Source of the DNA: Thalassotalea hakodatensis
GTDB lineage: Bacteria; Pseudomonadota; Gammaproteobacteria; Enterobacterales; Alteromonadaceae
DNA: 64,000 bases
Direction of reading: 5' to 3'
NCBI RefSeq assembly: GCF_030295995.1
Contig: NZ_AP027365.1
Span: 1,116,001 to 1,180,000, forward strand
The position numbers and the translations under genes were made by a program. The notes under the pieces are model-generated. The model worked only from the letters and a program-made list of their open reading frames with translations. It searched no databases and was not told where the DNA came from. Shown piece after piece: positions 1 through 64,000 of this stretch. Each line of letters starts with the position of its first letter. The stretch's first letter is position 1.

Positions 1-3000
1 TACCTACCGCTATGAGCGATATGGGCCTATCACGTCACAAGATACCTTATGGAATATTGCACTTACCGTGCGTCCTGATCCTGCTTTTTCTGTGTATCAG
101 GTGATGCAAGCGTTGTTTGAAAAGAACCCGCAAGCATTTAAAGACAGTAATTTAAATCACATGATAGATGGTCAATACTTGACGTTGCCATCTACGGCAG
201 AAATTGCACGCATAAATCCGGCAATTGCAAAACAAAAATCGGAAAATGATGACTCATCATGGGATAAAAAAGTTACCGCTAAGCCAGTCAGTAAGAAACC
301 ACCTGAAGAGTCGGTAAAGAAAAAAGATTTAGATCAAGCGAAAACCGAAATAAATGATAAATTACAAACGTACGAGCAGTCGCAAAATCTTCGTTTAGAC
401 ACGATACAAAACGATGTACTTGATTCCATCGATGGCCTTCAAACAATACTTAAAGAAAACGAACAGCTTAAACAAAAACTTAATACCTTTACAGAGCAAC
501 TTGGTAGCATGAAAGATGAAGTTGCAAAAAGTAAAGATGTAGAGTTGCAACAACAACAAACTATTACTCTTTTACAGACACTTTTGGCGAAAGCCGAGGC
601 TGAAGAACAAGCACGTCTCAAGGCTGAGCAAGCATTAGAAAATGCCAATGACAGCTTCTTAAATAGTCCATGGTTTTTGGCGATGGGGATAGGGTTGCCG
701 TTAGCGTTAATTGCAGGGTTGTTACTGTTATTTTTGCGTAAAAAGCAAGATGAACAACCTAAAGAGAAGGTTGTTGAACAAAAGTCACAACCACCAGTAA
801 GTGAAGACATCCCGGAAAAAACTGAAAGTCAGCCTACAGAAGAACTATCATTAGACGATGAACTATCGCTTGATGATGAGTTGTCTTTAGACGATGAACT
901 CTCTCTTGATGACGAACTGTCTATTGACCTTTCAGAAGGTGATGACAATGATGATTCTTTATTTAGTGATGATCTTGAATCTCCCAATGAAGAGTTATTA
1001 GATGACGATGTCATTCATTTAGACGATAGCTTGAATGATATCGATGATCTAGATGATTTAGATGATCTTGGCGACTTAGACGATTTAGAGGAGATATCCT
1101 TAGACTCCTCAGAAGAATCAGAACCTTTAGAAGGTAATGAATTAGATCAAAGTGATTTAGATTCGTTGTTATCTGACCTTGACGAAAACGAAGACGATGC
1201 ACCTGAAAAAGATGTTTTAGATGGTGATGAAGAAATCGTTGAAATTTCTGAAGACATTGAATTAAACGATCCCGATGACATCGACGCGTTAATGGATTCT
1301 ATGGCGGCAGCGCCAGCAGCGGAAGAGCCATTAGCAGTAAATGAACCCTCAGCAGTGGATGAGCCCTCAGCAGAAGAAACTCCATCAGTTGATGATGATT
1401 TATCATCAGAGCTGAGCGATCCTGATGACATCGACGCGTTAATGGATTCTATGGCGGCAGCACCAGCAGCGGAAGAGCCCTCAGCAGTAGATGAACCCTC
1501 AGCAGTAGATGAACCCTCAGCAGTGGATGAGCCCTCAGCAGAAGAAACTCCATCAGTTGATGATGATTTATCATCAGAGCTGAGCGATCCTGATGACATC
1601 GACGAGTTAATGGACTCTATGGCGGCAGCACCAGCAGCGGAAGAGCCCTCAGCAGTGGATGAACCCTCAGCAGAAGAAACATCATCAGTTGACGATGATT
1701 TAACGTCAGAATTAAGCGATCCTGATGACATCGACGCGTTAATGGATTCTATGGCGGCAGCACCAGCAGCGGAAGAGCCCTCAGCAGTAGATGAACCCTC
1801 AGCAGTGGATAAACCTTCAGCAGAAGAAACTCCATCAGTTGACGATGATTTATCGTCAGAATTAAGCGATCCAGATGACATCGACGCGTTAATGGACTCT
1901 ATGGCGGCAGCACCAGCAGCGGAAGAGCCCCCAGCAGTGGATAAACCTTCAGCAGAAGAAACTCCATCAGTTGACGACGATTTATCATCAGAACTGAGCG
2001 ATCCTGATGATATTGACGCGCTAATGGATTCTATGGCGGCAGCACCAGCAGCGGAAGAAACACCGTCAGTTGACGATGATTTATCATCAGAATTAAGCGA
2101 TCCTGATGATATCGATGCATTAATGGATTCTATGGCGGCACCTACCGCATCCGAAAATAACCCACTGGTTGAAGCAGAGCCGACAAATGACACTATACCG
2201 ACTGTTGAAGATGAACAGCCAAATGAAAGTGAACATAGCTCGCCAACCGAAGGTGATAACAAAGTGTTAATTGATAACCTGCCAGAGGAATATGTTGAAT
2301 CGTTTTTAGCTGTTGATTTAAGTGATTTAGCGGAGTCGAACGTTGAAGAACCTGAGTCCATTGTTAATAAAACACAAGCTTCTGATGGTATTGATATTGA
2401 TGCCCTTTTAGCGGAAGAACAAGAAATTTCACCCCAAGAACAAGAAGGTAGGGTTGAAGAAGATTTAGATATTGACGATTTGCTCGCGGAAGTTGCACAA
2501 GAAAGCGGTGCGTTAACTGATGATGAACCGCTTGAAATTGGGGATGATATTGAATCAGCAAACACAGAAGATATCACTGATGGCTTATCGGATGAACTTC
2601 AAGCGGATTTAAACGCAGAATTTGACGAATCAACGTTGTCTGAATTATTAAACGACGAACAATCAAGGAATGAAGCCGTTGAAATTACGCCTGACTTTAC
2701 AGATAGTAATGTATTAGCCGATTTATTGGCTGATGATAATGAAAATACACAGGTTGAAAAAGTTGAAGCGAAAGAGTTAGAAGACATTGAAGAACTCGAT
2801 AATTTAGATTTTGACGAGCTTTTAGCAAACATTGAAGAAGAGCCTGCAGAATCAAGTTCTGAAAGCTTTGACGTTTCTGCTGAACAACAAGTTGAAGAAG
2901 AAGAGACACCGAGTGAGTTTTCTCAAGATACAGAAAGTCAAAATAAAGATTTCATTTCTGTTGATGAATTAATCTCTGAAACCTTATCAGAAGGCTCAGA

Positions 3001-3253
3001 TGATGAAGAACCTTATGATAAAACAAATATTGATGTTGGCTTAGGTGAGTTTCCAGAGTTTACTCGCGATATCAACCAAATTGATGTTGATGAAGATGAT
3101 GACAGTGGCGTGACTGCTAAATTAGACTTGGCAAAAGTATATATTGAAATTGGTGATAATGATAATGCTGAAGTCATTTTACAAGACGTGGTTAAACTAG
3201 GTGATGCTGATCAGCAATTTGAAGCTCAGCAACTATTAGATGGTTTAAAGTAA
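1..3253 (+). CDS. fimV: FimV-like peptidoglycan-binding/polar hub protein, 5' end missing
   Basis: The reading frame is open from base 2, so the start lies left of the window. The first visible residues (YGPITSQDTLWNIA) are the end of the LysM-like region typical of FimV N-termini. There follow a coiled-coil stretch, one membrane helix at about 665-740 (FLAMGIGLPLALIAGLLLLF), a very long acidic cytoplasmic region with tandem repeats, and a C-terminal FimV-type TPR helix pair (KVYIEIGDNDNAEVILQDV). FimV homologues organise the cell pole and support type IV pili and cyclic-di-GMP signalling; that role is inferred from the family. Location upstream of truA is the usual one. The repeat region is unusually regular. 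Confidence 0.93.
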   Translation, partial: TYRYERYGPITSQDTLWNIALTVRPDPAFSVYQVMQALFEKNPQAFKDSNLNHMIDGQYLTLPSTAEIARINPAIAKQKSENDDSSWDKKVTAKPVSKKPPEESVKKKDLDQAKTEINDKLQTYEQSQNLRLDTIQNDVLDSIDGLQTILKENEQLKQKLNTFTEQLGSMKDEVAKSKDVELQQQQTITLLQTLLAKAEAEEQARLKAEQALENANDSFLNSPWFLAMGIGLPLALIAGLLLLFLRKKQDEQPKEKVVEQKSQPPVSEDIPEKTESQPTEELSLDDELSLDDELSLDDELSLDDELSIDLSEGDDNDDSLFSDDLESPNEELLDDDVIHLDDSLNDIDDLDDLDDLGDLDDLEEISLDSSEESEPLEGNELDQSDLDSLLSDLDENEDDAPEKDVLDGDEEIVEISEDIELNDPDDIDALMDSMAAAPAAEEPLAVNEPSAVDEPSAEETPSVDDDLSSELSDPDDIDALMDSMAAAPAAEEPSAVDEPSAVDEPSAVDEPSAEETPSVDDDLSSELSDPDDIDELMDSMAAAPAAEEPSAVDEPSAEETSSVDDDLTSELSDPDDIDALMDSMAAAPAAEEPSAVDEPSAVDKPSAEETPSVDDDLSSELSDPDDIDALMDSMAAAPAAEEPPAVDKPSAEETPSVDDDLSSELSDPDDIDALMDSMAAAPAAEETPSVDDDLSSELSDPDDIDALMDSMAAPTASENNPLVEAEPTNDTIPTVEDEQPNESEHSSPTEGDNKVLIDNLPEEYVESFLAVDLSDLAESNVEEPESIVNKTQASDGIDIDALLAEEQEISPQEQEGRVEEDLDIDDLLAEVAQESGALTDDEPLEIGDDIESANTEDITDGLSDELQADLNAEFDESTLSELLNDEQSRNEAVEITPDFTDSNVLADLLADDNENTQVEKVEAKELEDIEELDNLDFDELLANIEEEPAESSSESFDVSAEQQVEEEETPSEFSQDTESQNKDFISVDELISETLSEGSDDEEPYDKTNIDVGLGEFPEFTRDINQIDVDEDDDSGVTAKLDLAKVYIEIGDNDNAEVILQDVVKLGDADQQFEAQQLLDGLK
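844..936 (+). repeat. Short LSLDDE tandem repeat in fimV
   Basis: Five consecutive copies of an 18-bp unit encode LSLDDE (the last one LSID). The codons vary between copies, so this is an older repeat than the 1268-2140 block or is kept by selection on the protein. Confidence 0.8.
1268..2140 (+). repeat. Seven in-frame acidic repeats inside fimV
   Basis: Copies of a segment encoding DPDDIDALMDSMAAAPAAEE begin at 1268, 1418, 1586, 1718, 1868, 2000 and 2099. Spacings are 150, 168, 132, 150, 132 and 99 bp, all multiples of three, because a PSAVDE-type linker between copies varies in number. Nucleotide identity between copies is high, which points to recent expansion and contraction. The third copy has Glu in place of the first Ala. 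Confidence 0.92.
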
Positions 3254-3392
3254 CTAATTTATCAACGTAATTGAATACACCCGTTAGTTTTACATTGAGA
3301 ATGTCGTTTTCATAGCGCGATTTATTCGCAAAGCATCAAAAAATAGTGGATAATTCGCCGCGATTTTTAATATATATTGCGGTTTATGAAGT

Positions 3393-4175
3393 ATGCGATT
3401 TGCACTTGGTATTGAATATGATGGTAGCCAATATTGTGGTTGGCAACGTCAAAATAATGTGGTCAGCGTACAAGAAACGTTAGAAAATGCGTTATCTAAA
3501 ATAGCGAATGAACCGATTAGTGTGGTTTGTGCGGGTCGTACAGACACAGGGGTGAGTGCGACCAATCAAGTAGTGCATTTTGATACGGTTAACTTTCGCA
3601 AAGAAGTAGCTTGGACTCTTGGGGTTAATACACATTTACCAAAAGATATAGCGGTAACTTGGGTCAAAGCTGTCGACGAAACTTTCCATGCTAGATTTGG
3701 CGCAACTTCTCGTCGGTATCGTTACATTATCTATAATAACCCTTTGAGACCTGCAATTTTTTCCAGGGGCTTAACGTTTAACCATAATCCCCTCAATGAA
3801 GCACTGATGCATCAAGCTGCTCAGTTTCTTGTCGGGGAACACGATTTTACTAGTTTTAGAACGGTACATTGTCAAGCACCTAGCGCAATAAGAACAATCG
3901 AGCACTGTAAGGTTACTAGGCAAGAAAATTATCTGTGTATTGATGTTAAAGGTAATGCATTTTTACATCATATGATCAGAAATATCGCTGGTAGCTTAAT
4001 GCGAGTTGGTCAAGGTCAAGAAGAAGTGGAATGGATAGCAGAGGTACTGGCGGCTAAAAACAGATGTCTTGCTGGTGTGACAGCACCAGCAAATGGTTTA
4101 TACTTTGTTGATGTGACGTACCCAGAAAAATATCAACTACCAAGTAGTCCTTTAGGACCAATATTTTTTAATTAA
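3393..4175 (+). CDS. truA: tRNA pseudouridine(38-40) synthase TruA
   Basis: This 260-residue protein converts uridines 38-40 of the tRNA anticodon arm to pseudouridine. The catalytic motif is visible as [11 protein letters not shown] near residues 47-57, with Asp as nucleophile, and [14 protein letters not shown] further on is typical of the family. Length matches TruA. No strong ribosome binding site precedes the ATG. It stands between fimV and accD, the usual gammaproteobacterial order. Confidence 0.97.
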
Positions 4176-4318
4176 CCATAATATACAGGGCAGACCAGTT
4201 TTTTATATTCAAACCACCTTATGTTATGTTCTAATTACGGGTTAAATGCCGTTGTGGCGATTGACTGTATAACTGTTTATTATATAAACAAAATTCAAGC
4301 ATTGATGAAAGTGAAATT

Positions 4319-5176
4319 ATGAGCTGGATTGAAAAGATTCTCCCAAAAGCAAAAACCTCTCAAAAGCGTAATATACCTGAAGGGGTTTGGGAAAAATGTA
4401 CATCATGTAACGCGATGTTGTATAAAGCTGAACTAGAACGTGTTTTATCTGTATGCCCTAAATGTGATCACCACATGCGAATTTCAGCGCGTAAGAGAAT
4501 AGAGCATTTTCTTGATGTAGGTGAACGCGTTGAACTTGGTGCTGATCTAGAGCCTCAAGATAAATTAAAATTTAAAGATTCAAAGAAATATAAAGACAGG
4601 TTGGCTGCTGCTCAAAAATCCACCGGCGAAAAAGATGCCTTAGTTGTTATGCATGGTGAACTTCATGGTTTACCCATTGTAGCTGCGGCTTTTGAGTTTT
4701 CATTTTTAGGCGGTTCTATGGCATCAGTTGTAGGTGCAAGGTTTGTTAAAGCGGCTGAATATTGTTTAGAGCATGAAGTACCACTAGTTTGTTTTTCTGC
4801 AAGTGGTGGAGCACGTATGCAAGAAGCATTATTTTCGTTAATGCAAATGGCTAAAACTAGCGCTGCGCTTGCTAAAATGAAAGAAAAAGGCTTACCTTAT
4901 ATTTCAGTGTTAACTGATCCTACTATGGGTGGTGTATCAGCGAGTTTAGCCATGTTAGGTGATATCAATGTTGCCGAGCCAAAAGCATTAATTGGTTTTG
5001 CTGGTCCACGTGTTATCGAACAAACGGTTCGTGAAAAATTACCAGAAGGATTTCAGCGTAGTGAGTTTTTACTGGAGAAAGGCGCCATTGATATGATTGT
5101 TAATCGTCGGGACATGCGCGATACGCTAGCAAGAGTATTAGCTAAGTTTACTAACCAAGAGTTACGAGCCAGTTAG
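4319..5176 (+). CDS. accD: Acetyl-CoA carboxylase carboxyltransferase subunit beta
   Basis: The 285-residue beta subunit pairs with AccA and transfers the carboxyl group from biotin to acetyl-CoA, giving malonyl-CoA for fatty acid synthesis. The N-terminal four-cysteine zinc finger is visible ([20 protein letters not shown], then PKCDHH), followed by the crotonase-like core with [10 protein letters not shown] and [11 protein letters not shown] purine-rich stretch precedes the ATG. folC starts 7 nt after its stop, so accD-folC-dedD are probably co-transcribed. Confidence 0.97.
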
Positions 5177-5183
5177 TTTATCT

Positions 5184-6443
5184 ATGAAGAGTATTGATAC
5201 AAGCCACTCAAATCGTTCATTCGATGAGTGGCTTTCTTATATTGAACGTATTCATGCCACTGAAATTGATATGGGGTTAACTCGTATTAGCAACGTTGCT
5301 AATCGCTTAGGGTTAAACTTTGAACGTTCCATTGTTATCACAGTGGCAGGTACAAACGGTAAAGGCACTACGTGTGCATTTATTGAAAATGCTTTACTTG
5401 CAAACAATGATAGCGTTGCTGTGTACTCTTCACCGCATATTCATCGCTTTAATGAACGTTTACGCATAGATAAACAAGACATCGATGATAACTCACTTGT
5501 TAATGCTTTTGAGCAAATAGAGTTTCTACGTGGTGATATATCATTAACCTATTATGAATACACAACGTTAGCAGCATTAACTGTTTTAAACACAGCAAAG
5601 CCGCAGTATATTATTTTAGAAGTCGGCTTAGGTGGTCGGTTAGACGCAACTAACATTATCGACGCTGATATAGCCGTAATTACAACTGTTGATTTAGATC
5701 ATCAAGCGTTTTTAGGGAATGATAGAGAGTCAATTGGTTTTGAAAAAGCAGGTATTATGCGTACTGAAAAACCGGTTGTCATTGGGGACAGTAATCCACC
5801 TAGCAGTGTCATTAAACATGCAGATACTTTAAGCAGTATACAATATTGCCGCAATAAAGAATTTTTTGTGATTGAAGACAACACCAGTTGGCAATGGCAT
5901 GATCAAGATTCATCACTTAACAACCTCCCTCAAGGATTTATTCCTAAAGATAACATTGCTACTGCACTACAGGTGCTAAAGCTGTTAGATTACCCTTTAT
6001 CGCAAGCAAAGGTTACCGCGCTTATTAATGAAACCAAAGTGTCTGGTAGAACCGAACTTATTCAGTGTGATGGTGATATTCTACTGGATGTAGGTCACAA
6101 CCCATTAGCTGCGAGATATTTAGCAGAAGTGGTGAGCAAATATCATTGTGAAAACGTGTATGCGGTTATTGGCATGTTGTCGGATAAAGATATTAGCAGT
6201 ACGATCACCCCCTTATTACCCCATATAAAAACGTGGTTTGTTTCAGGGCTTGGCGACGTACCACGTGGGGCAAGTAAAGAGTATTTAGCGTCATATTTTA
6301 CCGAGCAAAATATTTTAACTTTTGACAACGTCATTGACGGCTTTAAAATGGCTAGGTCAACAGCCAATAATCGAGATTTAATTTTAGTTTTTGGTTCGTT
6401 TTATACCGTCGCAAAAGTAAAAACATTGCTAGATAGGAGTTAA
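5184..6443 (+). CDS. folC: Bifunctional folylpolyglutamate/dihydrofolate synthase
   Basis: This 419-residue Mur-ligase-fold enzyme adds glutamate to dihydropteroate and to folates. The ATP-binding loop GTNGKGTTCAF lies near residue 57, and the ligase signature is visible around YSSPHIHRFNERLRID and ILEVGLGGRLDATN. The C-terminal ligase domain begins after about residue 290. Its ATG lies 7 nt after accD and its stop is 1 nt before the dedD start, consistent with an operon. Confidence 0.96.
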   Translation: MKSIDTSHSNRSFDEWLSYIERIHATEIDMGLTRISNVANRLGLNFERSIVITVAGTNGKGTTCAFIENALLANNDSVAVYSSPHIHRFNERLRIDKQDIDDNSLVNAFEQIEFLRGDISLTYYEYTTLAALTVLNTAKPQYIILEVGLGGRLDATNIIDADIAVITTVDLDHQAFLGNDRESIGFEKAGIMRTEKPVVIGDSNPPSSVIKHADTLSSIQYCRNKEFFVIEDNTSWQWHDQDSSLNNLPQGFIPKDNIATALQVLKLLDYPLSQAKVTALINETKVSGRTELIQCDGDILLDVGHNPLAARYLAEVVSKYHCENVYAVIGMLSDKDISSTITPLLPHIKTWFVSGLGDVPRGASKEYLASYFTEQNILTFDNVIDGFKMARSTANNRDLILVFGSFYTVAKVKTLLDRS

Positions 6444-6444
6444 T

Positions 6445-7050
6445 TTGTCTACACCTTTTCAAAATAGATTGGTTGGTACTATTATCGTTGCCGCCGTTGC
6501 TATTATTTTTTTACCCGATTTACTCGACGGTGAAAAACAAACCTATCAGGAAGAGTTTGAAAATATACCAACAGCGCCAAAAGTTGATTTTAAGCCTAAG
6601 AGTTTAACCATTGATGAAGATAAAATAGCGAAATTACCTAAAGAAGAATTAACGGATGAAGTAGCCTTAGACGACAATAATCAAGACAAAACGCCTGTTG
6701 AACAAGATATTAATAATAAGCTTGAAACAGCTGTTGGCGATAATAGTAATCAGCCCGTTTCTTCTGGTTCAAAAATCACCGCTTTGCCTGAAAAAATAAC
6801 TAACGAGCAAGCCTGGGTGATCCAATTGGGTAGTTTTCGCCATAAAAAAAATGTAGCGGACCTAACGCGTAAATTAAAAAAAGCGGGCTACACTGTCTTC
6901 ACTAAGCCGATAAACACAAAAAGTGGCACATTAACAAAAGTATTTATTGGTCCTGAATTAGTTAAGTCTAGCTTAGAGAAAAAACTTCCAGCACTTAAAG
7001 AGTTAACGAAAGTGCAAGGAAAAATTGCCAAATTTCAGCCAACAAAATAA
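6445..7050 (+). CDS. dedD: SPOR-domain cell division protein DedD
   Basis: This 201-residue inner-membrane protein has a short cytoplasmic N-terminus, one membrane helix (LVGTIIVAAVAIIFLPDLL), a charged periplasmic linker and a C-terminal SPOR domain beginning at about AWVIQLGSFRHKKNV. SPOR domains bind septal peptidoglycan lacking stem peptides, so a divisome role is inferred. The start is TTG at 6445, supported by TAGGAG at 6434-6439 and by the normal DedD N-terminus MSTPFQNRLVG. Confidence 0.93.
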   Translation: MSTPFQNRLVGTIIVAAVAIIFLPDLLDGEKQTYQEEFENIPTAPKVDFKPKSLTIDEDKIAKLPKEELTDEVALDDNNQDKTPVEQDINNKLETAVGDNSNQPVSSGSKITALPEKITNEQAWVIQLGSFRHKKNVADLTRKLKKAGYTVFTKPINTKSGTLTKVFIGPELVKSSLEKKLPALKELTKVQGKIAKFQPTK

Positions 7051-7119
7051 TAAAATATTAGCGATCTTAGTGCGTGTTCTGGTAGAATGCGCGCCTCTAA
7101 TCGATGAGACACGTAATTT

Positions 7120-7608
7120 ATGGTTTGGGTAGACTATGCCATTTTGGCAGTCATAGGTATTTCAACACTGATCAGCCTTATCAGGGGTTTTGTTAAAGAA
7201 GCTATCTCGCTTGTTGTTTGGATCAGTGCCTTCTTTATTGCCAGTACTTTCTACTTAAAACTAGCGACGCTATTAACTAACATCTCTGATCAACTCCTTC
7301 GTAATGGCGCTGCCATTGCTATTTTATTTATTTCTACGCTAATCATAGGCGCCATTGTTAATTATGTTATCGGGCAACTGGTAACGAAAACAGGGCTATC
7401 AGGAACAGATCGCGTATTAGGATTGGTTTTTGGTGCGCTCAGGGGCGCATTAGTGAGTAGTGCCATATTATTTTTTATGGATGCATTTACGCCTGCACCT
7501 TCAAGCGAATGGTGGCAGAATTCTTTATTGATACCTGAATTTTCATTAATTATTGAATGGTTTTTTGAGTACCTCAAACAATCATCCAGTTTTTTACAGC
7601 AAGTTTAA
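7120..7608 (+). CDS. cvpA: CvpA family membrane protein
   Basis: This 162-residue protein has about four membrane helices and the family start [24 protein letters not shown]. CvpA homologues are needed for colicin V secretion in E. coli and for envelope homeostasis; the biochemical activity is unknown. It lies directly upstream of purF with 18 nt between them, the conserved purF operon arrangement. Confidence 0.94.
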
Positions 7609-7626
7609 AACATCGGGGTAAACTAC

Positions 7627-9144
7627 ATGTGTGGTATAGTTGGCATTGTTGGTAATACATCGGTTGGGCAATCTTTATATGATGGCTTAACAGTTCTTCA
7701 GCATCGTGGCCAGGACGCTGCAGGTATCGTGACTATTCACGATAACACCTTTAGACTCAGAAAAGCGAATGGCTTGGTGAAAGATGTTTTTCACACGCGT
7801 CATATGTTAAGACTTCAAGGTAATATTGGCATTGGCCATATTCGTTACCCAACTGCAGGCACGTCTAGTTCATCTGAAGCGCAACCATTTTATGCAAATT
7901 CACCATTCGGTATTTCACTTGCACATAATGGTAATTTAACCAATGCGCAAGAATTAAAAGATTGGTTATTTAAAGAAGCACGTCGTCATGTAAATACTAC
8001 TTCTGACTCAGAGCTTTTGTTAAATATTCTTGGCCATGAATTACAACATATTGGTGGTTTAGATTTAACGCCTGATGATATTTTTACTGCGGTTGCTAAT
8101 GTACATAAACGTGTTCGTGGTGCTTATGCAAGTGTTGCTGTGATCATTGGCCATGGCATGGTTGCTTTTCGTGATCCTAATGGTATTCGTCCTTTGGTGT
8201 TTGGTAAACGAGACACTGAGAAAGGCACAGAGTATATGATCGCTTCTGAATCGGTTGCATTAGATGCAAGCGATTTTGAGTTTGTCAGAGACGTTGCGCC
8301 CGGCGAAGCTATTTTCTTTACCGAAGATGGTCAATTACATAGTAAACAATGTGCTGAAAATCCAAGCTTTAATCCATGTATTTTTGAGTATGTTTATTTT
8401 GCACGCCCTGATTCAACCATGGATAAAATTTCCGTTTATGGTTCACGCGTTGAAATGGGTACAAAACTTGGTGCTAAGGTTGCAAAAGAGTGGGCTGATG
8501 AAGATATAGATGTTGTTATTCCAATTCCTGAAACATCTTGTGATACCGCACTGCAAATAGCACAAACATTGAACTTACCGTACAGACAAGGTTTTGTTAA
8601 AAATCGCTATATTGGTAGAACGTTCATCATGCCAGGGCAAGAACAACGTAAAAAATCAGTACGTCGTAAGCTAAATGCTATAGGAGCAGAGTTTGAAGGG
8701 AAAAATGTTTTATTAGTTGATGACTCAATTGTACGTGGTACCACCTCTGAGCAAATTATTGAAATGGCACGCGCAGCGGGTGCTAAAAAAGTTTACTTTG
8801 CTTCAGCAGCTCCTGAAATACGTTTTCCAAACGTTTATGGTATTGATATGCCGAGTGCTAATGAATTAATTGCTCACGGTAGAGAGTTGGAAGACATTTG
8901 TCAGCTAATAGGTGCTGATAAATTGATTTTCCAATCGATTGAAGATTTAGAAGAAGCTGTTCGTACTGCTAATCCTGATATTAAAAAGTTTGAAACATCA
9001 GTATTCAATGGTCAGTACATTACCAAAGATATTGATCAAGATTATTTAGAAAGACTCGACGCATTAAGAAATAACGAAGTAAAAGAAACGTCAGATAAAA
9101 ATGCCGATTCAATTATTGATATGCATAATGAAGGCTCTGAATAA
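7627..9144 (+). CDS. purF: Amidophosphoribosyltransferase
   Basis: This 505-residue enzyme commits PRPP and glutamine to purine synthesis by making phosphoribosylamine. It starts MCGIVGIVG, placing the N-terminal nucleophile cysteine at residue 2 of a class II glutaminase domain. The C-terminal phosphoribosyltransferase domain shows the PRPP-binding motif [14 protein letters not shown] near residue 360. Length is that of gammaproteobacterial PurF. A clear terminator follows. Confidence 0.98.
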
Positions 9145-9158
9145 TATCAACTTATAGA

Positions 9159-9191
9159 AAAATAAAGGCACCATTAGGTGCCTTTATTTTT
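9159..9191. terminator. Bidirectional terminator between purF and the Yip1-family gene
   Basis: A 13-bp stem (AAATAAAGGCACC pairing with GGTGCCTTTATTT) with loop ATTA lies between convergent genes and carries T-runs on both strands. Confidence 0.88.
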
Positions 9192-9207
9192 ACAAAGCTA
9201 GTGAATA

Positions 9208-9807
9208 TTATCGAATATATTCAGTACTAAACCCCATACCAAACATAATAGCACTAATCGCCATTAACGCGACAAGTAGTACTAAGCCACAAGTGACTAC
9301 TGAGCTTGAATAAATGAAGCCACTCTCTTCAGGTATGTTCATCATAATTGGCGTCCCTGAATAGAGTAAATAAATCGAATAAGCCAGTGCAGCAAGACCC
9401 GAAAGTGTGACAAACCACAGTACAGGGTATAAGGCTGTTAATCCTACCATTAACAAAGGAGTAACAGTGTATGACGCTAGTTCTAATGACTGTGAAAAGT
9501 CAGGAGAGGCTTTAAACGTGATAGCCATCCATTGGATCAAATAGGCGAGTGCAAAAACACCGACAATAATTCCAAAGTACATGGCAACTGACATCGCTAA
9601 AGCGCTTGATTCTGCAATTTTAATGACAGGGCCTGCACCAATAGACCAACCAATATGTGCTGTTGCAAAATAACTGCATATAGCTGGTATCAATGCGATT
9701 GTTAGTATATGCACAACACTGTACATGTAACTTTCATGGCGTTTTTCAATTGTGCGCCATTCTTCTTTTGGATGAGCATAAAGCCCCCATATATGATTTA
9801 ATATCAT
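9208..9807 (-). CDS. Yip1-family integral membrane protein
   Basis: This 199-residue protein opens with MILNHIWGLYAHPKEEWRTI, the conserved start of bacterial Yip1-domain proteins, followed by five predicted membrane helices. No enzymatic motif is visible and the bacterial family has no settled function. An AGAGGA ribosome binding site precedes the ATG. It converges on purF and shares its terminator. Confidence 0.8.
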   Translation of the reverse strand: MILNHIWGLYAHPKEEWRTIEKRHESYMYSVVHILTIALIPAICSYFATAHIGWSIGAGPVIKIAESSALAMSVAMYFGIIVGVFALAYLIQWMAITFKASPDFSQSLELASYTVTPLLMVGLTALYPVLWFVTLSGLAALAYSIYLLYSGTPIMMNIPEESGFIYSSSVVTCGLVLLVALMAISAIMFGMGFSTEYIR

Positions 9808-10029
9808 GTTATATCCTCTTACTCAGTCCCCAAAATCGCCTTTTGCGGTTGTTGTTATTGTTATCCGCTAGCGTGTGTTCAACGTTATTATTTTTATAGT
9901 TGATATGTTATTTATGGAAGATGTTGAAGATATAGTCAAGAACAGAGTGAATTTTATACTAAAATCGTAGCAAATCATTTTTCATTATAATTAAAATAGA
10001 TAAGAGAAATGTGATCAAAGAGGTGGAAC

Positions 10030-10308
10030 TTAGCTGACTTTTATTCGGACAATATTCATTATCTCCATCTCAAATCCAGCAATAGTCTCAGTTGCAGGGT
10101 AATAGGTAACATTGACTTTTTGACCTGATAAGCACCTATACTGCTTTTTGCGTTTATATTTAAATGGCACATCGATATTTTCAAGCATAATGGTGTTAAG
10201 GATCCAATCATCTTCTTCCCTTTGCACATGTGAGATAACTTTTAATGACTCGCTGTGGATCAATTGTTTATGATTTTCGAGTAATTTATTAATTGCTTTT
10301 TTGGCCAT
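10030..10308 (-). CDS. Conserved-looking small protein of unknown function
   Basis: The 92-residue product is basic at both ends (MAKKAINKLLENHKQL; RIKVS) and has no signal peptide or membrane helix. It contains a central YKRKKQYRCLSGQKVNVTYYP stretch that looks like a beta-rich fold. I do not recognise the family. Upstream in-frame alternatives are closed by a stop, so the ATG at 10308 is the likely start although no good ribosome binding site is seen. A non-coding shadow cannot be fully excluded. Confidence 0.55.
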   Translation of the reverse strand: MAKKAINKLLENHKQLIHSESLKVISHVQREEDDWILNTIMLENIDVPFKYKRKKQYRCLSGQKVNVTYYPATETIAGFEMEIMNIVRIKVS

Positions 10309-10406
10309 GGCATCAATGTTTCATTTAAACGGTATGATAAGTATCTCACGCTTTATTCTATTTATATACTTTTGCTCAAGCAAAACCTTGTGAGACTTAA
10401 ATATTA

Positions 10407-10468
10407 GGGTCTGTTGATCTTTCGAGAGTAAATTTTGTTCGAACTAAACGCGAAAGATCAACAGGCCC
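10407..10468. mobile_element. 62-bp inverted-repeat element (internally deleted MITE copy)
   Basis: The ends GGGTCTGTTGATCTTTCG and CGAAAGATCAACAGGCCC are inverted repeats with one mismatch. The whole element equals the two ends of the 165-bp element at 19558-19722 read in reverse, with the middle removed at an AAACGC direct repeat. It carries no coding sequence. Confidence 0.75.
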
Positions 10469-10543
10469 TCATTGATAAAGCTATTTGGCCAACCTCACGC
10501 GACTTAAGCGCTCAACAGAATTTTTGCAACTCGAGTGTGCATT

Positions 10544-11797
10544 CTACTCTATATTCACTCTGATGACCTTGCTAGTGCTGCTTTGATGAATTAATAAATC
10601 ACCTTGTTTGGTTTTTCGCATATGCCTTACAATTCCTGCATATACATTACCTGAAGGGATAGCCCAGCTTTGAAATGTCTCACTTTTGGGATCAAACCTC
10701 ACTAATGCATCTGGTCTCATGCCTGACTCGTTATACCAAACGATATTATCAATCACGGCTATGGCATATGGGTGAGATTGACTGCCACTAGGAGAAGGCC
10801 ACTCTTTAATATCTCCAGTGTCAGGATTGTAACGGCCTAATCGCCCCTGAGATGAATTAACATACCAAATCATACCGTCAGCTGCGATATCAAGCCTACG
10901 CACTCTAGTCGCTTTATTAGGTAAGATAATATCGGTTAATTGCATCGTTTTTGGATCAACGTTAACTAAGCAGTTTCTACCGTTACAGGCTACCCATGGA
11001 GTGCCTTCATCATCAATTTTAATCCCATAAGGTTTAGATTTAGGAGCGTTCATCGTTACCAGTTTTATTTCGCCTGATTCTGGATTTAATCTACCTATCA
11101 TATTGCTATGCTGAAGGGTAAACCAAAGTATGCCTTTATCATCGAAGATTGCACTGTGAGGATCTTTAGCTTGTTTGTCCGGCATCGGGAATTCAGTAAT
11201 TTCACCTGTTTTTATATCAAGCTTACCCATGGTGCCATTTTTATTTCCTGTATACCAAATGTTGCCGAAGTTATCAGTGGTTACTGTATGTGGCATAGCA
11301 TTATCAGGCAGGGGATATTCTTTCACTTTGCCGCTGTCAGGATCAATACGGCCAATAAGGTTTGCACGTTGACCTGCCCACCAAATATCACCATTTTCTG
11401 CTTCTATCGGATCACGAGAACGTTGTCCAAGGGTTGGCGTATGCCATGTGGTAAAACTAATTTCGGTATCACCTGATGTTAAGTTAGGTGTTCGTTTATC
11501 ATTGGGTGGATAATTTTTGGCTAAGTAACTAACAATTTTTTCTTCAATAGCAGGGCTGTTAGAAAAGTCGATCATGGTGTGAATTAACGCTTGCCAACCA
11601 TCGGCGTTATACCCTGAACTTCGCGTGATCATATTGGTGCGGTGACAAGCTGTACAATATTGTGTAATTAAGGCTTTACCTTCGGGCTGTTTAGGGTCAT
11701 CGATGAGTTTATTATTGTTAGGTTGACTAGTGGCTGTAAACGAAAATACACTAACGACTATTAAAAGTAGATAAAACATAATGTTAGGCGATGACAT
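10544..11797 (-). CDS. Exported c-type cytochrome fused to a streptogramin-lyase-like beta-propeller
   Basis: The protein has an N-terminal signal peptide (FYLLLIVVSVFSFTATS), a single c-type haem motif CTACH in the first quarter, and then six or more propeller blades with WFT/WYTG and G(K/R)ID..TG motifs as in virginiamycin B lyase (Vgb). Export to the periplasm is likely. True Vgb enzymes lack a haem domain, so antibiotic inactivation should not be assumed; a redox or sensing role is equally possible. The ATG at 11797 is chosen because AAAGGA lies 6 nt upstream of it; the ATG at 11803 abuts that site. Confidence 0.8.
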   Translation of the reverse strand: MSSPNIMFYLLLIVVSVFSFTATSQPNNNKLIDDPKQPEGKALITQYCTACHRTNMITRSSGYNADGWQALIHTMIDFSNSPAIEEKIVSYLAKNYPPNDKRTPNLTSGDTEISFTTWHTPTLGQRSRDPIEAENGDIWWAGQRANLIGRIDPDSGKVKEYPLPDNAMPHTVTTDNFGNIWYTGNKNGTMGKLDIKTGEITEFPMPDKQAKDPHSAIFDDKGILWFTLQHSNMIGRLNPESGEIKLVTMNAPKSKPYGIKIDDEGTPWVACNGRNCLVNVDPKTMQLTDIILPNKATRVRRLDIAADGMIWYVNSSQGRLGRYNPDTGDIKEWPSPSGSQSHPYAIAVIDNIVWYNESGMRPDALVRFDPKSETFQSWAIPSGNVYAGIVRHMRKTKQGDLLIHQSSTSKVIRVNIE

Positions 11798-11944
11798 GTG
11801 CATTCCTTTAATGACTCGTTGATTAATTTAGCTTGTGTGGTCTTTAACGGTAGTTCACCTTTCGCTGACTGTAAACATAAAGTTATTGCCTGAATTTTTA
11901 AGGGCGGCCTCTTAATTTGCGCGTAAAAAATAATTGAATGAAAG

Positions 11945-12709
11945 TTAATTAATGATCAATAAGTTATTGTCAATTAGGTTGCGAATATTGTCTTTATATA
12001 CTCTTCCTATTGGCAGTGATATGTTATCAAGCTTTATTTCATTTGCACTGACAAGTGTAATCGCGTGATGAGCAACTATGTATGATCTATGTATTCGGCT
12101 GAAGCTTTTTTTTGGTAACAGTTGATCAAAGTCCGAAATTTTCATTTGGCTTAAAATGTGACGATTCTTTAAATTAACAGACGTGTAATTACCTTCCGCT
12201 TTTATATAAATAATATCGCTAAGTGCGACTTTATGGTTTTTTTTCTCGTCTTTAATAAAGATGCTTTGCTCAATATATTCGTCAATGTTGGTGGCTCTTG
12301 TTTGTCTAACTGAACCTATCGCTGGTTGCGAAGTGAGTGTTGATTCTGTAGTCATATTGTTCATGACTTTCTGAAGAGATTTAAAAAAACGTTCAAAATT
12401 AAACGGTTTAAGTAAATAATCAGCAATTGTATATTCGTAGCTTTCTACGGCGTGTTCTCTATGAGCAGAAATAATGATAATTTGCGGTGGGTATGTTAAT
12501 GTTTTCAAAAACTCAAAGCCGTTGAGTTTTGGCATGTTAATATCTAAAAATATCAAATCAATTTGATGTGTTGTTAACAAAGGCAAAGCAGACATAGCAC
12601 TATGACAATTACCTATCAAGTTCATATAGTCGATATCTTCAGCGAAGCTTTCTATGAGTGTATGAGCGATTGGCTCATCATCAATTATCAAGTAATTTAT
12701 TTGCATCAT
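11945..12709 (-). CDS. LytTR-family response regulator
   Basis: This 254-residue protein has an N-terminal receiver domain with the acidic pocket IDDEP, phospho-acceptor Asp in LIFLDINMP and the conserved Lys in YLLKPF. It ends in a LytTR DNA-binding domain (IIYIKAEGNYTSV to SYIVAHHAITLV). It would be phosphorylated by the kinase encoded 21 nt upstream. Two ATG codons in tandem open the gene. The likely target is the divergent ABC exporter at 13693, inferred from position. Confidence 0.92.
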   Translation of the reverse strand: MMQINYLIIDDEPIAHTLIESFAEDIDYMNLIGNCHSAMSALPLLTTHQIDLIFLDINMPKLNGFEFLKTLTYPPQIIIISAHREHAVESYEYTIADYLLKPFNFERFFKSLQKVMNNMTTESTLTSQPAIGSVRQTRATNIDEYIEQSIFIKDEKKNHKVALSDIIYIKAEGNYTSVNLKNRHILSQMKISDFDQLLPKKSFSRIHRSYIVAHHAITLVSANEIKLDNISLPIGRVYKDNIRNLIDNNLLIIN

Positions 12710-12730
12710 AATTGTCTTATTGTATCTTAA

Positions 12731-13510
12731 CTAGGCTAAATTGATCGTCACATTGGCTATATATTGGTTACCTTCAATATAGCGAGTATACGAATGTTTA
12801 TTCGGAAACAGTAACGCTAAACGACGTGATAAATTTTCTGTACCAAGACCACCAGAGCGGCGAATCGCTTTATTTTTATCACACGTTATTTTGTCGAAAT
12901 TATTTTCTATATTGAACATGATTGTTGTTTTAGTGGTTGTTAATGAGAAATGAATATATTGACTTTCTAGTTGGCTATCAACACCATGTTTAAAGGCATT
13001 TTCTAATAAATTAATAAAAAGCAAAGGTGGAATTCGTTGTTGTTTATCGTCTATTTTTTGTTCAAATTTGATATCAATTTTGTGTTTGTAGCGAATAATA
13101 TTAAGCTCAATAAAATTTTCTAAATAGTCAACTTCGTCTGCTAAGGTTACTGTATTTTTTCGTCCTTCATAAATCGTAAAACGCATCATTTGTGAAAGTT
13201 TATAAATCACTTCTTGAGTCAGCTCTGACTTTTCTGTCGCTAAGCCATATAAGTTATTTAACGTATTAAAAAAGAAATGCGGGTTTATTTGGCTCTTTAG
13301 CAAATTAAGTTCAGATTTTAGGGTTTCTTCATGTAAATGAGCAATGTGCTGTCGTTGTTTATTTCGATCATGTAACAGATAAACTAAAGGGATCATTAAT
13401 GAAAAGGTAAGAAACATCAGTAATATATCTCTATTGCCCAAACTGTAAATAGCATATAGCGTAAGAGAATATAAGAGTATAAAAAGAACTGTTTTAAACC
13501 AAGAATTCAA
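12731..13510 (-). CDS. LytS/YehU-type sensor histidine kinase
   Basis: This 259-residue protein has two N-terminal membrane helices (TVLFILLYSLTLYAIYSL; ILLMFLTFSLMIPLVYLL), a short coiled coil and the His_kinase domain with the motif LLKSQINPHFFFNTLNNL, whose His is the phosphorylation site. An HATPase region follows (LENAFKHG, GGLGTENLSRRL). The start is TTG at 13510 with AGGTGAAAA upstream. It lacks an extracellular sensor domain, as is common for kinases that monitor a neighbouring ABC transporter. Confidence 0.9.
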   Translation of the reverse strand: MNSWFKTVLFILLYSLTLYAIYSLGNRDILLMFLTFSLMIPLVYLLHDRNKQRQHIAHLHEETLKSELNLLKSQINPHFFFNTLNNLYGLATEKSELTQEVIYKLSQMMRFTIYEGRKNTVTLADEVDYLENFIELNIIRYKHKIDIKFEQKIDDKQQRIPPLLFINLLENAFKHGVDSQLESQYIHFSLTTTKTTIMFNIENNFDKITCDKNKAIRRSGGLGTENLSRRLALLFPNKHSYTRYIEGNQYIANVTINLA

Positions 13511-13692
13511 ATTTTCACCTGTGAAAAAAGCGCGTTAGCTTGCTTCGCTATGACGATAGTGAATAGGTAGCTCGTTTAACAGCGTATTTTGTCGTTCAAC
13601 TACCTTTAAACGTCGTTAGACATTGCTTTGTTTACAACATTTTAGTCGATTGTACACTACAGATATATTAAATTGATACTAGTGAATTATCG
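13511..13692. promoter_or_regulatory. Divergent control region between the two-component genes and the ABC exporter
   Basis: These 182 bp separate the leftward kinase gene from the rightward ATPase gene and must hold promoters for both. I see an AT-rich stretch (ACACTACAGATATATTAAATTG near 13656-13677) but no clear LytTR direct-repeat operator. Confidence 0.4.
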
Positions 13693-14598
13693 ATGTTAAC
13701 CATAAGAAATTTATCTAAAACGTACGACAATGGTGTTCAAGCAATCAAATCGGTATCTCTTGATATCGAACCAGGATTATTTGGTTTACTTGGACCAAAT
13801 GGCGCTGGTAAGTCGTCACTTATGAGGACTATTGCAACATTACAGCAACCATCGCATGGCCAAATTAGTTTTGATAATAAAGATATTATTAAAAATCCTA
13901 ATATTATTCGCAACTGTTTAGGTTATTTACCTCAGGAGTTTGGTGTATACCCCAAAGTATCTTGCTACGACTTGCTAGATCATCTTGCACTTTTGAAAGG
14001 AATAACGGATAAAAATACCCGAAAAAAACAAATAGAACAGTTGCTTTATCAAACCAATTTGTATGATGTTAGAAAGAAGGATGTTAGTTCATATTCTGGA
14101 GGGATGCGTCAGCGATTTGGTATTGCGCAAGCACTGCTAGGATCTCCCAAATTAATTATTGTCGATGAACCTACCGCAGGTCTAGATCCACAAGAACGCA
14201 ATAGATTTCATAATCTATTGTGTGAAATCAGTGAAAATATTGTCGTCATTCTCTCAACGCATATTGTCGAAGATGTTAGCCAATTATGTCCTAATATGGC
14301 TATTTTAGCCGCTGGCGAAGTTCGACTGCAGGGCAAACCTGCTGACCTAATTAAGCGAATTGAAGGTACTATTTGGAGTAAAATGATCAATAAAGATCAG
14401 TTAGCTTATTACAAATCGACATTTAATGTGATTTCAGAACGTCTGATCACGGGTAAAACACAAATTATTATTCAAAGTGATTTTCAACCTGAGATTGGCA
14501 GCGAACCAGTAGAAGCAAATTTAGAAGATGTTTACTTTTCAACGTTAAACAAAGTCTCTCAATCAGATACAGGTGAGTTTGGAGGTAGCCATGCTTAA
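13693..14598 (+). CDS. ABC transporter ATP-binding protein
   Basis: This 301-residue ATPase has Walker A GPNGAGKSS near residue 38, signature YSGGMRQRFG and Walker B LIIVDEPTAGLDP, followed by the H-loop STHIVED. It belongs to the ABC-2 exporter type. The partner permease gene starts inside its last codons (ATGCTTAA overlap), which suggests translational coupling. The last 60 residues form an extra C-terminal domain of unclear role. Confidence 0.95.
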   Translation: MLTIRNLSKTYDNGVQAIKSVSLDIEPGLFGLLGPNGAGKSSLMRTIATLQQPSHGQISFDNKDIIKNPNIIRNCLGYLPQEFGVYPKVSCYDLLDHLALLKGITDKNTRKKQIEQLLYQTNLYDVRKKDVSSYSGGMRQRFGIAQALLGSPKLIIVDEPTAGLDPQERNRFHNLLCEISENIVVILSTHIVEDVSQLCPNMAILAAGEVRLQGKPADLIKRIEGTIWSKMINKDQLAYYKSTFNVISERLITGKTQIIIQSDFQPEIGSEPVEANLEDVYFSTLNKVSQSDTGEFGGSHA

Positions 14599-17500
14599 AG
14601 GATTAACGCTATTTGAGCTAAAGTATCATCTTAAACAAGGGAGTTTTTGGGCGGTAACGTTTTGTTTCGTTTGGATGGCTGTTTTGATTAACTCGCAGCG
14701 TGGTTCTGCTCTATTATATGCAAATTCAGCTTCTGCGATCACACAAACGCTTTTGTTTATATCTCCTTATATTATTTTTGCATTATGTGTCTTGGCTTCT
14801 GCAACATTGATCCGAGATAGTCAATTTAAGATGGAATCCATCATTTTTACAACGCCTATGGATAAATTTCAGTATCTCGCAAGTCGTTATTTGGGGATTG
14901 TCACTTCATCGATAATACTGTTTGCTATTGTACTTGTTGCCATGATGTTAGGTGTATTATTTTTAGATGAAAGCTTGGTAGGGCCAATTAACATTAGTCA
15001 TTATTTTTTAGCTTTTTTTATATTTATTCTACCCACTATTTTATTGTGTTCATCAGTCGTTTTTTCGACGGCAATGCTATCTAAAAATACCATTGCTGTT
15101 TATGTAGCTGGCATAACGATTTTCGTACTTTACCTATTAGTATCTATTTTGGGGAATTCCCCTTTAATTGCCGGTTCTAATACGCTATTAAGCGATAGTA
15201 ACGGGTTTACGGCATTAATGGAGCCATATGGCTTAATCGCTTTTATGGAACAATCTGCGTTTTGGAATAGTACCCAACGTAATATATTAACACCGGAGTT
15301 GTCAGGTAATCTTCTTCTCAATCGCTTGCTTTGGCTTGCTGTTAGTGCTGGACTTTTTTCGTATACGTATCATAAGTTTAGTTTTAGGACAGTTAACAAA
15401 ATATCCAAGAAGCCACAGAGAACATTTGACAATCAAGCTAGCCAATTATCGCCTATCCAATCACAAAGCTATCAAACAGTGAAGCCTCAGCAAGATTTTG
15501 AAAAATTTAACGTATCGATTTGGTTTTCAAAACTTAAGCTAGAATATTTAACTGCGACCAAAGGTAAAACATTTATCGTATTGTTACTTGTTACTATGGT
15601 TTTTACTTTGGGGAATTTAGCTGGGAATATTTTTAACGGACCAATAAACAATGGTCAGCCCTATTACCCATTAACGTCAATTATATTAGAGCTATTAGAA
15701 CAACCATTAGCTGATATCGGCATGTTGATTGCCATCTTTTATTCTGTCGAATTATATTGGAACGAACGTGATTTAAAAGTTGATTCGCTAGTTGATACGA
15801 CACCAACGAGAAACGTAACGTTTTATTTAGCAAAGTTAATTACCGTTATTATGGTTTGTTTTACCTTGATAACCACTGCAATAGTAATTGCTATTGGCTT
15901 TCAGCTGTCACAAGGTATTGTTGATATTCAACCTTGGTTATACCTTATATTGTACTACTATGCTGGTGTCCCAATGCTATTAGCGGCTTTTCTAGCGCTT
16001 AGCTTGCAGCGATTAGCTAAAAACAAAGCCTTAGGATTATTACTCGCTCTCGCCGTATTTTTCCTTAGTGTTTTCGTTAAAAATTTAGGCTTAGAGCACC
16101 CGTTAACTATTTTGGCGTACCGTCCGCAGTTTATTTTTTCTAACATGGCGGATACGATTTACCACGATGGGGCTGTTCATTGGTATAATCTTTATTGGTT
16201 ATCGTTTGGTCTTATTATTTCGCTGCTCACGGTTAAGTATTGGCAACGCGGTAACTCTAATATTGCACAGAAACTCTCGAGGAGCAGCACCTACTTATTA
16301 GCTAGCGTTGTCGTGATTTTTCTTACAAGTGGTAGCTATATTTTCTATCAAACTAATATCTTCAATGAATATTCTTCAAAAGAGCAAACATTGCGGCTGA
16401 TGCAGGATTATGAAGTTCAATATGCTGCATTAGCTCATTTACCTCAACCAACTGTGATAGATATAAATGTTAATGTTGACATATTTCCAGACACTAGACG
16501 CTATCAGGCCAAAGGGCGCTATATTATTGAGAATCAAACCCAAGAAGATATTAACGAGGTGATGGTTTCAATATTTAAGCAAAGTCACATAACCCAAAAC
16601 ATTACCTTTAATGAGGCTGCACTTGAACGCTACGATGAAAAATATCAAACCTATTTTTTTACATTAAATACGCCAATGAAAGCAGGTGAGAAGCGGACAC
16701 TTACGTTTGACTTTTCCGTGACACATAATGCTTTTTCAGCACTCGATGGTGAACATTACGTAACAAAAGGTGGCGCCTACATTGAACTTGAAGACATCAT
16801 GCCGCAATTTGGCTATGACTTACGCTATGTTATTGATGATGAGGAAGAAAGGAGTAAGCGGGGCTTACCTTTAGTTAAACTGGCGATGCCAACAAAAGAC
16901 ATGCAGATATCGAGAGACGACTGGGTTAATTTTGAGACGATTGTTTCCACAAAGAAGTCGCATCAAGCATTAACAGTAGGACGCTTAAAAAATACGTGGC
17001 TAGATGAAGGTAGGCGTTTTTTTCATTATCAAACTGACGGAAAAGTTCAACGTCAGTTAGCGTATATCTCTGCAGAATTTGAGCAGATTAGAGAAACATA
17101 TAAAGGCGTTGAAATTAGTCTTTTTCATAGCCCTGAACATAATAAGGATAGTCAGTATGTACTTAATGCGCTAAAGCATACAATGGATTATTTTTCTGAG
17201 AACTTTGGTGATTACCAATCAAATCAATTTACGGTTGTTGAACTACCTTATTTTTCTAGTGCTCAATCCTTTGGTAGTGCTCAACCGGGGATGTATTTAG
17301 GCGTAGAGAATCGTTTTTTCAATCTTGATAATCGTAATGTTGAAAATAGTGAATTTAACCCGCTATTACGAGGCGTTTCCCATGAGTTTTCTCACCAATA
17401 CTGGGGCGGTTATATTGAACCAAATTATGTAGGTGGTTACGCTCTTTTGACTGAAACATTAAGCAAGTATAGTGAGTTAGTGCTATCAAGAAAGGTGTAT

Positions 17501-18160
17501 GGCGAATATTCAACAAACCTTGAAGTTCACTTGTCATTAGACCGTTATTTGCGCGCTAGGTCTTATAGCAACAATATCGAAAAACCTTTATTTTCTACAG
17601 GAATGGAACCACATATTTATTATGCTAAAGGTAAGCAAACAATGCATGCTTTACTGGACTTACTTGGAGAAGAGAAAATTAACCAAGCGTTGAGAGACTT
17701 ACTAAGCAAACATGGTTACCCCAATAAACCAACATCACTGGATTTATTAAATGAATTCTATTTAGTGTCAAACGACGGTCAAAAAGGAATAATAGATGAT
17801 CTATTTAAGCGCGTTGTTTTCCATGATTTTTCGCTGCATAGTGCTAAAACCACTCTGTTAAATAGTGGCTTTTATGAAACGGAAATTGATATAAGTACCG
17901 TCAAACTTGTGTTAGATGTAAAAACTAATACCGAAGAAAAAGCACCTATCAATGACAGCTTAGATGTCGCGTTATATTCAGGGTTTCCCAAAGTGAACAA
18001 CGAAAATATGCTTTCGATTCAGAAAGTGAAATTTAATAAAGAACGCAATATTGTCTTGATAAAATCTAAAGAAAAACCAAGTCACGTGACTATTGATCCG
18101 AATCGATTCCGAATCGATAGGAATATAGCCGACAATACAATTGCAGTTAAGTTGCATTAA
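14591..18160 (+). CDS. ABC-2 permease fused to an M1-type zinc aminopeptidase
   Basis: The ~1189-residue product has two six-helix ABC-2 permease blocks (about residues 15-270 and 330-600) and then a large extracytoplasmic M1-like peptidase region. The zinc site HEFSHQYWGG with a downstream glutamate in LLTETLSKYSEL is intact. The ATG at 14591 is preferred over an upstream GTG because GGAGG lies at 14581-14585. Known proteins of this layout occur in Bacteroidetes and gammaproteobacteria beside LytTR-type regulators; the substrate is not established, and coupled peptide processing and export is an inference. Confidence 0.9.
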   Translation: MLKGLTLFELKYHLKQGSFWAVTFCFVWMAVLINSQRGSALLYANSASAITQTLLFISPYIIFALCVLASATLIRDSQFKMESIIFTTPMDKFQYLASRYLGIVTSSIILFAIVLVAMMLGVLFLDESLVGPINISHYFLAFFIFILPTILLCSSVVFSTAMLSKNTIAVYVAGITIFVLYLLVSILGNSPLIAGSNTLLSDSNGFTALMEPYGLIAFMEQSAFWNSTQRNILTPELSGNLLLNRLLWLAVSAGLFSYTYHKFSFRTVNKISKKPQRTFDNQASQLSPIQSQSYQTVKPQQDFEKFNVSIWFSKLKLEYLTATKGKTFIVLLLVTMVFTLGNLAGNIFNGPINNGQPYYPLTSIILELLEQPLADIGMLIAIFYSVELYWNERDLKVDSLVDTTPTRNVTFYLAKLITVIMVCFTLITTAIVIAIGFQLSQGIVDIQPWLYLILYYYAGVPMLLAAFLALSLQRLAKNKALGLLLALAVFFLSVFVKNLGLEHPLTILAYRPQFIFSNMADTIYHDGAVHWYNLYWLSFGLIISLLTVKYWQRGNSNIAQKLSRSSTYLLASVVVIFLTSGSYIFYQTNIFNEYSSKEQTLRLMQDYEVQYAALAHLPQPTVIDINVNVDIFPDTRRYQAKGRYIIENQTQEDINEVMVSIFKQSHITQNITFNEAALERYDEKYQTYFFTLNTPMKAGEKRTLTFDFSVTHNAFSALDGEHYVTKGGAYIELEDIMPQFGYDLRYVIDDEEERSKRGLPLVKLAMPTKDMQISRDDWVNFETIVSTKKSHQALTVGRLKNTWLDEGRRFFHYQTDGKVQRQLAYISAEFEQIRETYKGVEISLFHSPEHNKDSQYVLNALKHTMDYFSENFGDYQSNQFTVVELPYFSSAQSFGSAQPGMYLGVENRFFNLDNRNVENSEFNPLLRGVSHEFSHQYWGGYIEPNYVGGYALLTETLSKYSELVLSRKVYGEYSTNLEVHLSLDRYLRARSYSNNIEKPLFSTGMEPHIYYAKGKQTMHALLDLLGEEKINQALRDLLSKHGYPNKPTSLDLLNEFYLVSNDGQKGIIDDLFKRVVFHDFSLHSAKTTLLNSGFYETEIDISTVKLVLDVKTNTEEKAPINDSLDVALYSGFPKVNNENMLSIQKVKFNKERNIVLIKSKEKPSHVTIDPNRFRIDRNIADNTIAVKLH

Positions 18161-18208
18161 CACACGTTTAACTACTGCCTTACCAGCCAATATTAAAAAG
18201 TTTGGAGT

Positions 18209-18236
18209 CTCCTTAAAAGCTAACGCTTTTTCGGAG
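18209..18236 (+). terminator. Hairpin after the permease-peptidase gene
   Basis: CTCC..AAAAGC TAAC GCTTTT..GGAG folds into a stem with a small internal bulge 48 bp after the stop. No T-run follows, so it may attenuate or protect RNA rather than terminate. Confidence 0.4.
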
Positions 18237-18280
18237 GCAACTGTTGCTGACTTTTATTTACCATAAAAAAGGAAAATACC

Positions 18281-19171
18281 ATGAAATTGATTAGCCTCAT
18301 CACTTTAATCTTGTTATCAATGAACGCAATTGCAACTAACGATAAAACGCTTTTAGATGCCAAAAAGGCGTACTTTCATCGTGACTATCAACAAGTAATG
18401 AGCATTGTTAAAGCATTACAAGTGACTAAGACTGAAAATAAGTCGTTAATGGCAGAAGTAGCACTATTGCAGGCTGCAATTGACATTCAAAAAGGTGTTA
18501 AGGGAGCAGATGAGCATTTAGAACAGATTATTGCCAAGAATGATGAAAAGGCGAATTTTCATTATATGGCCTCGAGACTGTGGTATCGTCATGCGAAAAA
18601 CTCTTCAATATTTAGTAAGATGTCAATCTATAAAAAGCATGTTAAAGCGAGTATAAGGGCAGCAACGTTAGCGCCTGAAAATGAACGCTATCAATATATT
18701 GCTGCTCGTGCTTACGGACAACCGTCTATGATGGGCGGTGATAACGATAAACAGAAGCTTATTGTTGATAAATTAATGATTAACAATTCAGCCTTTGCAC
18801 AAATGGCAATGATGGATTATCTACAAAATACACAAGATAAAGTCAATGCTCTTCCATTTATCAAGCAAGTTTCTGTAACCTACAAAGATAATATTGAAGT
18901 GCTTGAAAGAGCTGCTCAATTACTTTGGACTTTTGATGAAAAAGAGCAAGCTGGCAAGTTATTTTCTACTGTCTGTTCTCTACCGCCAGGTGAATTCGAA
19001 GCATATGTAAAATGGAATGATGCTTGCTTTTTAAGTGCTTCTTTTGCCGTTGAAGGTATTTTAACAAAAGAAATTGGTTTAACGTCAATTAACCGTTTAA
19101 TTGAGTTTACCTTCGTTGATGATGATGAATTTCAACAAGCACAGTCAATCAAAAAGAAACTGAGCTCATAA
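18281..19171 (+). CDS. Exported TPR-like protein of unknown function
   Basis: The 296-residue product starts with a signal peptide (MKLISLITLILLSMNAIA) and is otherwise all-helical with repeated paired helices of TPR type, for example LLDAKKAYFHRDYQQVMSIVKAL and ERYQYIAARAYGQPSMMGG. Only two cysteines are seen near the end. AAGGA precedes the ATG at good spacing. It is probably periplasmic and lies in line with the ABC/peptidase genes, so it may be co-regulated with them. Confidence 0.75.
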   Translation: MKLISLITLILLSMNAIATNDKTLLDAKKAYFHRDYQQVMSIVKALQVTKTENKSLMAEVALLQAAIDIQKGVKGADEHLEQIIAKNDEKANFHYMASRLWYRHAKNSSIFSKMSIYKKHVKASIRAATLAPENERYQYIAARAYGQPSMMGGDNDKQKLIVDKLMINNSAFAQMAMMDYLQNTQDKVNALPFIKQVSVTYKDNIEVLERAAQLLWTFDEKEQAGKLFSTVCSLPPGEFEAYVKWNDACFLSASFAVEGILTKEIGLTSINRLIEFTFVDDDEFQQAQSIKKKLSS

Positions 19172-19792
19172 TAAAGGCTTTCAATGAGAGACAATATATC
19201 GTCAACATGTTCAAACACTAATCGTTGATAGTATAAGTATTCTAAACCGTTATCATTGACTAAGCTTACCAACGTCATTTTAAAATGTTAAAGAATCGGC
19301 TATCGACGCTAAAGTGCCATCAATGAATCATTTATCTGAGGGCTTTCTGTTTAAATACCGGCAAACTCTTCCATTACGTATGATAAAGCCCAGCGTAATG
19401 AAAACTGTAACGGTTTAGTAAGGGCGATATAAAGAAGAAAAGAATCACAACACTAATTAATACGAGTCTACAACATCATAACTCCAAAGGCTGTTGTTCG
19501 CTAATTGCGCTCGTTATTAACCAATATATAAATTAGCACTATTTATTCCTCTTACTAGGGCCTGTTGATCTTTCGCGTTTATTTTTGCAGCCGTTTATTG
19601 GTATTTAGACAAGGCATTGCGATTAATGTGTGGTTATTCCACATGAAAAAGCAATAACGACGTATAAATGACAAAAAGCGTTTAGTTCGAACAAAATTTA
19701 ATCTCGAAAAATCAACAGACCCTAATAATTAATTGGGATTGAAAGGTTAAAAAAGGTTTACGCATGACTGAGAAGCGATAAAAGAGATGGAA
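19172..19792. other. 621-bp intergenic region with one MITE
   Basis: No supported gene is seen here on either strand. The only clear structure is the 165-bp inverted-repeat element at 19558-19722. The rest is AT-rich with scattered stops in all frames. Confidence 0.7.
19558..19722. mobile_element. 165-bp MITE-like inverted-repeat element
   Basis: The ends are GGGCCTGTTGATCTTTCG and, inverted, GGGTCTGTTGATTTTTCG, giving about 18-bp terminal inverted repeats. The flanking bases read TA on both sides (CTA|GGG...CCC|TAA), which would fit a TA target. There is no transposase. It is the longer relative of the copy at 10407-10468. Confidence 0.75.
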
Positions 19793-20254
19793 TTAAGATC
19801 TATTGTTATCCATATAGCTTCTTACCTTATCCAGACCAAGTAAAAGTTCCTTAAAGAGGTCAATCCCCAGAGTATCTATGGTGTCTTTATACAAAGGGGC
19901 TATTGTTTGTATAGCTTGGCTAAAAACTTGCCGACCTTTACTGGTAATTTGAACGAGCTTGCCTCGGCCATCATTAGGATCTTCTTCGATCAGGATATAG
20001 CCTTTAGCGGCAAGTTTTTGTAGGGTATTGGTCATTGACGGGCGAGCAACTTGAAAAATATTAGCTAATTCAGCTGGACTTTTTCGACGATCCATTCGGC
20101 ACATATGACTGAGCACACCGAAGTGAGATGCTTGCATACCATCCGGAAGCGCTCGCTCCATTCGTGCTCGTGATAGTTGCTCTATAACTGCAATATTACG
20201 AAAAAATGCCATGACAGGATCAAGGGATTGCTCTCCTTCATTATCTTTCGACAT
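19793..20254 (-). CDS. MarR-family transcriptional regulator
   Basis: This 153-residue protein has a winged helix with SPAELANIFQVARPSMTNTLQKLAAKGYI as the recognition region and DPNDGRGKLVQITSKGRQVF as the wing, diagnostic of MarR. AGGAGA precedes the ATG. It lies 12 nt downstream of the nitroreductase-like gene on the same strand, and a perfect palindrome precedes that gene, so it probably represses its own operon in response to an aromatic or oxidising compound. Confidence 0.93.
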   Translation of the reverse strand: MSKDNEGEQSLDPVMAFFRNIAVIEQLSRARMERALPDGMQASHFGVLSHMCRMDRRKSPAELANIFQVARPSMTNTLQKLAAKGYILIEEDPNDGRGKLVQITSKGRQVFSQAIQTIAPLYKDTIDTLGIDLFKELLLGLDKVRSYMDNNRS

Positions 20255-20266
20255 TTATTCTCCTAT

Positions 20267-21406
20267 TCAAGTAGTTAATATCACAGATTCTAATGGCCAG
20301 CGTGGGCTTGGTTCAACTTGATGACAATACCCTATTCGGGCTAACATTTGAATCCTATTTGGTTGTCTTACCGCTAATAAACTGTGAATGTCTTTAAATT
20401 GTTTATCCATTTCAGGAAATTCTTGTAAAGCTTGACTTACAGGTTGTATACCTATATTCAACGCGGTTGCTTGTAAGTTTAATTTAACATAATCACGACC
20501 GGCTTGTAGTTGCTCTTTACGACTATTGGTTTTAGTGGTTACCCAAACAAACCCCATTGAAGTGTTGAATTTCTCTTTAAATACTGACAGCGCTTGTACA
20601 TTCATAGCGTTATTTGGATCTCTCATCCCTTCGCGTGTCATCATGCCCACTTTGTTAAGTAGCTCCATAGGTGCACCTATCATTGAAATACCATCTGGCT
20701 GTGCTTCAATTTCAGTCCGACCAATTCTCATAAGGTCGACACTTTCTCTTAGTGTATTTGGTGTTGTCATTTCAACACTTAAACTTTGATAGCTAATCTT
20801 TCTAATTTTGTTAACAATATTACTATCGCTACTTCCACTTGAGTGACTGGTTGATAGTAACGTTGCCATAGTAGAAGCACTTATTTCTCTAGTAGTATCA
20901 AAATGGATTTTCGACGTGCGACGAGTAAAAACTTGCTCAAAGAGCGGATCAGTTTTGATGGCTGCTGACTTCTCTAAGGTGAACCTAGCAATAGGTCGCT
21001 TGTCCAACCTTGGCTGAGGCTCACCATCAGGGAAACTTTCAACAGTAACGTCATAACCTAAATTATTGGCAGCCATAACAAATAATTCAGTGAAACAACC
21101 TAAACCTATGGTTATTTGACGATCAAAAGGATCGGTATGCGGTAAGCGACGCTCTAAGTCACAATATAAATCCATACTGTTTTGCTTATTAAGGTGCACT
21201 TGCCAAGGCTGACGATTATGAGGATTTGGCGCTAGAATTGCGTAGGCAAGCGCATCTAAGCGAGGATCACCGTATCCTCTGCTTGCATGTTGCCAAGGCT
21301 CAAAAGCTTTTGTTGGTGTGCGTGTGTTAAACCATAAGCCGCTTGCAGCAACGCCTGTTACAGCTACCACCGCACTACCGGTTTTTAAAAACATTCTTCT
21401 ATTCAT
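20267..21406 (-). CDS. Tat-exported nitroreductase-like (Acg-type) flavoprotein
   Basis: This 379-residue protein has a twin-arginine-type leader (NRRMFLKTGSAVVAVTGVAA) and a nitroreductase-fold core with NPHNRQPWQVHL near residue 60, as in Acg-family FMN proteins. Residues TSKIHF and QALQEFPEMDKQF match the second and third conserved blocks of that family. It is predicted to fold with FMN in the cytoplasm before export. Substrate unknown. Co-transcribed with the downstream marR gene. Confidence 0.8.
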   Translation of the reverse strand: MNRRMFLKTGSAVVAVTGVAASGLWFNTRTPTKAFEPWQHASRGYGDPRLDALAYAILAPNPHNRQPWQVHLNKQNSMDLYCDLERRLPHTDPFDRQITIGLGCFTELFVMAANNLGYDVTVESFPDGEPQPRLDKRPIARFTLEKSAAIKTDPLFEQVFTRRTSKIHFDTTREISASTMATLLSTSHSSGSSDSNIVNKIRKISYQSLSVEMTTPNTLRESVDLMRIGRTEIEAQPDGISMIGAPMELLNKVGMMTREGMRDPNNAMNVQALSVFKEKFNTSMGFVWVTTKTNSRKEQLQAGRDYVKLNLQATALNIGIQPVSQALQEFPEMDKQFKDIHSLLAVRQPNRIQMLARIGYCHQVEPSPRWPLESVILTT

Positions 21407-21446
21407 AATATAGCATTTTTCGTTAATTTAGTTAGGTGGCTAATTA

Positions 21447-21470
21447 ATATAGTTAGATATCTAACTATAT
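21447..21470. promoter_or_regulatory. Perfect 24-bp palindrome, likely MarR operator
   Basis: The sequence is ATATAGTTAGAT followed by its exact reverse complement, 41 bp upstream of the nitroreductase-like start. A second, imperfect site (TTAGTTAGGTGGCTAATTAA, 21427-21446) abuts it. Two adjacent dyads in front of a marR operon are typical of autorepression. Confidence 0.75.
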
Positions 21471-21636
21471 GCAAGAAGTAACGTTATATTTATTCAATTA
21501 ATGCTTTATGCGAATGGGTGAAACTTAAGAAAACAAGCAGTATCTTTGATTTATTTTTTATTATCAGTTGTTTACATTGGAAGGTGTTCTTTGAAAATAT
21601 ACGATGAAGAGCTGTAGTTAGATTTCAAATTATTGC

Positions 21637-21945
21637 TTATTTGTAGTGTGCTTTACTATTTTGCTTTGCTATAGGGATTTTGAAAGCTTGGGTGATAAGA
21701 TATGCTGTCAAGATAAAAGATGGCTTTTTAGCGAAATATTCAACGATAGCTATCGTTTCTGCGACAAACAGTGCAAGTAGTAGTGAGCCAATTGACTTTT
21801 CAATTAAGGTGAGCGCACTATTTTCTGTAATCAAACAACCGCCAATTGCAACGGCTAATAGCACAATAATAACGCGTATAAACCAAATACGTTTCAAAAC
21901 ATCCCAAGCCTTATCAGTCGATTTATTGTCAATACCCAGTTTCAT
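21637..21945 (-). CDS. Small membrane protein of unknown function
   Basis: The 102-residue product has two or three hydrophobic helices (VIIVLLAVAIGGCLI; IGSLLLALFVAETIAIVEYF) and a basic tail. AAAGAGG precedes the ATG at good spacing, and the hydrophobic pattern supports this strand over the overlapping rightward frame. I do not recognise the family. Confidence 0.65.
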   Translation of the reverse strand: MKLGIDNKSTDKAWDVLKRIWFIRVIIVLLAVAIGGCLITENSALTLIEKSIGSLLLALFVAETIAIVEYFAKKPSFILTAYLITQAFKIPIAKQNSKAHYK

Positions 21946-22224
21946 GTATACCTCTTTGTATTAAAAGAAACTTTATTAAGCATACCTTAATGTAGCTTGT
22001 TGTTATATAAACATTTAAATATATGATAAAACGAAAACTTTAACTAATAAAATTTAGCAGAGTTGTCATTGCCTTACGTTTTTCAGGCGACAAAACTGTT
22101 ATTGCAATGCCCCGTTACCCTCGAGTATTAAATGTGACGTTTCTTGCAATTAATCACGGCTTTATAAATAATCGTATGATAAAATTCGCGCATATCCAAA
22201 GTGTTAAATGAAGAACTAGCGAAA

Positions 22225-22998
22225 ATGTCGACTCAATCATTATTATTGCCAATTTTGTCGTTTCTTAAATGTGAAACTCCTCAAGCGTGGGTTGATGAAG
22301 CAAAAAAGAAAGAGAACCTCGACATTGTACTTATTGATCACTTAATTTGTGAATTAAAAGCTGCGCAATCGGCCATGTTCTTAATTCGTAAATATGCAGT
22401 AGATAAACAAAGTGCTAATGCCTTACTCGCTTGGTTAGAGCCTTTTGAAACGCTTATTTATAAGAGGGAAGGGGATTGGCGCGAGCTGCCTTCAAAAAAT
22501 AAGCTGACTAAATCAGTTATTCCAAGGTCAGATTCAAAATACGGACAAGATCTTATCGATAAAATGGTAGTATTGATTAAAGAAGAGTTACACCATTTTT
22601 ATCAGGTGCTAGAGATCATGGATGAATACGGTGTTGAATACCGCAGCATTACTCCATGTAGATACGCGAAAGGTATGTTACGTAACGTGAAAACATTTGA
22701 GCCAGATGCGATGATTGATAAATTAATCGTGGGGGCTTACATTGAAGCGCGATCTTGTGAACGGTTTGCAAAGTTAGCGCCTCATGTTGATAAACGCTTA
22801 GGGGATTTCTATATATCGTTGCTGCGTTCCGAAGCTCGTCATTACCAAGATTACCTTGCACTCGCTGAACAGATAGCAGGTAAAGATATTGCTGACAGAA
22901 TCAAATTTTTTGGTGAGCTTGAAGCTGAACTTATTTTAACAGCTGATGAAGATTTTAAGTTTCATTCAGGTGTACCTGCGTGCTCATTTAACGACTAA
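22225..22998 (+). CDS. miaE: tRNA-(ms2io6A)37 hydroxylase MiaE
   Basis: This 257-residue ferritin-like diiron enzyme hydroxylates the isopentenyl group of ms2i6A37 in tRNA. The diiron ligand helices are visible (ELKAAQ, EELHHFYQVLEIM, EARSCERFA, RSEARHYQDYL). The ATG at 22225 is preferred to the GTG at 22201 because MSTQSLLLPILSFLKC aligns with known MiaE N-termini. Its 3' end overlaps the convergent lpxH gene by 11 bp. Confidence 0.92.
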   Translation: MSTQSLLLPILSFLKCETPQAWVDEAKKKENLDIVLIDHLICELKAAQSAMFLIRKYAVDKQSANALLAWLEPFETLIYKREGDWRELPSKNKLTKSVIPRSDSKYGQDLIDKMVVLIKEELHHFYQVLEIMDEYGVEYRSITPCRYAKGMLRNVKTFEPDAMIDKLIVGAYIEARSCERFAKLAPHVDKRLGDFYISLLRSEARHYQDYLALAEQIAGKDIADRIKFFGELEAELILTADEDFKFHSGVPACSFND

Positions 22999-23722
22999 AA
23001 GGCACATTTTCTAACGTGATGCTATCAGGACTGACATATAAAATAGAACCTTGTTCATACCAATCGCCTAATACTATGCGTTTAGCTGGCTCATCATTTA
23101 CCGTTAACTCATGTGTTGCTGGGCGATGCGTATGCCCGTGGATCAGAAGTTTTGATTGATTTTCTGCTAAACATTGAACTACTTCACTTGGCGTAACATC
23201 CATAATATCTTGTGATTTCATCGCGGTTGATTGTGCACTTTTCTTGCGATAATTTTGTGCGATTTTACGTCGTACAAATAATGGTAAACTTTTTATTATT
23301 GCTTGCCACCACCAACTACGTGATTTTTTCCGAAATGCTTGGTAATCAACATCGCGAGTACATAAGGTATCACCGTGCATGATCACGGCCTTTTGGCCAT
23401 ATAAATCAACCGTGGCGATATCTGGTAATAGTGTCATACCACAGCGCTGTGCATAGCGTTTTCCTAGCAGAAAGTCTCGATTCCCCTGAATAAAGTATAT
23501 TGCCGTGCCTGTCTGACTAAGTATTTTAAGGTTTTGCGCAATTTGAATCACCAGTGGTGAATCATCGTCATCGCCGATCCAATACTCAAACAGGTCACCT
23601 AAAATATAGAGTGCTTGGGCTTTTGGCGCATCTTTTTTAAGAAATGACAAAAAACAGGCCGTAATATCCGGCCTGTCTTCTGCTAAATGTAAGTCGGCAA
23701 TAAAATAAGTGATATTCGACAT
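22988..23722 (-). CDS. lpxH: UDP-2,3-diacylglucosamine diphosphatase LpxH
   Basis: This 244-residue metallophosphoesterase hydrolyses UDP-2,3-diacylglucosamine to lipid X in lipid A synthesis, at the inner membrane face. The metal-binding motifs are in order: ADLHL, GDLFEYWIGDD, QGNRDFLLG, HGD and HGHTHRPA. It lies 13 nt downstream of ppiB on the same strand, the conserved ppiB-lpxH order. Confidence 0.96.
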   Translation of the reverse strand: MSNITYFIADLHLAEDRPDITACFLSFLKKDAPKAQALYILGDLFEYWIGDDDDSPLVIQIAQNLKILSQTGTAIYFIQGNRDFLLGKRYAQRCGMTLLPDIATVDLYGQKAVIMHGDTLCTRDVDYQAFRKKSRSWWWQAIIKSLPLFVRRKIAQNYRKKSAQSTAMKSQDIMDVTPSEVVQCLAENQSKLLIHGHTHRPATHELTVNDEPAKRIVLGDWYEQGSILYVSPDSITLENVPFSR

Positions 23723-23735
23723 ACGTTAACTAATG

Positions 23736-24227
23736 TTACTCAACGATTGTATCGTTAATAATAATTTCATCTTTTGGTACATCATCATGGAAGCCAAAGC
23801 GACCTGTTTCAACGAGTGTCATTTTGTCAACAATATCCATACCTTCAACAACTTCACCGAATACGCAGTATCCCCAACCTTGAACGGTCTCGTTTTTAAA
23901 ATTAAGAAAATCGTTATCTGTTAGGTTAATAAAAAACTGTGCAGATGCTGAATGCGGGTCTTGTGTACGTGCCATGGCTAACGTACCACGTGTATTTGAT
24001 AAACCGTTGTTGGCTTCATTTTCAATACTTTCGCCGCTTTCTTTTTCTTCCATGCCTGAAGCAAAGCCACCGCCTTGCGCCATAAAACCTTTGATTACGC
24101 GATGAAAGATAGTGCCATTATAAAAGCCATCTTTAGCGTATTGTTCGAAATTTTTTGCAGTAACAGGCGCTTTATCGAAGTTCAATTCAATTTTGATATC
24201 GCCTAAAGAAGTTTGAAAAGTGATCAT
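23736..24227 (-). CDS. ppiB: Cytoplasmic cyclophilin-type peptidyl-prolyl isomerase
   Basis: This 163-residue cyclophilin has the active-site blocks [13 protein letters not shown] and [14 protein letters not shown] and no signal peptide, so it is the cytoplasmic PpiB type. Divergent from cysS and followed closely by lpxH, as in many gammaproteobacteria. Confidence 0.96.
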
Positions 24228-24366
24228 ATTTTTATCTCTGATAAAGTTTGTGGAAGGATTGTAACCTAATGGCTAAATCTGTAAAGGGAAGTGGTGATTA
24301 TAATACTAAGTTCAGTTACAATGCCGATGCTTAAATAAACCTACTGATCAGGAGTCAGAAAACCTC

Positions 24367-25752
24367 ATGTTACAAATGTACAACACACTTACCCGTGAAA
24401 AGGAAACATTTACCCCGATTAACCAAGGTAAAGTAGGATTGTATGTTTGTGGTTGTACGGTTTATGACTTGTGCCACATTGGTCATGGTAGAACGTATAT
24501 TAGTTTTGACAATATTGTACGTTACCTGAGATTTTCTGGGTATGACGTGAACTACGTACGCAACATTACTGATGTGGAAGATAAAATCATTAAACGTGCT
24601 ATTGAAAACAATGAAACGCCAGAAGCACTTACTGAGCGTACCATTGGCTATATGCATGAAGATTTTGATGCGTTAAATATTCTTCGTCCAGATCTTGAGC
24701 CACGTGTGACTACGCACATGGAAGAGATTGTAGAAATGATTGAATCACTGGTAGCAAAAGAACATGCCTATGTTGCCGAAAGCGGTGATGTATTATTTGA
24801 TGTGTCAAGTTTTGCTAAATATGGGCAGTTAAGTGGCCAAAATTTAGAACAGTTACAAGCGGGCTCACGTGTTGACGTAGATACTACTAAACGTAATCCG
24901 TTAGACTTTGTTTTGTGGAAAACGGCAAAACCAGAAGAGCCTAGTTGGGATTCGCCATGGGGCGCAGGTCGCCCTGGTTGGCACATCGAATGTTCTGCAA
25001 TGAATGCGAAAGAACTAGGCAAACACTTTGATATTCATGGTGGTGGCTCTGATTTACAGTTTCCACATCATGAAAACGAAATAGCGCAAAGCTGCTGTGC
25101 ATTAGATACACCCTATGTAAATTACTGGATGCATACCGGTATGGTACAGGTCGATCAAGAGAAAATGTCTAAATCTCTTGGTAACTTTTTTACCATTCGT
25201 GATGTATTGAAACAGTATGATGCAGAAACCACACGTTTCTTTTTAACCACGGGACATTACCGTAGCCAACTAAATTATTCGACGGAAAATTTAGAGCAAG
25301 CACGTGCATCTGTTGAGCGTATATATACGGCATTACGTGATGTTGATGTACCAACAGGTTTTCAACTTGATAAATCATCACCGCATGCTTTGGCGTTCAT
25401 CAAAGCAATGGATGATGACTTTAATACACCGCAAGCGTTGTCAGTGTTATTTGAATTGGCAAAAGCAATAAATGTTGCCAAACAAAACAATGTGGATGAA
25501 GAAGTAGTACAACTTGCAGGTACCTTAAAGGCTCTTGGTAATGTGCTTGGTTTATTCCAATTAAATCCGGCTGTATTTTTACAAGGTGGGAATGATGATG
25601 AAACTGTTGAGGTTGAAGCATTAATCGCTCAACGTAATCAAGCACGTGCAGATAAAAACTGGGCACTTGCTGATGAAGCACGTGATAAGCTAAAAGCAAT
25701 GAATATCATACTAGAAGATAGCGCGGGTAAAACAACGTGGCGTAAAGGTTAA
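24367..25752 (+). CDS. cysS: Cysteinyl-tRNA synthetase
   Basis: This 461-residue class I synthetase charges tRNA-Cys. It shows the HIGH motif ([11 protein letters not shown]), KMSKS ([12 protein letters not shown]), and the zinc ligands Cys28 in YVCGC, Cys in WHIECSAMN and the His/Glu pair in [11 protein letters not shown]. The start [13 protein letters not shown] matches known CysS N-termini. Divergent from ppiB. Confidence 0.98.
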
Positions 25753-25776
25753 TACATACCATTGTATTTGAGAGTA

Positions 25777-25813
25777 AAAAGCCCGGTTAACAAATAGCTA
25801 ACCGGGCTTTTTT
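25777..25813. terminator. Bidirectional terminator between cysS and folD
   Basis: AAAAGCCCGGTTA pairs with TAACCGGGCTTTT between two convergent genes, with A- and T-runs on both sides. Confidence 0.9.
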
Positions 25814-25821
25814 AATGTCTT

Positions 25822-26679
25822 TTAGGATTGGCTAAACTCTTCGCAAGCGATAAGTGTGTTTTCAATCAAACTTGCTACCGTCATTGGACCAACACCGCCA
25901 GGTACAGGGGTAATAAAAGCCGCTTTATTTTTTGCTACGTCAAACTCAACGTCACCGACCAACGTACCGTTACTTAAACGATTAATACCAACATCAATCA
26001 CGATAGCGCCTTCTTTTATCCATTCACCAGGTATAAAAGCGGGCTTTCCAACTGCAACTACCAATAAGTCAGCGTTACGTACTTTTGTTTCTAAGTTTTT
26101 TGTAAAACGATGGGTGGTGGTAACCGTACAGCCAGCTAGTAATAACTCAAGAGTCATCGGTCTACCAACAATATTAGAGGCACCCACTACGAGAGCGTCT
26201 AAACCGTGAGGATGAACGCCAGTAGATTCGAATAAGGTCATTATCCCTTTTGGTGTACAAGGACGAAGACCAGGTTGTCTTAGCGCTAATTTACCTACAT
26301 TTGATGGGTGAAAACCGTCAACATCTTTATGTGGCGCAATGGTTTCTATCACTAAATTAGCATCTAACCCTTCTGGTAAGGGTAATTGCACTAAAATGCC
26401 ATCTATTTCATCATCACTATTTAACTCTCTAACAAGAGATAAAAGTTCATCTTCTGAGGTCGTTTCTGGTAAGTCATATGAACGAGATACAAAACCGACT
26501 TCTTCACAAGCACGACGTTTGCTACCAACGTAGACTTCAGAAGCAGGATCTTTGCCCACTAAAATCACCGCTAAACCAGGCGCACGCAAGCCTTGTGAAA
26601 CGCGCTGTTCTACTTTTGCCTTTACAGAAGTTCTGAGTTGTTGCGCAATTTTTTTGCCGTCAATGAGAGATGCAGTCAT
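25822..26679 (-). CDS. folD: Bifunctional methylene-THF dehydrogenase/cyclohydrolase
   Basis: This 285-residue enzyme interconverts 5,10-methylene-, methenyl- and 10-formyl-tetrahydrofolate with NADP. Signature motifs are visible: the catalytic Lys in [13 protein letters not shown], the QLPLPEGLD block and the Rossmann stretch [12 protein letters not shown], ending in [12 protein letters not shown]. The start [13 protein letters not shown] is standard. It converges on cysS. Confidence 0.97.
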
Positions 26680-26892
26680 AATTCCTAGGAAGATTAGATT
26701 AAAAACGTCGACATTTTCGCATATTTTACTTAGCAGGTGTAGATGCTATTCGTTGATATATTGTATTCATTTTGACTAAGTTAGTTTTTATTTGTAAAAC
26801 TCAACTTTTAGCTACTTTTTAAGCAAATAGCTGTCAAATAATCTTGGTTTGCTGTAAAAGTGACCGAACACGTAATTTTTATTAAAAAACGT

Positions 26893-26921
26893 TTGACGAG
26901 CAAAGGGCAACTCGGTAATAT
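26893..26921 (+). promoter_or_regulatory. Sigma-70 promoter of the tRNA operon
   Basis: TTGACG and TAATAT are separated by 17 bp, followed by the GC-rich discriminator CCGCACCC usual for stringently controlled stable-RNA promoters, about 40 bp before the first tRNA. Confidence 0.8.
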
Positions 26922-26960
26922 CCGCACCCGTTGAAAGCAAGCGTGTTTTTAACAAAATGT

Positions 26961-27037
26961 CGGTGATTAGCGCAGCTTGGTAGCGCACTTGGTTTGGGTC
27001 CAAGGGGTCGCAAGTTCGAATCTTGCATCACCGACCA
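26961..27037 (+). tRNA. tRNA-Pro (anticodon TGG)
   Basis: The 77-nt gene has a CGGTGAT/ATCACCG acceptor stem, anticodon stem CTTGG/CCAAG around TTTGGGT (anticodon TGG), TTCGAAT T-loop and an encoded CCA. It is identical to the copy at 27261. Confidence 0.97.
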
Positions 27038-27091
27038 CTTTTAAATTTTTCAAAATACTGTTAAATTTAAAAACGCACTTGTAGGTCATGT

Positions 27092-27168
<77 letters not shown>

Positions 27169-27176
27169 TTCCTGTG

Positions 27177-27252
27177 GTGGCTATAGCTCAGTTGGTAGAG
27201 CCCCGGATTGTGATTCCGGTTGTCGTGGGTTCAAGTCCCATTAGCCACCCCA
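27177..27252 (+). tRNA. tRNA-His (anticodon GTG)
   Basis: The 76-nt gene has acceptor GTGGCTA/TAGCCAC, anticodon arm CCGGA-TTGTGAT-TCCGG (anticodon GTG), discriminator C and encoded CCA, the normal histidine identity set. Confidence 0.97.
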
Positions 27253-27260
27253 TTTCTCGT

Positions 27261-27337
27261 CGGTGATTAGCGCAGCTTGGTAGCGCACTTGGTTTGGGTC
27301 CAAGGGGTCGCAAGTTCGAATCTTGCATCACCGACCA
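27261..27337 (+). tRNA. tRNA-Pro (anticodon TGG), second copy
   Basis: Identical over 77 nt to the copy at 26961. It is the last complete tRNA of the cluster, and its 3' end is the source of the 19-nt motif repeated three times downstream. Confidence 0.97.
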
Positions 27338-27859
27338 CTTTTCCTTTTTGAAATTGCTCATATCAAACGTAAAAAATAAACTATTAAATTTCACTTAGAT
27401 GAGAACTTGCGAAGCAAGTCGACAAAATTGTCTGGAACAATTTTGAACGCACGTAGTGCGGCCCGAAGGGTGAAGTACAGGATGTACGGAATAATCTTGC
27501 ATCACCGACCACTTTTCCTTTTTGAAATTGCTCATATCAAACGTAAAAAATAAACTATTAAATTTCACTTAGATGAGAACTTGCGAAGCAAGTCGACAAA
27601 ATTGTCTGGAACAATTTTGAACGCACGTAGTGCGGCCCGAAGGGTGAAGTACAGGATGTACGGAATAATCTTGCATCACCGACCACTTTTCCTTTTTGAA
27701 ATTGCTCATATCAAACGTAAAAAATAAACTATTAAATTTCACTTAGATGAGAACTTGCGAAGCAAGTCGACAAAATTGTCTGGAACAATTTTGAACGCAC
27801 GTAGTGCGGCCCGGAGGGTGAAGTACAGGATGTACGGAATAATCTTGCATCACCGACCA
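27338..27859 (+). repeat. Three 174-bp tandem repeats each ending in the tRNA-Pro 3' terminus
   Basis: Units run 27338-27511, 27512-27685 and 27686-27859 and are nearly identical; the third has CCCGGAGGG for CCCGAAGGG. Each ends with AATCTTGCATCACCGACCA, the last 19 nt of tRNA-Pro including CCA. Inside each unit are hairpins: ACTTGC/GCAAGT, AAAATTGT/ACAATTTT, CGCAC/GTGCG and GTAC/GTAC. A partial fourth copy (CTTTTCC) follows. No open reading frame is conserved. The arrangement resembles the 178-bp rtT repeats of the E. coli tyrT operon. Confidence 0.93.
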
Positions 27860-28443
27860 CTTTTCCTTATTGATATCGCATTTAGTTAACACCTCCTAAG
27901 CTATTAGTATTATTGATGCAGTGCTAGTTAGATATTTTAATATTCACTAGGGTCTTATATGGATTCCCCGTAGAAAAATTAAATGTACGCTGTCCTTCGA
28001 ACATGTTTAATTCGTACGAAATTTGTACTCGAAAGTTCAATGCACCCCAAATCTATTCACTTTTCATATCAATGATTTCTACGAAAACCGCTTTTGACTG
28101 ATTCCTGTTGGTTCAATAAATGGAAATAAGTTGATAACTTGTATAAAAATGATTTTTTCTAAATTGAATGAATGTTAATAAATCCTTTATTTTTTCTGGG
28201 GTTGGGGGCAATTTAAAGTAATTTGCTTCACCGTTCAAAAATTAATTGCTTAGAGCTCTCGACTCTGGCTAAAAGCGCCGCTATAATTTCGCGTCATTAT
28301 TTTTAATCTATTCATCTTTGATTCGGATTTATTTCGAGCCTAGCTAGTCATCAGATAGGTTTCGAACAACAAGAAAGCTTGTTGCTCAGAATATAGATGC
28401 ATTTTTGAAAGTGCTACAAAGTACTAAATATTGAGGTATGTAA
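27860..28443. other. 584-bp region between the tRNA repeats and tig
   Basis: No gene is supported. It holds the tig promoter near 28259-28287 and an AT-rich stretch around 28120-28200. No clear terminator for the tRNA transcript was found. Confidence 0.6.
28259..28287 (+). promoter_or_regulatory. Probable sigma-70 promoter of tig
   Basis: TCGACT and a perfect TATAAT are 17 bp apart, about 155 bp upstream of the tig start. Confidence 0.55.
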
Positions 28444-29751
28444 ATGCAAGTTTCAGTTGAGACTACAAAAGGTTTGGAACGTAAATTAACGATTTCAGTT
28501 CCTGCAGAGAAAGTAGACGTTGAAGTAAAAAACCGTCTTCGTCATATTGCGAAGACACAAAAGATCAATGGTTTCCGTCCTGGTAAGGTTCCACCTTCTG
28601 TTATTCAAAAGCGTTACGGTAAAGCTGTACGCCAAGAAATCGCTGGTGAAGTAATGCAACGTAATTTCGTAGAAGCGATTGTTGCTGAAAAAATTAACCC
28701 TGCAGGTCGTCCTCAATTCGTTGCTAAAAGTAATGAAGATGGTCAAGATCTAGAATTTGAAGCAACGTTCGAAGTTTATCCAGAAGTTGAATTAAAAGAT
28801 TTAGATAAAATTACCGTTGAGCGTCCTGATGTTGATGTAACAGACAAAGACATTGATGAAATGTTTGTCACGTTACAGAAACAACACCAAACGTGGAAAG
28901 AAAATAAGCGTAAAACTAAGAAAGGCGATAAACTAACGATTGATTTCTTAGGCCGCGTTGATGGTGAAGAATTTGAAGGTGGTAAAGCTGAAGGTTTTGA
29001 ATTAGAACTTGGTGCTGGCCGTATGATCCCTGGTTTCGAAAAAGAAATCACGGGTATGAAAGTTGATGAAGAAAAAACAATTTCTGTGACTTTCCCTGAT
29101 GATTATCATGCTGAAAACTTAAAAGGCAAAGAAGCTGAATTTGACATCAAAGTGCATAAAACTGAAGGCCCAGTATTACCAAAAATCGATGACGAATTTG
29201 CTAAGCTATTCGGTGTTGAAGATGGTGGTGTAGATGCACTTCGTGATGAAGTAAGCAAAAACATGGCTCGTGAACTTTCACAAGCGGTAAAAACGAAAGT
29301 GAAAGAGCAAGTGATCAATGGCTTACTTGAAACTAACAGCGTTGACTTACCACAGTCATTAGTTGCTCAAGAAATTGATGTACTTCGTCAACAAGCTTTA
29401 CAACGTTTTGGTGGTCAAATGGACCCTAAAAACTTACCTGAACTACCAGCTGAAATGTTCCAAGAACAAGCTGAACGTCGTGTTAAAGTAGGTTTATTAC
29501 TTGGTGAAGTTATCAAGCAAAATGAATTAAAAGTAGACGAAGCTAAAGTCACTGAGTTGATTGAATCTGCAGCCTCTGCTTATGAAGATCCACAAGAAGT
29601 GATTGAATACTACAAGTCTAACCAAGAAATGAATCAGCAAATGCAAAACGTAGCGCTTGAAGAACAAGCCGTTGAAGTTTTACTTGCTGGTGCAAAGGTA
29701 AAAGACAAGAAATCTAACTTCAAAGATATTATGAATCCGGAAGCTAAATAA
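28444..29751 (+). CDS. tig: Trigger factor
   Basis: This 435-residue ribosome-associated chaperone and prolyl isomerase has the ribosome-binding signature GFRPGKVP near residue 45, an FKBP-type domain in the middle ([21 protein letters not shown]) and the C-terminal helical arms. GAGG precedes the ATG. It heads the conserved tig-clpP-clpX-lon series and folds nascent chains as they leave the ribosome. Confidence 0.98.
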
Positions 29752-29785
29752 GCTTTTTGATTGACAATAGTTCACGCAATAGCTT

Positions 29786-29824
29786 AAATGGCTTGTATGG
29801 AAACATATGAGCCATTTTTTTTAA
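29786..29824 (+). terminator. Terminator between tig and clpP
   Basis: AAATGGCT plus TGTATG pairs (with two G-U pairs) with CATATG plus AGCCATTT around a GAAA loop, followed by a T-run. It ends just before the clpP ribosome binding site, so clpP may depend on read-through or on a promoter not seen here. Confidence 0.8.
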
Positions 29825-29833
29825 AAGGAAATC

Positions 29834-30475
29834 GTGTTGATCACTTCTCTTACTAAATCTCAAAGTACGAATAGCCAAATTGAAAGCGCCTTAGTCCCAA
29901 TGGTTGTTGAACAAACAGCAAAGGGTGAGCGTTCTTATGATATTTATTCTCGTTTGCTCAAAGAGCGCGTTATCTTTTTATGCGGCCAGGTTGAAGACCA
30001 CATGGCTAACCTGATTGTCGCACAAATGCTTTTTTTAGAATCAGAAAGCGCAGAAAAAGACATTTTTTTATACATTAATTCGCCAGGCGGTTCAGTAACA
30101 GCGGGTATGGCTATTTATGACACCATGAAGTTCATTCGTCCTGATGTTAGCACTGTGTGTGTTGGCCAAGCGGCGAGCATGGGGGCATTCTTGTTATCTG
30201 GTGGCGCTAAGGGTAAACGTTACTGTTTACCTAACTCACGTGTTATGATCCATCAGCCTTTAGGCGGTTTTCAAGGTCAAGCTTCTGATTTTGAAATTCA
30301 TGCGAAAGAAATTTTGACCATTAAAGAAAAAATGAATCGTTTGATGGCTGAACATACAGGGCAGCCACTCGAGAAAGTATCGGTAGATACTGATCGTGAT
30401 AACTTCTTAAGTGCGCAAGCAGCAGTTGATTATGGATTAGTTGACTCCATATTTGAACGAAGAGCCGAAAAGTAA
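29834..30475 (+). CDS. clpP: ATP-dependent Clp protease proteolytic subunit
   Basis: This ~213-residue serine peptidase forms the 14-subunit chamber that works with ClpX or ClpA. The catalytic triad is visible: Ser in [11 protein letters not shown], His in VMIHQPLGG and Asp in DTDRDNF. The start is GTG at 29834 or TTG at 29837, both after AAAAGGA. The N-terminus to VPMVVEQT is probably removed on maturation. Confidence 0.97.
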
Positions 30476-30558
30476 CACTAAAGTAAGTATAGACATTGAG
30501 ATCTGCTTATTTTGTGAAATACTTATAATATAGATATTGAATAATTTAGAGGTACCGT

Positions 30559-31839
30559 ATGACCGATATTAAAAAAGGTGACGGTGATAACGGCAAGTTA
30601 TTATATTGTTCGTTTTGTGGTAAAAGCCAACATGAAGTGCGTAAGTTAATTGCAGGCCCTTCGGTGTTTATTTGCGACGAATGTGTTGAGTTATGTAACG
30701 ACATCATCCGAGAAGAAATTAAAGAAATTTCTCCTAAGCAAGAAAAAGAAAGTTTACCTTCACCAGTAGAAATAAGAGAAAGCCTTGATGATTATGTTAT
30801 CGGACAGGAGCATGCTAAAAAGGTGCTGTCGGTAGCGGTTTATAATCATTATAAGCGTTTACGTAATGGCGATTCTCACAATGGCGTTGAATTAGGCAAA
30901 AGTAATATTTTGCTGATTGGGCCTACAGGTAGTGGTAAAACGTTACTTGCTGAAACATTAGCTCGCTTACTTGATGTACCTTTCACTATGGCAGATGCAA
31001 CTACGTTAACCGAAGCCGGTTACGTAGGTGAAGACGTTGAAAACATCATTCAGAAGTTACTGCAAAAATGTGATTATGATGTTGAAAAGGCACAACGTGG
31101 TATCGTTTATATCGATGAAATCGATAAAATATCTCGCAAGTCTGATAACCCGTCTATTACGCGTGATGTGTCAGGTGAAGGTGTACAACAAGCATTATTG
31201 AAACTAATAGAAGGTACTGTTGCTTCTGTGCCTCCACAAGGTGGTCGTAAACACCCTCAACAAGAGTTTTTGCAGGTTGATACCTCTAAGATTCTATTTA
31301 TTTGTGGCGGTGCATTTGCGGGCTTAGATAAAGTGATTGAACAGCGTTGTGATACAGGTGCTGGCATTGGTTTTGGTGTTGAAGTTAAAGCAACTGATAG
31401 TAAGAAGTCATTGACTGAACGCTTTCAAGAAGTTGAGCCAGAAGACTTAGTTAAATATGGTTTAATTCCTGAGTTCATCGGTCGATTACCGGTTGTAGCA
31501 ACATTAAGTGAACTTGATGAAAGTGCATTGATCCAAATACTACAAGAACCAAAAAATGCGTTAACCAAGCAATATTCAGCATTATTCGATATGGAAGGTG
31601 TTGAATTAGAGTTTAGAAAAGATGCCTTACAAGCGATTGCAAATAAAGCAATGGTACGTAAAACAGGTGCTCGAGGGCTACGTTCGATCGTTGAAGGTGT
31701 TTTACTTGATACGATGTATGAACTACCAACGATGGAAAACGCAACGAAAGTTGTATTAGATGAAACCGTCATTAAAGGTGAGTCTAAGCCTATTGTGATA
31801 TATGAGTCTGCGCAAGATAAAGCTGCATCTGATAGTTAA
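30559..31839 (+). CDS. clpX: ClpX unfoldase, ATP-binding subunit
   Basis: This 426-residue AAA+ unfoldase has an N-terminal four-Cys zinc domain ([14 protein letters not shown]), Walker A GPTGSGKT, Walker [10 protein letters not shown], the pore loop GYVGEDV, the ClpP-binding IGF loop (AGIGFGVEV) and sensor 2 GARGLR. It delivers substrates to ClpP. A terminator follows. Confidence 0.98.
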
Positions 31840-31853
31840 TTAGTGATGGATTG

Positions 31854-31881
31854 AAAAGAGTACTTCGGTACTCTTTTTTTT
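31854..31881 (+). terminator. Terminator after clpX
   Basis: AAAAGAGTAC-TTCG-GTACTCTTTT with a UUCG tetraloop and eight or more T residues, 15 bp after the stop. Confidence 0.95.
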
Positions 31882-31969
31882 ATCTTTTAAAAATTATCTG
31901 TGAAAAAACTGCATTATAGAACTATGTTGTGTGTTTATTGTACGAACATTTGCTTTTTTTAAACTAATT

Positions 31970-31997
31970 GTTGAAAGCGTTGCGAATAACCCCATAT
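31970..31997 (+). promoter_or_regulatory. Sigma-32 heat-shock promoter of lon
   Basis: TTGAAA at 31971-31976 and CCCCATAT at 31990-31997 are separated by 13 bp, a close match to the sigma-32 consensus. They lie about 50 bp upstream of the lon start, as expected for a heat-shock protease. Confidence 0.85.
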
Positions 31998-32049
31998 AGT
32001 TTTTACTAAAGATTAATATCTAAGATTGTTGCATTTAAGAGAGTCCCCG

Positions 32050-34407
32050 ATGTCTGAAGAATCAAATCCTGTCAGCAAAATTAATGAAGTACCCGTTTTG
32101 GCCTTACGTGATGTTGTTGTTTATCCACAAATGGTCATTCCTTTATTTGTTGGCCGTGAAAAGTCGATTCGCTGTTTAGATATCGCAATGGAAAGCGACA
32201 AGCAGGTTTTTCTTGTTGCTCAAAAAGATGCCGCAGTTGATGATCCAAGCGAAAATGATGTATTTGCTACAGGCACTGTTGCCACCATTTTACAAATGTT
32301 GAAATTGCCAGATGGCACGGTGAAAGTGTTAGTTGAAGGGGTAAGGCGAGCAGAAGTCACCGAGTTTGTTGAAACAGAACAATACTTTACCGCTAATATT
32401 GCATATTTAAGCGCTGAGAATAGCGACGAAGACAGTTTAGATGTTTTAGTGCGTTCAGCTATCTCGCAATTTGAAGGTTACGTTAAGCTAAATAAGAAAA
32501 TACCACCGGAAGTACTTACGTCAATTTCAGGCATTGATGATGCAGAACAATTAGCTGATACCATGGCCGCTCATATGCCATTAAAGCTAGTAGAAAAGCA
32601 AAATGTGCTTGAAATTAAAGATGTTGCTAAACGATTAGAGCATCTAATGGCACTGATGGAAGGCGAAATCGACCTTCTGCAAGTTGAAAAGAAAATACGT
32701 ACTCGCGTAAAAAAACAAATGGAAAAAAGCCAGCGCGAATATTACTTGAATGAGCAAATGAAGGCGATTCAAAAAGAATTAGGTGATATGGATGATGTAC
32801 CTGATGAGCTTGAACAAATCGCGAAAAAAATTGAAGATGCTCAAATGCCAAAAGAGGCGAAAGAGAAAACACAAGCTGAACTACAAAAGCTCAAAATGAT
32901 GTCTTCAATGTCAGCTGAAGCAACCGTTGTGCGTAGCTATATTGATTGGATGACAAGTGTACCGTGGAAAAAACGTAGTAAGCTAAAGAAAAATTTAGCG
33001 TTAGCTGAAGAAGTTTTAGAAAAAGATCACTATGGCCTTGATAAAGTAAAAGAACGCATTATCGAATATCTTGCCGTTCAACAGCGTGTTAGTCAGTTAA
33101 AAGGGCCAATTCTATGTTTAGTAGGGCCTCCCGGTGTTGGTAAAACCTCATTAGGGCAATCAATCGCTAAAGCAACTGGACGTAAGTATGTTCGCATGGC
33201 GTTAGGTGGTGTAAGAGATGAAGCTGAAATTCGCGGTCATAGAAGAACATATATTGGTTCATTACCGGGTAAACTGGTTCAGAAAATTGCCAAAGTAGGG
33301 GTGAAAAACCCATTATTCTTATTAGACGAAATTGATAAAATGGCGTCAGATATGCGAGGAGATCCATCTTCTGCGCTGTTAGAGGTATTAGATCCTGAGC
33401 AAAATACGAGTTTTAATGATCATTATTTAGAAGTGGATTACGACCTTTCAGATGTCATGTTTGTAGCAACGTCTAATAGTATGGATATTCCTGGGCCATT
33501 ACTTGATCGTATGGAAGTTATTCGTTTGTCTGGTTATACCGAAGATGAAAAGCTTAATATTGCTAAACGTCACTTGTTAACCAAACAAATTAAACGTAAT
33601 GGCTTAAAAGACAGCGAAATTTCAGTAAAAGATAGCGCAATTATTGGTATTATCCGTTATTACACAAGAGAAGCTGGCGTACGTAGTTTAGAAAGAGAAA
33701 TTTCTAAACTGTGCCGTAAGGTCGTTAAAACGATTTTGCTAGACAAAAAAGTCAAATCAGTCGAAATTTCACAGGATAACTTGGCTGACTTTCTTGGCGT
33801 GCAACGCTTTGATTATGGTAAAGCTGATGATGAGAACCGCGTTGGTTTAGTAACTGGGTTAGCTTGGACCTCTGTAGGTGGTGAGTTGCTTACTATCGAA
33901 ACCGCTTCAGTACCAGGAAAAGGCAAACTCAGTTATACCGGTTCTCTCGGTGATGTAATGCAAGAATCTATACAAGCAGCGATGACGGTTGTACGTAGTC
34001 GTACGGAGGCGCTTCGTATTAATGATGATTTTTACGAGAAGCGTGATATCCACGTGCATGTACCTGAAGGAGCAACACCAAAAGATGGCCCAAGTGCCGG
34101 TATTGGTATGTGCACTGCGTTAGTATCAAGTTTAACGGGTAACCCGGTAAAAGCAGATGTAGCGATGACCGGTGAAATTACCCTTCGTGGTGAAGTGTTG
34201 CCAATCGGTGGGTTAAAGGAAAAGTTGTTGGCTGCACACCGTGGTGGGATAAAAACGGTAGTGATCCCGAAAGATAACGAACGTGATTTAAAAGAAATTC
34301 CAGATAATGTCAAAGCTGACTTAGCAATTCATCCCGTAAAATGGATTGAAGAAGTATTAGCAATCGCGTTGGAAAACCCTATCGAGAAAGTAAAAATCAC
34401 AGGTTAA
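32050..34407 (+). CDS. lon: ATP-dependent protease Lon
   Basis: This 785-residue protease has the N-terminal substrate domain (VPVLALRDVVVYPQMVIPLFV), a coiled coil, an AAA+ module (GPPGVGKTS; LFLLDEIDKM) and the C-terminal Ser-Lys peptidase, with Ser in PKDGPSAGIGM near 680 and Lys in GLKEKLLAAHRGG. The ATG at 32050 is chosen over an upstream TTG because the protein then has the usual Lon length and AAGAGAG precedes it. It degrades misfolded and short-lived regulatory proteins. Confidence 0.97.
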   Translation: MSEESNPVSKINEVPVLALRDVVVYPQMVIPLFVGREKSIRCLDIAMESDKQVFLVAQKDAAVDDPSENDVFATGTVATILQMLKLPDGTVKVLVEGVRRAEVTEFVETEQYFTANIAYLSAENSDEDSLDVLVRSAISQFEGYVKLNKKIPPEVLTSISGIDDAEQLADTMAAHMPLKLVEKQNVLEIKDVAKRLEHLMALMEGEIDLLQVEKKIRTRVKKQMEKSQREYYLNEQMKAIQKELGDMDDVPDELEQIAKKIEDAQMPKEAKEKTQAELQKLKMMSSMSAEATVVRSYIDWMTSVPWKKRSKLKKNLALAEEVLEKDHYGLDKVKERIIEYLAVQQRVSQLKGPILCLVGPPGVGKTSLGQSIAKATGRKYVRMALGGVRDEAEIRGHRRTYIGSLPGKLVQKIAKVGVKNPLFLLDEIDKMASDMRGDPSSALLEVLDPEQNTSFNDHYLEVDYDLSDVMFVATSNSMDIPGPLLDRMEVIRLSGYTEDEKLNIAKRHLLTKQIKRNGLKDSEISVKDSAIIGIIRYYTREAGVRSLEREISKLCRKVVKTILLDKKVKSVEISQDNLADFLGVQRFDYGKADDENRVGLVTGLAWTSVGGELLTIETASVPGKGKLSYTGSLGDVMQESIQAAMTVVRSRTEALRINDDFYEKRDIHVHVPEGATPKDGPSAGIGMCTALVSSLTGNPVKADVAMTGEITLRGEVLPIGGLKEKLLAAHRGGIKTVVIPKDNERDLKEIPDNVKADLAIHPVKWIEEVLAIALENPIEKVKITG

Positions 34408-34700
34408 CACCTGAAAACTGATGCTTTTTTGAGTAAATAAGCAAAAAAAGTGAAAAAAATCGCAAAAATTTGCAATAAAGGCTTTCCAAACGCTGTAACT
34501 ATGGTAAGTTAATGAGGCTAATAGCGCTGTACCCCAATATAAACAAGGGGTCTGCTGGAGATAATTAAAATTATCTTAATTTTAGATTTTCTTTAACTCA
34601 GTGCTTGATGTTCAAAAAGAAGCTTGTTATAAAAGCTTTTGCAGGACGCTAAATTAACAAAAGATGGCGCTGAATAATAACAATTGAAGGGGAATATACT
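34408..34700 (+). promoter_or_regulatory. lon-hupB intergenic region with hupB promoter
   Basis: TTGATG (34605-34610) and TATAAA (34628-34633) are 17 bp apart, about 70 bp before hupB. Upstream lies a possible CCCC...GGGG hairpin at about 34533-34551. No gene is seen. Confidence 0.65.
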
Positions 34701-34973
34701 GTGAATAAATCTCAATTAATCGAGAAAATTGCTGCGGGTGCTGACATTTCTAAAGCAGCGGCTGGTCGTGCTTTAGATTCATTTATCGAAGCTGTTACAG
34801 AAGAATTAAAAAGTGGTGAGCAAGTTGCTCTAGTTGGTTTCGGTACTTTTTCAGTACGTGACCGTGCAGCACGCACAGGCCGTAACCCACAAACTGGTGC
34901 TACTATTGAAATTGCTGCAGCAAAAATTCCATCTTTCAAAGCTGGTAAAGCTTTAAAAGATGCTTGTAACTAA
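34701..34973 (+). CDS. hupB: DNA-binding protein HU-beta
   Basis: This 90-residue nucleoid protein has the HU fold and the DNA-binding arm signature [21 protein letters not shown]. It starts [19 protein letters not shown]. The start codon is GTG, with GAAGGGGA 8 nt upstream. HU bends and compacts DNA as a dimer. Position between lon and ppiD is conserved. Confidence 0.98.
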
Positions 34974-34997
34974 TCACAGTTACTAAATAAGCATTTC

Positions 34998-35025
34998 AAA
35001 AGACCACCTTAAAGGTGGTCTTTTG
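34998..35025 (+). terminator. Terminator after hupB
   Basis: AAAAGACCACC-TTAAA-GGTGGTCTTTT, an 11-bp stem with the T-run at its 3' arm. Confidence 0.92.
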
Positions 35026-35156
35026 TTATCTACCAAAAATTTAATAAGAATATTTCGAATAATTTTACAGATAGCTTCAAGCTTAGCGTTCCATCTGATA
35101 AAATCGCGCGCAGATAATTATCTTCAGGTTTAAAAACCTAGTGTTGAGAGAAAACG

Positions 35157-37067
35157 ATGTTAGAAAATATAAGAGAAAATTCTCAAGGATTAGTCGCAAA
35201 GATTATTCTTGGTTTTATTATCCTTACTTTTGCAGTAGCAGGGATAGGTAGTTATACCAATAGTGTTGATACATCAATTGCAGAGGTGAATGGCGTTAAA
35301 ATATCGCAAGCTTCATTCGATAAAGCGTTTCAGCAGCAGCGTGCTAACATGGCGCAACAATATGGTGAGATGTTTGAAACATTAGCGTCTGATGCTTCAT
35401 ATATGGCTAATTTTAGAAATAGCATTGTTGATAACCTGATCAACCAAGAGCTAATAGATCAAGCCTCTAATGACTTGTCAATTCGTGTAAGTGATGAACA
35501 AATTAAAAAAACTATCCGTGAAATGCCTGCATTTCAAGTAGAAGGTGAGTTTGACAATAACCGTTATTTAGCGGTGATAAACCAGAACGGCTTTTATCAA
35601 TCATCTGATTTTCGTGATTACCTACGTGTAGAAATGACGAGACGACAGCTTTCACAAGCATTGGTTGCAACAGAATTTAGTTTACCGTTTCAAGAAAAAC
35701 AAGTAATGGCATTACAAAATCAAAAGCGTGATTTACGCTATGCCATTATTTCAGCTGAACAATTTATTGACAGTGTGTCGGTAACAGATGAAGAGATTTC
35801 ACAATATTATCAAGCTAACCAAGCTCGTTATCAAAACGCAGAGAAAGTAAAGGTTGATTACATTACTATCGACGTTAATGAAATTGCCAAAAACATAACG
35901 GTTTCTGATCAAGAACTTCAAGATTATTATCAAAGTAACATTGCAAATTATCGTCAAGAAGAGCAACGCAGAGTCTCGCATATCTTAATTGAAAATGAAG
36001 ATGATGAAGCAGCAGCAATCGCTAAAATTGAAGACATTCAAACCCGTCTTGCCAATGGTGAAGAGTTTGCGGCTTTAGCTGAAGAGTTATCAGCCGATGT
36101 GTTTAGCGGTGAAAATGGTGGTGATTTAGAATGGATAGAACGAGGTGCAATGGATGAAGCATTTGACGATGCAGCATTTGCTTTAACTGAAGTTGGAGAG
36201 GTGTCAGATGTTGTAGAAACTGACTTTGGTTTGCATTTAATTAAATTAACGGCATTAGAAGATGAAAAGGTTAAACCGTTCTCTGATGTTGTTGAAGAAT
36301 TAAGAGTTACAGTAAGCCAAGACAAAGCACAAGATAAATACTTTGAATTGCAACAACGTGCTGCTGAATTAAGTTTTGAAGTACCTGATAGCTTAGAAGA
36401 TGCTGCAGGAGCAATTAATGTAAACGTTCAAACTTCTGACTGGTTAACAAAAAACAGTAATACTGCGCCTTTTGATAACCCTAAAGCAATAGAAGCTGCG
36501 TTTTCTTCTTTAGTATTAGAAGAACGCCTTAACTCAGACATTATTGAAGTAAGCGATAGCTTAGCTATAGTCTTGCGTGTTAATGAATATCAAGCGGCAA
36601 ATGTAAAACCTCTTGATGAAGTTAAAGCAACGATCAGTGAAACGTTAACGGCACAAAAAGCGCAAACACAAGCACAAACGGCAGCAGAAGAATTGCTCGC
36701 TTCAATAAGAAATGAAGAAGCCGTTGATGAGCAATTAGCAGCGAGTCAAACAAGTTTTGAACAACAAGCTGATGTAGCACGATATGGTAGTAACCTTGAC
36801 GCTAATTTAGTGCGAGAAGCTTTCAAATTGCCTCATCCAAAAGAAGATACTGTTTCTGCAACAACGGTAAGTTTGACAACGGGTGACTATGCTGTTGTTA
36901 ATGTAACCGCGGTAAATGAAAGCGAAGAAGCGGAGACAACGCCGCGCTTAGCAGAACAACTTACGCAGCAATTGGCACAGTCAGCTTATGCGTCTTACGT
37001 TGAAGCGTTAAAAGCAGAAGCCAAGATTACACGTCGTTCATCGATACAGGCATCTAATCAATATTAA
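35157..37067 (+). CDS. ppiD: Periplasmic folding chaperone PpiD
   Basis: This 636-residue protein is anchored by one N-terminal helix (IILGFIILTFAVAGIGSY) with the rest in the periplasm. SurA-like N-terminal helices precede a parvulin domain (RRVSHILIENED, GGDLEWIERGAM, FGLHLIKL, about residues 265-365) and a second degenerate rotamase-like region. PpiD binds proteins leaving SecYEG. The gene follows hupB as in E. coli. Confidence 0.96.
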   Translation: MLENIRENSQGLVAKIILGFIILTFAVAGIGSYTNSVDTSIAEVNGVKISQASFDKAFQQQRANMAQQYGEMFETLASDASYMANFRNSIVDNLINQELIDQASNDLSIRVSDEQIKKTIREMPAFQVEGEFDNNRYLAVINQNGFYQSSDFRDYLRVEMTRRQLSQALVATEFSLPFQEKQVMALQNQKRDLRYAIISAEQFIDSVSVTDEEISQYYQANQARYQNAEKVKVDYITIDVNEIAKNITVSDQELQDYYQSNIANYRQEEQRRVSHILIENEDDEAAAIAKIEDIQTRLANGEEFAALAEELSADVFSGENGGDLEWIERGAMDEAFDDAAFALTEVGEVSDVVETDFGLHLIKLTALEDEKVKPFSDVVEELRVTVSQDKAQDKYFELQQRAAELSFEVPDSLEDAAGAINVNVQTSDWLTKNSNTAPFDNPKAIEAAFSSLVLEERLNSDIIEVSDSLAIVLRVNEYQAANVKPLDEVKATISETLTAQKAQTQAQTAAEELLASIRNEEAVDEQLAASQTSFEQQADVARYGSNLDANLVREAFKLPHPKEDTVSATTVSLTTGDYAVVNVTAVNESEEAETTPRLAEQLTQQLAQSAYASYVEALKAEAKITRRSSIQASNQY

Positions 37068-37092
37068 TTATGCCGTTAATACGTGAATCGTC

Positions 37093-37116
37093 AAAAGGCC
37101 GCTATGCGGCCTTTTT
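37093..37116. terminator. Bidirectional terminator between ppiD and sapF
   Basis: AAAAGGCCGC-TAT-GCGGCCTTTTT between convergent genes. Confidence 0.9.
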
Positions 37117-37160
37117 AATATCTACTCATGTCTGATACCAATTTAATATTTAATGTACCT

Positions 37161-37191
37161 GACCCCTTAATCTTTTGACCCCTTAATCTTT
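37161..37191. repeat. Two 15-bp direct repeats upstream of the sapF stop
   Basis: GACCCCTTAATCTTT occurs at 37161 and 37177, one base apart, just after TGTACCT. It may be a remnant of a small mobile element. Confidence 0.5.
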
Positions 37192-37195
37192 AAGG

Positions 37196-37978
37196 TTATT
37201 TTTTCGAGAGTTGGAAGCGTTGGCTCATAATCAGCTTTTTGGTATATTTATGCTTAGGGTTTCGTAGTACGGCGGTGGTATTACCCATTTCAACGACTTG
37301 TCCTTTACACAGCACCATTATTTCGTCACTAAAATGCCTAACGATACCCAAGTTATGAGAAATCAAAATAAAGCCAAGTCCCATTTGTTGTTGCAAGTCG
37401 AGTAATAAATTTATCATTTGAGATCGTAATGACGGATCTAATGCGGCAAGCGCTTCATCAAGAATGATAACTTGTGGCTCTAAAATAATAGCGCGAGCTA
37501 ACGATATACGCTGCTTTTGGCCACCTGAAAACATATGAGGGTAAAAATTCATATGCTCTGCAAGTAATCCTACTTTTTTTAAGGTCGCAATGATCAAATC
37601 AGTGCGTTGTGCTTCATTTAATTGGGTATTTAAATATAAAGGTTCATCAAGCAATTGTTGAATGGTTAAACTAGGGTTTAACGTGGTGCCTGAATCTTGA
37701 AAAATCATCCGTATATGCTGACAGCGCTGTTTAAAATTACCATCTTGGAGTAACTGTGCGTTTAATTTAATTGTGCCTGTTGTTGGCTTTTCTGCTCCCA
37801 CTAGAAGCTTCGCAAGCGTTGACTTTCCAGAACCTGCCTCACCCACTATCGCGAGCGTTCTATGTGCATCCAATGTAAATGAAACAGGCTCCAACGCAGG
37901 AACTAATGTACGATTAAACCAGCTTTTGGTAATTCGATAGGTTTTACTTAAGTTATTTACCTGTAATAAAGCTGTCAT
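37196..37978 (-). CDS. sapF: Peptide ABC transporter ATP-binding protein SapF
   Basis: This 260-residue ATPase has Walker A GEAGSGKST, signature SGGQKQRISLA and Walker B VIILDEALAALD. It is the second of two ATPases in the array and overlaps sapD by 4 nt. Sap transporters import peptides and support resistance to antimicrobial peptides in enteric bacteria; the same role here is inferred. Confidence 0.92.
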   Translation of the reverse strand: MTALLQVNNLSKTYRITKSWFNRTLVPALEPVSFTLDAHRTLAIVGEAGSGKSTLAKLLVGAEKPTTGTIKLNAQLLQDGNFKQRCQHIRMIFQDSGTTLNPSLTIQQLLDEPLYLNTQLNEAQRTDLIIATLKKVGLLAEHMNFYPHMFSGGQKQRISLARAIILEPQVIILDEALAALDPSLRSQMINLLLDLQQQMGLGFILISHNLGIVRHFSDEIMVLCKGQVVEMGNTTAVLRNPKHKYTKKLIMSQRFQLSKK

Positions 37979-38967
37979 TTATAGCTATCCTTTAATGAAT
38001 AATGACAACTTACTTGATGTCCGTGATAATTTTTAACTTTAGGGGCTTGCACACACGCCTTTTGTGCTTTCGGACAACGTGGTCCAAGTCGACACCCTAT
38101 GGGGAGATGTTGCAATATAGGAATGCTACCGGGTAACGTCATCAAGCGTGATTTAGCAGGTATCTGCATATTTGCCATAGGACTGCTATCAACTAACGCG
38201 CGGGTGTATGGATGAAACGGCGTGTGAAATATTTGCTCTGTTGTTCCTGCTTCCACAAATTGACCTGAGTACATAACCGTTATATTTTTTGTCCAATGGG
38301 TGACATTTTCTAAATCATGGCTAATAAGAAGAATAGACATATTCTTTAATTGATTAAGACTTGCAAGTAGACGAAAGATTTGGTCTTGATTGGTACTTTC
38401 CATGGCAGCCGTTGGTTCATCTGCAATCAGTAATAGTGGCTTTCGCGCTAATGCCATGGCTATCATCACCCTTTGGCAAAGCGCCTCTGTTAACTGATGC
38501 GGATAGCTATGCACACATTTCTCGTGGTTTTTAATACCAACTTTATGCAATAAATTAATTGCAGCAAGCTTTCGTTGTTGTTTTCGTTGCCAAAAAAAGC
38601 CGGTTAGTTGTTCTCCTGAGACCGCTTCCTCAAGTTGTGCGCCAATAGTTGTTGTTGGATCTAAACAAGCCATAGGCTCCTGAAAAATTATCGCCACATC
38701 TTTGGTAATAATGGCTTTTCTTTCTTCTAGCGATAACCGCATTAGATCTTGTCCACGCCAATGAAAACGATCAGCATCTACTTTCCATTTATCATCTAAT
38801 ACACCCATGATGGCTTGTGCAAGTAAAGACTTGCCCGAACCAGATTCTCCAACTAGACCGCGAACTTCCCCTTCTTTCATGGTTAAACTCACCCGATCAA
38901 CCGCTAAAATTGAAGAGGTTGTGGTAAGTAATCTGATGGATAGATTGCGAATATCAAGTAAGTTCAT
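37975..38967 (-). CDS. sapD: Peptide ABC transporter ATP-binding protein SapD
   Basis: This 330-residue Opp/Dpp-type ATPase has Walker A GESGSGKSL, Walker B LLIADEPTAAME and the C-terminal oligopeptide-transporter extension with a Cys-rich segment (GCRLGPRCPKAQKACVQAP) that binds an iron-sulfur cluster in related proteins. The signature loop reads LTEALCQRVMIA, diverged from LSGGQ, as is usual for SapD. It overlaps both neighbours. Confidence 0.93.
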   Translation of the reverse strand: MNLLDIRNLSIRLLTTTSSILAVDRVSLTMKEGEVRGLVGESGSGKSLLAQAIMGVLDDKWKVDADRFHWRGQDLMRLSLEERKAIITKDVAIIFQEPMACLDPTTTIGAQLEEAVSGEQLTGFFWQRKQQRKLAAINLLHKVGIKNHEKCVHSYPHQLTEALCQRVMIAMALARKPLLLIADEPTAAMESTNQDQIFRLLASLNQLKNMSILLISHDLENVTHWTKNITVMYSGQFVEAGTTEQIFHTPFHPYTRALVDSSPMANMQIPAKSRLMTLPGSIPILQHLPIGCRLGPRCPKAQKACVQAPKVKNYHGHQVSCHYSLKDSYK

Positions 38968-39860
38968 TAATGTTCTTTCCTGACTTTCAGCGCATGTCGC
39001 ATGCCTTCACCGACTAAATTGGTGGCAACAACGGCAAATAAAATCGCAAGCCCAGGTAGATAAACAGTCCACGGCGCGATATAAAATAAATCAATACCAT
39101 TAGCCAACATTGCTCCCCACTCAGGCATTGGGATAGGCGCACCAAGCCCTAAAAATCCTAAGGTTGCTATGTCTAATATTGCAGCAGATTGAGCGAGCGT
39201 GGCTTGGCTGATCATTTTTTCAATAATATTAGGGTAAATAGAGTAATAAAGGATTCGAATGTTACTTGCACCATCAAGTTTTGATGCAAGTACATAGTCC
39301 TTTTTAAATTCTTGTACAACAGCATTTCTTGTAATATGTATAAACTGTGGAATTAGAATGATCACAATAGCCCATAATGTATTGCTAAGACCTGGCCCAA
39401 GAATAGCAACGATAATAATGGCTAAAAGCAACGATGGAATGGAAAGAATGACATCTAAAAAGTGGTTAAGAAAGCTTGATTTTACCCCTTTAGTCAACGC
39501 TGAAATAGAACCGATTATCACTCCGACAAACATAGATAAGATGACAACAATAAAACTTAAACCAAAGGTTAACGATGCACCGTGCATTAAACGAGACAGC
39601 ATATCGCGGCCTAAATTATCAGTTCCTAGCAAATAGCTAACATCACCATCGTTATGCCACGCGGGTGGAAGCAGAATAGCGTCAAGATTATTTTCTATCG
39701 GCGAATAAGGAGATATCAGAGGTGAAAATATTGCTAACAAGACTAAAAAAATAAAACACCCAAAGCCAATCATCACTGCGGGTGATTGCTTAAAGTTATG
39801 CCATAACTGTACTAATGGTGAAGGAAACTCTTCTTCCGTATATGTTTTATCACGAGCCAT
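38967..39860 (-). CDS. sapC: Peptide ABC transporter permease SapC
   Basis: This 297-residue permease has an N-terminal helix, five more membrane helices and the EAA-like loop (LASKLDGASNIRILYYSIYPN). It pairs with SapB. Its start overlaps the sapB end by 11 nt and its stop touches the sapD start. Confidence 0.93.
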   Translation of the reverse strand: MARDKTYTEEEFPSPLVQLWHNFKQSPAVMIGFGCFIFLVLLAIFSPLISPYSPIENNLDAILLPPAWHNDGDVSYLLGTDNLGRDMLSRLMHGASLTFGLSFIVVILSMFVGVIIGSISALTKGVKSSFLNHFLDVILSIPSLLLAIIIVAILGPGLSNTLWAIVIILIPQFIHITRNAVVQEFKKDYVLASKLDGASNIRILYYSIYPNIIEKMISQATLAQSAAILDIATLGFLGLGAPIPMPEWGAMLANGIDLFYIAPWTVYLPGLAILFAVVATNLVGEGMRHALKVRKEH

Positions 39861-40878
39861 ACTTAATACCTCGTGCTAATGGGTTTAAGCTTGCGTAAAT
39901 AAAATCTGTAAAAATATGCACGATAAATATGAAGCTTGAAAGGGCTAATAGCCCGCCTTGTATGGCAGTATAATCACGCTGGTAAATACTCTGAATTAGC
40001 CAATTTCCGATGCCTGGCCAGTTGAAAATAACCTCTGTTACCATTGCTAATGTAACTAAATTAGCAAATTGTAAGCCGACGTCTCTAATCACATTAACCA
40101 TCGCATTTTTAATCGCATGTCTAAAAATAAGTTGTTGAAAGGTTAGTCCTTTTGCCATAGCTGCTTTTATATAATGTGAATCTAATACGGTTAACATTGA
40201 TGTTCTTGCTAATCGAACAAAAACCGTGGCAGGTGCAAGAGCGACAACACAAGCAGGTAATAATATATGCACACTCGCGTTTTGAAAAGCTTGCCATTTA
40301 TAAGGGTTATCACTTAATAAAATATCAAAAAATAAAATACCCGTTACCTGTTCAATCTCATAAACTAAACTGATTTGCCCAGCAGAAGGTAACCAGGCGA
40401 GTTGAATAGAAAAAATTAAGATGGCAAGTAAAGCGAGCCAAAAAATAGGGATTGAATAGCCAACCATCGACACAGCTAAAATGATATCATCAGTTTTTTT
40501 TCGGTGCCGAATAGCGGCGATAAAACCGATTGGAATACCAACAACCATTGCAATAATTAAAGCAACAGTCGTGAGCTCTATCGTGGCAGGAAGGTGGCTC
40601 ATCATTTCATCCATAATAGGAATTCTTGAGGCCATAGAAACACCTAAGTCTCCGTTAAAAAGATGTACTAGGTAGCTCCAGTATTGCATGATTAATGATT
40701 CATGCTTGTTGTAATCTAACGCAATTAACGCTATTTGTTCAGGCGTTGCATCTATTTGCCCAGTAACATTGATAATTTGTTCGCCAGGAAAGAAAAAGCT
40801 TAAACTAAAGGTTAAAAGCGTCAATACTAACATGGTGAAGAAAAATAAATTTAAGCGCCTTAAGGTAAAAATTAGCAT
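39850..40878 (-). CDS. sapB: Peptide ABC transporter permease SapB
   Basis: This 342-residue permease opens with MLIFTLRRLNLFFFTMLVLT, the DppB-like start, and carries six membrane helices and the EAA loop (KAAMAKGLTFQQLIFRHAIKN). It lies one base after the sapA stop. Confidence 0.93.
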   Translation of the reverse strand: MLIFTLRRLNLFFFTMLVLTLLTFSLSFFFPGEQIINVTGQIDATPEQIALIALDYNKHESLIMQYWSYLVHLFNGDLGVSMASRIPIMDEMMSHLPATIELTTVALIIAMVVGIPIGFIAAIRHRKKTDDIILAVSMVGYSIPIFWLALLAILIFSIQLAWLPSAGQISLVYEIEQVTGILFFDILLSDNPYKWQAFQNASVHILLPACVVALAPATVFVRLARTSMLTVLDSHYIKAAMAKGLTFQQLIFRHAIKNAMVNVIRDVGLQFANLVTLAMVTEVIFNWPGIGNWLIQSIYQRDYTAIQGGLLALSSFIFIVHIFTDFIYASLNPLARGIKYGS

Positions 40879-40879
40879 G

Positions 40880-42505
40880 TTATTGTTTTTCTACCCCACC
40901 AAAGCTAATGCCACCAAAGGGGTGTAATATATCACCCTTTACGGATATTTTACGTGCTTGGAATCGCTTAGAGTGTGCAATAGGAAACAGCGGCAATTCT
41001 TCAGCGGCAATTTTTTGAGCTTCTCGATATAATGCTTTACGTTGTTCAACATCAGTGATTTTTAGGGCTCCTTGAAGTAATTTTTCAAATTGTTGGTTAC
41101 ACCAAAAAGTTCTATTATTGCCTGTTTCAGCAGAGCCACAACTAAGTAAGGGAGTAAAAAAATTATCAGGATCAGGGTGATCAGCCGACCAACCTAAAAG
41201 TACCGATTGGTGCTCGCCAAGTGCTAAACGTCTTAAAAATTCTTGCCAATTATAACTAATGATATTGACGGTTATACCGATTTTTTGCAGATCCGCCTGA
41301 ATAAGCTTGGCCATCGTTACTGCATCAGGGTTGTAGGCACGTTGCACGGGCATTGCCCATAAATCTATTGTTAAACCATCAGTGATCCCTGCTTGTGTTA
41401 ATAACAATTCCGCTTGTTCAATAGAGTATTCAATATCATGGGTATCCTCAGCATATGCCCAGGAAGAAGGGGGTAAAATTGAATTGGCAGATTCGGCTTT
41501 TGCATCACCAAAATATACAGTATCTAAAATCGCCTGTTTGTTAATGGCATGTGCGACCGCTCTTCGTATTAATTTGTTATTAAAAGGTGGCTTTGCAGTA
41601 TTAAAGCCTAAATAACCAATATTAAAAGCCGTGACGTCTTCAAGTGTTAGCAAAGGATTGTTGTTTATTTTTTTATGTGCAATAGGGTAACCAATAACAT
41701 CACACTCCCCAGCAAGTAATTTAGTTAATCTGCCGGTATTGCTAGGGGTTATATCAAAAATAAGTTGTTGCAGCTTTGGCTGGCCTTCCCAATATTCTGC
41801 ATGAGGCTCATAACGAATATATGAACCAGTTCGATATTCTTTAAACTTATAAGGGCCAGTACCTATAGGCAATGTATCGATATCTTCTAGTCTGTTTGAA
41901 CGTATTAATAACTCAGCATATTCTCGAGATAGTATTACTGAAAAGTCGGTAGCAAGGTTTGCTAAAAATGAACTGTCAGCACGTTTAAGATTAAACCTGA
42001 TAGTGTATTCGTTTATTTTTTCAAGTGACTCGATGACGTCAGCAAAACCAACGCTATCGAAAAAAGGGTATTTTCCGCCAGAAACATCATGAAAAACTTG
42101 GCTAGGATCTAATATGCGGTTGAAACTAAATAATACGTCATCTGCATTTAAATGCCTTGTGGGCATAAAATATTGTGTATGATGAAAAGCAACGTTTCTT
42201 CGCAAATAAAAGGTAATTTTTTTATTGTCTTGTGTTACATGCCAAGATTTAGCTATTGAAGGGGTGACCTCGTTAGTAGCCACATCAAATGCAATTAATT
42301 GATTGTAAAGTTGTTTAGATGTTGCATCAACAGTGACGCCTGACGTAACGAGTTGAGGATTTAAAATTTCAGGGGATCCTTCGCTACAATAAATCAAGCT
42401 CCTTTCACTCAGCGAGTCAGCTTTATAAGAGTCGCAACCCCCAAGAAACATAGCTGATAATGTCACTAATATTTTAAAATATTGACTCGCCGATGTAACT
42501 GTCAC
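40880..42505 (-). CDS. sapA: Peptide-binding lipoprotein SapA
   Basis: This 541-residue family 5 solute-binding protein has a lipoprotein signal ending in FLGGCDS, unlike soluble enteric SapA, so it is probably membrane-anchored. The binding-protein core is evident (AKSWHVTQDNKKITFYLR, GTGPYKFKEYRTGSYIRY). The start is GTG at 42505 with AAAGG upstream. It follows pspF by 9 nt on the same strand. Confidence 0.9.
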   Translation of the reverse strand: MTVTSASQYFKILVTLSAMFLGGCDSYKADSLSERSLIYCSEGSPEILNPQLVTSGVTVDATSKQLYNQLIAFDVATNEVTPSIAKSWHVTQDNKKITFYLRRNVAFHHTQYFMPTRHLNADDVLFSFNRILDPSQVFHDVSGGKYPFFDSVGFADVIESLEKINEYTIRFNLKRADSSFLANLATDFSVILSREYAELLIRSNRLEDIDTLPIGTGPYKFKEYRTGSYIRYEPHAEYWEGQPKLQQLIFDITPSNTGRLTKLLAGECDVIGYPIAHKKINNNPLLTLEDVTAFNIGYLGFNTAKPPFNNKLIRRAVAHAINKQAILDTVYFGDAKAESANSILPPSSWAYAEDTHDIEYSIEQAELLLTQAGITDGLTIDLWAMPVQRAYNPDAVTMAKLIQADLQKIGITVNIISYNWQEFLRRLALGEHQSVLLGWSADHPDPDNFFTPLLSCGSAETGNNRTFWCNQQFEKLLQGALKITDVEQRKALYREAQKIAAEELPLFPIAHSKRFQARKISVKGDILHPFGGISFGGVEKQ

Positions 42506-42514
42506 AAAAAACCT

Positions 42515-43606
42515 TTACCCTTCGCTATGTTGACTGTCTAACAAGTTGTATTTTTTTAAATAACCACGTAATTGATGATATGTTAATTCCAAAGCGTCTG
42601 CAGTCTTTTTCTGGTTATATTGACAATTTTCTAATGCGGATTTTATAAGATCAACTTCATATTGCTGAGATAAAGATTTTAACGAAAGTGGGAAGTTAAC
42701 ACTCGTGTTTAGCTCTGACGGTTTTTCTACCGTTTTTACTGGAGCTTCTTCTTGTTCTTGCCATTGACTTGGCGCTTGTTGCACGACAACACGATCTTGG
42801 GTTTTTACGCGTTGTTTTGGGCGATAAGGAGACTCAAAGGGATCGATAACTAAATCATGTACCGGTAAGTGAGGGTTATTACATCGATAAACACTACGCT
42901 CAACAACATTTTTTAATTCGCGAATATTGCCAGGCCAGTGGTACTCAAGTAATGACCTTTTTGCTTTTTCAGTAAAACCACTAAATAGCTCAAATTCTAA
43001 TTCACGAGCCATATTTATAGCAAAGTGTTCAGCTAGCATCAAAATATCTTCAAGGCGCTCTCTAAGGGGCGGAAGGGTTATAACGTCAAAGGCTAAGCGA
43101 TCGAGTAAATCAGCTCTAAACTCACCAGAGTCAGCCATAGAAGGAAGATCTTCATTCGTTGCAGCAACTAATCGAGCATTTGTTTTAATCGTTCTAGAGC
43201 CACCAACACGTTCAAATTCACCATATTCGACTACGCGTAACAATTTCTCTTGAATAAGCCCTGAGGTATTCGCTATCTCGTCAAGAAACAATGTGCCTTT
43301 ATCAGCACGCTCAAAGCGTCCTTCATGGCGTTTACTTGCGCCCGTAAATGCTCCTCCTTCATGACCAAACAGTTCGGTTTCAAGTAAGTTTTCATTTAAT
43401 GCGGCACAATTTAGTTTAAGATAGTTCTGATCCCAGCGTTGAGAAAGGTAATGTAGACGGGCAGCAACGAGTTCCTTACCTGTTCCTCTTTCACCAATAA
43501 TTAACACAGGTTTACTTAACGGAGCTATTTGTGATATTTGCTCTAAAACCTCTAAAAAGCTATTTGATTGACCAATGAGATTATCTTGCTGATTGAATCG
43601 AGACAT
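42515..43606 (-). CDS. pspF: Phage shock sigma-54 activator PspF
   Basis: This 363-residue enhancer-binding protein has a central AAA+ domain with Walker A GERGTGKE, the sigma-54 contact loop GAFTGA and Walker B GTLFLDEIA, then a Fis-type HTH (QKKTADALELTYHQLRGYLKKY). It lacks an N-terminal regulatory domain, as PspF does, because PspA inhibits it directly. It is divergent from pspA and may be co-transcribed with sapABCDF. Confidence 0.95.
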   Translation of the reverse strand: MSRFNQQDNLIGQSNSFLEVLEQISQIAPLSKPVLIIGERGTGKELVAARLHYLSQRWDQNYLKLNCAALNENLLETELFGHEGGAFTGASKRHEGRFERADKGTLFLDEIANTSGLIQEKLLRVVEYGEFERVGGSRTIKTNARLVAATNEDLPSMADSGEFRADLLDRLAFDVITLPPLRERLEDILMLAEHFAINMARELEFELFSGFTEKAKRSLLEYHWPGNIRELKNVVERSVYRCNNPHLPVHDLVIDPFESPYRPKQRVKTQDRVVVQQAPSQWQEQEEAPVKTVEKPSELNTSVNFPLSLKSLSQQYEVDLIKSALENCQYNQKKTADALELTYHQLRGYLKKYNLLDSQHSEG

Positions 43607-43730
43607 TGCTGACCTAATAATTAGTGTTTTTCGCTAACAAATAGTCTATTTCATTAATGCTGTAGAGGGAAGCATTTTTTGCAATGTTGATAAAAATAAT
43701 TAAAACAACCACTTAAAGATGATTATAATC

Positions 43731-43746
43731 TTGGCGTAAAATGTGA
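43731..43746 (+). promoter_or_regulatory. Possible sigma-54 promoter of pspA
   Basis: TTGGCGTAAAATGTGA keeps the -24 GG and the -12 TG at the right spacing but not the final C of the TTGGCA-N-TTGC consensus. It lies about 50 bp before pspA, where such a promoter is expected. Confidence 0.5.
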
Positions 43747-43794
43747 ATACTAGAAAGCATCGCCACACATTTCTAATAGAATGAGGAAGTAAAA

Positions 43795-44466
43795 ATGGGT
43801 GTTTTTTCAAGATTTACAGATATTATCAATTCGAATATCAATAGCTTATTAGATAAAGCTGAAGACCCGGAGAAAATGGTACGCCTGATCATTCAGGAAA
43901 TGGAAGATACCTTAGTAGAGGTTCGCTCTACATCAGCTAAAACGTTAGCCGATAAAAAAGAATTAGCGCGCCAAGCTGAAAAATTTGAGAACGATGCTGA
44001 ACAATGGCAAGAAAAAGCGGAGTTAGCATTAAGTAAAAGTCGGGAAGACTTAGCAAGGGCTGCACTTGTAGAAAAGAAAAAGTGCAGTGAAAATTCACAA
44101 GCATTACGTGATGAATTGAGCCATGTAGATGAGCACATTGCTAAATTACAAGATGAGATATCTCAGTTACAAGAAAAGTTAGCTGATGCAAAAGCACGTC
44201 AAAAAGCTATTATCATGCGTGAAAAAACCGCAAATTCTAGACTAAAAGTTAAGCGCAATATCGATTCCGATAAAGTGAATGATGCTTTAAATCGGTTTGA
44301 TAGTTATGAACGCAAAATTGATGATATAGAAGCGCAAGTAGAAGCTTATGATCTTGGTAGCAAGTCTTTAGCAGATGAAATTGCAGAGCTTGAAAACGAT
44401 GAAAATATAGATGATGAATTAGCGCAGTTAAAAGCTAAGATGAAACCAGAAAAAAAATCTAAATAA
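43795..44466 (+). CDS. pspA: Phage shock protein A
   Basis: This 223-residue ESCRT-III-like coiled-coil protein starts MGVFSRFTDIINSNINSLLDKAEDPEKM with the amphipathic helix that binds stressed membrane. It binds and restrains PspF and maintains membrane integrity. It is followed by pspB and pspC. Confidence 0.97.
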   Translation: MGVFSRFTDIINSNINSLLDKAEDPEKMVRLIIQEMEDTLVEVRSTSAKTLADKKELARQAEKFENDAEQWQEKAELALSKSREDLARAALVEKKKCSENSQALRDELSHVDEHIAKLQDEISQLQEKLADAKARQKAIIMREKTANSRLKVKRNIDSDKVNDALNRFDSYERKIDDIEAQVEAYDLGSKSLADEIAELENDENIDDELAQLKAKMKPEKKSK

Positions 44467-44512
44467 CTTAGTTTAACAGTAAATTGCTAATCGAATCGGA
44501 AGGAGATGTATC

Positions 44513-44740
44513 GTGGAAGAGATTATTTTAGCGCCTGTCATTATTTTTATGATAATCGTAGCCCCTATATGGTTAGTGCTACATTATCGAAGTAAACGAC
44601 AAATTAGCCAAGGGCTTACTGAAGAAGAATATCACCAGCTATCTGAATTATCTGAGTTAGCCGATAAAATGGCAGATCGTATCAAAACGCTTGAAGCGAT
44701 ATTAGATGCTGAAACGCCTGATTGGAGAAACAAAGTATGA
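44513..44740 (+). CDS. pspB: Phage shock protein B
   Basis: This 75-residue inner-membrane protein has one N-terminal helix (LAPVIIFMIIVAPIWLVLHY) and a charged cytoplasmic coiled coil. With PspC it senses envelope stress and draws PspA from PspF. The start is GTG after GGAAGGAGA, and its stop overlaps the pspC start (ATGA). Confidence 0.93.
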   Translation: MEEIILAPVIIFMIIVAPIWLVLHYRSKRQISQGLTEEEYHQLSELSELADKMADRIKTLEAILDAETPDWRNKV

Positions 44741-45180
44741 TAAAAAAATGCCGCGGTGAGCTTTTTCGTAACCCAAGTAAAGGTAAAGTTGCAGGCGTTT
44801 GTGCAGGAATAGCTGATTACTTTGGCTGGGAAACTTGGTTAGTGCGTATACTTGTTGTATCTGGTGTCTTATTAGGTATGGGTTGGTTTATTGTTATTTA
44901 TATTGCTGCATGGTTCATATTGGATAAAACACCATTAACAGCCAAAAATTCAACAACGAAACAACATAGTGCCAAACAACAGGAAAATGACTTTCAAGAT
45001 GAATTAGCAGCAGAGCCAATAAAGGTTAAGGCTCGTATTTGGCAGGCAGGAGAACCGCCAAAGCAAGCTTTTCATGATATACGTAAAAAGTTTACTATGC
45101 TAGAGCGAGAGCTACAGTTAATGGAACGCTATGTTACCTCACCTGAATTCACGGTTTCTCGTGAAATCAACAAATTATAA
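44737..45180 (+). CDS. pspC: Phage shock protein C
   Basis: This ~147-residue PspC-domain protein has an amphipathic start (LFRNPSKGKVAGVCAGIADYFG) and one membrane helix (VVSGVLLGMGWFIVIYIAAWF). The ATG at 44737 is preferred to an upstream TTG because it forms an ATGA overlap with pspB and has GGAGA 8 nt upstream. Confidence 0.92.
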   Translation: MIKKCRGELFRNPSKGKVAGVCAGIADYFGWETWLVRILVVSGVLLGMGWFIVIYIAAWFILDKTPLTAKNSTTKQHSAKQQENDFQDELAAEPIKVKARIWQAGEPPKQAFHDIRKKFTMLERELQLMERYVTSPEFTVSREINKL

Positions 45181-45203
45181 AAGCGGTTTATACCGCTTTT
45201 TTT
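45179..45203 (+). terminator. Terminator after pspC
   Basis: AAAGCGGT-TTAT-ACCGCTTT followed by seven T residues directly at the stop codon. Confidence 0.85.
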
Positions 45204-45354
45204 CACTATTTTTCAAATGTTTCTCATATATTTTAGTGTGTAAACTGGTTACTATATTCCGTAGTTTTTTATTAAATAATAATGCCATACCGTTCTAAGT
45301 ATTATTTTCTGACACGGCTTGGTATAACCAGTTGATTATCTGAGTTGTAAAACT

Positions 45355-46785
45355 ATGCCTTTAATTGAAAAAGAATTAATCGAAAAAATACGTGTTAAAG
45401 CCAATGTGCTTAAACATCGCGCGATAGATCAACATATTAATCTTGCTGTTACAGGGCTCAGTCGAAGTGGTAAAACGGCGTTTATCACTTCCTTAGTAAA
45501 CCAATTAATTAATGAAAATGCACAATCTCAAATGACGTTCTTCTCAACCATGCAAGAAGGACGTTTTATCGCTGCTAAACGGGTTCCACAAAAAAATTTA
45601 CATATCGCAAGGTTTGATTATGATTCCGCGGCGCAAGCGCTAAGTGAAGAACCACCACATTGGCCAGCGCCAACAAAAGGGATCAGCCAATTACGTATTG
45701 CAATAAAGTATCAACCAAAAGATTCTTTTATCAAGTACACGACTAATGCTGCAACACTCTTTGTAGACATTACTGATTATCCTGGCGAATGGTTATTAGA
45801 TTTGCCTATGCTAAATCAAACTTACGAAGAATGGAGTCAAGCGACTACAGAGCTATTATTGCAATCGCCCCGTGCCGATGAAGCTGCTAGTTTTTTAAAC
45901 CGTATTGAATCAATATCACCCTTTGAACCAGTTGATGAAAAGCTTTTAGAAGATATATCGAAACAATACACTGAATTACTCAACAAATTTCGTCATGAAA
46001 TGGGGTTATCTCTTATACAGCCAGGACGTTTTATCTTACCAGGTGATCTTGCCGGTGCACCTATTTTACAATTTTTTCCTTATACACAATTTAAACATAT
46101 TGATTTAGATCATTATCAAAAAGCACAAGATGATACCTTAATTGGTATGTTAAGAGCGCGTTATATTGAATACAAAGAACGGGTAGTAAAAGAGTTCTAT
46201 AAAGAACATTTTGTTAATTTTGATCGTCAAATTATTTTGGCTGATTGCCTCACACCATTGAATAATGGGCATAGTAGTTTTAAAGATTTACAGCAAGCAA
46301 TCACGCTAATCACTGAAAGCTTCCGTTATGGTTCAACAAACTTTATATCACGATTATTTTCTCCTAAGATAGATAAGTTATTATTTGCTGCGACTAAATC
46401 AGATCATGTAACACCGGAACAACACGGTAATTTGACTTCTTTGCTCGCACAGTTAGTACACCCAGTACGACAGAAAACAAATTTTGATAATATTAATACT
46501 GAAACACTCGCTATATCATCGGTTAAAGCAACTCAATTTGGCAAAAGTCAGCATCAAGGAAAACAAATACCTGTTGTTCGTGGCAATCAATTATCTGATT
46601 TTCAGGAAATTACGCTGTACCCCGGCATGGTACCGAAAGAACTTCCTGCAAAATCTTATTGGCAAGATTATCAATTTAAATTTGTGCCATTTGCTCCGTT
46701 GGTTTCTACGGGGTTACATCAGCCTTTTCAACATATTCGTATGGATCAAGTACTAGAGTTTTTATTGGGAGATAAGATGAAATGA
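45355..46785 (+). CDS. ycjX: YcjX-like DUF463 P-loop protein
   Basis: This 476-residue protein has the P-loop GLSRSGKTAFI near residue 40 and the DUF463 blocks (DITDYPGEWLLDLPML, FVNFDRQIILADCLTPLN). It resembles a GTPase. YcjX genes lie near psp genes in many gammaproteobacteria and are induced with them in E. coli. Its stop overlaps the ycjF start (ATGA). Confidence 0.95.
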   Translation: MPLIEKELIEKIRVKANVLKHRAIDQHINLAVTGLSRSGKTAFITSLVNQLINENAQSQMTFFSTMQEGRFIAAKRVPQKNLHIARFDYDSAAQALSEEPPHWPAPTKGISQLRIAIKYQPKDSFIKYTTNAATLFVDITDYPGEWLLDLPMLNQTYEEWSQATTELLLQSPRADEAASFLNRIESISPFEPVDEKLLEDISKQYTELLNKFRHEMGLSLIQPGRFILPGDLAGAPILQFFPYTQFKHIDLDHYQKAQDDTLIGMLRARYIEYKERVVKEFYKEHFVNFDRQIILADCLTPLNNGHSSFKDLQQAITLITESFRYGSTNFISRLFSPKIDKLLFAATKSDHVTPEQHGNLTSLLAQLVHPVRQKTNFDNINTETLAISSVKATQFGKSQHQGKQIPVVRGNQLSDFQEITLYPGMVPKELPAKSYWQDYQFKFVPFAPLVSTGLHQPFQHIRMDQVLEFLLGDKMK

Positions 46786-47813
46786 CCCAAGATAAAGAAA
46801 AATATCAACAGCAAATATTATTTGAAGAATCAACGTTAAATACCGAAGACGATAAAAGTTTACCAGAACCGGTAGAGCAAATTATTATCGGGCAAGATAA
46901 CTTTGAACCCCTTGCAGATGATGAAAGCATTGAAATCCTTCAAGAACAAACAATAAGCAAATCTCCATCTCGATGGTTGCTCAAGAGCGGTTTATTGTTA
47001 TTAACAGTGTTACTATTTATTGAAGCAAGTTTGTTCTTTATTGAAGGTTTTGAAAAAGAGCCTTTTATTACAGGGTTGTATGCGGCTTTACTCGCTGTCG
47101 TTTTTTTAATGTGTTCACGCACAATATACCAGGAAGTTAAAGGGTTACGTGCTTTAAAGAAAAGAACATCAACGCGGCAATCATTTCATGAACTTTGTGA
47201 GAATAATTCATCAAAATCAGCGAGAGCTTTATGCGATAAAGTGGCGGATAAAATGCCATGCGATGCAAAAGAAAATGTGCTGAACTCATGGTCATCTTCA
47301 ATTGCTGAAGAGATGACAGATAAAGAAGTTATCTCGTTATTTTCTAAACAAGTGCTGTTGCCAGCTGATCAAAAAGTATTAGATAAAATTAGTAAATATT
47401 CCACAGAAGCGGTTGTTCTTGTTTCGTTAAGTCCTATTGCCCTTGTGGATATGGGGCTCATGTTTTGGCGCAACATTAAAATGATTAACGAAATATCGAG
47501 TTTGTATGGTTTACAAATCGGCTATTGGTCACGCATTAAGTTGATCAAACAAGTGTTCGTTAACATGGTTTACGCTGGCGCATCAGAGTTGATTGCTGAT
47601 GTAGGTGCTGATTTAGTTGGCGCTGACTTATTAGGTAAACTTTCGGCACGTTTGGCACAAGGTCTTGGTGCGGGAATGTTAACAGCCAGGTTAGGATTGC
47701 AAACGATGAAGCTTTGCCGACCAATAGCGTTTGAACAAAAAGAAGCGCCTAAATTAGGTACTATTCGTAAACAAATCGTGTCAAAGATTGTGTCACTATC
47801 AAAAAAATCTTGA
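46782..47813 (+). CDS. ycjF: YcjF-like DUF697 membrane protein
   Basis: This 343-residue protein has an acidic cytoplasmic N-terminus, two membrane helices (LLLLTVLLFIEASLFFI; GLYAALLAVVFLMC) and a C-terminal DUF697 helical domain (ALVDMGLMFWRNIKMINEIS). Coupled to ycjX by overlap. Function unknown; probably linked to envelope stress. Confidence 0.93.
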   Translation: MTQDKEKYQQQILFEESTLNTEDDKSLPEPVEQIIIGQDNFEPLADDESIEILQEQTISKSPSRWLLKSGLLLLTVLLFIEASLFFIEGFEKEPFITGLYAALLAVVFLMCSRTIYQEVKGLRALKKRTSTRQSFHELCENNSSKSARALCDKVADKMPCDAKENVLNSWSSSIAEEMTDKEVISLFSKQVLLPADQKVLDKISKYSTEAVVLVSLSPIALVDMGLMFWRNIKMINEISSLYGLQIGYWSRIKLIKQVFVNMVYAGASELIADVGADLVGADLLGKLSARLAQGLGAGMLTARLGLQTMKLCRPIAFEQKEAPKLGTIRKQIVSKIVSLSKKS

Positions 47814-47903
47814 ATAAAATACGGGTGAAAACAATTAAAACAGATACTTTTAATATAATTATTCTTGTTTAAACAGTCAGTTAATGGTTGCTGTCAATTA
47901 AAG

Positions 47904-47921
47904 TGTAATTATATTTTTACA
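47904..47921 (+). promoter_or_regulatory. TyrR box upstream of phhA
   Basis: TGTAATTATATTTTTACA matches TGTAAA-N6-TTTACA at 11 of 12 conserved positions. It lies 160 bp upstream of the phhA start, in a 267-bp gap with no gene. Confidence 0.8.
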
Positions 47922-48080
47922 AACTGAGTTGTGCGTCATTTGGTTGCCGAATTAAATTTGGTGCTTTTTGCTATGGTTATCGCTTAATATGTCTGTCATC
48001 TATAATAAAGGCAATACGCCTTAACTTAGCGCAATAAGAACAGCAACAATGTGCTGAGTTTATAAATTTAAGGTTACAAC

Positions 48081-48902
48081 ATGGCTAAGAGCAGCGCATA
48101 CGTTTCGAAATATCCTGATGAGGATGGAAACATTCAATGGAGCGATGAAGAAAATAACATTTGGCATGACCTGATCACCAGGCAGTTATCATGCATTCAA
48201 GGTACTGCGTGTGATGAATATATCGCAGGGCTTGAGAAAATAAAGTTACCAACCGATCGTATTCCACAACTGGAAGAAGTCAGTAAGGTGTTAAGAGCTG
48301 AAACGGGTTGGCAATGTGAGCCTGTGCCAGCATTGATTGGTTTTGGAGAGTTTTTTCGTTTGCTCTCTGAAAAGAAATTTCCGGTTGCAACGTTTATCCG
48401 TACTCGAGAAGAGTTTGACTATTTACAAGAACCAGATATTTTTCACGAAATCTTTGGTCATTGCCCTTTATTAACAAACCCTTCGTTTGCTGATTATACA
48501 GAAGCATATGGAAAAATGGGGCTTAATGCGACAAAAGAACAACGCGTGTTCCTTGCGAGATTGTATTGGTTTACCGTTGAGTTTGGTTTACTTGATACAC
48601 CAGAAGGATTACGAGTATACGGCGGCGGTATTATTTCTTCACCGACGGAAACAGAATATGCGCTAAATGATAAAAATGTAGAAAGAAAAACGTTGTCACT
48701 TGATAACGTACTCGATGTACTTCGTACACCTTATCGCATTGATATTCTACAGCCAGTATATTATATGTTAACTAAAGTCACTGATCTTGACGAGATCAGA
48801 AAATATGAAATTGAAGATATATTTGAATTGATCGAGCAAGCAAAGGCACTCGGTTTACACAAAGCAAAATTTCCTCCTAAAGAAGAAAAGCAAGCGAGTT
48901 AA
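48081..48902 (+). CDS. phhA: Phenylalanine 4-monooxygenase
   Basis: This 273-residue pterin-dependent iron enzyme converts phenylalanine to tyrosine. The iron-binding block [23 protein letters not shown] with two His ligands and a downstream Glu (YWFTVEFGL) is intact. Length fits the bacterial monodomain form. phhB follows by 11 nt. A TyrR box upstream suggests induction by aromatic amino acids. Confidence 0.97.
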
Positions 48903-48913
48903 GGATAAATAAA

Positions 48914-49252
48914 ATGAGTTCAGAGTTATCAACACAAAAATGTGAAGCGTGTCATGCCGACGCCCCTAAAGTTACAGACGAAGAGTTACAAACATTAATG
49001 TCTCAAATACCTGATTGGGTACCTGAAGTCAGAGATGGAGTAATGATGTTAGAACGCGTTTATAAATTTAAAAATTATAAATTAGCTTGGGCATTTGCAA
49101 ATAAAGTATCAACTTTAGCGGAAGAAGAGTTTCATCACCCAGCCATTTTATTGGAATGGGGTAAGGTAACAGTAACTTGGTGGTCGCACGCTATTAAAGG
49201 GCTGCATAAGAACGATTTTATTTGTGCGGCCAAAACTGACGCCTTATTGTAA
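48914..49252 (+). CDS. phhB: Pterin-4a-carbinolamine dehydratase
   Basis: This 112-residue enzyme recycles the pterin cofactor used by PhhA. The active-site motif [23 protein letters not shown] is visible in part as [11 protein letters not shown] weak hairpin with a T-run (49278-49304) separates it from tyrR. Confidence 0.96.
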
Positions 49253-49277
49253 TACTTAGTTACATTAATTACATAAA

Positions 49278-49304
49278 GCTCTCCATGTAGGGGGGCTTTT
49301 TTTT
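49278..49304 (+). terminator. Terminator after phhB
   Basis: AAGCTCTCC and GGGGGGCTT pair, with G-U pairs, around ATGTA, followed by eight T residues. Confidence 0.7.
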
Positions 49305-49306
49305 GT

Positions 49307-49324
49307 TGTAAAAATTAGTTTACA
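49307..49324 (+). promoter_or_regulatory. Perfect TyrR box in front of tyrR
   Basis: TGTAAAAATTAGTTTACA is an exact TGTAAA-N6-TTTACA palindrome, 38 bp before the tyrR start, indicating autoregulation. Confidence 0.9.
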
Positions 49325-49361
49325 ATAAAGCTTTAAGCATGATGAGTTTGAGGAAACGTTT

Positions 49362-50912
49362 ATGCGATTAGAAATTGGTTGTTTAGATCGCGTTGGCATA
49401 GCACAAGATGTTTTAAGCATATTTGTAGAACGTAGTATTGATTTACGTGGTATCGAATTAGAACAACCTGGAAAAATATTCATCAATATACCTGATTTAG
49501 ATTTTTCTGAATTGCAAACATTCATGCCACAGTTACGTTTAATAGAAGGGGTAGAAGATGTTAAAACAACGCCTTATATGCCTTCTGAACGTGAAAAAAA
49601 TGAACTTTCTACGTTAATCAAAACGTTTCCCGATCCCTTTGTTTCTATTGATGCAAAAGGGAACATTAGAATTGTCAACCACGTTACAGCGAGTATTATT
49701 GGTTGCAGTAACAATGAAATTGTTGGTCAACATGTAAGCCAGTGGCTTAAAGGTTTTAATTTTAATCGTTGGCTTGATAGTGAAGAAGTCTTAGCACAAA
49801 CAAGACGGCTCAAATTTATTGATGATGATTATGTTGCTGATATTATGCCTATTCATATCCAAGGCATTGATGGCGAGGTTATTCTTGCCGGCGCTGTACT
49901 GATTTTAAAATCAGAAATTCGCTTAGGTCAACAGATGAGTGCATTTAAACAGGCAAATGAAAATAATTTTGCTGGCATTCAAGCAAGTAGCGGTGCAATG
50001 CGAAAAGTGATTCGTGAAGCGAAAAGAATGTCGTTGCTTGAATCCTCAATGCTACTTGTAGGTGAAACAGGCACGGGTAAAGAATTAATTGCTCGCGCCT
50101 GTCATGCTGCAAGTGATCGTGCAGAAAAACCCTTTATGACGCTTAATTGTGCTTCATTACCAGATGAGGCAGCCGAAACTGAATTATTTGGTATGGGATC
50201 GAACAAACCTGAGTTAATTAAAAAAGGGTTGTTTGAACTGGCTGGTGGCGGAACTATTTTTCTTGATGAAGTAGGGGAGATGTCGCCAAAACTTCAAATT
50301 AAGCTTTTGCGCGTGATACAAGATGGTATTTTTAGGCGAGTTGATGATGAGAAAGAAATCAATGTAAACGTTCGATTTATTAGTTCCACTAACCATGACT
50401 TATTAACCATGGTACAGCAAGGTGAGTTTAGGGAAGATTTATATTATCGCTTAAATGTACTGGGGTTGAACATTCCATCATTAAGAGAACGACGTTCTGA
50501 TATTATTCCTTTGGCGGAATATTTTATTGCAAAATTTGGTCAACGAATTGGTAAAGGCAGTATTAATATGTCTGATGATTGTCGTGACTTTATAGAACAC
50601 TACCCTTGGCCTGGCAATGTCAGGCAATTAGAAAATGTGTTGATCAGGGCTGTATCATTAATGGAAGGTAATCTTATTCAAACATCACACCTTCAATTGC
50701 CGGCATATACGCGAGAACATGGTTATTTAGAACAAGAATTTGAGGGTACGTTAGATGCGGCGGTTAAAGGCTTTGAAGCGGATCTATTAAGAAAGTTATA
50801 CCCTGCATATCCTAGCACGCGTCAGTTAGCAAAGAAGCTTGGATTGAGTCATACGGCTATCGCTAATAAGTTACGTGAATATGATATCAATAAAAAAACC
50901 GTGAAAATATAG
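49362..50912 (+). CDS. tyrR: TyrR/PhhR aromatic amino acid regulator
   Basis: This 516-residue regulator has an N-terminal ACT domain (MRLEIGCLDRVGIAQDVL), a PAS domain (FPDPFVSIDAKGNIRIVN), an AAA+ domain (GETGTGKE, GGGTIFLDEVGEMSP) and a C-terminal HTH (STRQLAKKLGLSHTAIANKL). The GAFTGA loop is absent (region reads FGMGSNKPEL), so it acts with sigma-70 rather than sigma-54, as TyrR does. It probably controls phhAB and itself through the two TyrR boxes. Confidence 0.96.
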   Translation: MRLEIGCLDRVGIAQDVLSIFVERSIDLRGIELEQPGKIFINIPDLDFSELQTFMPQLRLIEGVEDVKTTPYMPSEREKNELSTLIKTFPDPFVSIDAKGNIRIVNHVTASIIGCSNNEIVGQHVSQWLKGFNFNRWLDSEEVLAQTRRLKFIDDDYVADIMPIHIQGIDGEVILAGAVLILKSEIRLGQQMSAFKQANENNFAGIQASSGAMRKVIREAKRMSLLESSMLLVGETGTGKELIARACHAASDRAEKPFMTLNCASLPDEAAETELFGMGSNKPELIKKGLFELAGGGTIFLDEVGEMSPKLQIKLLRVIQDGIFRRVDDEKEINVNVRFISSTNHDLLTMVQQGEFREDLYYRLNVLGLNIPSLRERRSDIIPLAEYFIAKFGQRIGKGSINMSDDCRDFIEHYPWPGNVRQLENVLIRAVSLMEGNLIQTSHLQLPAYTREHGYLEQEFEGTLDAAVKGFEADLLRKLYPAYPSTRQLAKKLGLSHTAIANKLREYDINKKTVKI

Positions 50913-50933
50913 TTAATCGATTGAAATTACTGT

Positions 50934-50962
50934 AAAGCAACCATAACAATGGTTGCTTTTTT
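50934..50962 (+). terminator. Terminator after tyrR
   Basis: AAAGCAACCA-TAACAA-TGGTTGCTTT with a following T-run. Confidence 0.9.
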
Positions 50963-51030
50963 ATTATCAATAAATCATTGGTCTTTAAGTACGTTTCTTT
51001 TATTATTTGACTTTTTAAGGTGATATTTAT

Positions 51031-51669
51031 ATGAAATTGTATGGCTATTGGCGCTCTTCTGCGGCCTATCGCGTAAGAATTACACTTAATTTGAAGGATA
51101 TTCCGTACGAAACAATCCCTGTTCATTTGGTTAAGGCTGGGGGAGAACAACATCAAAAAAATTATGTTGATATGAATCCTACTCACCTAGTACCAACCTT
51201 AGAAGATAACGGTTTTATTTTAAATCAATCTATCGCTATCATTGATTATCTCGACGCAAAATATCCACAGCCTGCTGTTTACCCTAGCGCTGTACAAGAT
51301 AAAGCGTTAGTGCAAGCGCTAATGTTTGACATTGCGTGTGAGATACACCCTGTGAATAATTTGCGTGTACAGCAATATCTAGCGAACGAATTACATTGTT
51401 CTGATCAAGATAAACTACGTTGGTCACATCACTGGATGCATTTAGGTTTTACTGCAATTGAAGCAAAATTAAGTAAAACAGCTGGCAGATACTGTTTTGG
51501 TGATGATATTACCATCGCTGATATTTGTTTGGTGCCACAAGTATACAACGCGAAGCGCTTCAATCTTGATATGACACCATACCCTTTAATTAATAGTATC
51601 ACGAATAATTGCAATGAACTGCCTGCATTTAGCCAAGCGTTACCTGAAAACCAAAAAGATGCCGTATAA
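51031..51669 (+). CDS. maiA: Maleylacetoacetate isomerase (zeta-class GST)
   Basis: This 212-residue protein starts MKLYGYWRSSAAYRVRI, with the SSCxxR-like zeta-GST signature SSAAYRVR, and has a thioredoxin fold and helical C-terminal domain. It isomerises maleylacetoacetate in the homogentisate arm of tyrosine breakdown. The partners hmgA and fahA are not in the window, so either they lie elsewhere or this enzyme serves another GST role. Confidence 0.93.
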   Translation: MKLYGYWRSSAAYRVRITLNLKDIPYETIPVHLVKAGGEQHQKNYVDMNPTHLVPTLEDNGFILNQSIAIIDYLDAKYPQPAVYPSAVQDKALVQALMFDIACEIHPVNNLRVQQYLANELHCSDQDKLRWSHHWMHLGFTAIEAKLSKTAGRYCFGDDITIADICLVPQVYNAKRFNLDMTPYPLINSITNNCNELPAFSQALPENQKDAV

Positions 51670-51844
51670 AAAATTTAGTATTGGCTTGTTTTTAAGACAA
51701 TTATTTATCGAAATTGCAAGAAAGTGTGAACAATAAACAAATGTTACTTGAAACCTTGGTTAAAAAGCGTTGCAATAGAGAGGGTGTAACCAATGTAAAT
51801 TTTGTACACTCTTTTTTCATCGAAGTTTTTTAATCAGGGGAAGT

Positions 51845-52723
51845 ATGGATAAATCATCATCTAATCAGTCATCAACACCTTGGCCTCTCGTTATTGGTAT
51901 TATCATTGTGATTGTGGCAATGCTGTTATGGTTTCTCCTTGATGAACCAACGCAACCGGAGCGTAAGCAACCATCTGAACCTGTTGTGGAAGTTGAACAG
52001 CCTGTTGAGCCAGAACCAATACCGCTTCCTGAACCGCCAATCGAACCAGAAGTTGTCGTGCCAGAGCCAGTAGAGCCAATAGCACCTGAACCGACAAAAC
52101 CTTTATTACCAACGCTTAATGAAAGTGATCAGTGGCTTCAAGAAAAGTTACCTAGCATTACTTGGCGTAAAGAATTGCTTAAACTGGTCATCGACGATGA
52201 TATGATCCGCCGTTTTGTTGTGTTTACCGATAATTTTTCTCAAGGGTTATTAGCTTACGAACATAGTCCACTAATTAAACCTACTACGTCCTTTTCTGCA
52301 AAAGAGATCAACGAAGATGATGAAATAGTTATTAAATGGGATGAAACTACATCAAGACGTTTTAGTTTATATGTAGATTTATTACGCTCGGTAGACACAG
52401 ACACGTTAGTTTCTTGGTATTTTGAATTAAAACCACTGATTAACGAGGCATATAGAGAACTGGGCTACCCAGAAGAAAATTTCACTGATATTTTACAAGA
52501 CTCAATTACCAAAGTACTTGATATGGAGATCCCTAAAGAGCGCTTAGAACTTGTTCGCCCAAGTGTGATGTATCAATTTAAAGATGAATCTTACGAAAGC
52601 TTGGATGATGCAGAAAAATTAATGTTAAGAATAGGTAAAGAAAACCTATTAGTGATAAAGTCTGTGCTACTAGAAATCAGTGAAAAGTTATCCAGAGCTA
52701 GAGAAAATCAAGAAAACGATTAA
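51845..52723 (+). CDS. DUF3014-like membrane-anchored protein
   Basis: This 292-residue protein has one N-terminal helix (PLVIGIIIVIVAMLLWFLL), a Pro/Glu-rich spacer (about residues 38-85) and a conserved C-terminal domain beginning LNESDQWLQEKLPSITWRKE. The layout matches DUF3014 proteins of gammaproteobacteria, of unknown function. It probably sits in the periplasm. AGGGGAAG precedes the ATG. Confidence 0.85.
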   Translation: MDKSSSNQSSTPWPLVIGIIIVIVAMLLWFLLDEPTQPERKQPSEPVVEVEQPVEPEPIPLPEPPIEPEVVVPEPVEPIAPEPTKPLLPTLNESDQWLQEKLPSITWRKELLKLVIDDDMIRRFVVFTDNFSQGLLAYEHSPLIKPTTSFSAKEINEDDEIVIKWDETTSRRFSLYVDLLRSVDTDTLVSWYFELKPLINEAYRELGYPEENFTDILQDSITKVLDMEIPKERLELVRPSVMYQFKDESYESLDDAEKLMLRIGKENLLVIKSVLLEISEKLSRARENQEND

Positions 52724-52797
52724 CTTTTAGCCGATCAATCTAGAGTTGATCGGTTGTTCTTGCAACTCAGTGAATGTTTAGCGATAATCCTCGCCGC

Positions 52798-52803
52798 TAT
52801 AAT
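52798..52803 (+). promoter_or_regulatory. -10 element of ffs
   Basis: A perfect TATAAT lies 10 bp before the SRP RNA 5' end. The -35 region is poor (TGTTTA at 17 bp). Confidence 0.6.
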
Positions 52804-52812
52804 AGCATCTAT

Positions 52813-52926
52813 GGTGACCCTTACGGTCCCTTCGCAATGATACTCTGTGAACTCGGCCAGGTCCGGAAGGAAGCAACCGCAGCAGACGACTCATGTGCCG
52901 GAGTGTGGCTGTTTGGGTTGCCACCC
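52813..52926 (+). ncRNA. ffs: Signal recognition particle 4.5S RNA
   Basis: The apical SRP motif CCAGGTCCGGAAGGAAGCA with the GGAA tetraloop and the asymmetric loop partner AGCAGACGACTCATGTGCCGG is plainly present. The 5' GGTGACCC pairs with GGGTTGCC at the 3' end. Length of about 114 nt matches the bacterial small SRP RNA. It binds Ffh and delivers inner-membrane proteins to FtsY and SecYEG. An integrase gene starts 61 bp downstream, so this gene is the likely attachment site of the island. Confidence 0.95.
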
Positions 52927-52968
52927 AACCTAAATAAATCAATGACTTACACCAGATAAAGCGTAACT

Positions 52969-52988
52969 GCTACAATTGGTGCTACAAT
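52969..52988 (+). repeat. GCTACAAT direct repeat overlapping the integrase start
   Basis: GCTACAAT occurs at 52969 and 52981; the second copy runs into the ATG. It may be an integrase arm site or an autoregulatory site. Confidence 0.5.
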
Positions 52989-54078
52989 GAAGTCAGCTAA
53001 TATCCCCCATTTATATATTCGTAATGGTATTTATTACTATCGAAATAATACTATTTGGAAATCATTAAGAACGCGTTGTAAAAAAACAGCGTTCAGAAAA
53101 TTAAGTACTACCTTATTTGGCACTCCGCCAGCAATAAAAGACACTTCAATTACTGTTAATGACAGTTCATCTACACCACCTGACACTCAACCCGCATCTA
53201 ATCACAATACATCGACAATGAGTTTAATTAAAGCTTACCTTGCTGAGAATGGTGATAGGTGGTGCGAGCGAGAATATACACGTATCAAAAACGCTTTAAG
53301 TTTTTTGCCAAAAGGCGAAATTACTAGAGAAATAGCAATAGAGTTAAAAGCAGTTATTTTATTAACTAAAACTGTGACTACTTTTAATCGTTATTTAAAA
53401 TATTTTAATGCTCTTTATCGTTGGGGCATGGCGAATAATGTCTCAATTTCTGAGAATCCCTTTGAGGGACTTAGGGTTATTGAGAAGAAGAAAAGTATTT
53501 CAGATGGTCGAAAGGCATATTCTTCAAAGCAATTACGAACCCTTATGAGCTTTGCAGAGCAATACGATAGAAGTGATAGACGATATTGGCTTATTATGAT
53601 TGGGCGTTATACAGGCGCAAGAATGAATGAAATATGTCAATTGAAACCTTGTGATGTAACCGCTGAGGCTATTCATATTCGAGGTGAAGTACTTAAATCG
53701 GCTAATGCTAGACGGGCTATCCCTATTCATCCTAAGCTTATTGAACTTGGTTTATTGGATTGGGTAGCTGATTGTAAGGCTGATAGGTTATTTCATGAAT
53801 GGCAGCCAGTTAGGGGGAGTCATAGCCATGCTGCTAGCCGTTGGTTTAGCCGAAATAATCCTTTTAAATCTGTTATCAAAGGTCAAAAAGCGGAGGTCGA
53901 CTTTCATTCATTGAGACACACTGTAGCTACCGAGTTAAAACGTGCAGGGGTTGCTCGTCAATATGCTGCGCAAATATTAGGACACTATAATGGGAGTATA
54001 ACCTATGATAGATATGGGAAAAATATAGATAAATGTTACTTAAAAGAATCGGTAGCCATCATAGGGGAGTTTAATTGA
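52987..54078 (+). CDS. Tyrosine recombinase (island integrase)
   Basis: This 363-residue protein has a core-binding domain (about 75-165) and a catalytic domain with Arg in GRYTGARMNEI, His/Arg in DFHSLRHTVATEL, His in ILGHYNGS and nucleophile Tyr in ITYDRYGK. All catalytic residues are present, so it may be active. It lies directly beside ffs, pointing inward, as the first gene of the island. The matching att site at the far end is outside the window. Confidence 0.95.
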   Translation: MKSANIPHLYIRNGIYYYRNNTIWKSLRTRCKKTAFRKLSTTLFGTPPAIKDTSITVNDSSSTPPDTQPASNHNTSTMSLIKAYLAENGDRWCEREYTRIKNALSFLPKGEITREIAIELKAVILLTKTVTTFNRYLKYFNALYRWGMANNVSISENPFEGLRVIEKKKSISDGRKAYSSKQLRTLMSFAEQYDRSDRRYWLIMIGRYTGARMNEICQLKPCDVTAEAIHIRGEVLKSANARRAIPIHPKLIELGLLDWVADCKADRLFHEWQPVRGSHSHAASRWFSRNNPFKSVIKGQKAEVDFHSLRHTVATELKRAGVARQYAAQILGHYNGSITYDRYGKNIDKCYLKESVAIIGEFN

Positions 54079-54159
54079 GGTGGCATCAGGTAACAGAATA
54101 TAAGCTTACTACTAGCAGATTATTTTCTGTTACCTATTTAGATTGTGATTTATTTTTAA

Positions 54160-54471
54160 CTAGCTATCACATTTATATGTAGATACAGAAACGTTAACAA
54201 CATGACCATTTCCAGTAACATCTGTATCTTCAATAACCATAGAGTTTGCACCTTTTGATACTGCTCTCTCAGCCGCCTCAACTTGAGCTTTTTGGATTTT
54301 ACTATTAACAGAGTTAAATAAGTTGGTTTTATTTATTGCGAATTGCTCTACAAAAGTACAGTTTTCCGCCATTTTTTGTGGTATTACTTTTGCTGCTAAT
54401 TCCGTATTGTTGGTTGTAGAGGTAGTTGCACAGCCACTAATCAATAATAGTGAAATGATTATCCTTTTCAT
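54160..54471 (-). CDS. Small lipoprotein, DUF4156-like
   Basis: This 103-residue product has a lipobox (LLLISGC, modified Cys 14 or 15) and a compact domain ending with AAERAVSKGANSMVIEDTDV and a C-terminal Cys, similar in layout to DUF4156 outer-membrane lipoproteins. The assignment rests on visible pattern only. Confidence 0.7.
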   Translation of the reverse strand: MKRIIISLLLISGCATTSTTNNTELAAKVIPQKMAENCTFVEQFAINKTNLFNSVNSKIQKAQVEAAERAVSKGANSMVIEDTDVTGNGHVVNVSVSTYKCDS

Positions 54472-54557
54472 AAATATCTCCGTACCCTATTAATTTTAAA
54501 TGAAAAACTGGGTACATATCGCTTTTCATCTAATTTAATTTGTTGTTATTTTTGTGT

Positions 54558-54848
54558 TTATAAGTATTTATTACAAATAGCATCTATTTTTGGGTAGTAC
54601 TTTTTCATAAATTCTGTTCTATCTGTGGTGTTGTTATATTTAGTTTTTAAAGTTTTACAGCCATGCACTAAAGTTTGCTTGAGTTCATTACTTTTAACTG
54701 AGTCATCATTGAAATACGTTTGATAAACGGATGATGCTTTGGCGATTACAGCCATACCCTCTTTAAAATCAGCATCGCTTGTCCAGAAATCTGCTGCACT
54801 AATTGGTAGTGTGGTTGCTAATGCCAGTGTCAATGCTAACTTTTTCAT
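54558..54848 (-). CDS. Small exported protein of unknown function
   Basis: The 96-residue product has a signal peptide (MKKLALTLALATTLPISAA) and a helical mature part with two Cys (VHGCKTL, DAICNKYL) that could form a disulfide. AAGGGAAAT precedes the ATG. I do not recognise the family. Divergent from the Xre regulator. Confidence 0.7.
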   Translation of the reverse strand: MKKLALTLALATTLPISAADFWTSDADFKEGMAVIAKASSVYQTYFNDDSVKSNELKQTLVHGCKTLKTKYNNTTDRTEFMKKYYPKIDAICNKYL

Positions 54849-54882
54849 TTTATTTCCCTTTTATTACTTGAACTACCATTCC

Positions 54883-54923
54883 GCTCCTAATATGGGAGCA
54901 AAGTAACATGTACCTAAAATAGG
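54883..54923. promoter_or_regulatory. Paired operator-like sites at the Xre regulator
   Basis: GCTCCTAATATGGGAGC (54883-54899) and ACCTAAAATAGGT (54912-54924) share the core CCTAAWATRGG. They lie between divergent genes, the second just before the xre start, as expected for autorepression. Confidence 0.6.
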
Positions 54924-54927
54924 TGCA

Positions 54928-55200
54928 ATGAAAAAATTTAGACAATCAATCTATGACCAAGAGCATGTTTTCTTGAGAGATTGGCTCATACAAAAAAGAA
55001 AAACAGCTAAGTTAACTCAGAGGCAGCTAGCCGATAAGTTGGATACTGTTCATTCGCTTGTTGGTAAAGTGGAGAAAGGGGAGAGAAGGCTTGATGTTAT
55101 TGAGTTCATTTCTTATTGTGAAGCTATGGAAGTTAATTCAGATGAAATAATTAGTTTAATATTAAAGCTGAAAGGTGATAACCAGCCTCTTTTAGAATAG
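54928..55200 (+). CDS. Xre-family HTH regulator
   Basis: The 90-residue protein carries one Xre helix-turn-helix (LTQRQLADKLDTVHSLVGKVEKGERRLDVIEF, residues about 30-62). It could regulate itself and the divergent exported protein through the CCTAAWATRGG sites. Confidence 0.9.
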   Translation: MKKFRQSIYDQEHVFLRDWLIQKRKTAKLTQRQLADKLDTVHSLVGKVEKGERRLDVIEFISYCEAMEVNSDEIISLILKLKGDNQPLLE

Positions 55201-55682
55201 TAAGTAATCTTGCTTTGTATATATCGGTTCTAATCTGCTCATGTTTTTTTGGTTTTGTACTAGTCAATCCGACGATCTAATATTCACAATTGCCACTTTG
55301 CTGACCTAAATGAGTCGTCAATATTAGGTAAGTTTATGTTCACTAAGATACGATAACGGACATAAGCCTTGGTTTATTTAACGACAAGGGATCCGACAAT
55401 GCGGACGTTAGTTCTCTCAGCTTTAAGGCTGTTAAGAGGTAATAGCAATCATACGCGCATTGAACATATTAGATCTGTCTGTGTAATGCGGACACTTAAG
55501 CTAGGCGGGGGAATAAGCTTTGTGCCAATATGGAAGATGAGTTTTAAAAAATAAGAACTATGATGAGAGCAATACGGATTTAGAACTCATTTTTTTCAAT
55601 ATCTGAAATCATTGATAATCGTAGCGAGGGTTACCGTCGTTCCTCCTTAACCCATGCTACGCTTGCTTTATCCCGTTTTCGG
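55201..55682. other. 482-bp gap with one inverted repeat
   Basis: No gene is supported; a 61-residue rightward frame at 55369 has no ribosome binding site and no family resemblance. An inverted repeat GTAGCGAGGGTTA / TAACCCATGCTAC (55621-55660, 11 of 13 pairs) is the only structure. Confidence 0.6.
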
Positions 55683-56555
55683 CTACCTACATGAAGAGGG
55701 AAGAACATCATATATATTTGAGAAAACTTCTTCAGCTCGTGATGCTGAAGTTGCATCAATCAAATTTACCAATGTTCGAGATTCAGTAGAACCACTGTTG
55801 AATTGATTTTGTAACTTACTACAAGCATGCAAAGAAGTGTCAATCTGAAAATCACTAAATTTAATACTAATGATAGAAGAGTCTTCACTATCCTTATAGG
55901 CTTGTCTAATTTGATTCAACGGTGTGATGACTGAACATGTTTTATGTTTTCCACCGATTTTGTAATCAATACTCCACTGGATATTACAAGTATTCTCGTC
56001 CCATTTAGAGTTAGACACGAAGTGTTCATTCCATTCTGGGGATTTGTCGTTCTTAATTTTTTCATTTAGCCAGTTAAAAAATTCAATTAGTTGACCATCG
56101 CCTTTAAATTGTAGGTGATCTAACTGTTTATTGAGCAATTCATTTTTTTCTACCAATTTATCTCTACCGCTTTTAAAGTTAGATAGTGCAATAACATATT
56201 TTTCAATCAATTCTTTCTTGCTTTTTAATTCAAGGCTTAATGAATCTATTTTTGTATTAAGTTCCGCTCGAACCTTGTTGATACTTTTGTTATGTTGCTT
56301 TTTTTCTTCTTTTAATTTTGCTTCAAAATTGTCGTTAAGGGTCTTCCGTAGTTTTATTTCATCTATCGGGCTTCCCTCACATTTAAATGAGCCATATGAA
56401 AATTTTATCCCAGACTTTTCTTCACAGATTGACTTTAGTTCCGATACTGTAGGTGGTTTAAGGTAAACGGCAGCACCAAATAAACAAGATAAAATAATTA
56501 CGATATAGAGAATTACCAAAAGTGGGCGCTTGGATAGAAATTCAAATGCTGTCAT
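55683..56555 (-). CDS. Membrane-anchored coiled-coil protein of unknown function
   Basis: The 290-residue product has a short cytoplasmic tail, one helix (LLVILYIVIILSCLFGAAVYL), a coiled coil at about 70-150 and a C-terminal domain with several Cys (ENTCNIQWSIDYKIGGKHKTCSV; LHACSKLQ; SSCR). It has the look of an envelope protein of a phage or plasmid defence region, but no family is recognised. A large island gene with low similarity signs. Confidence 0.7.
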   Translation of the reverse strand: MTAFEFLSKRPLLVILYIVIILSCLFGAAVYLKPPTVSELKSICEEKSGIKFSYGSFKCEGSPIDEIKLRKTLNDNFEAKLKEEKKQHNKSINKVRAELNTKIDSLSLELKSKKELIEKYVIALSNFKSGRDKLVEKNELLNKQLDHLQFKGDGQLIEFFNWLNEKIKNDKSPEWNEHFVSNSKWDENTCNIQWSIDYKIGGKHKTCSVITPLNQIRQAYKDSEDSSIISIKFSDFQIDTSLHACSKLQNQFNSGSTESRTLVNLIDATSASRAEEVFSNIYDVLPSSCR

Positions 56556-57002
56556 TGTGTTAATGCTTACTTGTGCAATTACAAAGTGGGGTAATTTAAC
56601 ACTTATCTAAAAGTGGTAAAAGGGGCTAGCAATAAATTAGGAGCAGTGTAAGCTTAATGGCGTTTATCACTTTCTGCTTTTCACAGCCAAAGGTAGCTGT
56701 GCAAAGCTAAATAATGCCAACTTCTGCTTTCGCCGAGTGACTGACCTTGGATACAAGTGGAATGACAGGCCGCTATTGGCACCATTGCAGACACTCGACT
56801 GGAATGTTTTTTGGTTAAAAAAAATAAAAATCGCACTCAAGTAGTGCTAATTATTTAGTGGCAATCGTTAGAAGTATTTATTCACATGATATAACAAAGG
56901 ATTAAGTATCCTATGGTGTCATTATATTACTAATAATGAAGTTTTAACTATTATTTGATATATTTCATCCTGCAATAATAAAAACATATAAAGGATTAGT
57001 TA
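56556..57002. other. 447-bp gap before the two-gene operon
   Basis: No gene is supported. The stretch 56650-56810 is richer in GC than its surroundings and looks like decayed coding sequence, but I cannot name a parent. The promoter of the following operon should lie near its right end. Confidence 0.5.
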
Positions 57003-57929
57003 ATGCATTCTGTAGCACCATACTTGTTTCGTTGTTACAACAAGGACTTAGATGGTAGACAAGAACAACGATATAGCACGTTAGATAATATAGGACAATA
57101 CGACTTATTTCAGTTGTTAATTGACTTTATTAATGCCAATACTGGTGCATATAAAATAGTTGAAGATAGCAAACAAGTATTTCAATTTAGTGACTTAAAT
57201 TATGACGAAAATACTAGAGAAATATCTGGTTGGTTTAATGTAGGGCATTATGGTATCAAAACAGATATTATTAATATTGAAACTGGTCAAATAGATTTTG
57301 AAAAAGCTCAGAACAATGCTGAAATAATCAAACACTTTATACATTTTTTTATACCTAAAGGCTTTAATGAAGCTATAGCATTTTTGCATGCATACAGAGG
57401 TATTGGTGTTAAAACATTATTTTATAGCCTTTTTTCCAATTATTTTCAGGGTATTACCAACCTAGTAATACAAATGAACCCATTATCTTATGACAATGCC
57501 ATCAATGCATGGTTAGATGCAACAGCAAAAGAAATTCGACTTACTAAATTTGTAGGAGTGAATGACATTGCAGATCAAGTAAGGTTATTAGGGCATCATG
57601 AACAAGAATTAGTTATAAAACCACCTAGAAATAATGGACTTGGTAAGCTTAGAGATTACATAACTCCCGGTTCTGAACGACTTCAAGCAATTGAAGTAAT
57701 AGGTGAATATGGAGAACAAATTAAAACTGTAGTTGAAATGAATAATAAACAAAAAACATTTAGAATTGGCAGGAATGTTTCAACTCCATTATGTGAAATT
57801 GAGCTAGATGAAGACGTTATATTGGATGCTGGTGTGCCTGATTTCAATTCAATTAGACGGTGGACTAGAGAAATTGTGAATGAGTATGCTGTAACAATGT
57901 ACCCTGGACTTAGTGTAGAGGTGGCGTAA
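57003..57929 (+). CDS. Unassigned 308-residue cytosolic protein (operon partner of the membrane protein)
   Basis: The product has no signal peptide or membrane helix. It contains a beta-rich N-terminal half (MHSVAPYLFRCYNKDLDGRQ; REISGWFNVGHYGIKTDII) and a mixed C-terminal half (TKFVGVNDIADQVRLLG; GLGKLRDYITPGSERL). AAAGGA precedes the ATG. Its stop overlaps the next start (TAATG). The pairing of a cytosolic protein with a four-helix membrane protein on an integrase island resembles known two-component antiphage systems, but I cannot assign it to a named family. Confidence 0.7.
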   Translation: MHSVAPYLFRCYNKDLDGRQEQRYSTLDNIGQYDLFQLLIDFINANTGAYKIVEDSKQVFQFSDLNYDENTREISGWFNVGHYGIKTDIINIETGQIDFEKAQNNAEIIKHFIHFFIPKGFNEAIAFLHAYRGIGVKTLFYSLFSNYFQGITNLVIQMNPLSYDNAINAWLDATAKEIRLTKFVGVNDIADQVRLLGHHEQELVIKPPRNNGLGKLRDYITPGSERLQAIEVIGEYGEQIKTVVEMNNKQKTFRIGRNVSTPLCEIELDEDVILDAGVPDFNSIRRWTREIVNEYAVTMYPGLSVEVA

Positions 57930-58483
57930 TGAGTTCCAAAATAAACGTAATTGAAATAATCACAGGACATTTTAATACGTTAAAAAGTTCTTCAGATAGT
58001 AAACTAAACTACACTGATTTATTTACTTTCATATTGTTACCCGTGATTGTTGCATGTTTAACCGTATTTTTTGGTTTTAAACAATCAGATCAAATGTCTT
58101 CATTATTGGTGAATTTTGGAGCTATCTTTACTGCTCTTTTGTTAAGTGTTTTAGTATTGGTTTATGACCAAGGAAATAAATTAACTGAAAAACTTGAAAG
58201 CAATAATAATCAGCCAATTTTAAAAGCAAAACAAAGCTTACTTGATGAATTATATTACAATATTTGTTATTCGATTGTTGTGTCTGTAATTTTAGTTTTC
58301 TTATGTTTAATAGAGAAAGCGTTACGTGGATGTGTGTTGGATTTCACAATACAGAATATTCATTTTAACTTACAACCTGATGTTTGGTTTTTTTCACCGC
58401 TAATAGTATTTTTCACTATCAACCTAATGTTAACAATATTAATGATAGTTAAAAGAATGCACACATTATTAACTACTAAGTAA
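57929..58483 (+). CDS. Four-helix membrane protein, partner of the 57003 gene
   Basis: This 184-residue protein has helices 1-2 (FTFILLPVIVACLTVFFGF; GAIFTALLLSVLVLVYD), a cytosolic helical loop (about 85-115) and helices 3-4 (ICYSIVVSVILVFLCLI; FFSPLIVFFTINLMLTILMIV). Its first base overlaps the upstream stop, so the two are translated together. Such membrane partners often act as effectors that break membrane integrity; here that is inference only. Confidence 0.7.
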   Translation: MSSKINVIEIITGHFNTLKSSSDSKLNYTDLFTFILLPVIVACLTVFFGFKQSDQMSSLLVNFGAIFTALLLSVLVLVYDQGNKLTEKLESNNNQPILKAKQSLLDELYYNICYSIVVSVILVFLCLIEKALRGCVLDFTIQNIHFNLQPDVWFFSPLIVFFTINLMLTILMIVKRMHTLLTTK

Positions 58484-58510
58484 TTGTTGTAGTGTGTTAG
58501 ATTAAAAAAC

Positions 58511-58550
58511 AGTGGTGTTAATTATTGTAATTCATTACATCAACACCACT
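58511..58550 (+). terminator. Long hairpin after the two-gene operon
   Basis: AGTGGTGTT pairs with AACACCACT, with an inner GTAAT/ATTAC stem, 28 bp after the stop. No T-run follows, so it may act as a rho-dependent end or as another element. Confidence 0.4.
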
Positions 58551-59033
58551 ACAGAGCAGAGTATTCAACAGATTACCACCACCTACTAAGGGACTTGTAA
58601 TCAGTTGGCCTGATATGTTATCCGTTGGTATTACTACAAACTCAAGTTATTAATTTTAATTGATAAACTATATTCGTTAATGTTAATGGATTTCGAATAA
58701 AACGAGGTAATAAAACTTAATATATGCGTACTAACGGAGTTTTATCCGTTGTTAGTGAGTTTAAACTCCACAGTCGGCTTTGAGCTTAAAGCAGCCCCAC
58801 AAACATGTATTTATTTTGGTTGAAATTGCCCCTAATATGTTAATTATTTTACAAAAGTTAATGTTGGGTATTGGCTAGGAGCTGAAGTATTGATTTAGTC
58901 ACTCTTAACTTCCGCTTAGCGCACTCTTCTGACGATATGAATCACTTTATCATTGATATTTTGAAGTTACACGTGCAACTCCCTCTATAGATATATTAAA
59001 CCTAACTAGTCTCTTAACCGCCCCCTCCTATGA

Positions 59034-59137
59034 TGTAATCTATATTACAGATTAGATTACACTGATTTATTTCCTCATTTATCGCGAAATACATTTGATA
59101 TGTTGTAATCTTTATTGTAATCTTATTTATGTAATCT
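59034..59137. repeat. Five copies of TGTAATCT upstream of the serine recombinase
   Basis: TGTAATCT occurs directly at 59034, 59104, 59116 and 59130 and inverted at 59054. The 59034 copy is half of the dyad TGTAATCTATATTACA. Clustered sites like this in front of a resolvase gene are likely its res site or its operators. Confidence 0.7.
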
Positions 59138-59161
59138 AACTCCTAGATAAAAGAGTACAAT

Positions 59162-59719
59162 ATGAAAGTTGCTTACGCTCGTTGCTCAACTCAAAATCAA
59201 AACTTAGACGCACAACTTGAACAGCTTAAAGATTGTGACAAAGTCTTTAAGGAAAGACTAAGTGGTGGGAAAAGTGACCGTCCTGAATTGCATAAAGCGA
59301 TTGATTATTTAAGGGAAGGGGACAGTTTGGTTGTTACTAAACTAGACCGTTTAGCTAGGTCATTAACTGACCTACATAAATTAGTTGATATGATTGAAGA
59401 GAAGGGCGCAACGTTGAATGTTCTTAATCAAGCGATAGATACTTCAACTAGTAGCGGTAAATTGATGTTTAGCATGTTAGGTGCTTTTGCTGAGTTTGAA
59501 AAAGACTTAATCAACGAGCGAGTTCAAGAAGGCCTTGAACGCGCAAGAGCTAAAGGTGTTAAGTTTGGTAAGCCCCGTCAAATAACCGATGAAAAAAGAA
59601 AGCGTATTGTTGAACTGATGGATGATGAGAATAGCAATCTGACTAAAAATGAAATAGCAGATATTATTGGTTGTTCAAGGAATCAGTTGTACAAAATCTA
59701 TAGAGAAGATAAAACTTAA
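59162..59719 (+). CDS. Serine recombinase (resolvase/invertase family)
   Basis: The 185-residue protein has the catalytic Ser9 in YARCSTQNQN, conserved Arg63 and Arg66 in LDRLARSL, the E-helix GAFAEFEKDLINERV and a C-terminal HTH (NEIADIIGCSRNQLYKIY). It is small, like Tn3 resolvases and DNA invertases. The five TGTAATCT copies just upstream are its probable binding sites. Confidence 0.94.
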   Translation: MKVAYARCSTQNQNLDAQLEQLKDCDKVFKERLSGGKSDRPELHKAIDYLREGDSLVVTKLDRLARSLTDLHKLVDMIEEKGATLNVLNQAIDTSTSSGKLMFSMLGAFAEFEKDLINERVQEGLERARAKGVKFGKPRQITDEKRKRIVELMDDENSNLTKNEIADIIGCSRNQLYKIYREDKT

Positions 59720-60029
59720 TGATAAATTTGTTCTTTGAAGACATTAGACCGTTCTTTTGAGGCTGATCTAATGGTGGTTTTGTTACTTGAGCTGTACAAG
59801 TAAATTTGGCCTGAGTATTAATAAATGGCAGATTTAGGAAAATGATAGTATAAACCGTTTGATTTTATATACAGTGTTTTATACAGTATCCTCATTGTTT
59901 TATGTATGTCTCATCTCATTGATTTTTATTGTTAAAATTCGTTTGTTAATCATAAGGTTTAAATAGCAGTTATTCTTAAGTTGATGGTATTGTTCTTCTA
60001 ATGATAAGATGATTCAAAAATAAATGTAG
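59720..60029. other. 310-bp gap before the ShosTA-like pair
   Basis: No gene or repeat is seen. AT-rich; the promoter of the following operon is expected here but no clear one stands out. Confidence 0.5.
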
Positions 60030-60629
60030 ATGGAATTTACAGTGACGAATATAGATTTTTCGACTTTGTCTTCGCAGTACCCTAAAAGTTATTCAGCCTT
60101 GGATTTTGAGCAAATTATGCCGTTGTATGATTATCATTCTTGGGATGGAGGTAAGAATCCTAGAATTGATAAAATTACTAACACGTTAATAAATTTAAAA
60201 AAGAATAGAAGTCCAGCGATTAGTTTTTTTTCCAAAGTCGTTCGTAGTCAGCTTTTGTCGCTTATTGGTTCGCAACCAAAGATATTTTGTGTTGTGCCTT
60301 CTCATTCTAAAGATGATGTGTCAGAAGGGATGATGAAGGTAATGAGTAATATTAGAGAAGACTTTGGTTTTGCTAATGTATCTAATTTACTAAACCGTAC
60401 TTTAACTGTCCCTAAGGCAGCTACGGGAGGGGATAGAAGTGTCCAACACCATTTAGACTCAATAGAAATTTTGAACAGAGACTATGTTCAAGGAAAAGCC
60501 GTTTTTCTTTTTGATGACATATCTACCACAGGTAATAGTATGAATGCATGTAAGCAGTTACTGTTAGAAGCTGGAGCGCAAAGTGTAGTGATGATTTCTT
60601 TTGGTCAAACATGGTTTGAATTAGGTTAA
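60030..60629 (+). CDS. Phosphoribosyltransferase-like protein, ShosT-like
   Basis: The 199-residue product ends in a ComF-type phosphoribosyltransferase domain with the PRPP-binding motif AVFLFDDISTTGNSM near residue 160. Its partner, a DprA-like gene, begins 3 nt after the stop. A PRTase toxin with a DprA-like antitoxin defines the ShosTA toxin-antitoxin/antiphage system; the assignment is based on this domain pairing. No strong ribosome binding site is seen. Confidence 0.8.
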   Translation: MEFTVTNIDFSTLSSQYPKSYSALDFEQIMPLYDYHSWDGGKNPRIDKITNTLINLKKNRSPAISFFSKVVRSQLLSLIGSQPKIFCVVPSHSKDDVSEGMMKVMSNIREDFGFANVSNLLNRTLTVPKAATGGDRSVQHHLDSIEILNRDYVQGKAVFLFDDISTTGNSMNACKQLLLEAGAQSVVMISFGQTWFELG

Positions 60630-60632
60630 GTC

Positions 60633-61559
60633 GTGAATATTGATTTATTTTACAAGTTATTAGCTTTAATACTAATTAACAAACTGAAAACTCCTCAAAA
60701 TCGAGTTACTTCGATTCTTCGTGAACCTTTTCCAATTCATAATCCTAGTAATTTATCTTTTATCGATGCAAATAATCTTTTGGAAAAGCATGCTTTGTCT
60801 TTACCAACATTGACTGCTAATGATTGGAGTTTTGCTCATAAAATTTATGAAGACAATATCTCTAATGGCATCGAGATACTGAGTATCAACCAAGATATCT
60901 ACCCAAGATACCTGAAAGTTATTAAAGATGCCCCACCATTATTATTCGTTAAGGGTAACCTTAATATATTCCAGAACTTACCTGGTGTCGCCGTTGTCGG
61001 TGCAAGAGATGCTAGTTCGACAGGTATTGAAGTTTCTAGAAGATTAAGTCGTTTTCTAGTTAAAAACAACTGGGTTGTGGTTAGCGGCTTAGCAACGGGT
61101 ATTGATGAATCTGCGCACAGAGGCGCATTAGAAGATAATGGGCAGACTATAGCTGTTTTAGCTGGGGGGCTTGATAAACCAACTCCTGCAAGGAATGCAA
61201 AACTTGGGTATGACATACTTGAAAATGACGGAGCTTGGGTTTCGGAACATTCTTTTGGGATACCTACCTTAAAGCATCATTTTGTACCTAGAAATAGAAT
61301 TCAAATTGGTTTGTCTGCTGGTTCTATCATCGTGGAAGCGAAAATCAAAAGTGGCTCACTATCTCAAGCAAGATTTTGTGTTGGTCAAAATAGACCTTTG
61401 TTTGCTGTAACACCTCAAACACTAGATAACCCATTAGGTTTAAATTGTGAAGGGACGTTACATATGGTTAGTGAGCTAGGTGCTATACCTTTGAAATCTA
61501 AATCAGATTATACAAAGTTATTAGAGATGCTATCTAAAGAGCGAGATATGATTATCTAG
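60633..61559 (+). CDS. DprA/Smf-like protein, ShosA-like
   Basis: The 308-residue protein has the DprA Rossmann core: VGARDASSTG, SGLATGIDESAHRGAL, TIAVLAGGLDKPTPARN, and HHFVPRNRIQIGLSAGSIIVEA with SGSLSQA. It has no obvious C-terminal winged helix. The start is GTG. Location 3 nt after the PRTase gene makes a ShosA antitoxin role more likely than competence; the housekeeping dprA should be elsewhere in the genome. Confidence 0.82.
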   Translation: MNIDLFYKLLALILINKLKTPQNRVTSILREPFPIHNPSNLSFIDANNLLEKHALSLPTLTANDWSFAHKIYEDNISNGIEILSINQDIYPRYLKVIKDAPPLLFVKGNLNIFQNLPGVAVVGARDASSTGIEVSRRLSRFLVKNNWVVVSGLATGIDESAHRGALEDNGQTIAVLAGGLDKPTPARNAKLGYDILENDGAWVSEHSFGIPTLKHHFVPRNRIQIGLSAGSIIVEAKIKSGSLSQARFCVGQNRPLFAVTPQTLDNPLGLNCEGTLHMVSELGAIPLKSKSDYTKLLEMLSKERDMII

Positions 61560-61686
61560 GTGCTATCAATTTCAGTTTATTTCAATTACTAATATAGATA
61601 CTTGAATTTAAATAAATGCTATTGGGTAATATGTTTTTATGCCGTTAGATAACATTTACTAAACTAGTCAATGTTAAGGACACCAA

Positions 61687-62505
61687 ATGAAAATAATTTT
61701 TTCAATAGCATTGTTTTTTATAAGTACAGCAACAATTGCTGAAACGATGAATCTCGCTTCGTGGAATATAAGAAATGTTTCGAGCAATAGTCGTTCTGAT
61801 GCTGAACTAGGTATAATATCTGTTGTTTTAGCTAGATATGATTTCATTGCAATTCAAGAAATACGGACAGATACAAAAGCCCTAGACCGACTTGTGAAAA
61901 TACTAAAAGATGAATTTAGGCTGGATTATAGTTATGTTGCCTCTAAGAAAATTGGCAATAGTAGTCGAAAAGAAATTTATGCTTTTCTGTATAGGTCTGA
62001 TTTAGTTAAATATACCGAAAATTCTGCTTTTGTTTATTCTGATATAAATGATGACTTTATCAGGGAGCCTTATTGTGCAGCATTCTTGGCAGGTAATTTT
62101 GATTTCTCTATTTGCACTATTCATACCGAGTTTGGTGATGGTAAAACGGAGCCAAGAAAAGAAGTTGCAGCATTAGATGATGTTTATAGGGCTGTAACTA
62201 AAGAAAGTCGTAGAGATGTATTAATTGTTGGTGATTTTAATTTACCTGCAAATGATGATGCTTGGAATGATATTGAATCGCTTGACAACTTTGAACCTGC
62301 AATACCACTCCATACACCTACCACAATTGCAGATACATCTTTTTTCGATAATATTTGGTACACGAAATACTCTGATGAAGTTAAAAAAGAATCAGGTGCA
62401 GTATTTGAATTTGATGAGATGATTTATACGCCAGCTATGCGTAAAGAAGCCAGCAGACAAGTGTCTGATCATCGGCCTGTAAGTGTTGAGGTTAAAATAG
62501 ACTAA
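61687..62505 (+). CDS. Secreted endonuclease/exonuclease/phosphatase-fold protein
   Basis: The 272-residue protein has a signal peptide (MKIIFSIALFFISTATIAE) and DNase I-type motifs in order: LASWNIRN, AIQEIRTD, GDFNLP and SDHRPVSVEV. It is expected to be a periplasmic or extracellular metal-dependent nuclease or phosphodiesterase. AAGGA precedes the ATG. It lies 127 bp after the DprA-like gene and may be separate. Confidence 0.88.
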   Translation: MKIIFSIALFFISTATIAETMNLASWNIRNVSSNSRSDAELGIISVVLARYDFIAIQEIRTDTKALDRLVKILKDEFRLDYSYVASKKIGNSSRKEIYAFLYRSDLVKYTENSAFVYSDINDDFIREPYCAAFLAGNFDFSICTIHTEFGDGKTEPRKEVAALDDVYRAVTKESRRDVLIVGDFNLPANDDAWNDIESLDNFEPAIPLHTPTTIADTSFFDNIWYTKYSDEVKKESGAVFEFDEMIYTPAMRKEASRQVSDHRPVSVEVKID

Positions 62506-62510
62506 AAAAG

Positions 62511-62535
62511 AAGCCCTCGTCATTGAGGGCTTTTC
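62511..62535 (+). terminator. Terminator after the secreted nuclease
   Basis: AAGCCCTC-GTCATT-GAGGGCTT with a following TTCTATTTTTT. Confidence 0.88.
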
Positions 62536-62658
62536 TATTTTTTGCTTTTGAGTATATACTGTAAGGGTGAGTTGCAGCTCACAAAAAGAGTATCTATAAA
62601 AGTTCTAGGGCTCGTTCGCCAAAATTAGTTCCTAGTTCTTTTCTCAAAATTATTTTCA

Positions 62659-63141
62659 TTATGCAGCCCCTTGAATTTCTTCTTCAAGCTTCAGTTTATC
62701 TAGTTCTAACTTTGCTTGTAGGTTAGCCGATTCTGTTTTCATCTGCGCTGTTTCTATTTTTCGCTTATGTTGCTTTGCCGAAATATCCGTCCTAGTTTTT
62801 CGAGTTTTTGCTATGACTTTCTTATAGTGTGCTTTTGCCTCAAATAATACTTGTTTTAAGTCGTTTTCTTCCATATTGAGCACCATATCAAGAATGTCTT
62901 TCCCTGAAGCAGCTCCTGCTTCCATTAAAAATGATTTTTTCCCTTGTATGTTAAGTGCGACACGTCCACCCAATTTGACAGTAACAGAAGTTTTGTTTCC
63001 GCTTACATCTTTGGTGAAAACATTTAGTCGTGTTTTAAGTTCCTCGAAGTCACAGTCAATAATGGGTTTCTTCATAGGTACGTCATTACATCTAATGCTT
63101 GAGAATATATCGGTGATTGCTGTTTGTTGATCGTTGTTCAT
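62659..63141 (-). CDS. Partner of the dead-recombinase protein (shares its C-terminal domain)
   Basis: The 160-residue product has a central domain (about 34-104: ELKTRLNVFTKDVSGNKTSV to ENDLKQVLFEA) that aligns with residues 210-273 of the neighbouring 280-residue protein, and then a basic, coiled-coil tail. Its start overlaps the upstream stop (ATGA), so the pair is co-translated. No known family is recognised. AAAGGAAA precedes the ATG. Confidence 0.75.
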   Translation of the reverse strand: MNNDQQTAITDIFSSIRCNDVPMKKPIIDCDFEELKTRLNVFTKDVSGNKTSVTVKLGGRVALNIQGKKSFLMEAGAASGKDILDMVLNMEENDLKQVLFEAKAHYKKVIAKTRKTRTDISAKQHKRKIETAQMKTESANLQAKLELDKLKLEEEIQGAA

Positions 63142-63980
63142 AAGTTTTTTCCTTTGGTTAAGTTATAAAAAATTTCTTTTAATTCATCATCTGTCTTTTC
63201 TAGAAATTCCGTGCGTATCTTTGATACCGCTTTAGAACCTGTTTTAATGCACCAAGAATCTATGCGAAAATAGTGTCCTAAGGTTACTGTTACTAACGTT
63301 TCGTTGTTTTCTACCTCCTTAGTGTTTACTCTTACTCTTTCTTTACATTCTTCTAAATTCCACATTTGATAGTTAATTGGTAAGTGCTCTATTACATGTT
63401 TCAACTCCTCTTTGTTAAGTATTCTATAAATTGTCTGTCTTGATACGTTGTAGCTTTTAGCTAATTCAATAACAGTCTTTTCTCCTTTAACAAATGCAGC
63501 TTTTATGGTGTGTTGATCTCTCCAGTCCTTAACTGCACTTCTATTATGGGAAGCGACTAGGTTTTTCCTTTTTACGAAATTTTGCTTGTTTATCTTTTTA
63601 CTAATCCTTAAACCTTTGTGGAATCTACTAAATTCCCTAATAGCTCTTGCATGGCTATATAAACTGTCCTCGTTGATGTTCAATATCTCTAGATTAATTC
63701 CCCTATCTTCAATGTTCTTAAGTCTATTCAGTAACGTTTCTAAGTTGTTTGCTAAGTAAACTAGGTTACAGATGACAATCGTATCGTTGTGATCTAATTC
63801 ATTTATCAACTTATCGATATTCATTGATTTTTTTGTTAGTACACTTTTGTCCTCTATTAATTCTTGGCATATTGAGCTAAGTTTTACTTCTTGCTCATTC
63901 CAGTGAATAAGGTCACTTGCTAGCTTATAACTAATATCGGGCTTTTTTTCTAAAGCGCCTATGTATCCTATTTTTTTCAT
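63138..63980 (-). CDS. Serine-recombinase-like protein without catalytic residues, HTH and extra domain
   Basis: The 280-residue protein resembles the resolvase at 59162: NDTIVICNLVYLANNLETLL lines up with GDSLVVTKLDRLARSLTDLH, but the two catalytic Arg are Tyr75 and Asn78 and the nucleophile Ser is Leu10. An HTH follows (TVIELAKSYNVSRQTIYRIL, 169-188), then the C-terminal domain shared with its partner (210-273). AGGAAG precedes the ATG near the window edge; the gene is complete. A DNA-binding, non-recombining role is likely. Confidence 0.82.
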   Translation of the reverse strand: MKKIGYIGALEKKPDISYKLASDLIHWNEQEVKLSSICQELIEDKSVLTKKSMNIDKLINELDHNDTIVICNLVYLANNLETLLNRLKNIEDRGINLEILNINEDSLYSHARAIREFSRFHKGLRISKKINKQNFVKRKNLVASHNRSAVKDWRDQHTIKAAFVKGEKTVIELAKSYNVSRQTIYRILNKEELKHVIEHLPINYQMWNLEECKERVRVNTKEVENNETLVTVTLGHYFRIDSWCIKTGSKAVSKIRTEFLEKTDDELKEIFYNLTKGKNL

Positions 63981-64000
63981 TTTTCTTCCTTTGTTTTACG

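Follow-up and report, generated by a model that had tools for sequence, protein, structure and literature searches.

Three tandem tRNA-linked repeats behind a tRNA-Pro gene of Thalassotalea hakodatensis: candidate CsrA-binding RNAs of the RrB type

What are the tandem repeats that follow the last gene of a tRNA operon in Thalassotalea hakodatensis, and do they resemble the E. coli rtT repeats in more than their arrangement? In the window (the whole analysed stretch of DNA, 64,000 nucleotides of contig NZ_AP027365.1), positions 27338-27859 are filled by three tandem 174-bp units with a start-to-start spacing of 174 (TRF score 1096, 99% matches, 3.2 copies). Units 1 and 2 have the same sequence, from which unit 3 departs at a single base (A>G; position 129 of the unit, 27814 of the window). 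An earlier note on this DNA had claimed that each unit closes with the 19-nt tRNA-Pro 3' terminus, which is exact in three of three: all end in AATCTTGCATCACCGACCA, the last 19 nucleotides of tRNA-Pro(TGG) 27261-27337 (19/19). Its statement that the two tRNA-Pro genes of the cluster (26961-27037 and 27261-27337) are identical was confirmed by comparison. The operon reads Pro(TGG)-Arg(TCT)-His(GTG)-Pro(TGG) over 26961-27337 and the array starts directly after the last tRNA (Table 1), i.e. in a tRNA operon and immediately 3' of an RNA gene, the position that marks tRNA-linked repeats (TLRs). A promoter-like site 5' of the operon is possibly its promoter; 10 such sites were found in the stretch against 4.7 expected. 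No intrinsic terminator-like site was found from tRNA-Pro to the gene 3' of the array (28444-29751), which is tig, trigger factor, according to Pfam. The trigger factor protein recurs at 100% identity in two named Thalassotalea genomes, in line with the genus. With a promoter-like site in front and no terminator-like site behind, the array may therefore belong to the tRNA transcript. Elsewhere in the window, long nested tandem repeats (18-, 99-, 132- and 168-bp units among them) occupy positions 842-2172 within a 1061-aa ORF (68-3253).

Table 1. Features of the tRNA operon and of the repeat array, in window coordinates.
Feature	Position	Strand	Remarks
Promoter-like site TTGACG-N17-TAATAT	26893..26921	+	consensus match only; ~40 nt 5' of first tRNA-Pro
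tRNA-Pro(TGG), copy 1	26961..27037	+	
tRNA-Arg(TCT)	27092..27168	+	
tRNA-His(GTG)	27177..27252	+	
tRNA-Pro(TGG), copy 2	27261..27337	+	directly 5' of array; source of tail sequence
TLR unit 1	27338..27511	+	core 27420-27492, tail 27493-27511
TLR unit 2 (= unit 1)	27512..27685	+	core 27594-27666, tail 27667-27685
TLR unit 3	27686..27859	+	core 27768-27840, tail 27841-27859; A>G at 27814
Hairpin 1, unit 1: ACTTGC GAA GCAAGT	27405..27419	+	
Hairpin 2, unit 1: 9-bp stem, loop CTGGA	27423..27445	+	fold and covariation
Hairpin 3, unit 1: CGCAC..GTGCG	27448..27460	+	covariation
Hairpin 4, unit 1: CCC GAA GGG	27462..27470	+	covariation
Hairpin 5, unit 1: GTAC AGGAT GTAC	27475..27487	+	covariation, loop conservation

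Each unit comprises an AT-rich left part, five small hairpins and the tail. Hairpins 2 to 5 make up a core that reads CGA-(CAAAATTGT CTGGA ACAATTTTG)-AA-(CGCAC..GTGCG)-G-(CCC GAA GGG)-TGAA-(GTAC AGGAT GTAC)-GGAAT in unit 1, with GGA in loops 2 and 5; the loop of hairpin 5, CAGGAUG, corresponds to the repeated motif of CsrB. The single base change turns the fourth hairpin of unit 3 into CCCGGAGGG, and the 3' arm of hairpin 1 is, by eye, similar to the 5' half of the tRNA-Pro T-arm. Folded as a single unit, the GGA of hairpin 2 is unpaired with a probability of 0.99-1.0, that of hairpin 5 with just 0.37-0.48. The fold of the whole array (522 nt) contains one GGA hairpin loop against a mean of 0.56 in shuffles, and one of the three units has its tail in competition with hairpin 5. 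Cores folded alone form two or more GGA hairpin loops in 99 of 121 cases, compared to 10 of 605 shuffles. The RtT consensus has a closing stem in which the left flank pairs with the tail. Among the modules described below such a stem is strong at Glu and Tyr units, at most of the Ser units and at several of the Arg and Lys units, with a mean of -12.95 kcal/mol against -10.47 for mismatched partners (50 distinct pairs). It is weak in most Pro units, those of the window included (-7.8 kcal/mol, below most mismatched pairs in strength), and was rejected as a universal feature.

The units of rtT are about 178 bp long. According to PMC8144298, rtT is one of 22 TLRs at ten loci of E. coli K-12, each of which carries 18-19 bp of the 3' end of its upstream RNA. 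The same paper dates the first description of TLRs to 1978, cites Egan and Landy 1978, Bosl and Kersten 1991 and 1994 and Rudd 1999, reports an amino-acid-starvation role of rtT as retracted, and gives no TLR a known function before RrB. RrB is described there as binding CsrA in vitro via GGA motifs (KD about 100 nM), as giving no shift in the tested range once three GGAs are replaced, and as visible in RNAs of about 173 and 115 nt, the longer of which extends 3 nt beyond the repeated end. By score, the three TLRs linked to rRNA count as CsrA binders, and the 19 of tRNA operons, at below 0.01 as CsrB-like, do not (PMC8144298).

Two covariance models of the core were used: R1, made from 11 cores of the own family without enterobacterial sequence, and R2, an enlarged model. 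R1 finds RrB, the TLR of E. coli rrnB, over its full length (54.2 bits, E 1.5e-12 in 801 bases), and when RrB is aligned with the window core, 48 of 73 bases agree, those of both GGA loops among them. R2 matches three of three rtT units weakly (20.4-22.1 bits, E 3e-5 to 8e-5 in 1.7 kb; next match in the region 4.2 bits); scaled to the whole genome these matches would not be significant alone, and the case for homology with rtT is that every one of the three units is matched, each in its proper place and on the correct strand. The GGA count per core is 0 in all three rtT units, 5 in RrB and 3 in the window. From these matches the window units, RrB and rtT most likely represent one family, its core homologous in all of them, and despite their position behind a tRNA the window units are akin to the CsrA-binding branch of the TLRs.

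The earlier note had seen in the array an rtT-like architecture with seemingly unrelated internal hairpins, arisen either independently or as part of a wider class of tRNA-derived repeat. The architecture, i.e. tandem units behind a tRNA with a copied tRNA end, is borne out, and the wider class exists under the name of TLRs. The lack of relation between the hairpins does not stand up to the R1 match with RrB and the weaker R2 matches with rtT, on which an independent origin is likewise rejected. Cuts at each CCA, as the note supposed, may release RNAs of about 170 nt; those of RrB have about 173 and 115 nt. In the proposed covariance search, the new core models find RrB and, weakly, rtT, and Rfam RtT (RF00391) covers each of the window units over its whole length, with just 18.4-18.5 bits (E 0.55-0.57), below its gathering score of 45. 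At gathering score, the Rfam scan of the window returned tRNA and SRP RNA only. Rfam models of the CsrB/C type do not match the array, and the weak Rfam matches besides RtT look like chance.

The genome of T. hakodatensis contains ten modules according to R1, viz. three in the window, three at tRNA-Lys, one at tRNA-Tyr, one at ATP synthase and two that flank a transposase; R2 finds the same ten and one more at E 4.28. One module stands behind each of three tRNA-Lys copies and one behind tRNA-Tyr. The tails of the Tyr module and of the first Lys module are exact copies of the tRNA 3' end, the second Lys tail agrees with its tRNA at 17 of 19 positions, and the third is decayed. The ATP-synthase module (G000:C1:4264712-4264785, L115:913-986) lies between the A-chain gene (Pfam) and atpE (by eye). 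The two remaining modules (G000:C1:728314-728379 and 729125-729197, i.e. L114:715-780 and L114:1526-1598) flank a 190-aa ORF of the IS110 family, with a Transposase_20 (IS116/IS110/IS902) match at E 1.6e-19. Dispersal of the unit without any tRNA, which the earlier note had held against its own reading, applies to the core of ~73 nt, found also away from tRNAs, and not to the complete 174-bp unit, which is restricted to the window array within this genome. The genome encodes csrA (G000:C1:3092616-3092771, E 1.6e-25), as do most relatives, with a CsrA match in 97 of 98 family genomes. The one genome without a match is G121; the sole weak match (E 2.1e-5) is that of G027, which has no R1 match either.

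R1 matches at E <= 0.001 occur in at least 142 of 196 sampled genomes of the family and at least 46 of 52 genera, and the highest copy number per genome is at least 25 (25 candidates scored per genome, strict filters). R2 matches are found in 148 of 394 genomes across the order, a count that takes in the own family (12 candidates scored per genome). From 99 of 153 loci (all except L001-L037, L054-L064 and, as repeats, L066, L067, L069, L070, L071 and L074) 127 distinct modules were taken, merged from the best 150 of 154 matches (alignment A3) and the window units. Where the nearest upstream gene is a tRNA, the module is on its strand in 84 of 85 cases, tandem units counted singly; beside protein genes 43 are on the same and 28 on the opposite strand, as judged with a crude gene caller that calls ORFs in rRNA too. 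Further hosts are 5S rRNA genes, confirmed by rRNA models at L094 and L107 and recognised by sequence signature at the other 5S loci. Same-strand upstream protein genes (Pfam) encode EF-Tu (L087, L099, L120), serine hydroxymethyltransferase, phosphoglycerate kinase, 6-phosphogluconate dehydrogenase, enolase, COX3, RuvB, S41 peptidase, a purine-synthesis amidotransferase and the ATP synthase A chain. Between gene and module there is anything from a 7-nt overlap to a distance of 295 nt, and the module may be part of the mRNAs of these genes.

Tails were compared in 74 of the 75 modules with a tRNA up to 500 nt upstream, one being dropped for too little downstream sequence. The tail matches the own tRNA at 16 or more of 19 positions in 53 of these 74, with own-tRNA tails seen for Pro, Lys, Arg, Glu, Ser and Tyr. 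None of 1112 comparisons with the ends of tRNAs for other amino acids reaches 16/19, and chance is thereby excluded. The remaining 21 tails score 7 to 15; inner tandem units, decayed tails and units beside another tRNA are among them. Tails can also copy the end of the tuf coding sequence, over 42 nt in L093 (gene by eye) and in an exact run of 22 nt in L087; no such copy was found in the tails of L120 and L099. The tail of L139 reads as a tuf end as well, the gene itself lying beyond the contig end, and in L093 and L139 the left flank is complementary to the tuf-type tail over 10-11 bp (by eye). At L151:451-523, L109:5718-5790 and L140:1165-1243 the module sits inside the apparent D-loop of a 5' tRNA-Ser fragment and an intact tRNA-Ser follows downstream, so that the usual order is mirrored. 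In family f16 (L185, L189) modules lie inside apparent dispersed repeats continuing AAAGAAAAGTAAC, and that of L189 adjoins an inverted partner.

The stems of the module change in step, as follows from the excess of double changes over shuffles. In a structure-blind MAFFT alignment of 63 diverse cores (A4: 62 of 70 picked cores and the window core), 98.1% of the cells of the four hairpins are paired and double changes occur at 19 of 21 pairs, in 278 cells compared to 77.0 in shuffles and 17-36 with partners slid. The model-fitted alignment of 119 distinct rows contains 433 double-change cells against 118.8 in shuffles. Selection on the RNA strand, looked for as an excess of G-U pairs over A-C mismatches, is not clearly seen: the two stand at 23 to 12 (p = 0.09) in the model-fitted alignment and at 8 to 8 in the MAFFT alignment. 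Conservation was measured at the columns invariant in the 11 seed sequences, over 90 distinct non-seed matches with most seed-genus loci set aside. The six GGA columns of loops 2 and 5 are kept at 99-100%, stem columns at 30-100% and non-GGA unpaired columns at 85-100%. The loops are the best-kept part of the module, but since the other unpaired columns are also well kept, their conservation is special only in part. Among 121 distinct cores, a GGA loop is present at hairpin 2 in 115, at hairpin 5 in 113 and at both in 107; among 50 cores of other families the respective numbers are 48, 47 and 45. These counts are biased, because the search models include GGA loops. Conserved GGA hairpin loops on covarying stems are what a CsrA-binding RNA would be expected to retain.

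Among the relatives the array is patchy at the tig locus. The survey covered 51 of 64 loci (all but L220 and L221, with the neighbour gene at the contig end, and the distant L253 and L256-L265), and a module is present upstream of tig at 10, including 9 of the 41 where tRNA-Pro was found. With the exact Pro-Arg-His-Pro layout before tig, 7 of 30 relatives possess the module, a distribution that lends no support to the duplicated tRNA-Pro as the driver of amplification, as had been supposed. Tail arrays behind tRNA-Pro in which the models detect no module occur at L051 (G029; 102-bp partial tRNA-Pro units), L254 and L255, a single tRNA-Pro tail without a module found at L219 and L251, and three whole tRNA-Pro genes in a row at L050. 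The module interrupts an apparent T-arm at TTCGA/A, and together these loci suggest that partial tRNA copies may arise first and that modules then settle in them. Behind the third tRNA-Lys, L046 contains a 54-bp repeat in 2.9 copies, in which a tRNA-Lys tail is joined by no more than a hairpin-5 stub (CATACAGCATGTACGGAAT).

The explanation that we favour, and hold to be somewhat probable on the whole of this analysis, is that the array represents three TLRs of the RrB type, co-transcribed with the tRNAs, processed, and binding CsrA in connection with stable-RNA transcription. It builds on the repeats and their tails, the homology to RrB and rtT, the covarying stems, the conserved GGA loops and the presence of csrA in the genome. 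The array would be transcribed as 3' trailer of the Pro-Arg-His-Pro operon and the RNAs cut near each copied tRNA 3' end, as proposed for RrB. Each RNA is predicted to expose two GGA loops, loop 5 in part only, and by analogy with RrB these would bind CsrA. As the RNA would be made along with the tRNA, CsrA would be titrated in step with stable-RNA synthesis, presumably as a mild, growth-linked withdrawal; the effects seen in E. coli are modest and in part contradictory. Against the CsrA reading stand the poor predicted fold of the whole array, with loop 5 partly masked by the tail, the patchy tig locus, the module-free tail arrays, the weak strand bias at protein genes, the copies flanking the IS110-family ORF, the closing stem that is weak in most Pro units, the bias of the loop counts together with a loop conservation that is special only in part, and the lack of a clear G-U excess in either alignment.

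Several of these points belong to the main rival of the CsrA reading, which regards the module as REP- or MITE-like repetitive DNA that inserts into hairpin-forming gene ends, with hairpins that serve mobility and the array as a by-product of insertion and slippage. We consider this account possible, if on the unlikely side. The core is dispersed, with at least 25 matches in one genome, some genomes of other families contain near-identical copies, and split sites resemble one another on inspection by eye (TTCGA/A in T-loops, TGA/GAG in 5S, TGA/A in the tRNA-Ser D-loop and tuf). Inverted neighbour pairs occur at L155, L173, L189, L197 and L198, as inspected in loci other than L157, L159, L160, L162-L165, L167 (own family) and L170. 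The two own-genome copies beside the transposase ORF and the even G-U ratio of the MAFFT alignment agree with mobility, too. However, first units of congeners covary at the orthologous site (AAAATTGT/ACAATTTT vs AACATTGT/ACAATGTT), for which insertion alone is insufficient; the GGA loops are kept, tRNA-linked copies lie on the sense strand with one exception, and RrB is a CsrA-binding RNA (PMC8144298). A mobile origin of the repeat is quite possible, and it is compatible with a role in CsrA binding.

An improbable alternative is a trailer element for 3' maturation, termination or protection of the tRNA precursor, in which the tail provides a tRNA-like product end and GGA is incidental. The own-tRNA tails of the 53 modules, the lack of an intrinsic terminator-like site between tRNA-Pro and tig, and the closing stems that are strong at tRNAs other than Pro (Glu and Tyr, most of the Ser and several of the Arg and Lys units) would suit such an element, whereas the closing stem is weak in most Pro units, including those of the window, tails of some last units decay while their loops remain, and 32 of the 41 related loci with tRNA-Pro show no module. 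That the array is a functionless leftover of unequal exchange, comprising a partial tRNA-Pro copy and whatever lay behind it, agrees with the module-free tail arrays and the triple tRNA-Pro genes of relatives and with the identical, hence recent, units 1 and 2, but is very hard to maintain with the same core, on covarying stems, behind Lys, Tyr, Arg, Ser, Glu, 5S and tuf.

If the array consists of CsrA-binding RNAs, the Csr system would be tied directly to the transcription of tRNA, rRNA and EF-Tu: hairpins with the loop signature of CsrA behind a tRNA mean that transcripts of the translation machinery may soak up this global regulator. The presence of tRNA-linked TLRs with CsrA-type loops on covarying stems in many genera points to CsrA binding as a function of TLRs that is old or common, and these genera provide natural replicates for it. 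A wider reading is offered tentatively and is rather doubtful: one module on growth transcripts (tRNAs, 5S, tuf, metabolic genes) across much of the order would constitute a distributed CsrA buffer, parallel to CsrB/C, that reports the transcription of stable RNA and EF-Tu, many of its tails deriving from the 3' end of the host and TLRs of the rtT type being remnants without CsrA loops.

The new part of these results lies in TLRs of tRNA operons that keep the GGA loops which rtT lacks, and in their breadth; the open-licence PMC literature yielded no precedent for TLRs with GGA loops in the tRNA operons of bacteria other than E. coli. With rtT (RttR, tyrT, RF00391) the window units share the tandem arrangement behind a tRNA, the copied tRNA end and a homologous core, in which the window possesses three GGAs and the rtT units none. 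With RrA, RrB and RrF of the rrn operons they share, as far as the R1 search, which covered RrB only, bears on this likeness, a four-hairpin core, GGA at hairpins 2 and 5 and a copied 3' end of the upstream stable RNA; RrB and window unit 3 also have the same fourth hairpin, CCCGGAGGG. In contrast to these three, the window units stand behind a tRNA, occur three in tandem, show no terminator-like site and are putative as RNAs and as CsrA binders. GGA in hairpin loops is shared with sRNAs of the CsrB/CsrC type, e.g. Pf1 of Pseudoalteromonas (PMC9927453). CsrB and CsrC have about 18 and nine motifs, respectively (PMC8144298), whereas the window array is the trailer of an operon and each of its units has GGA in two loops.
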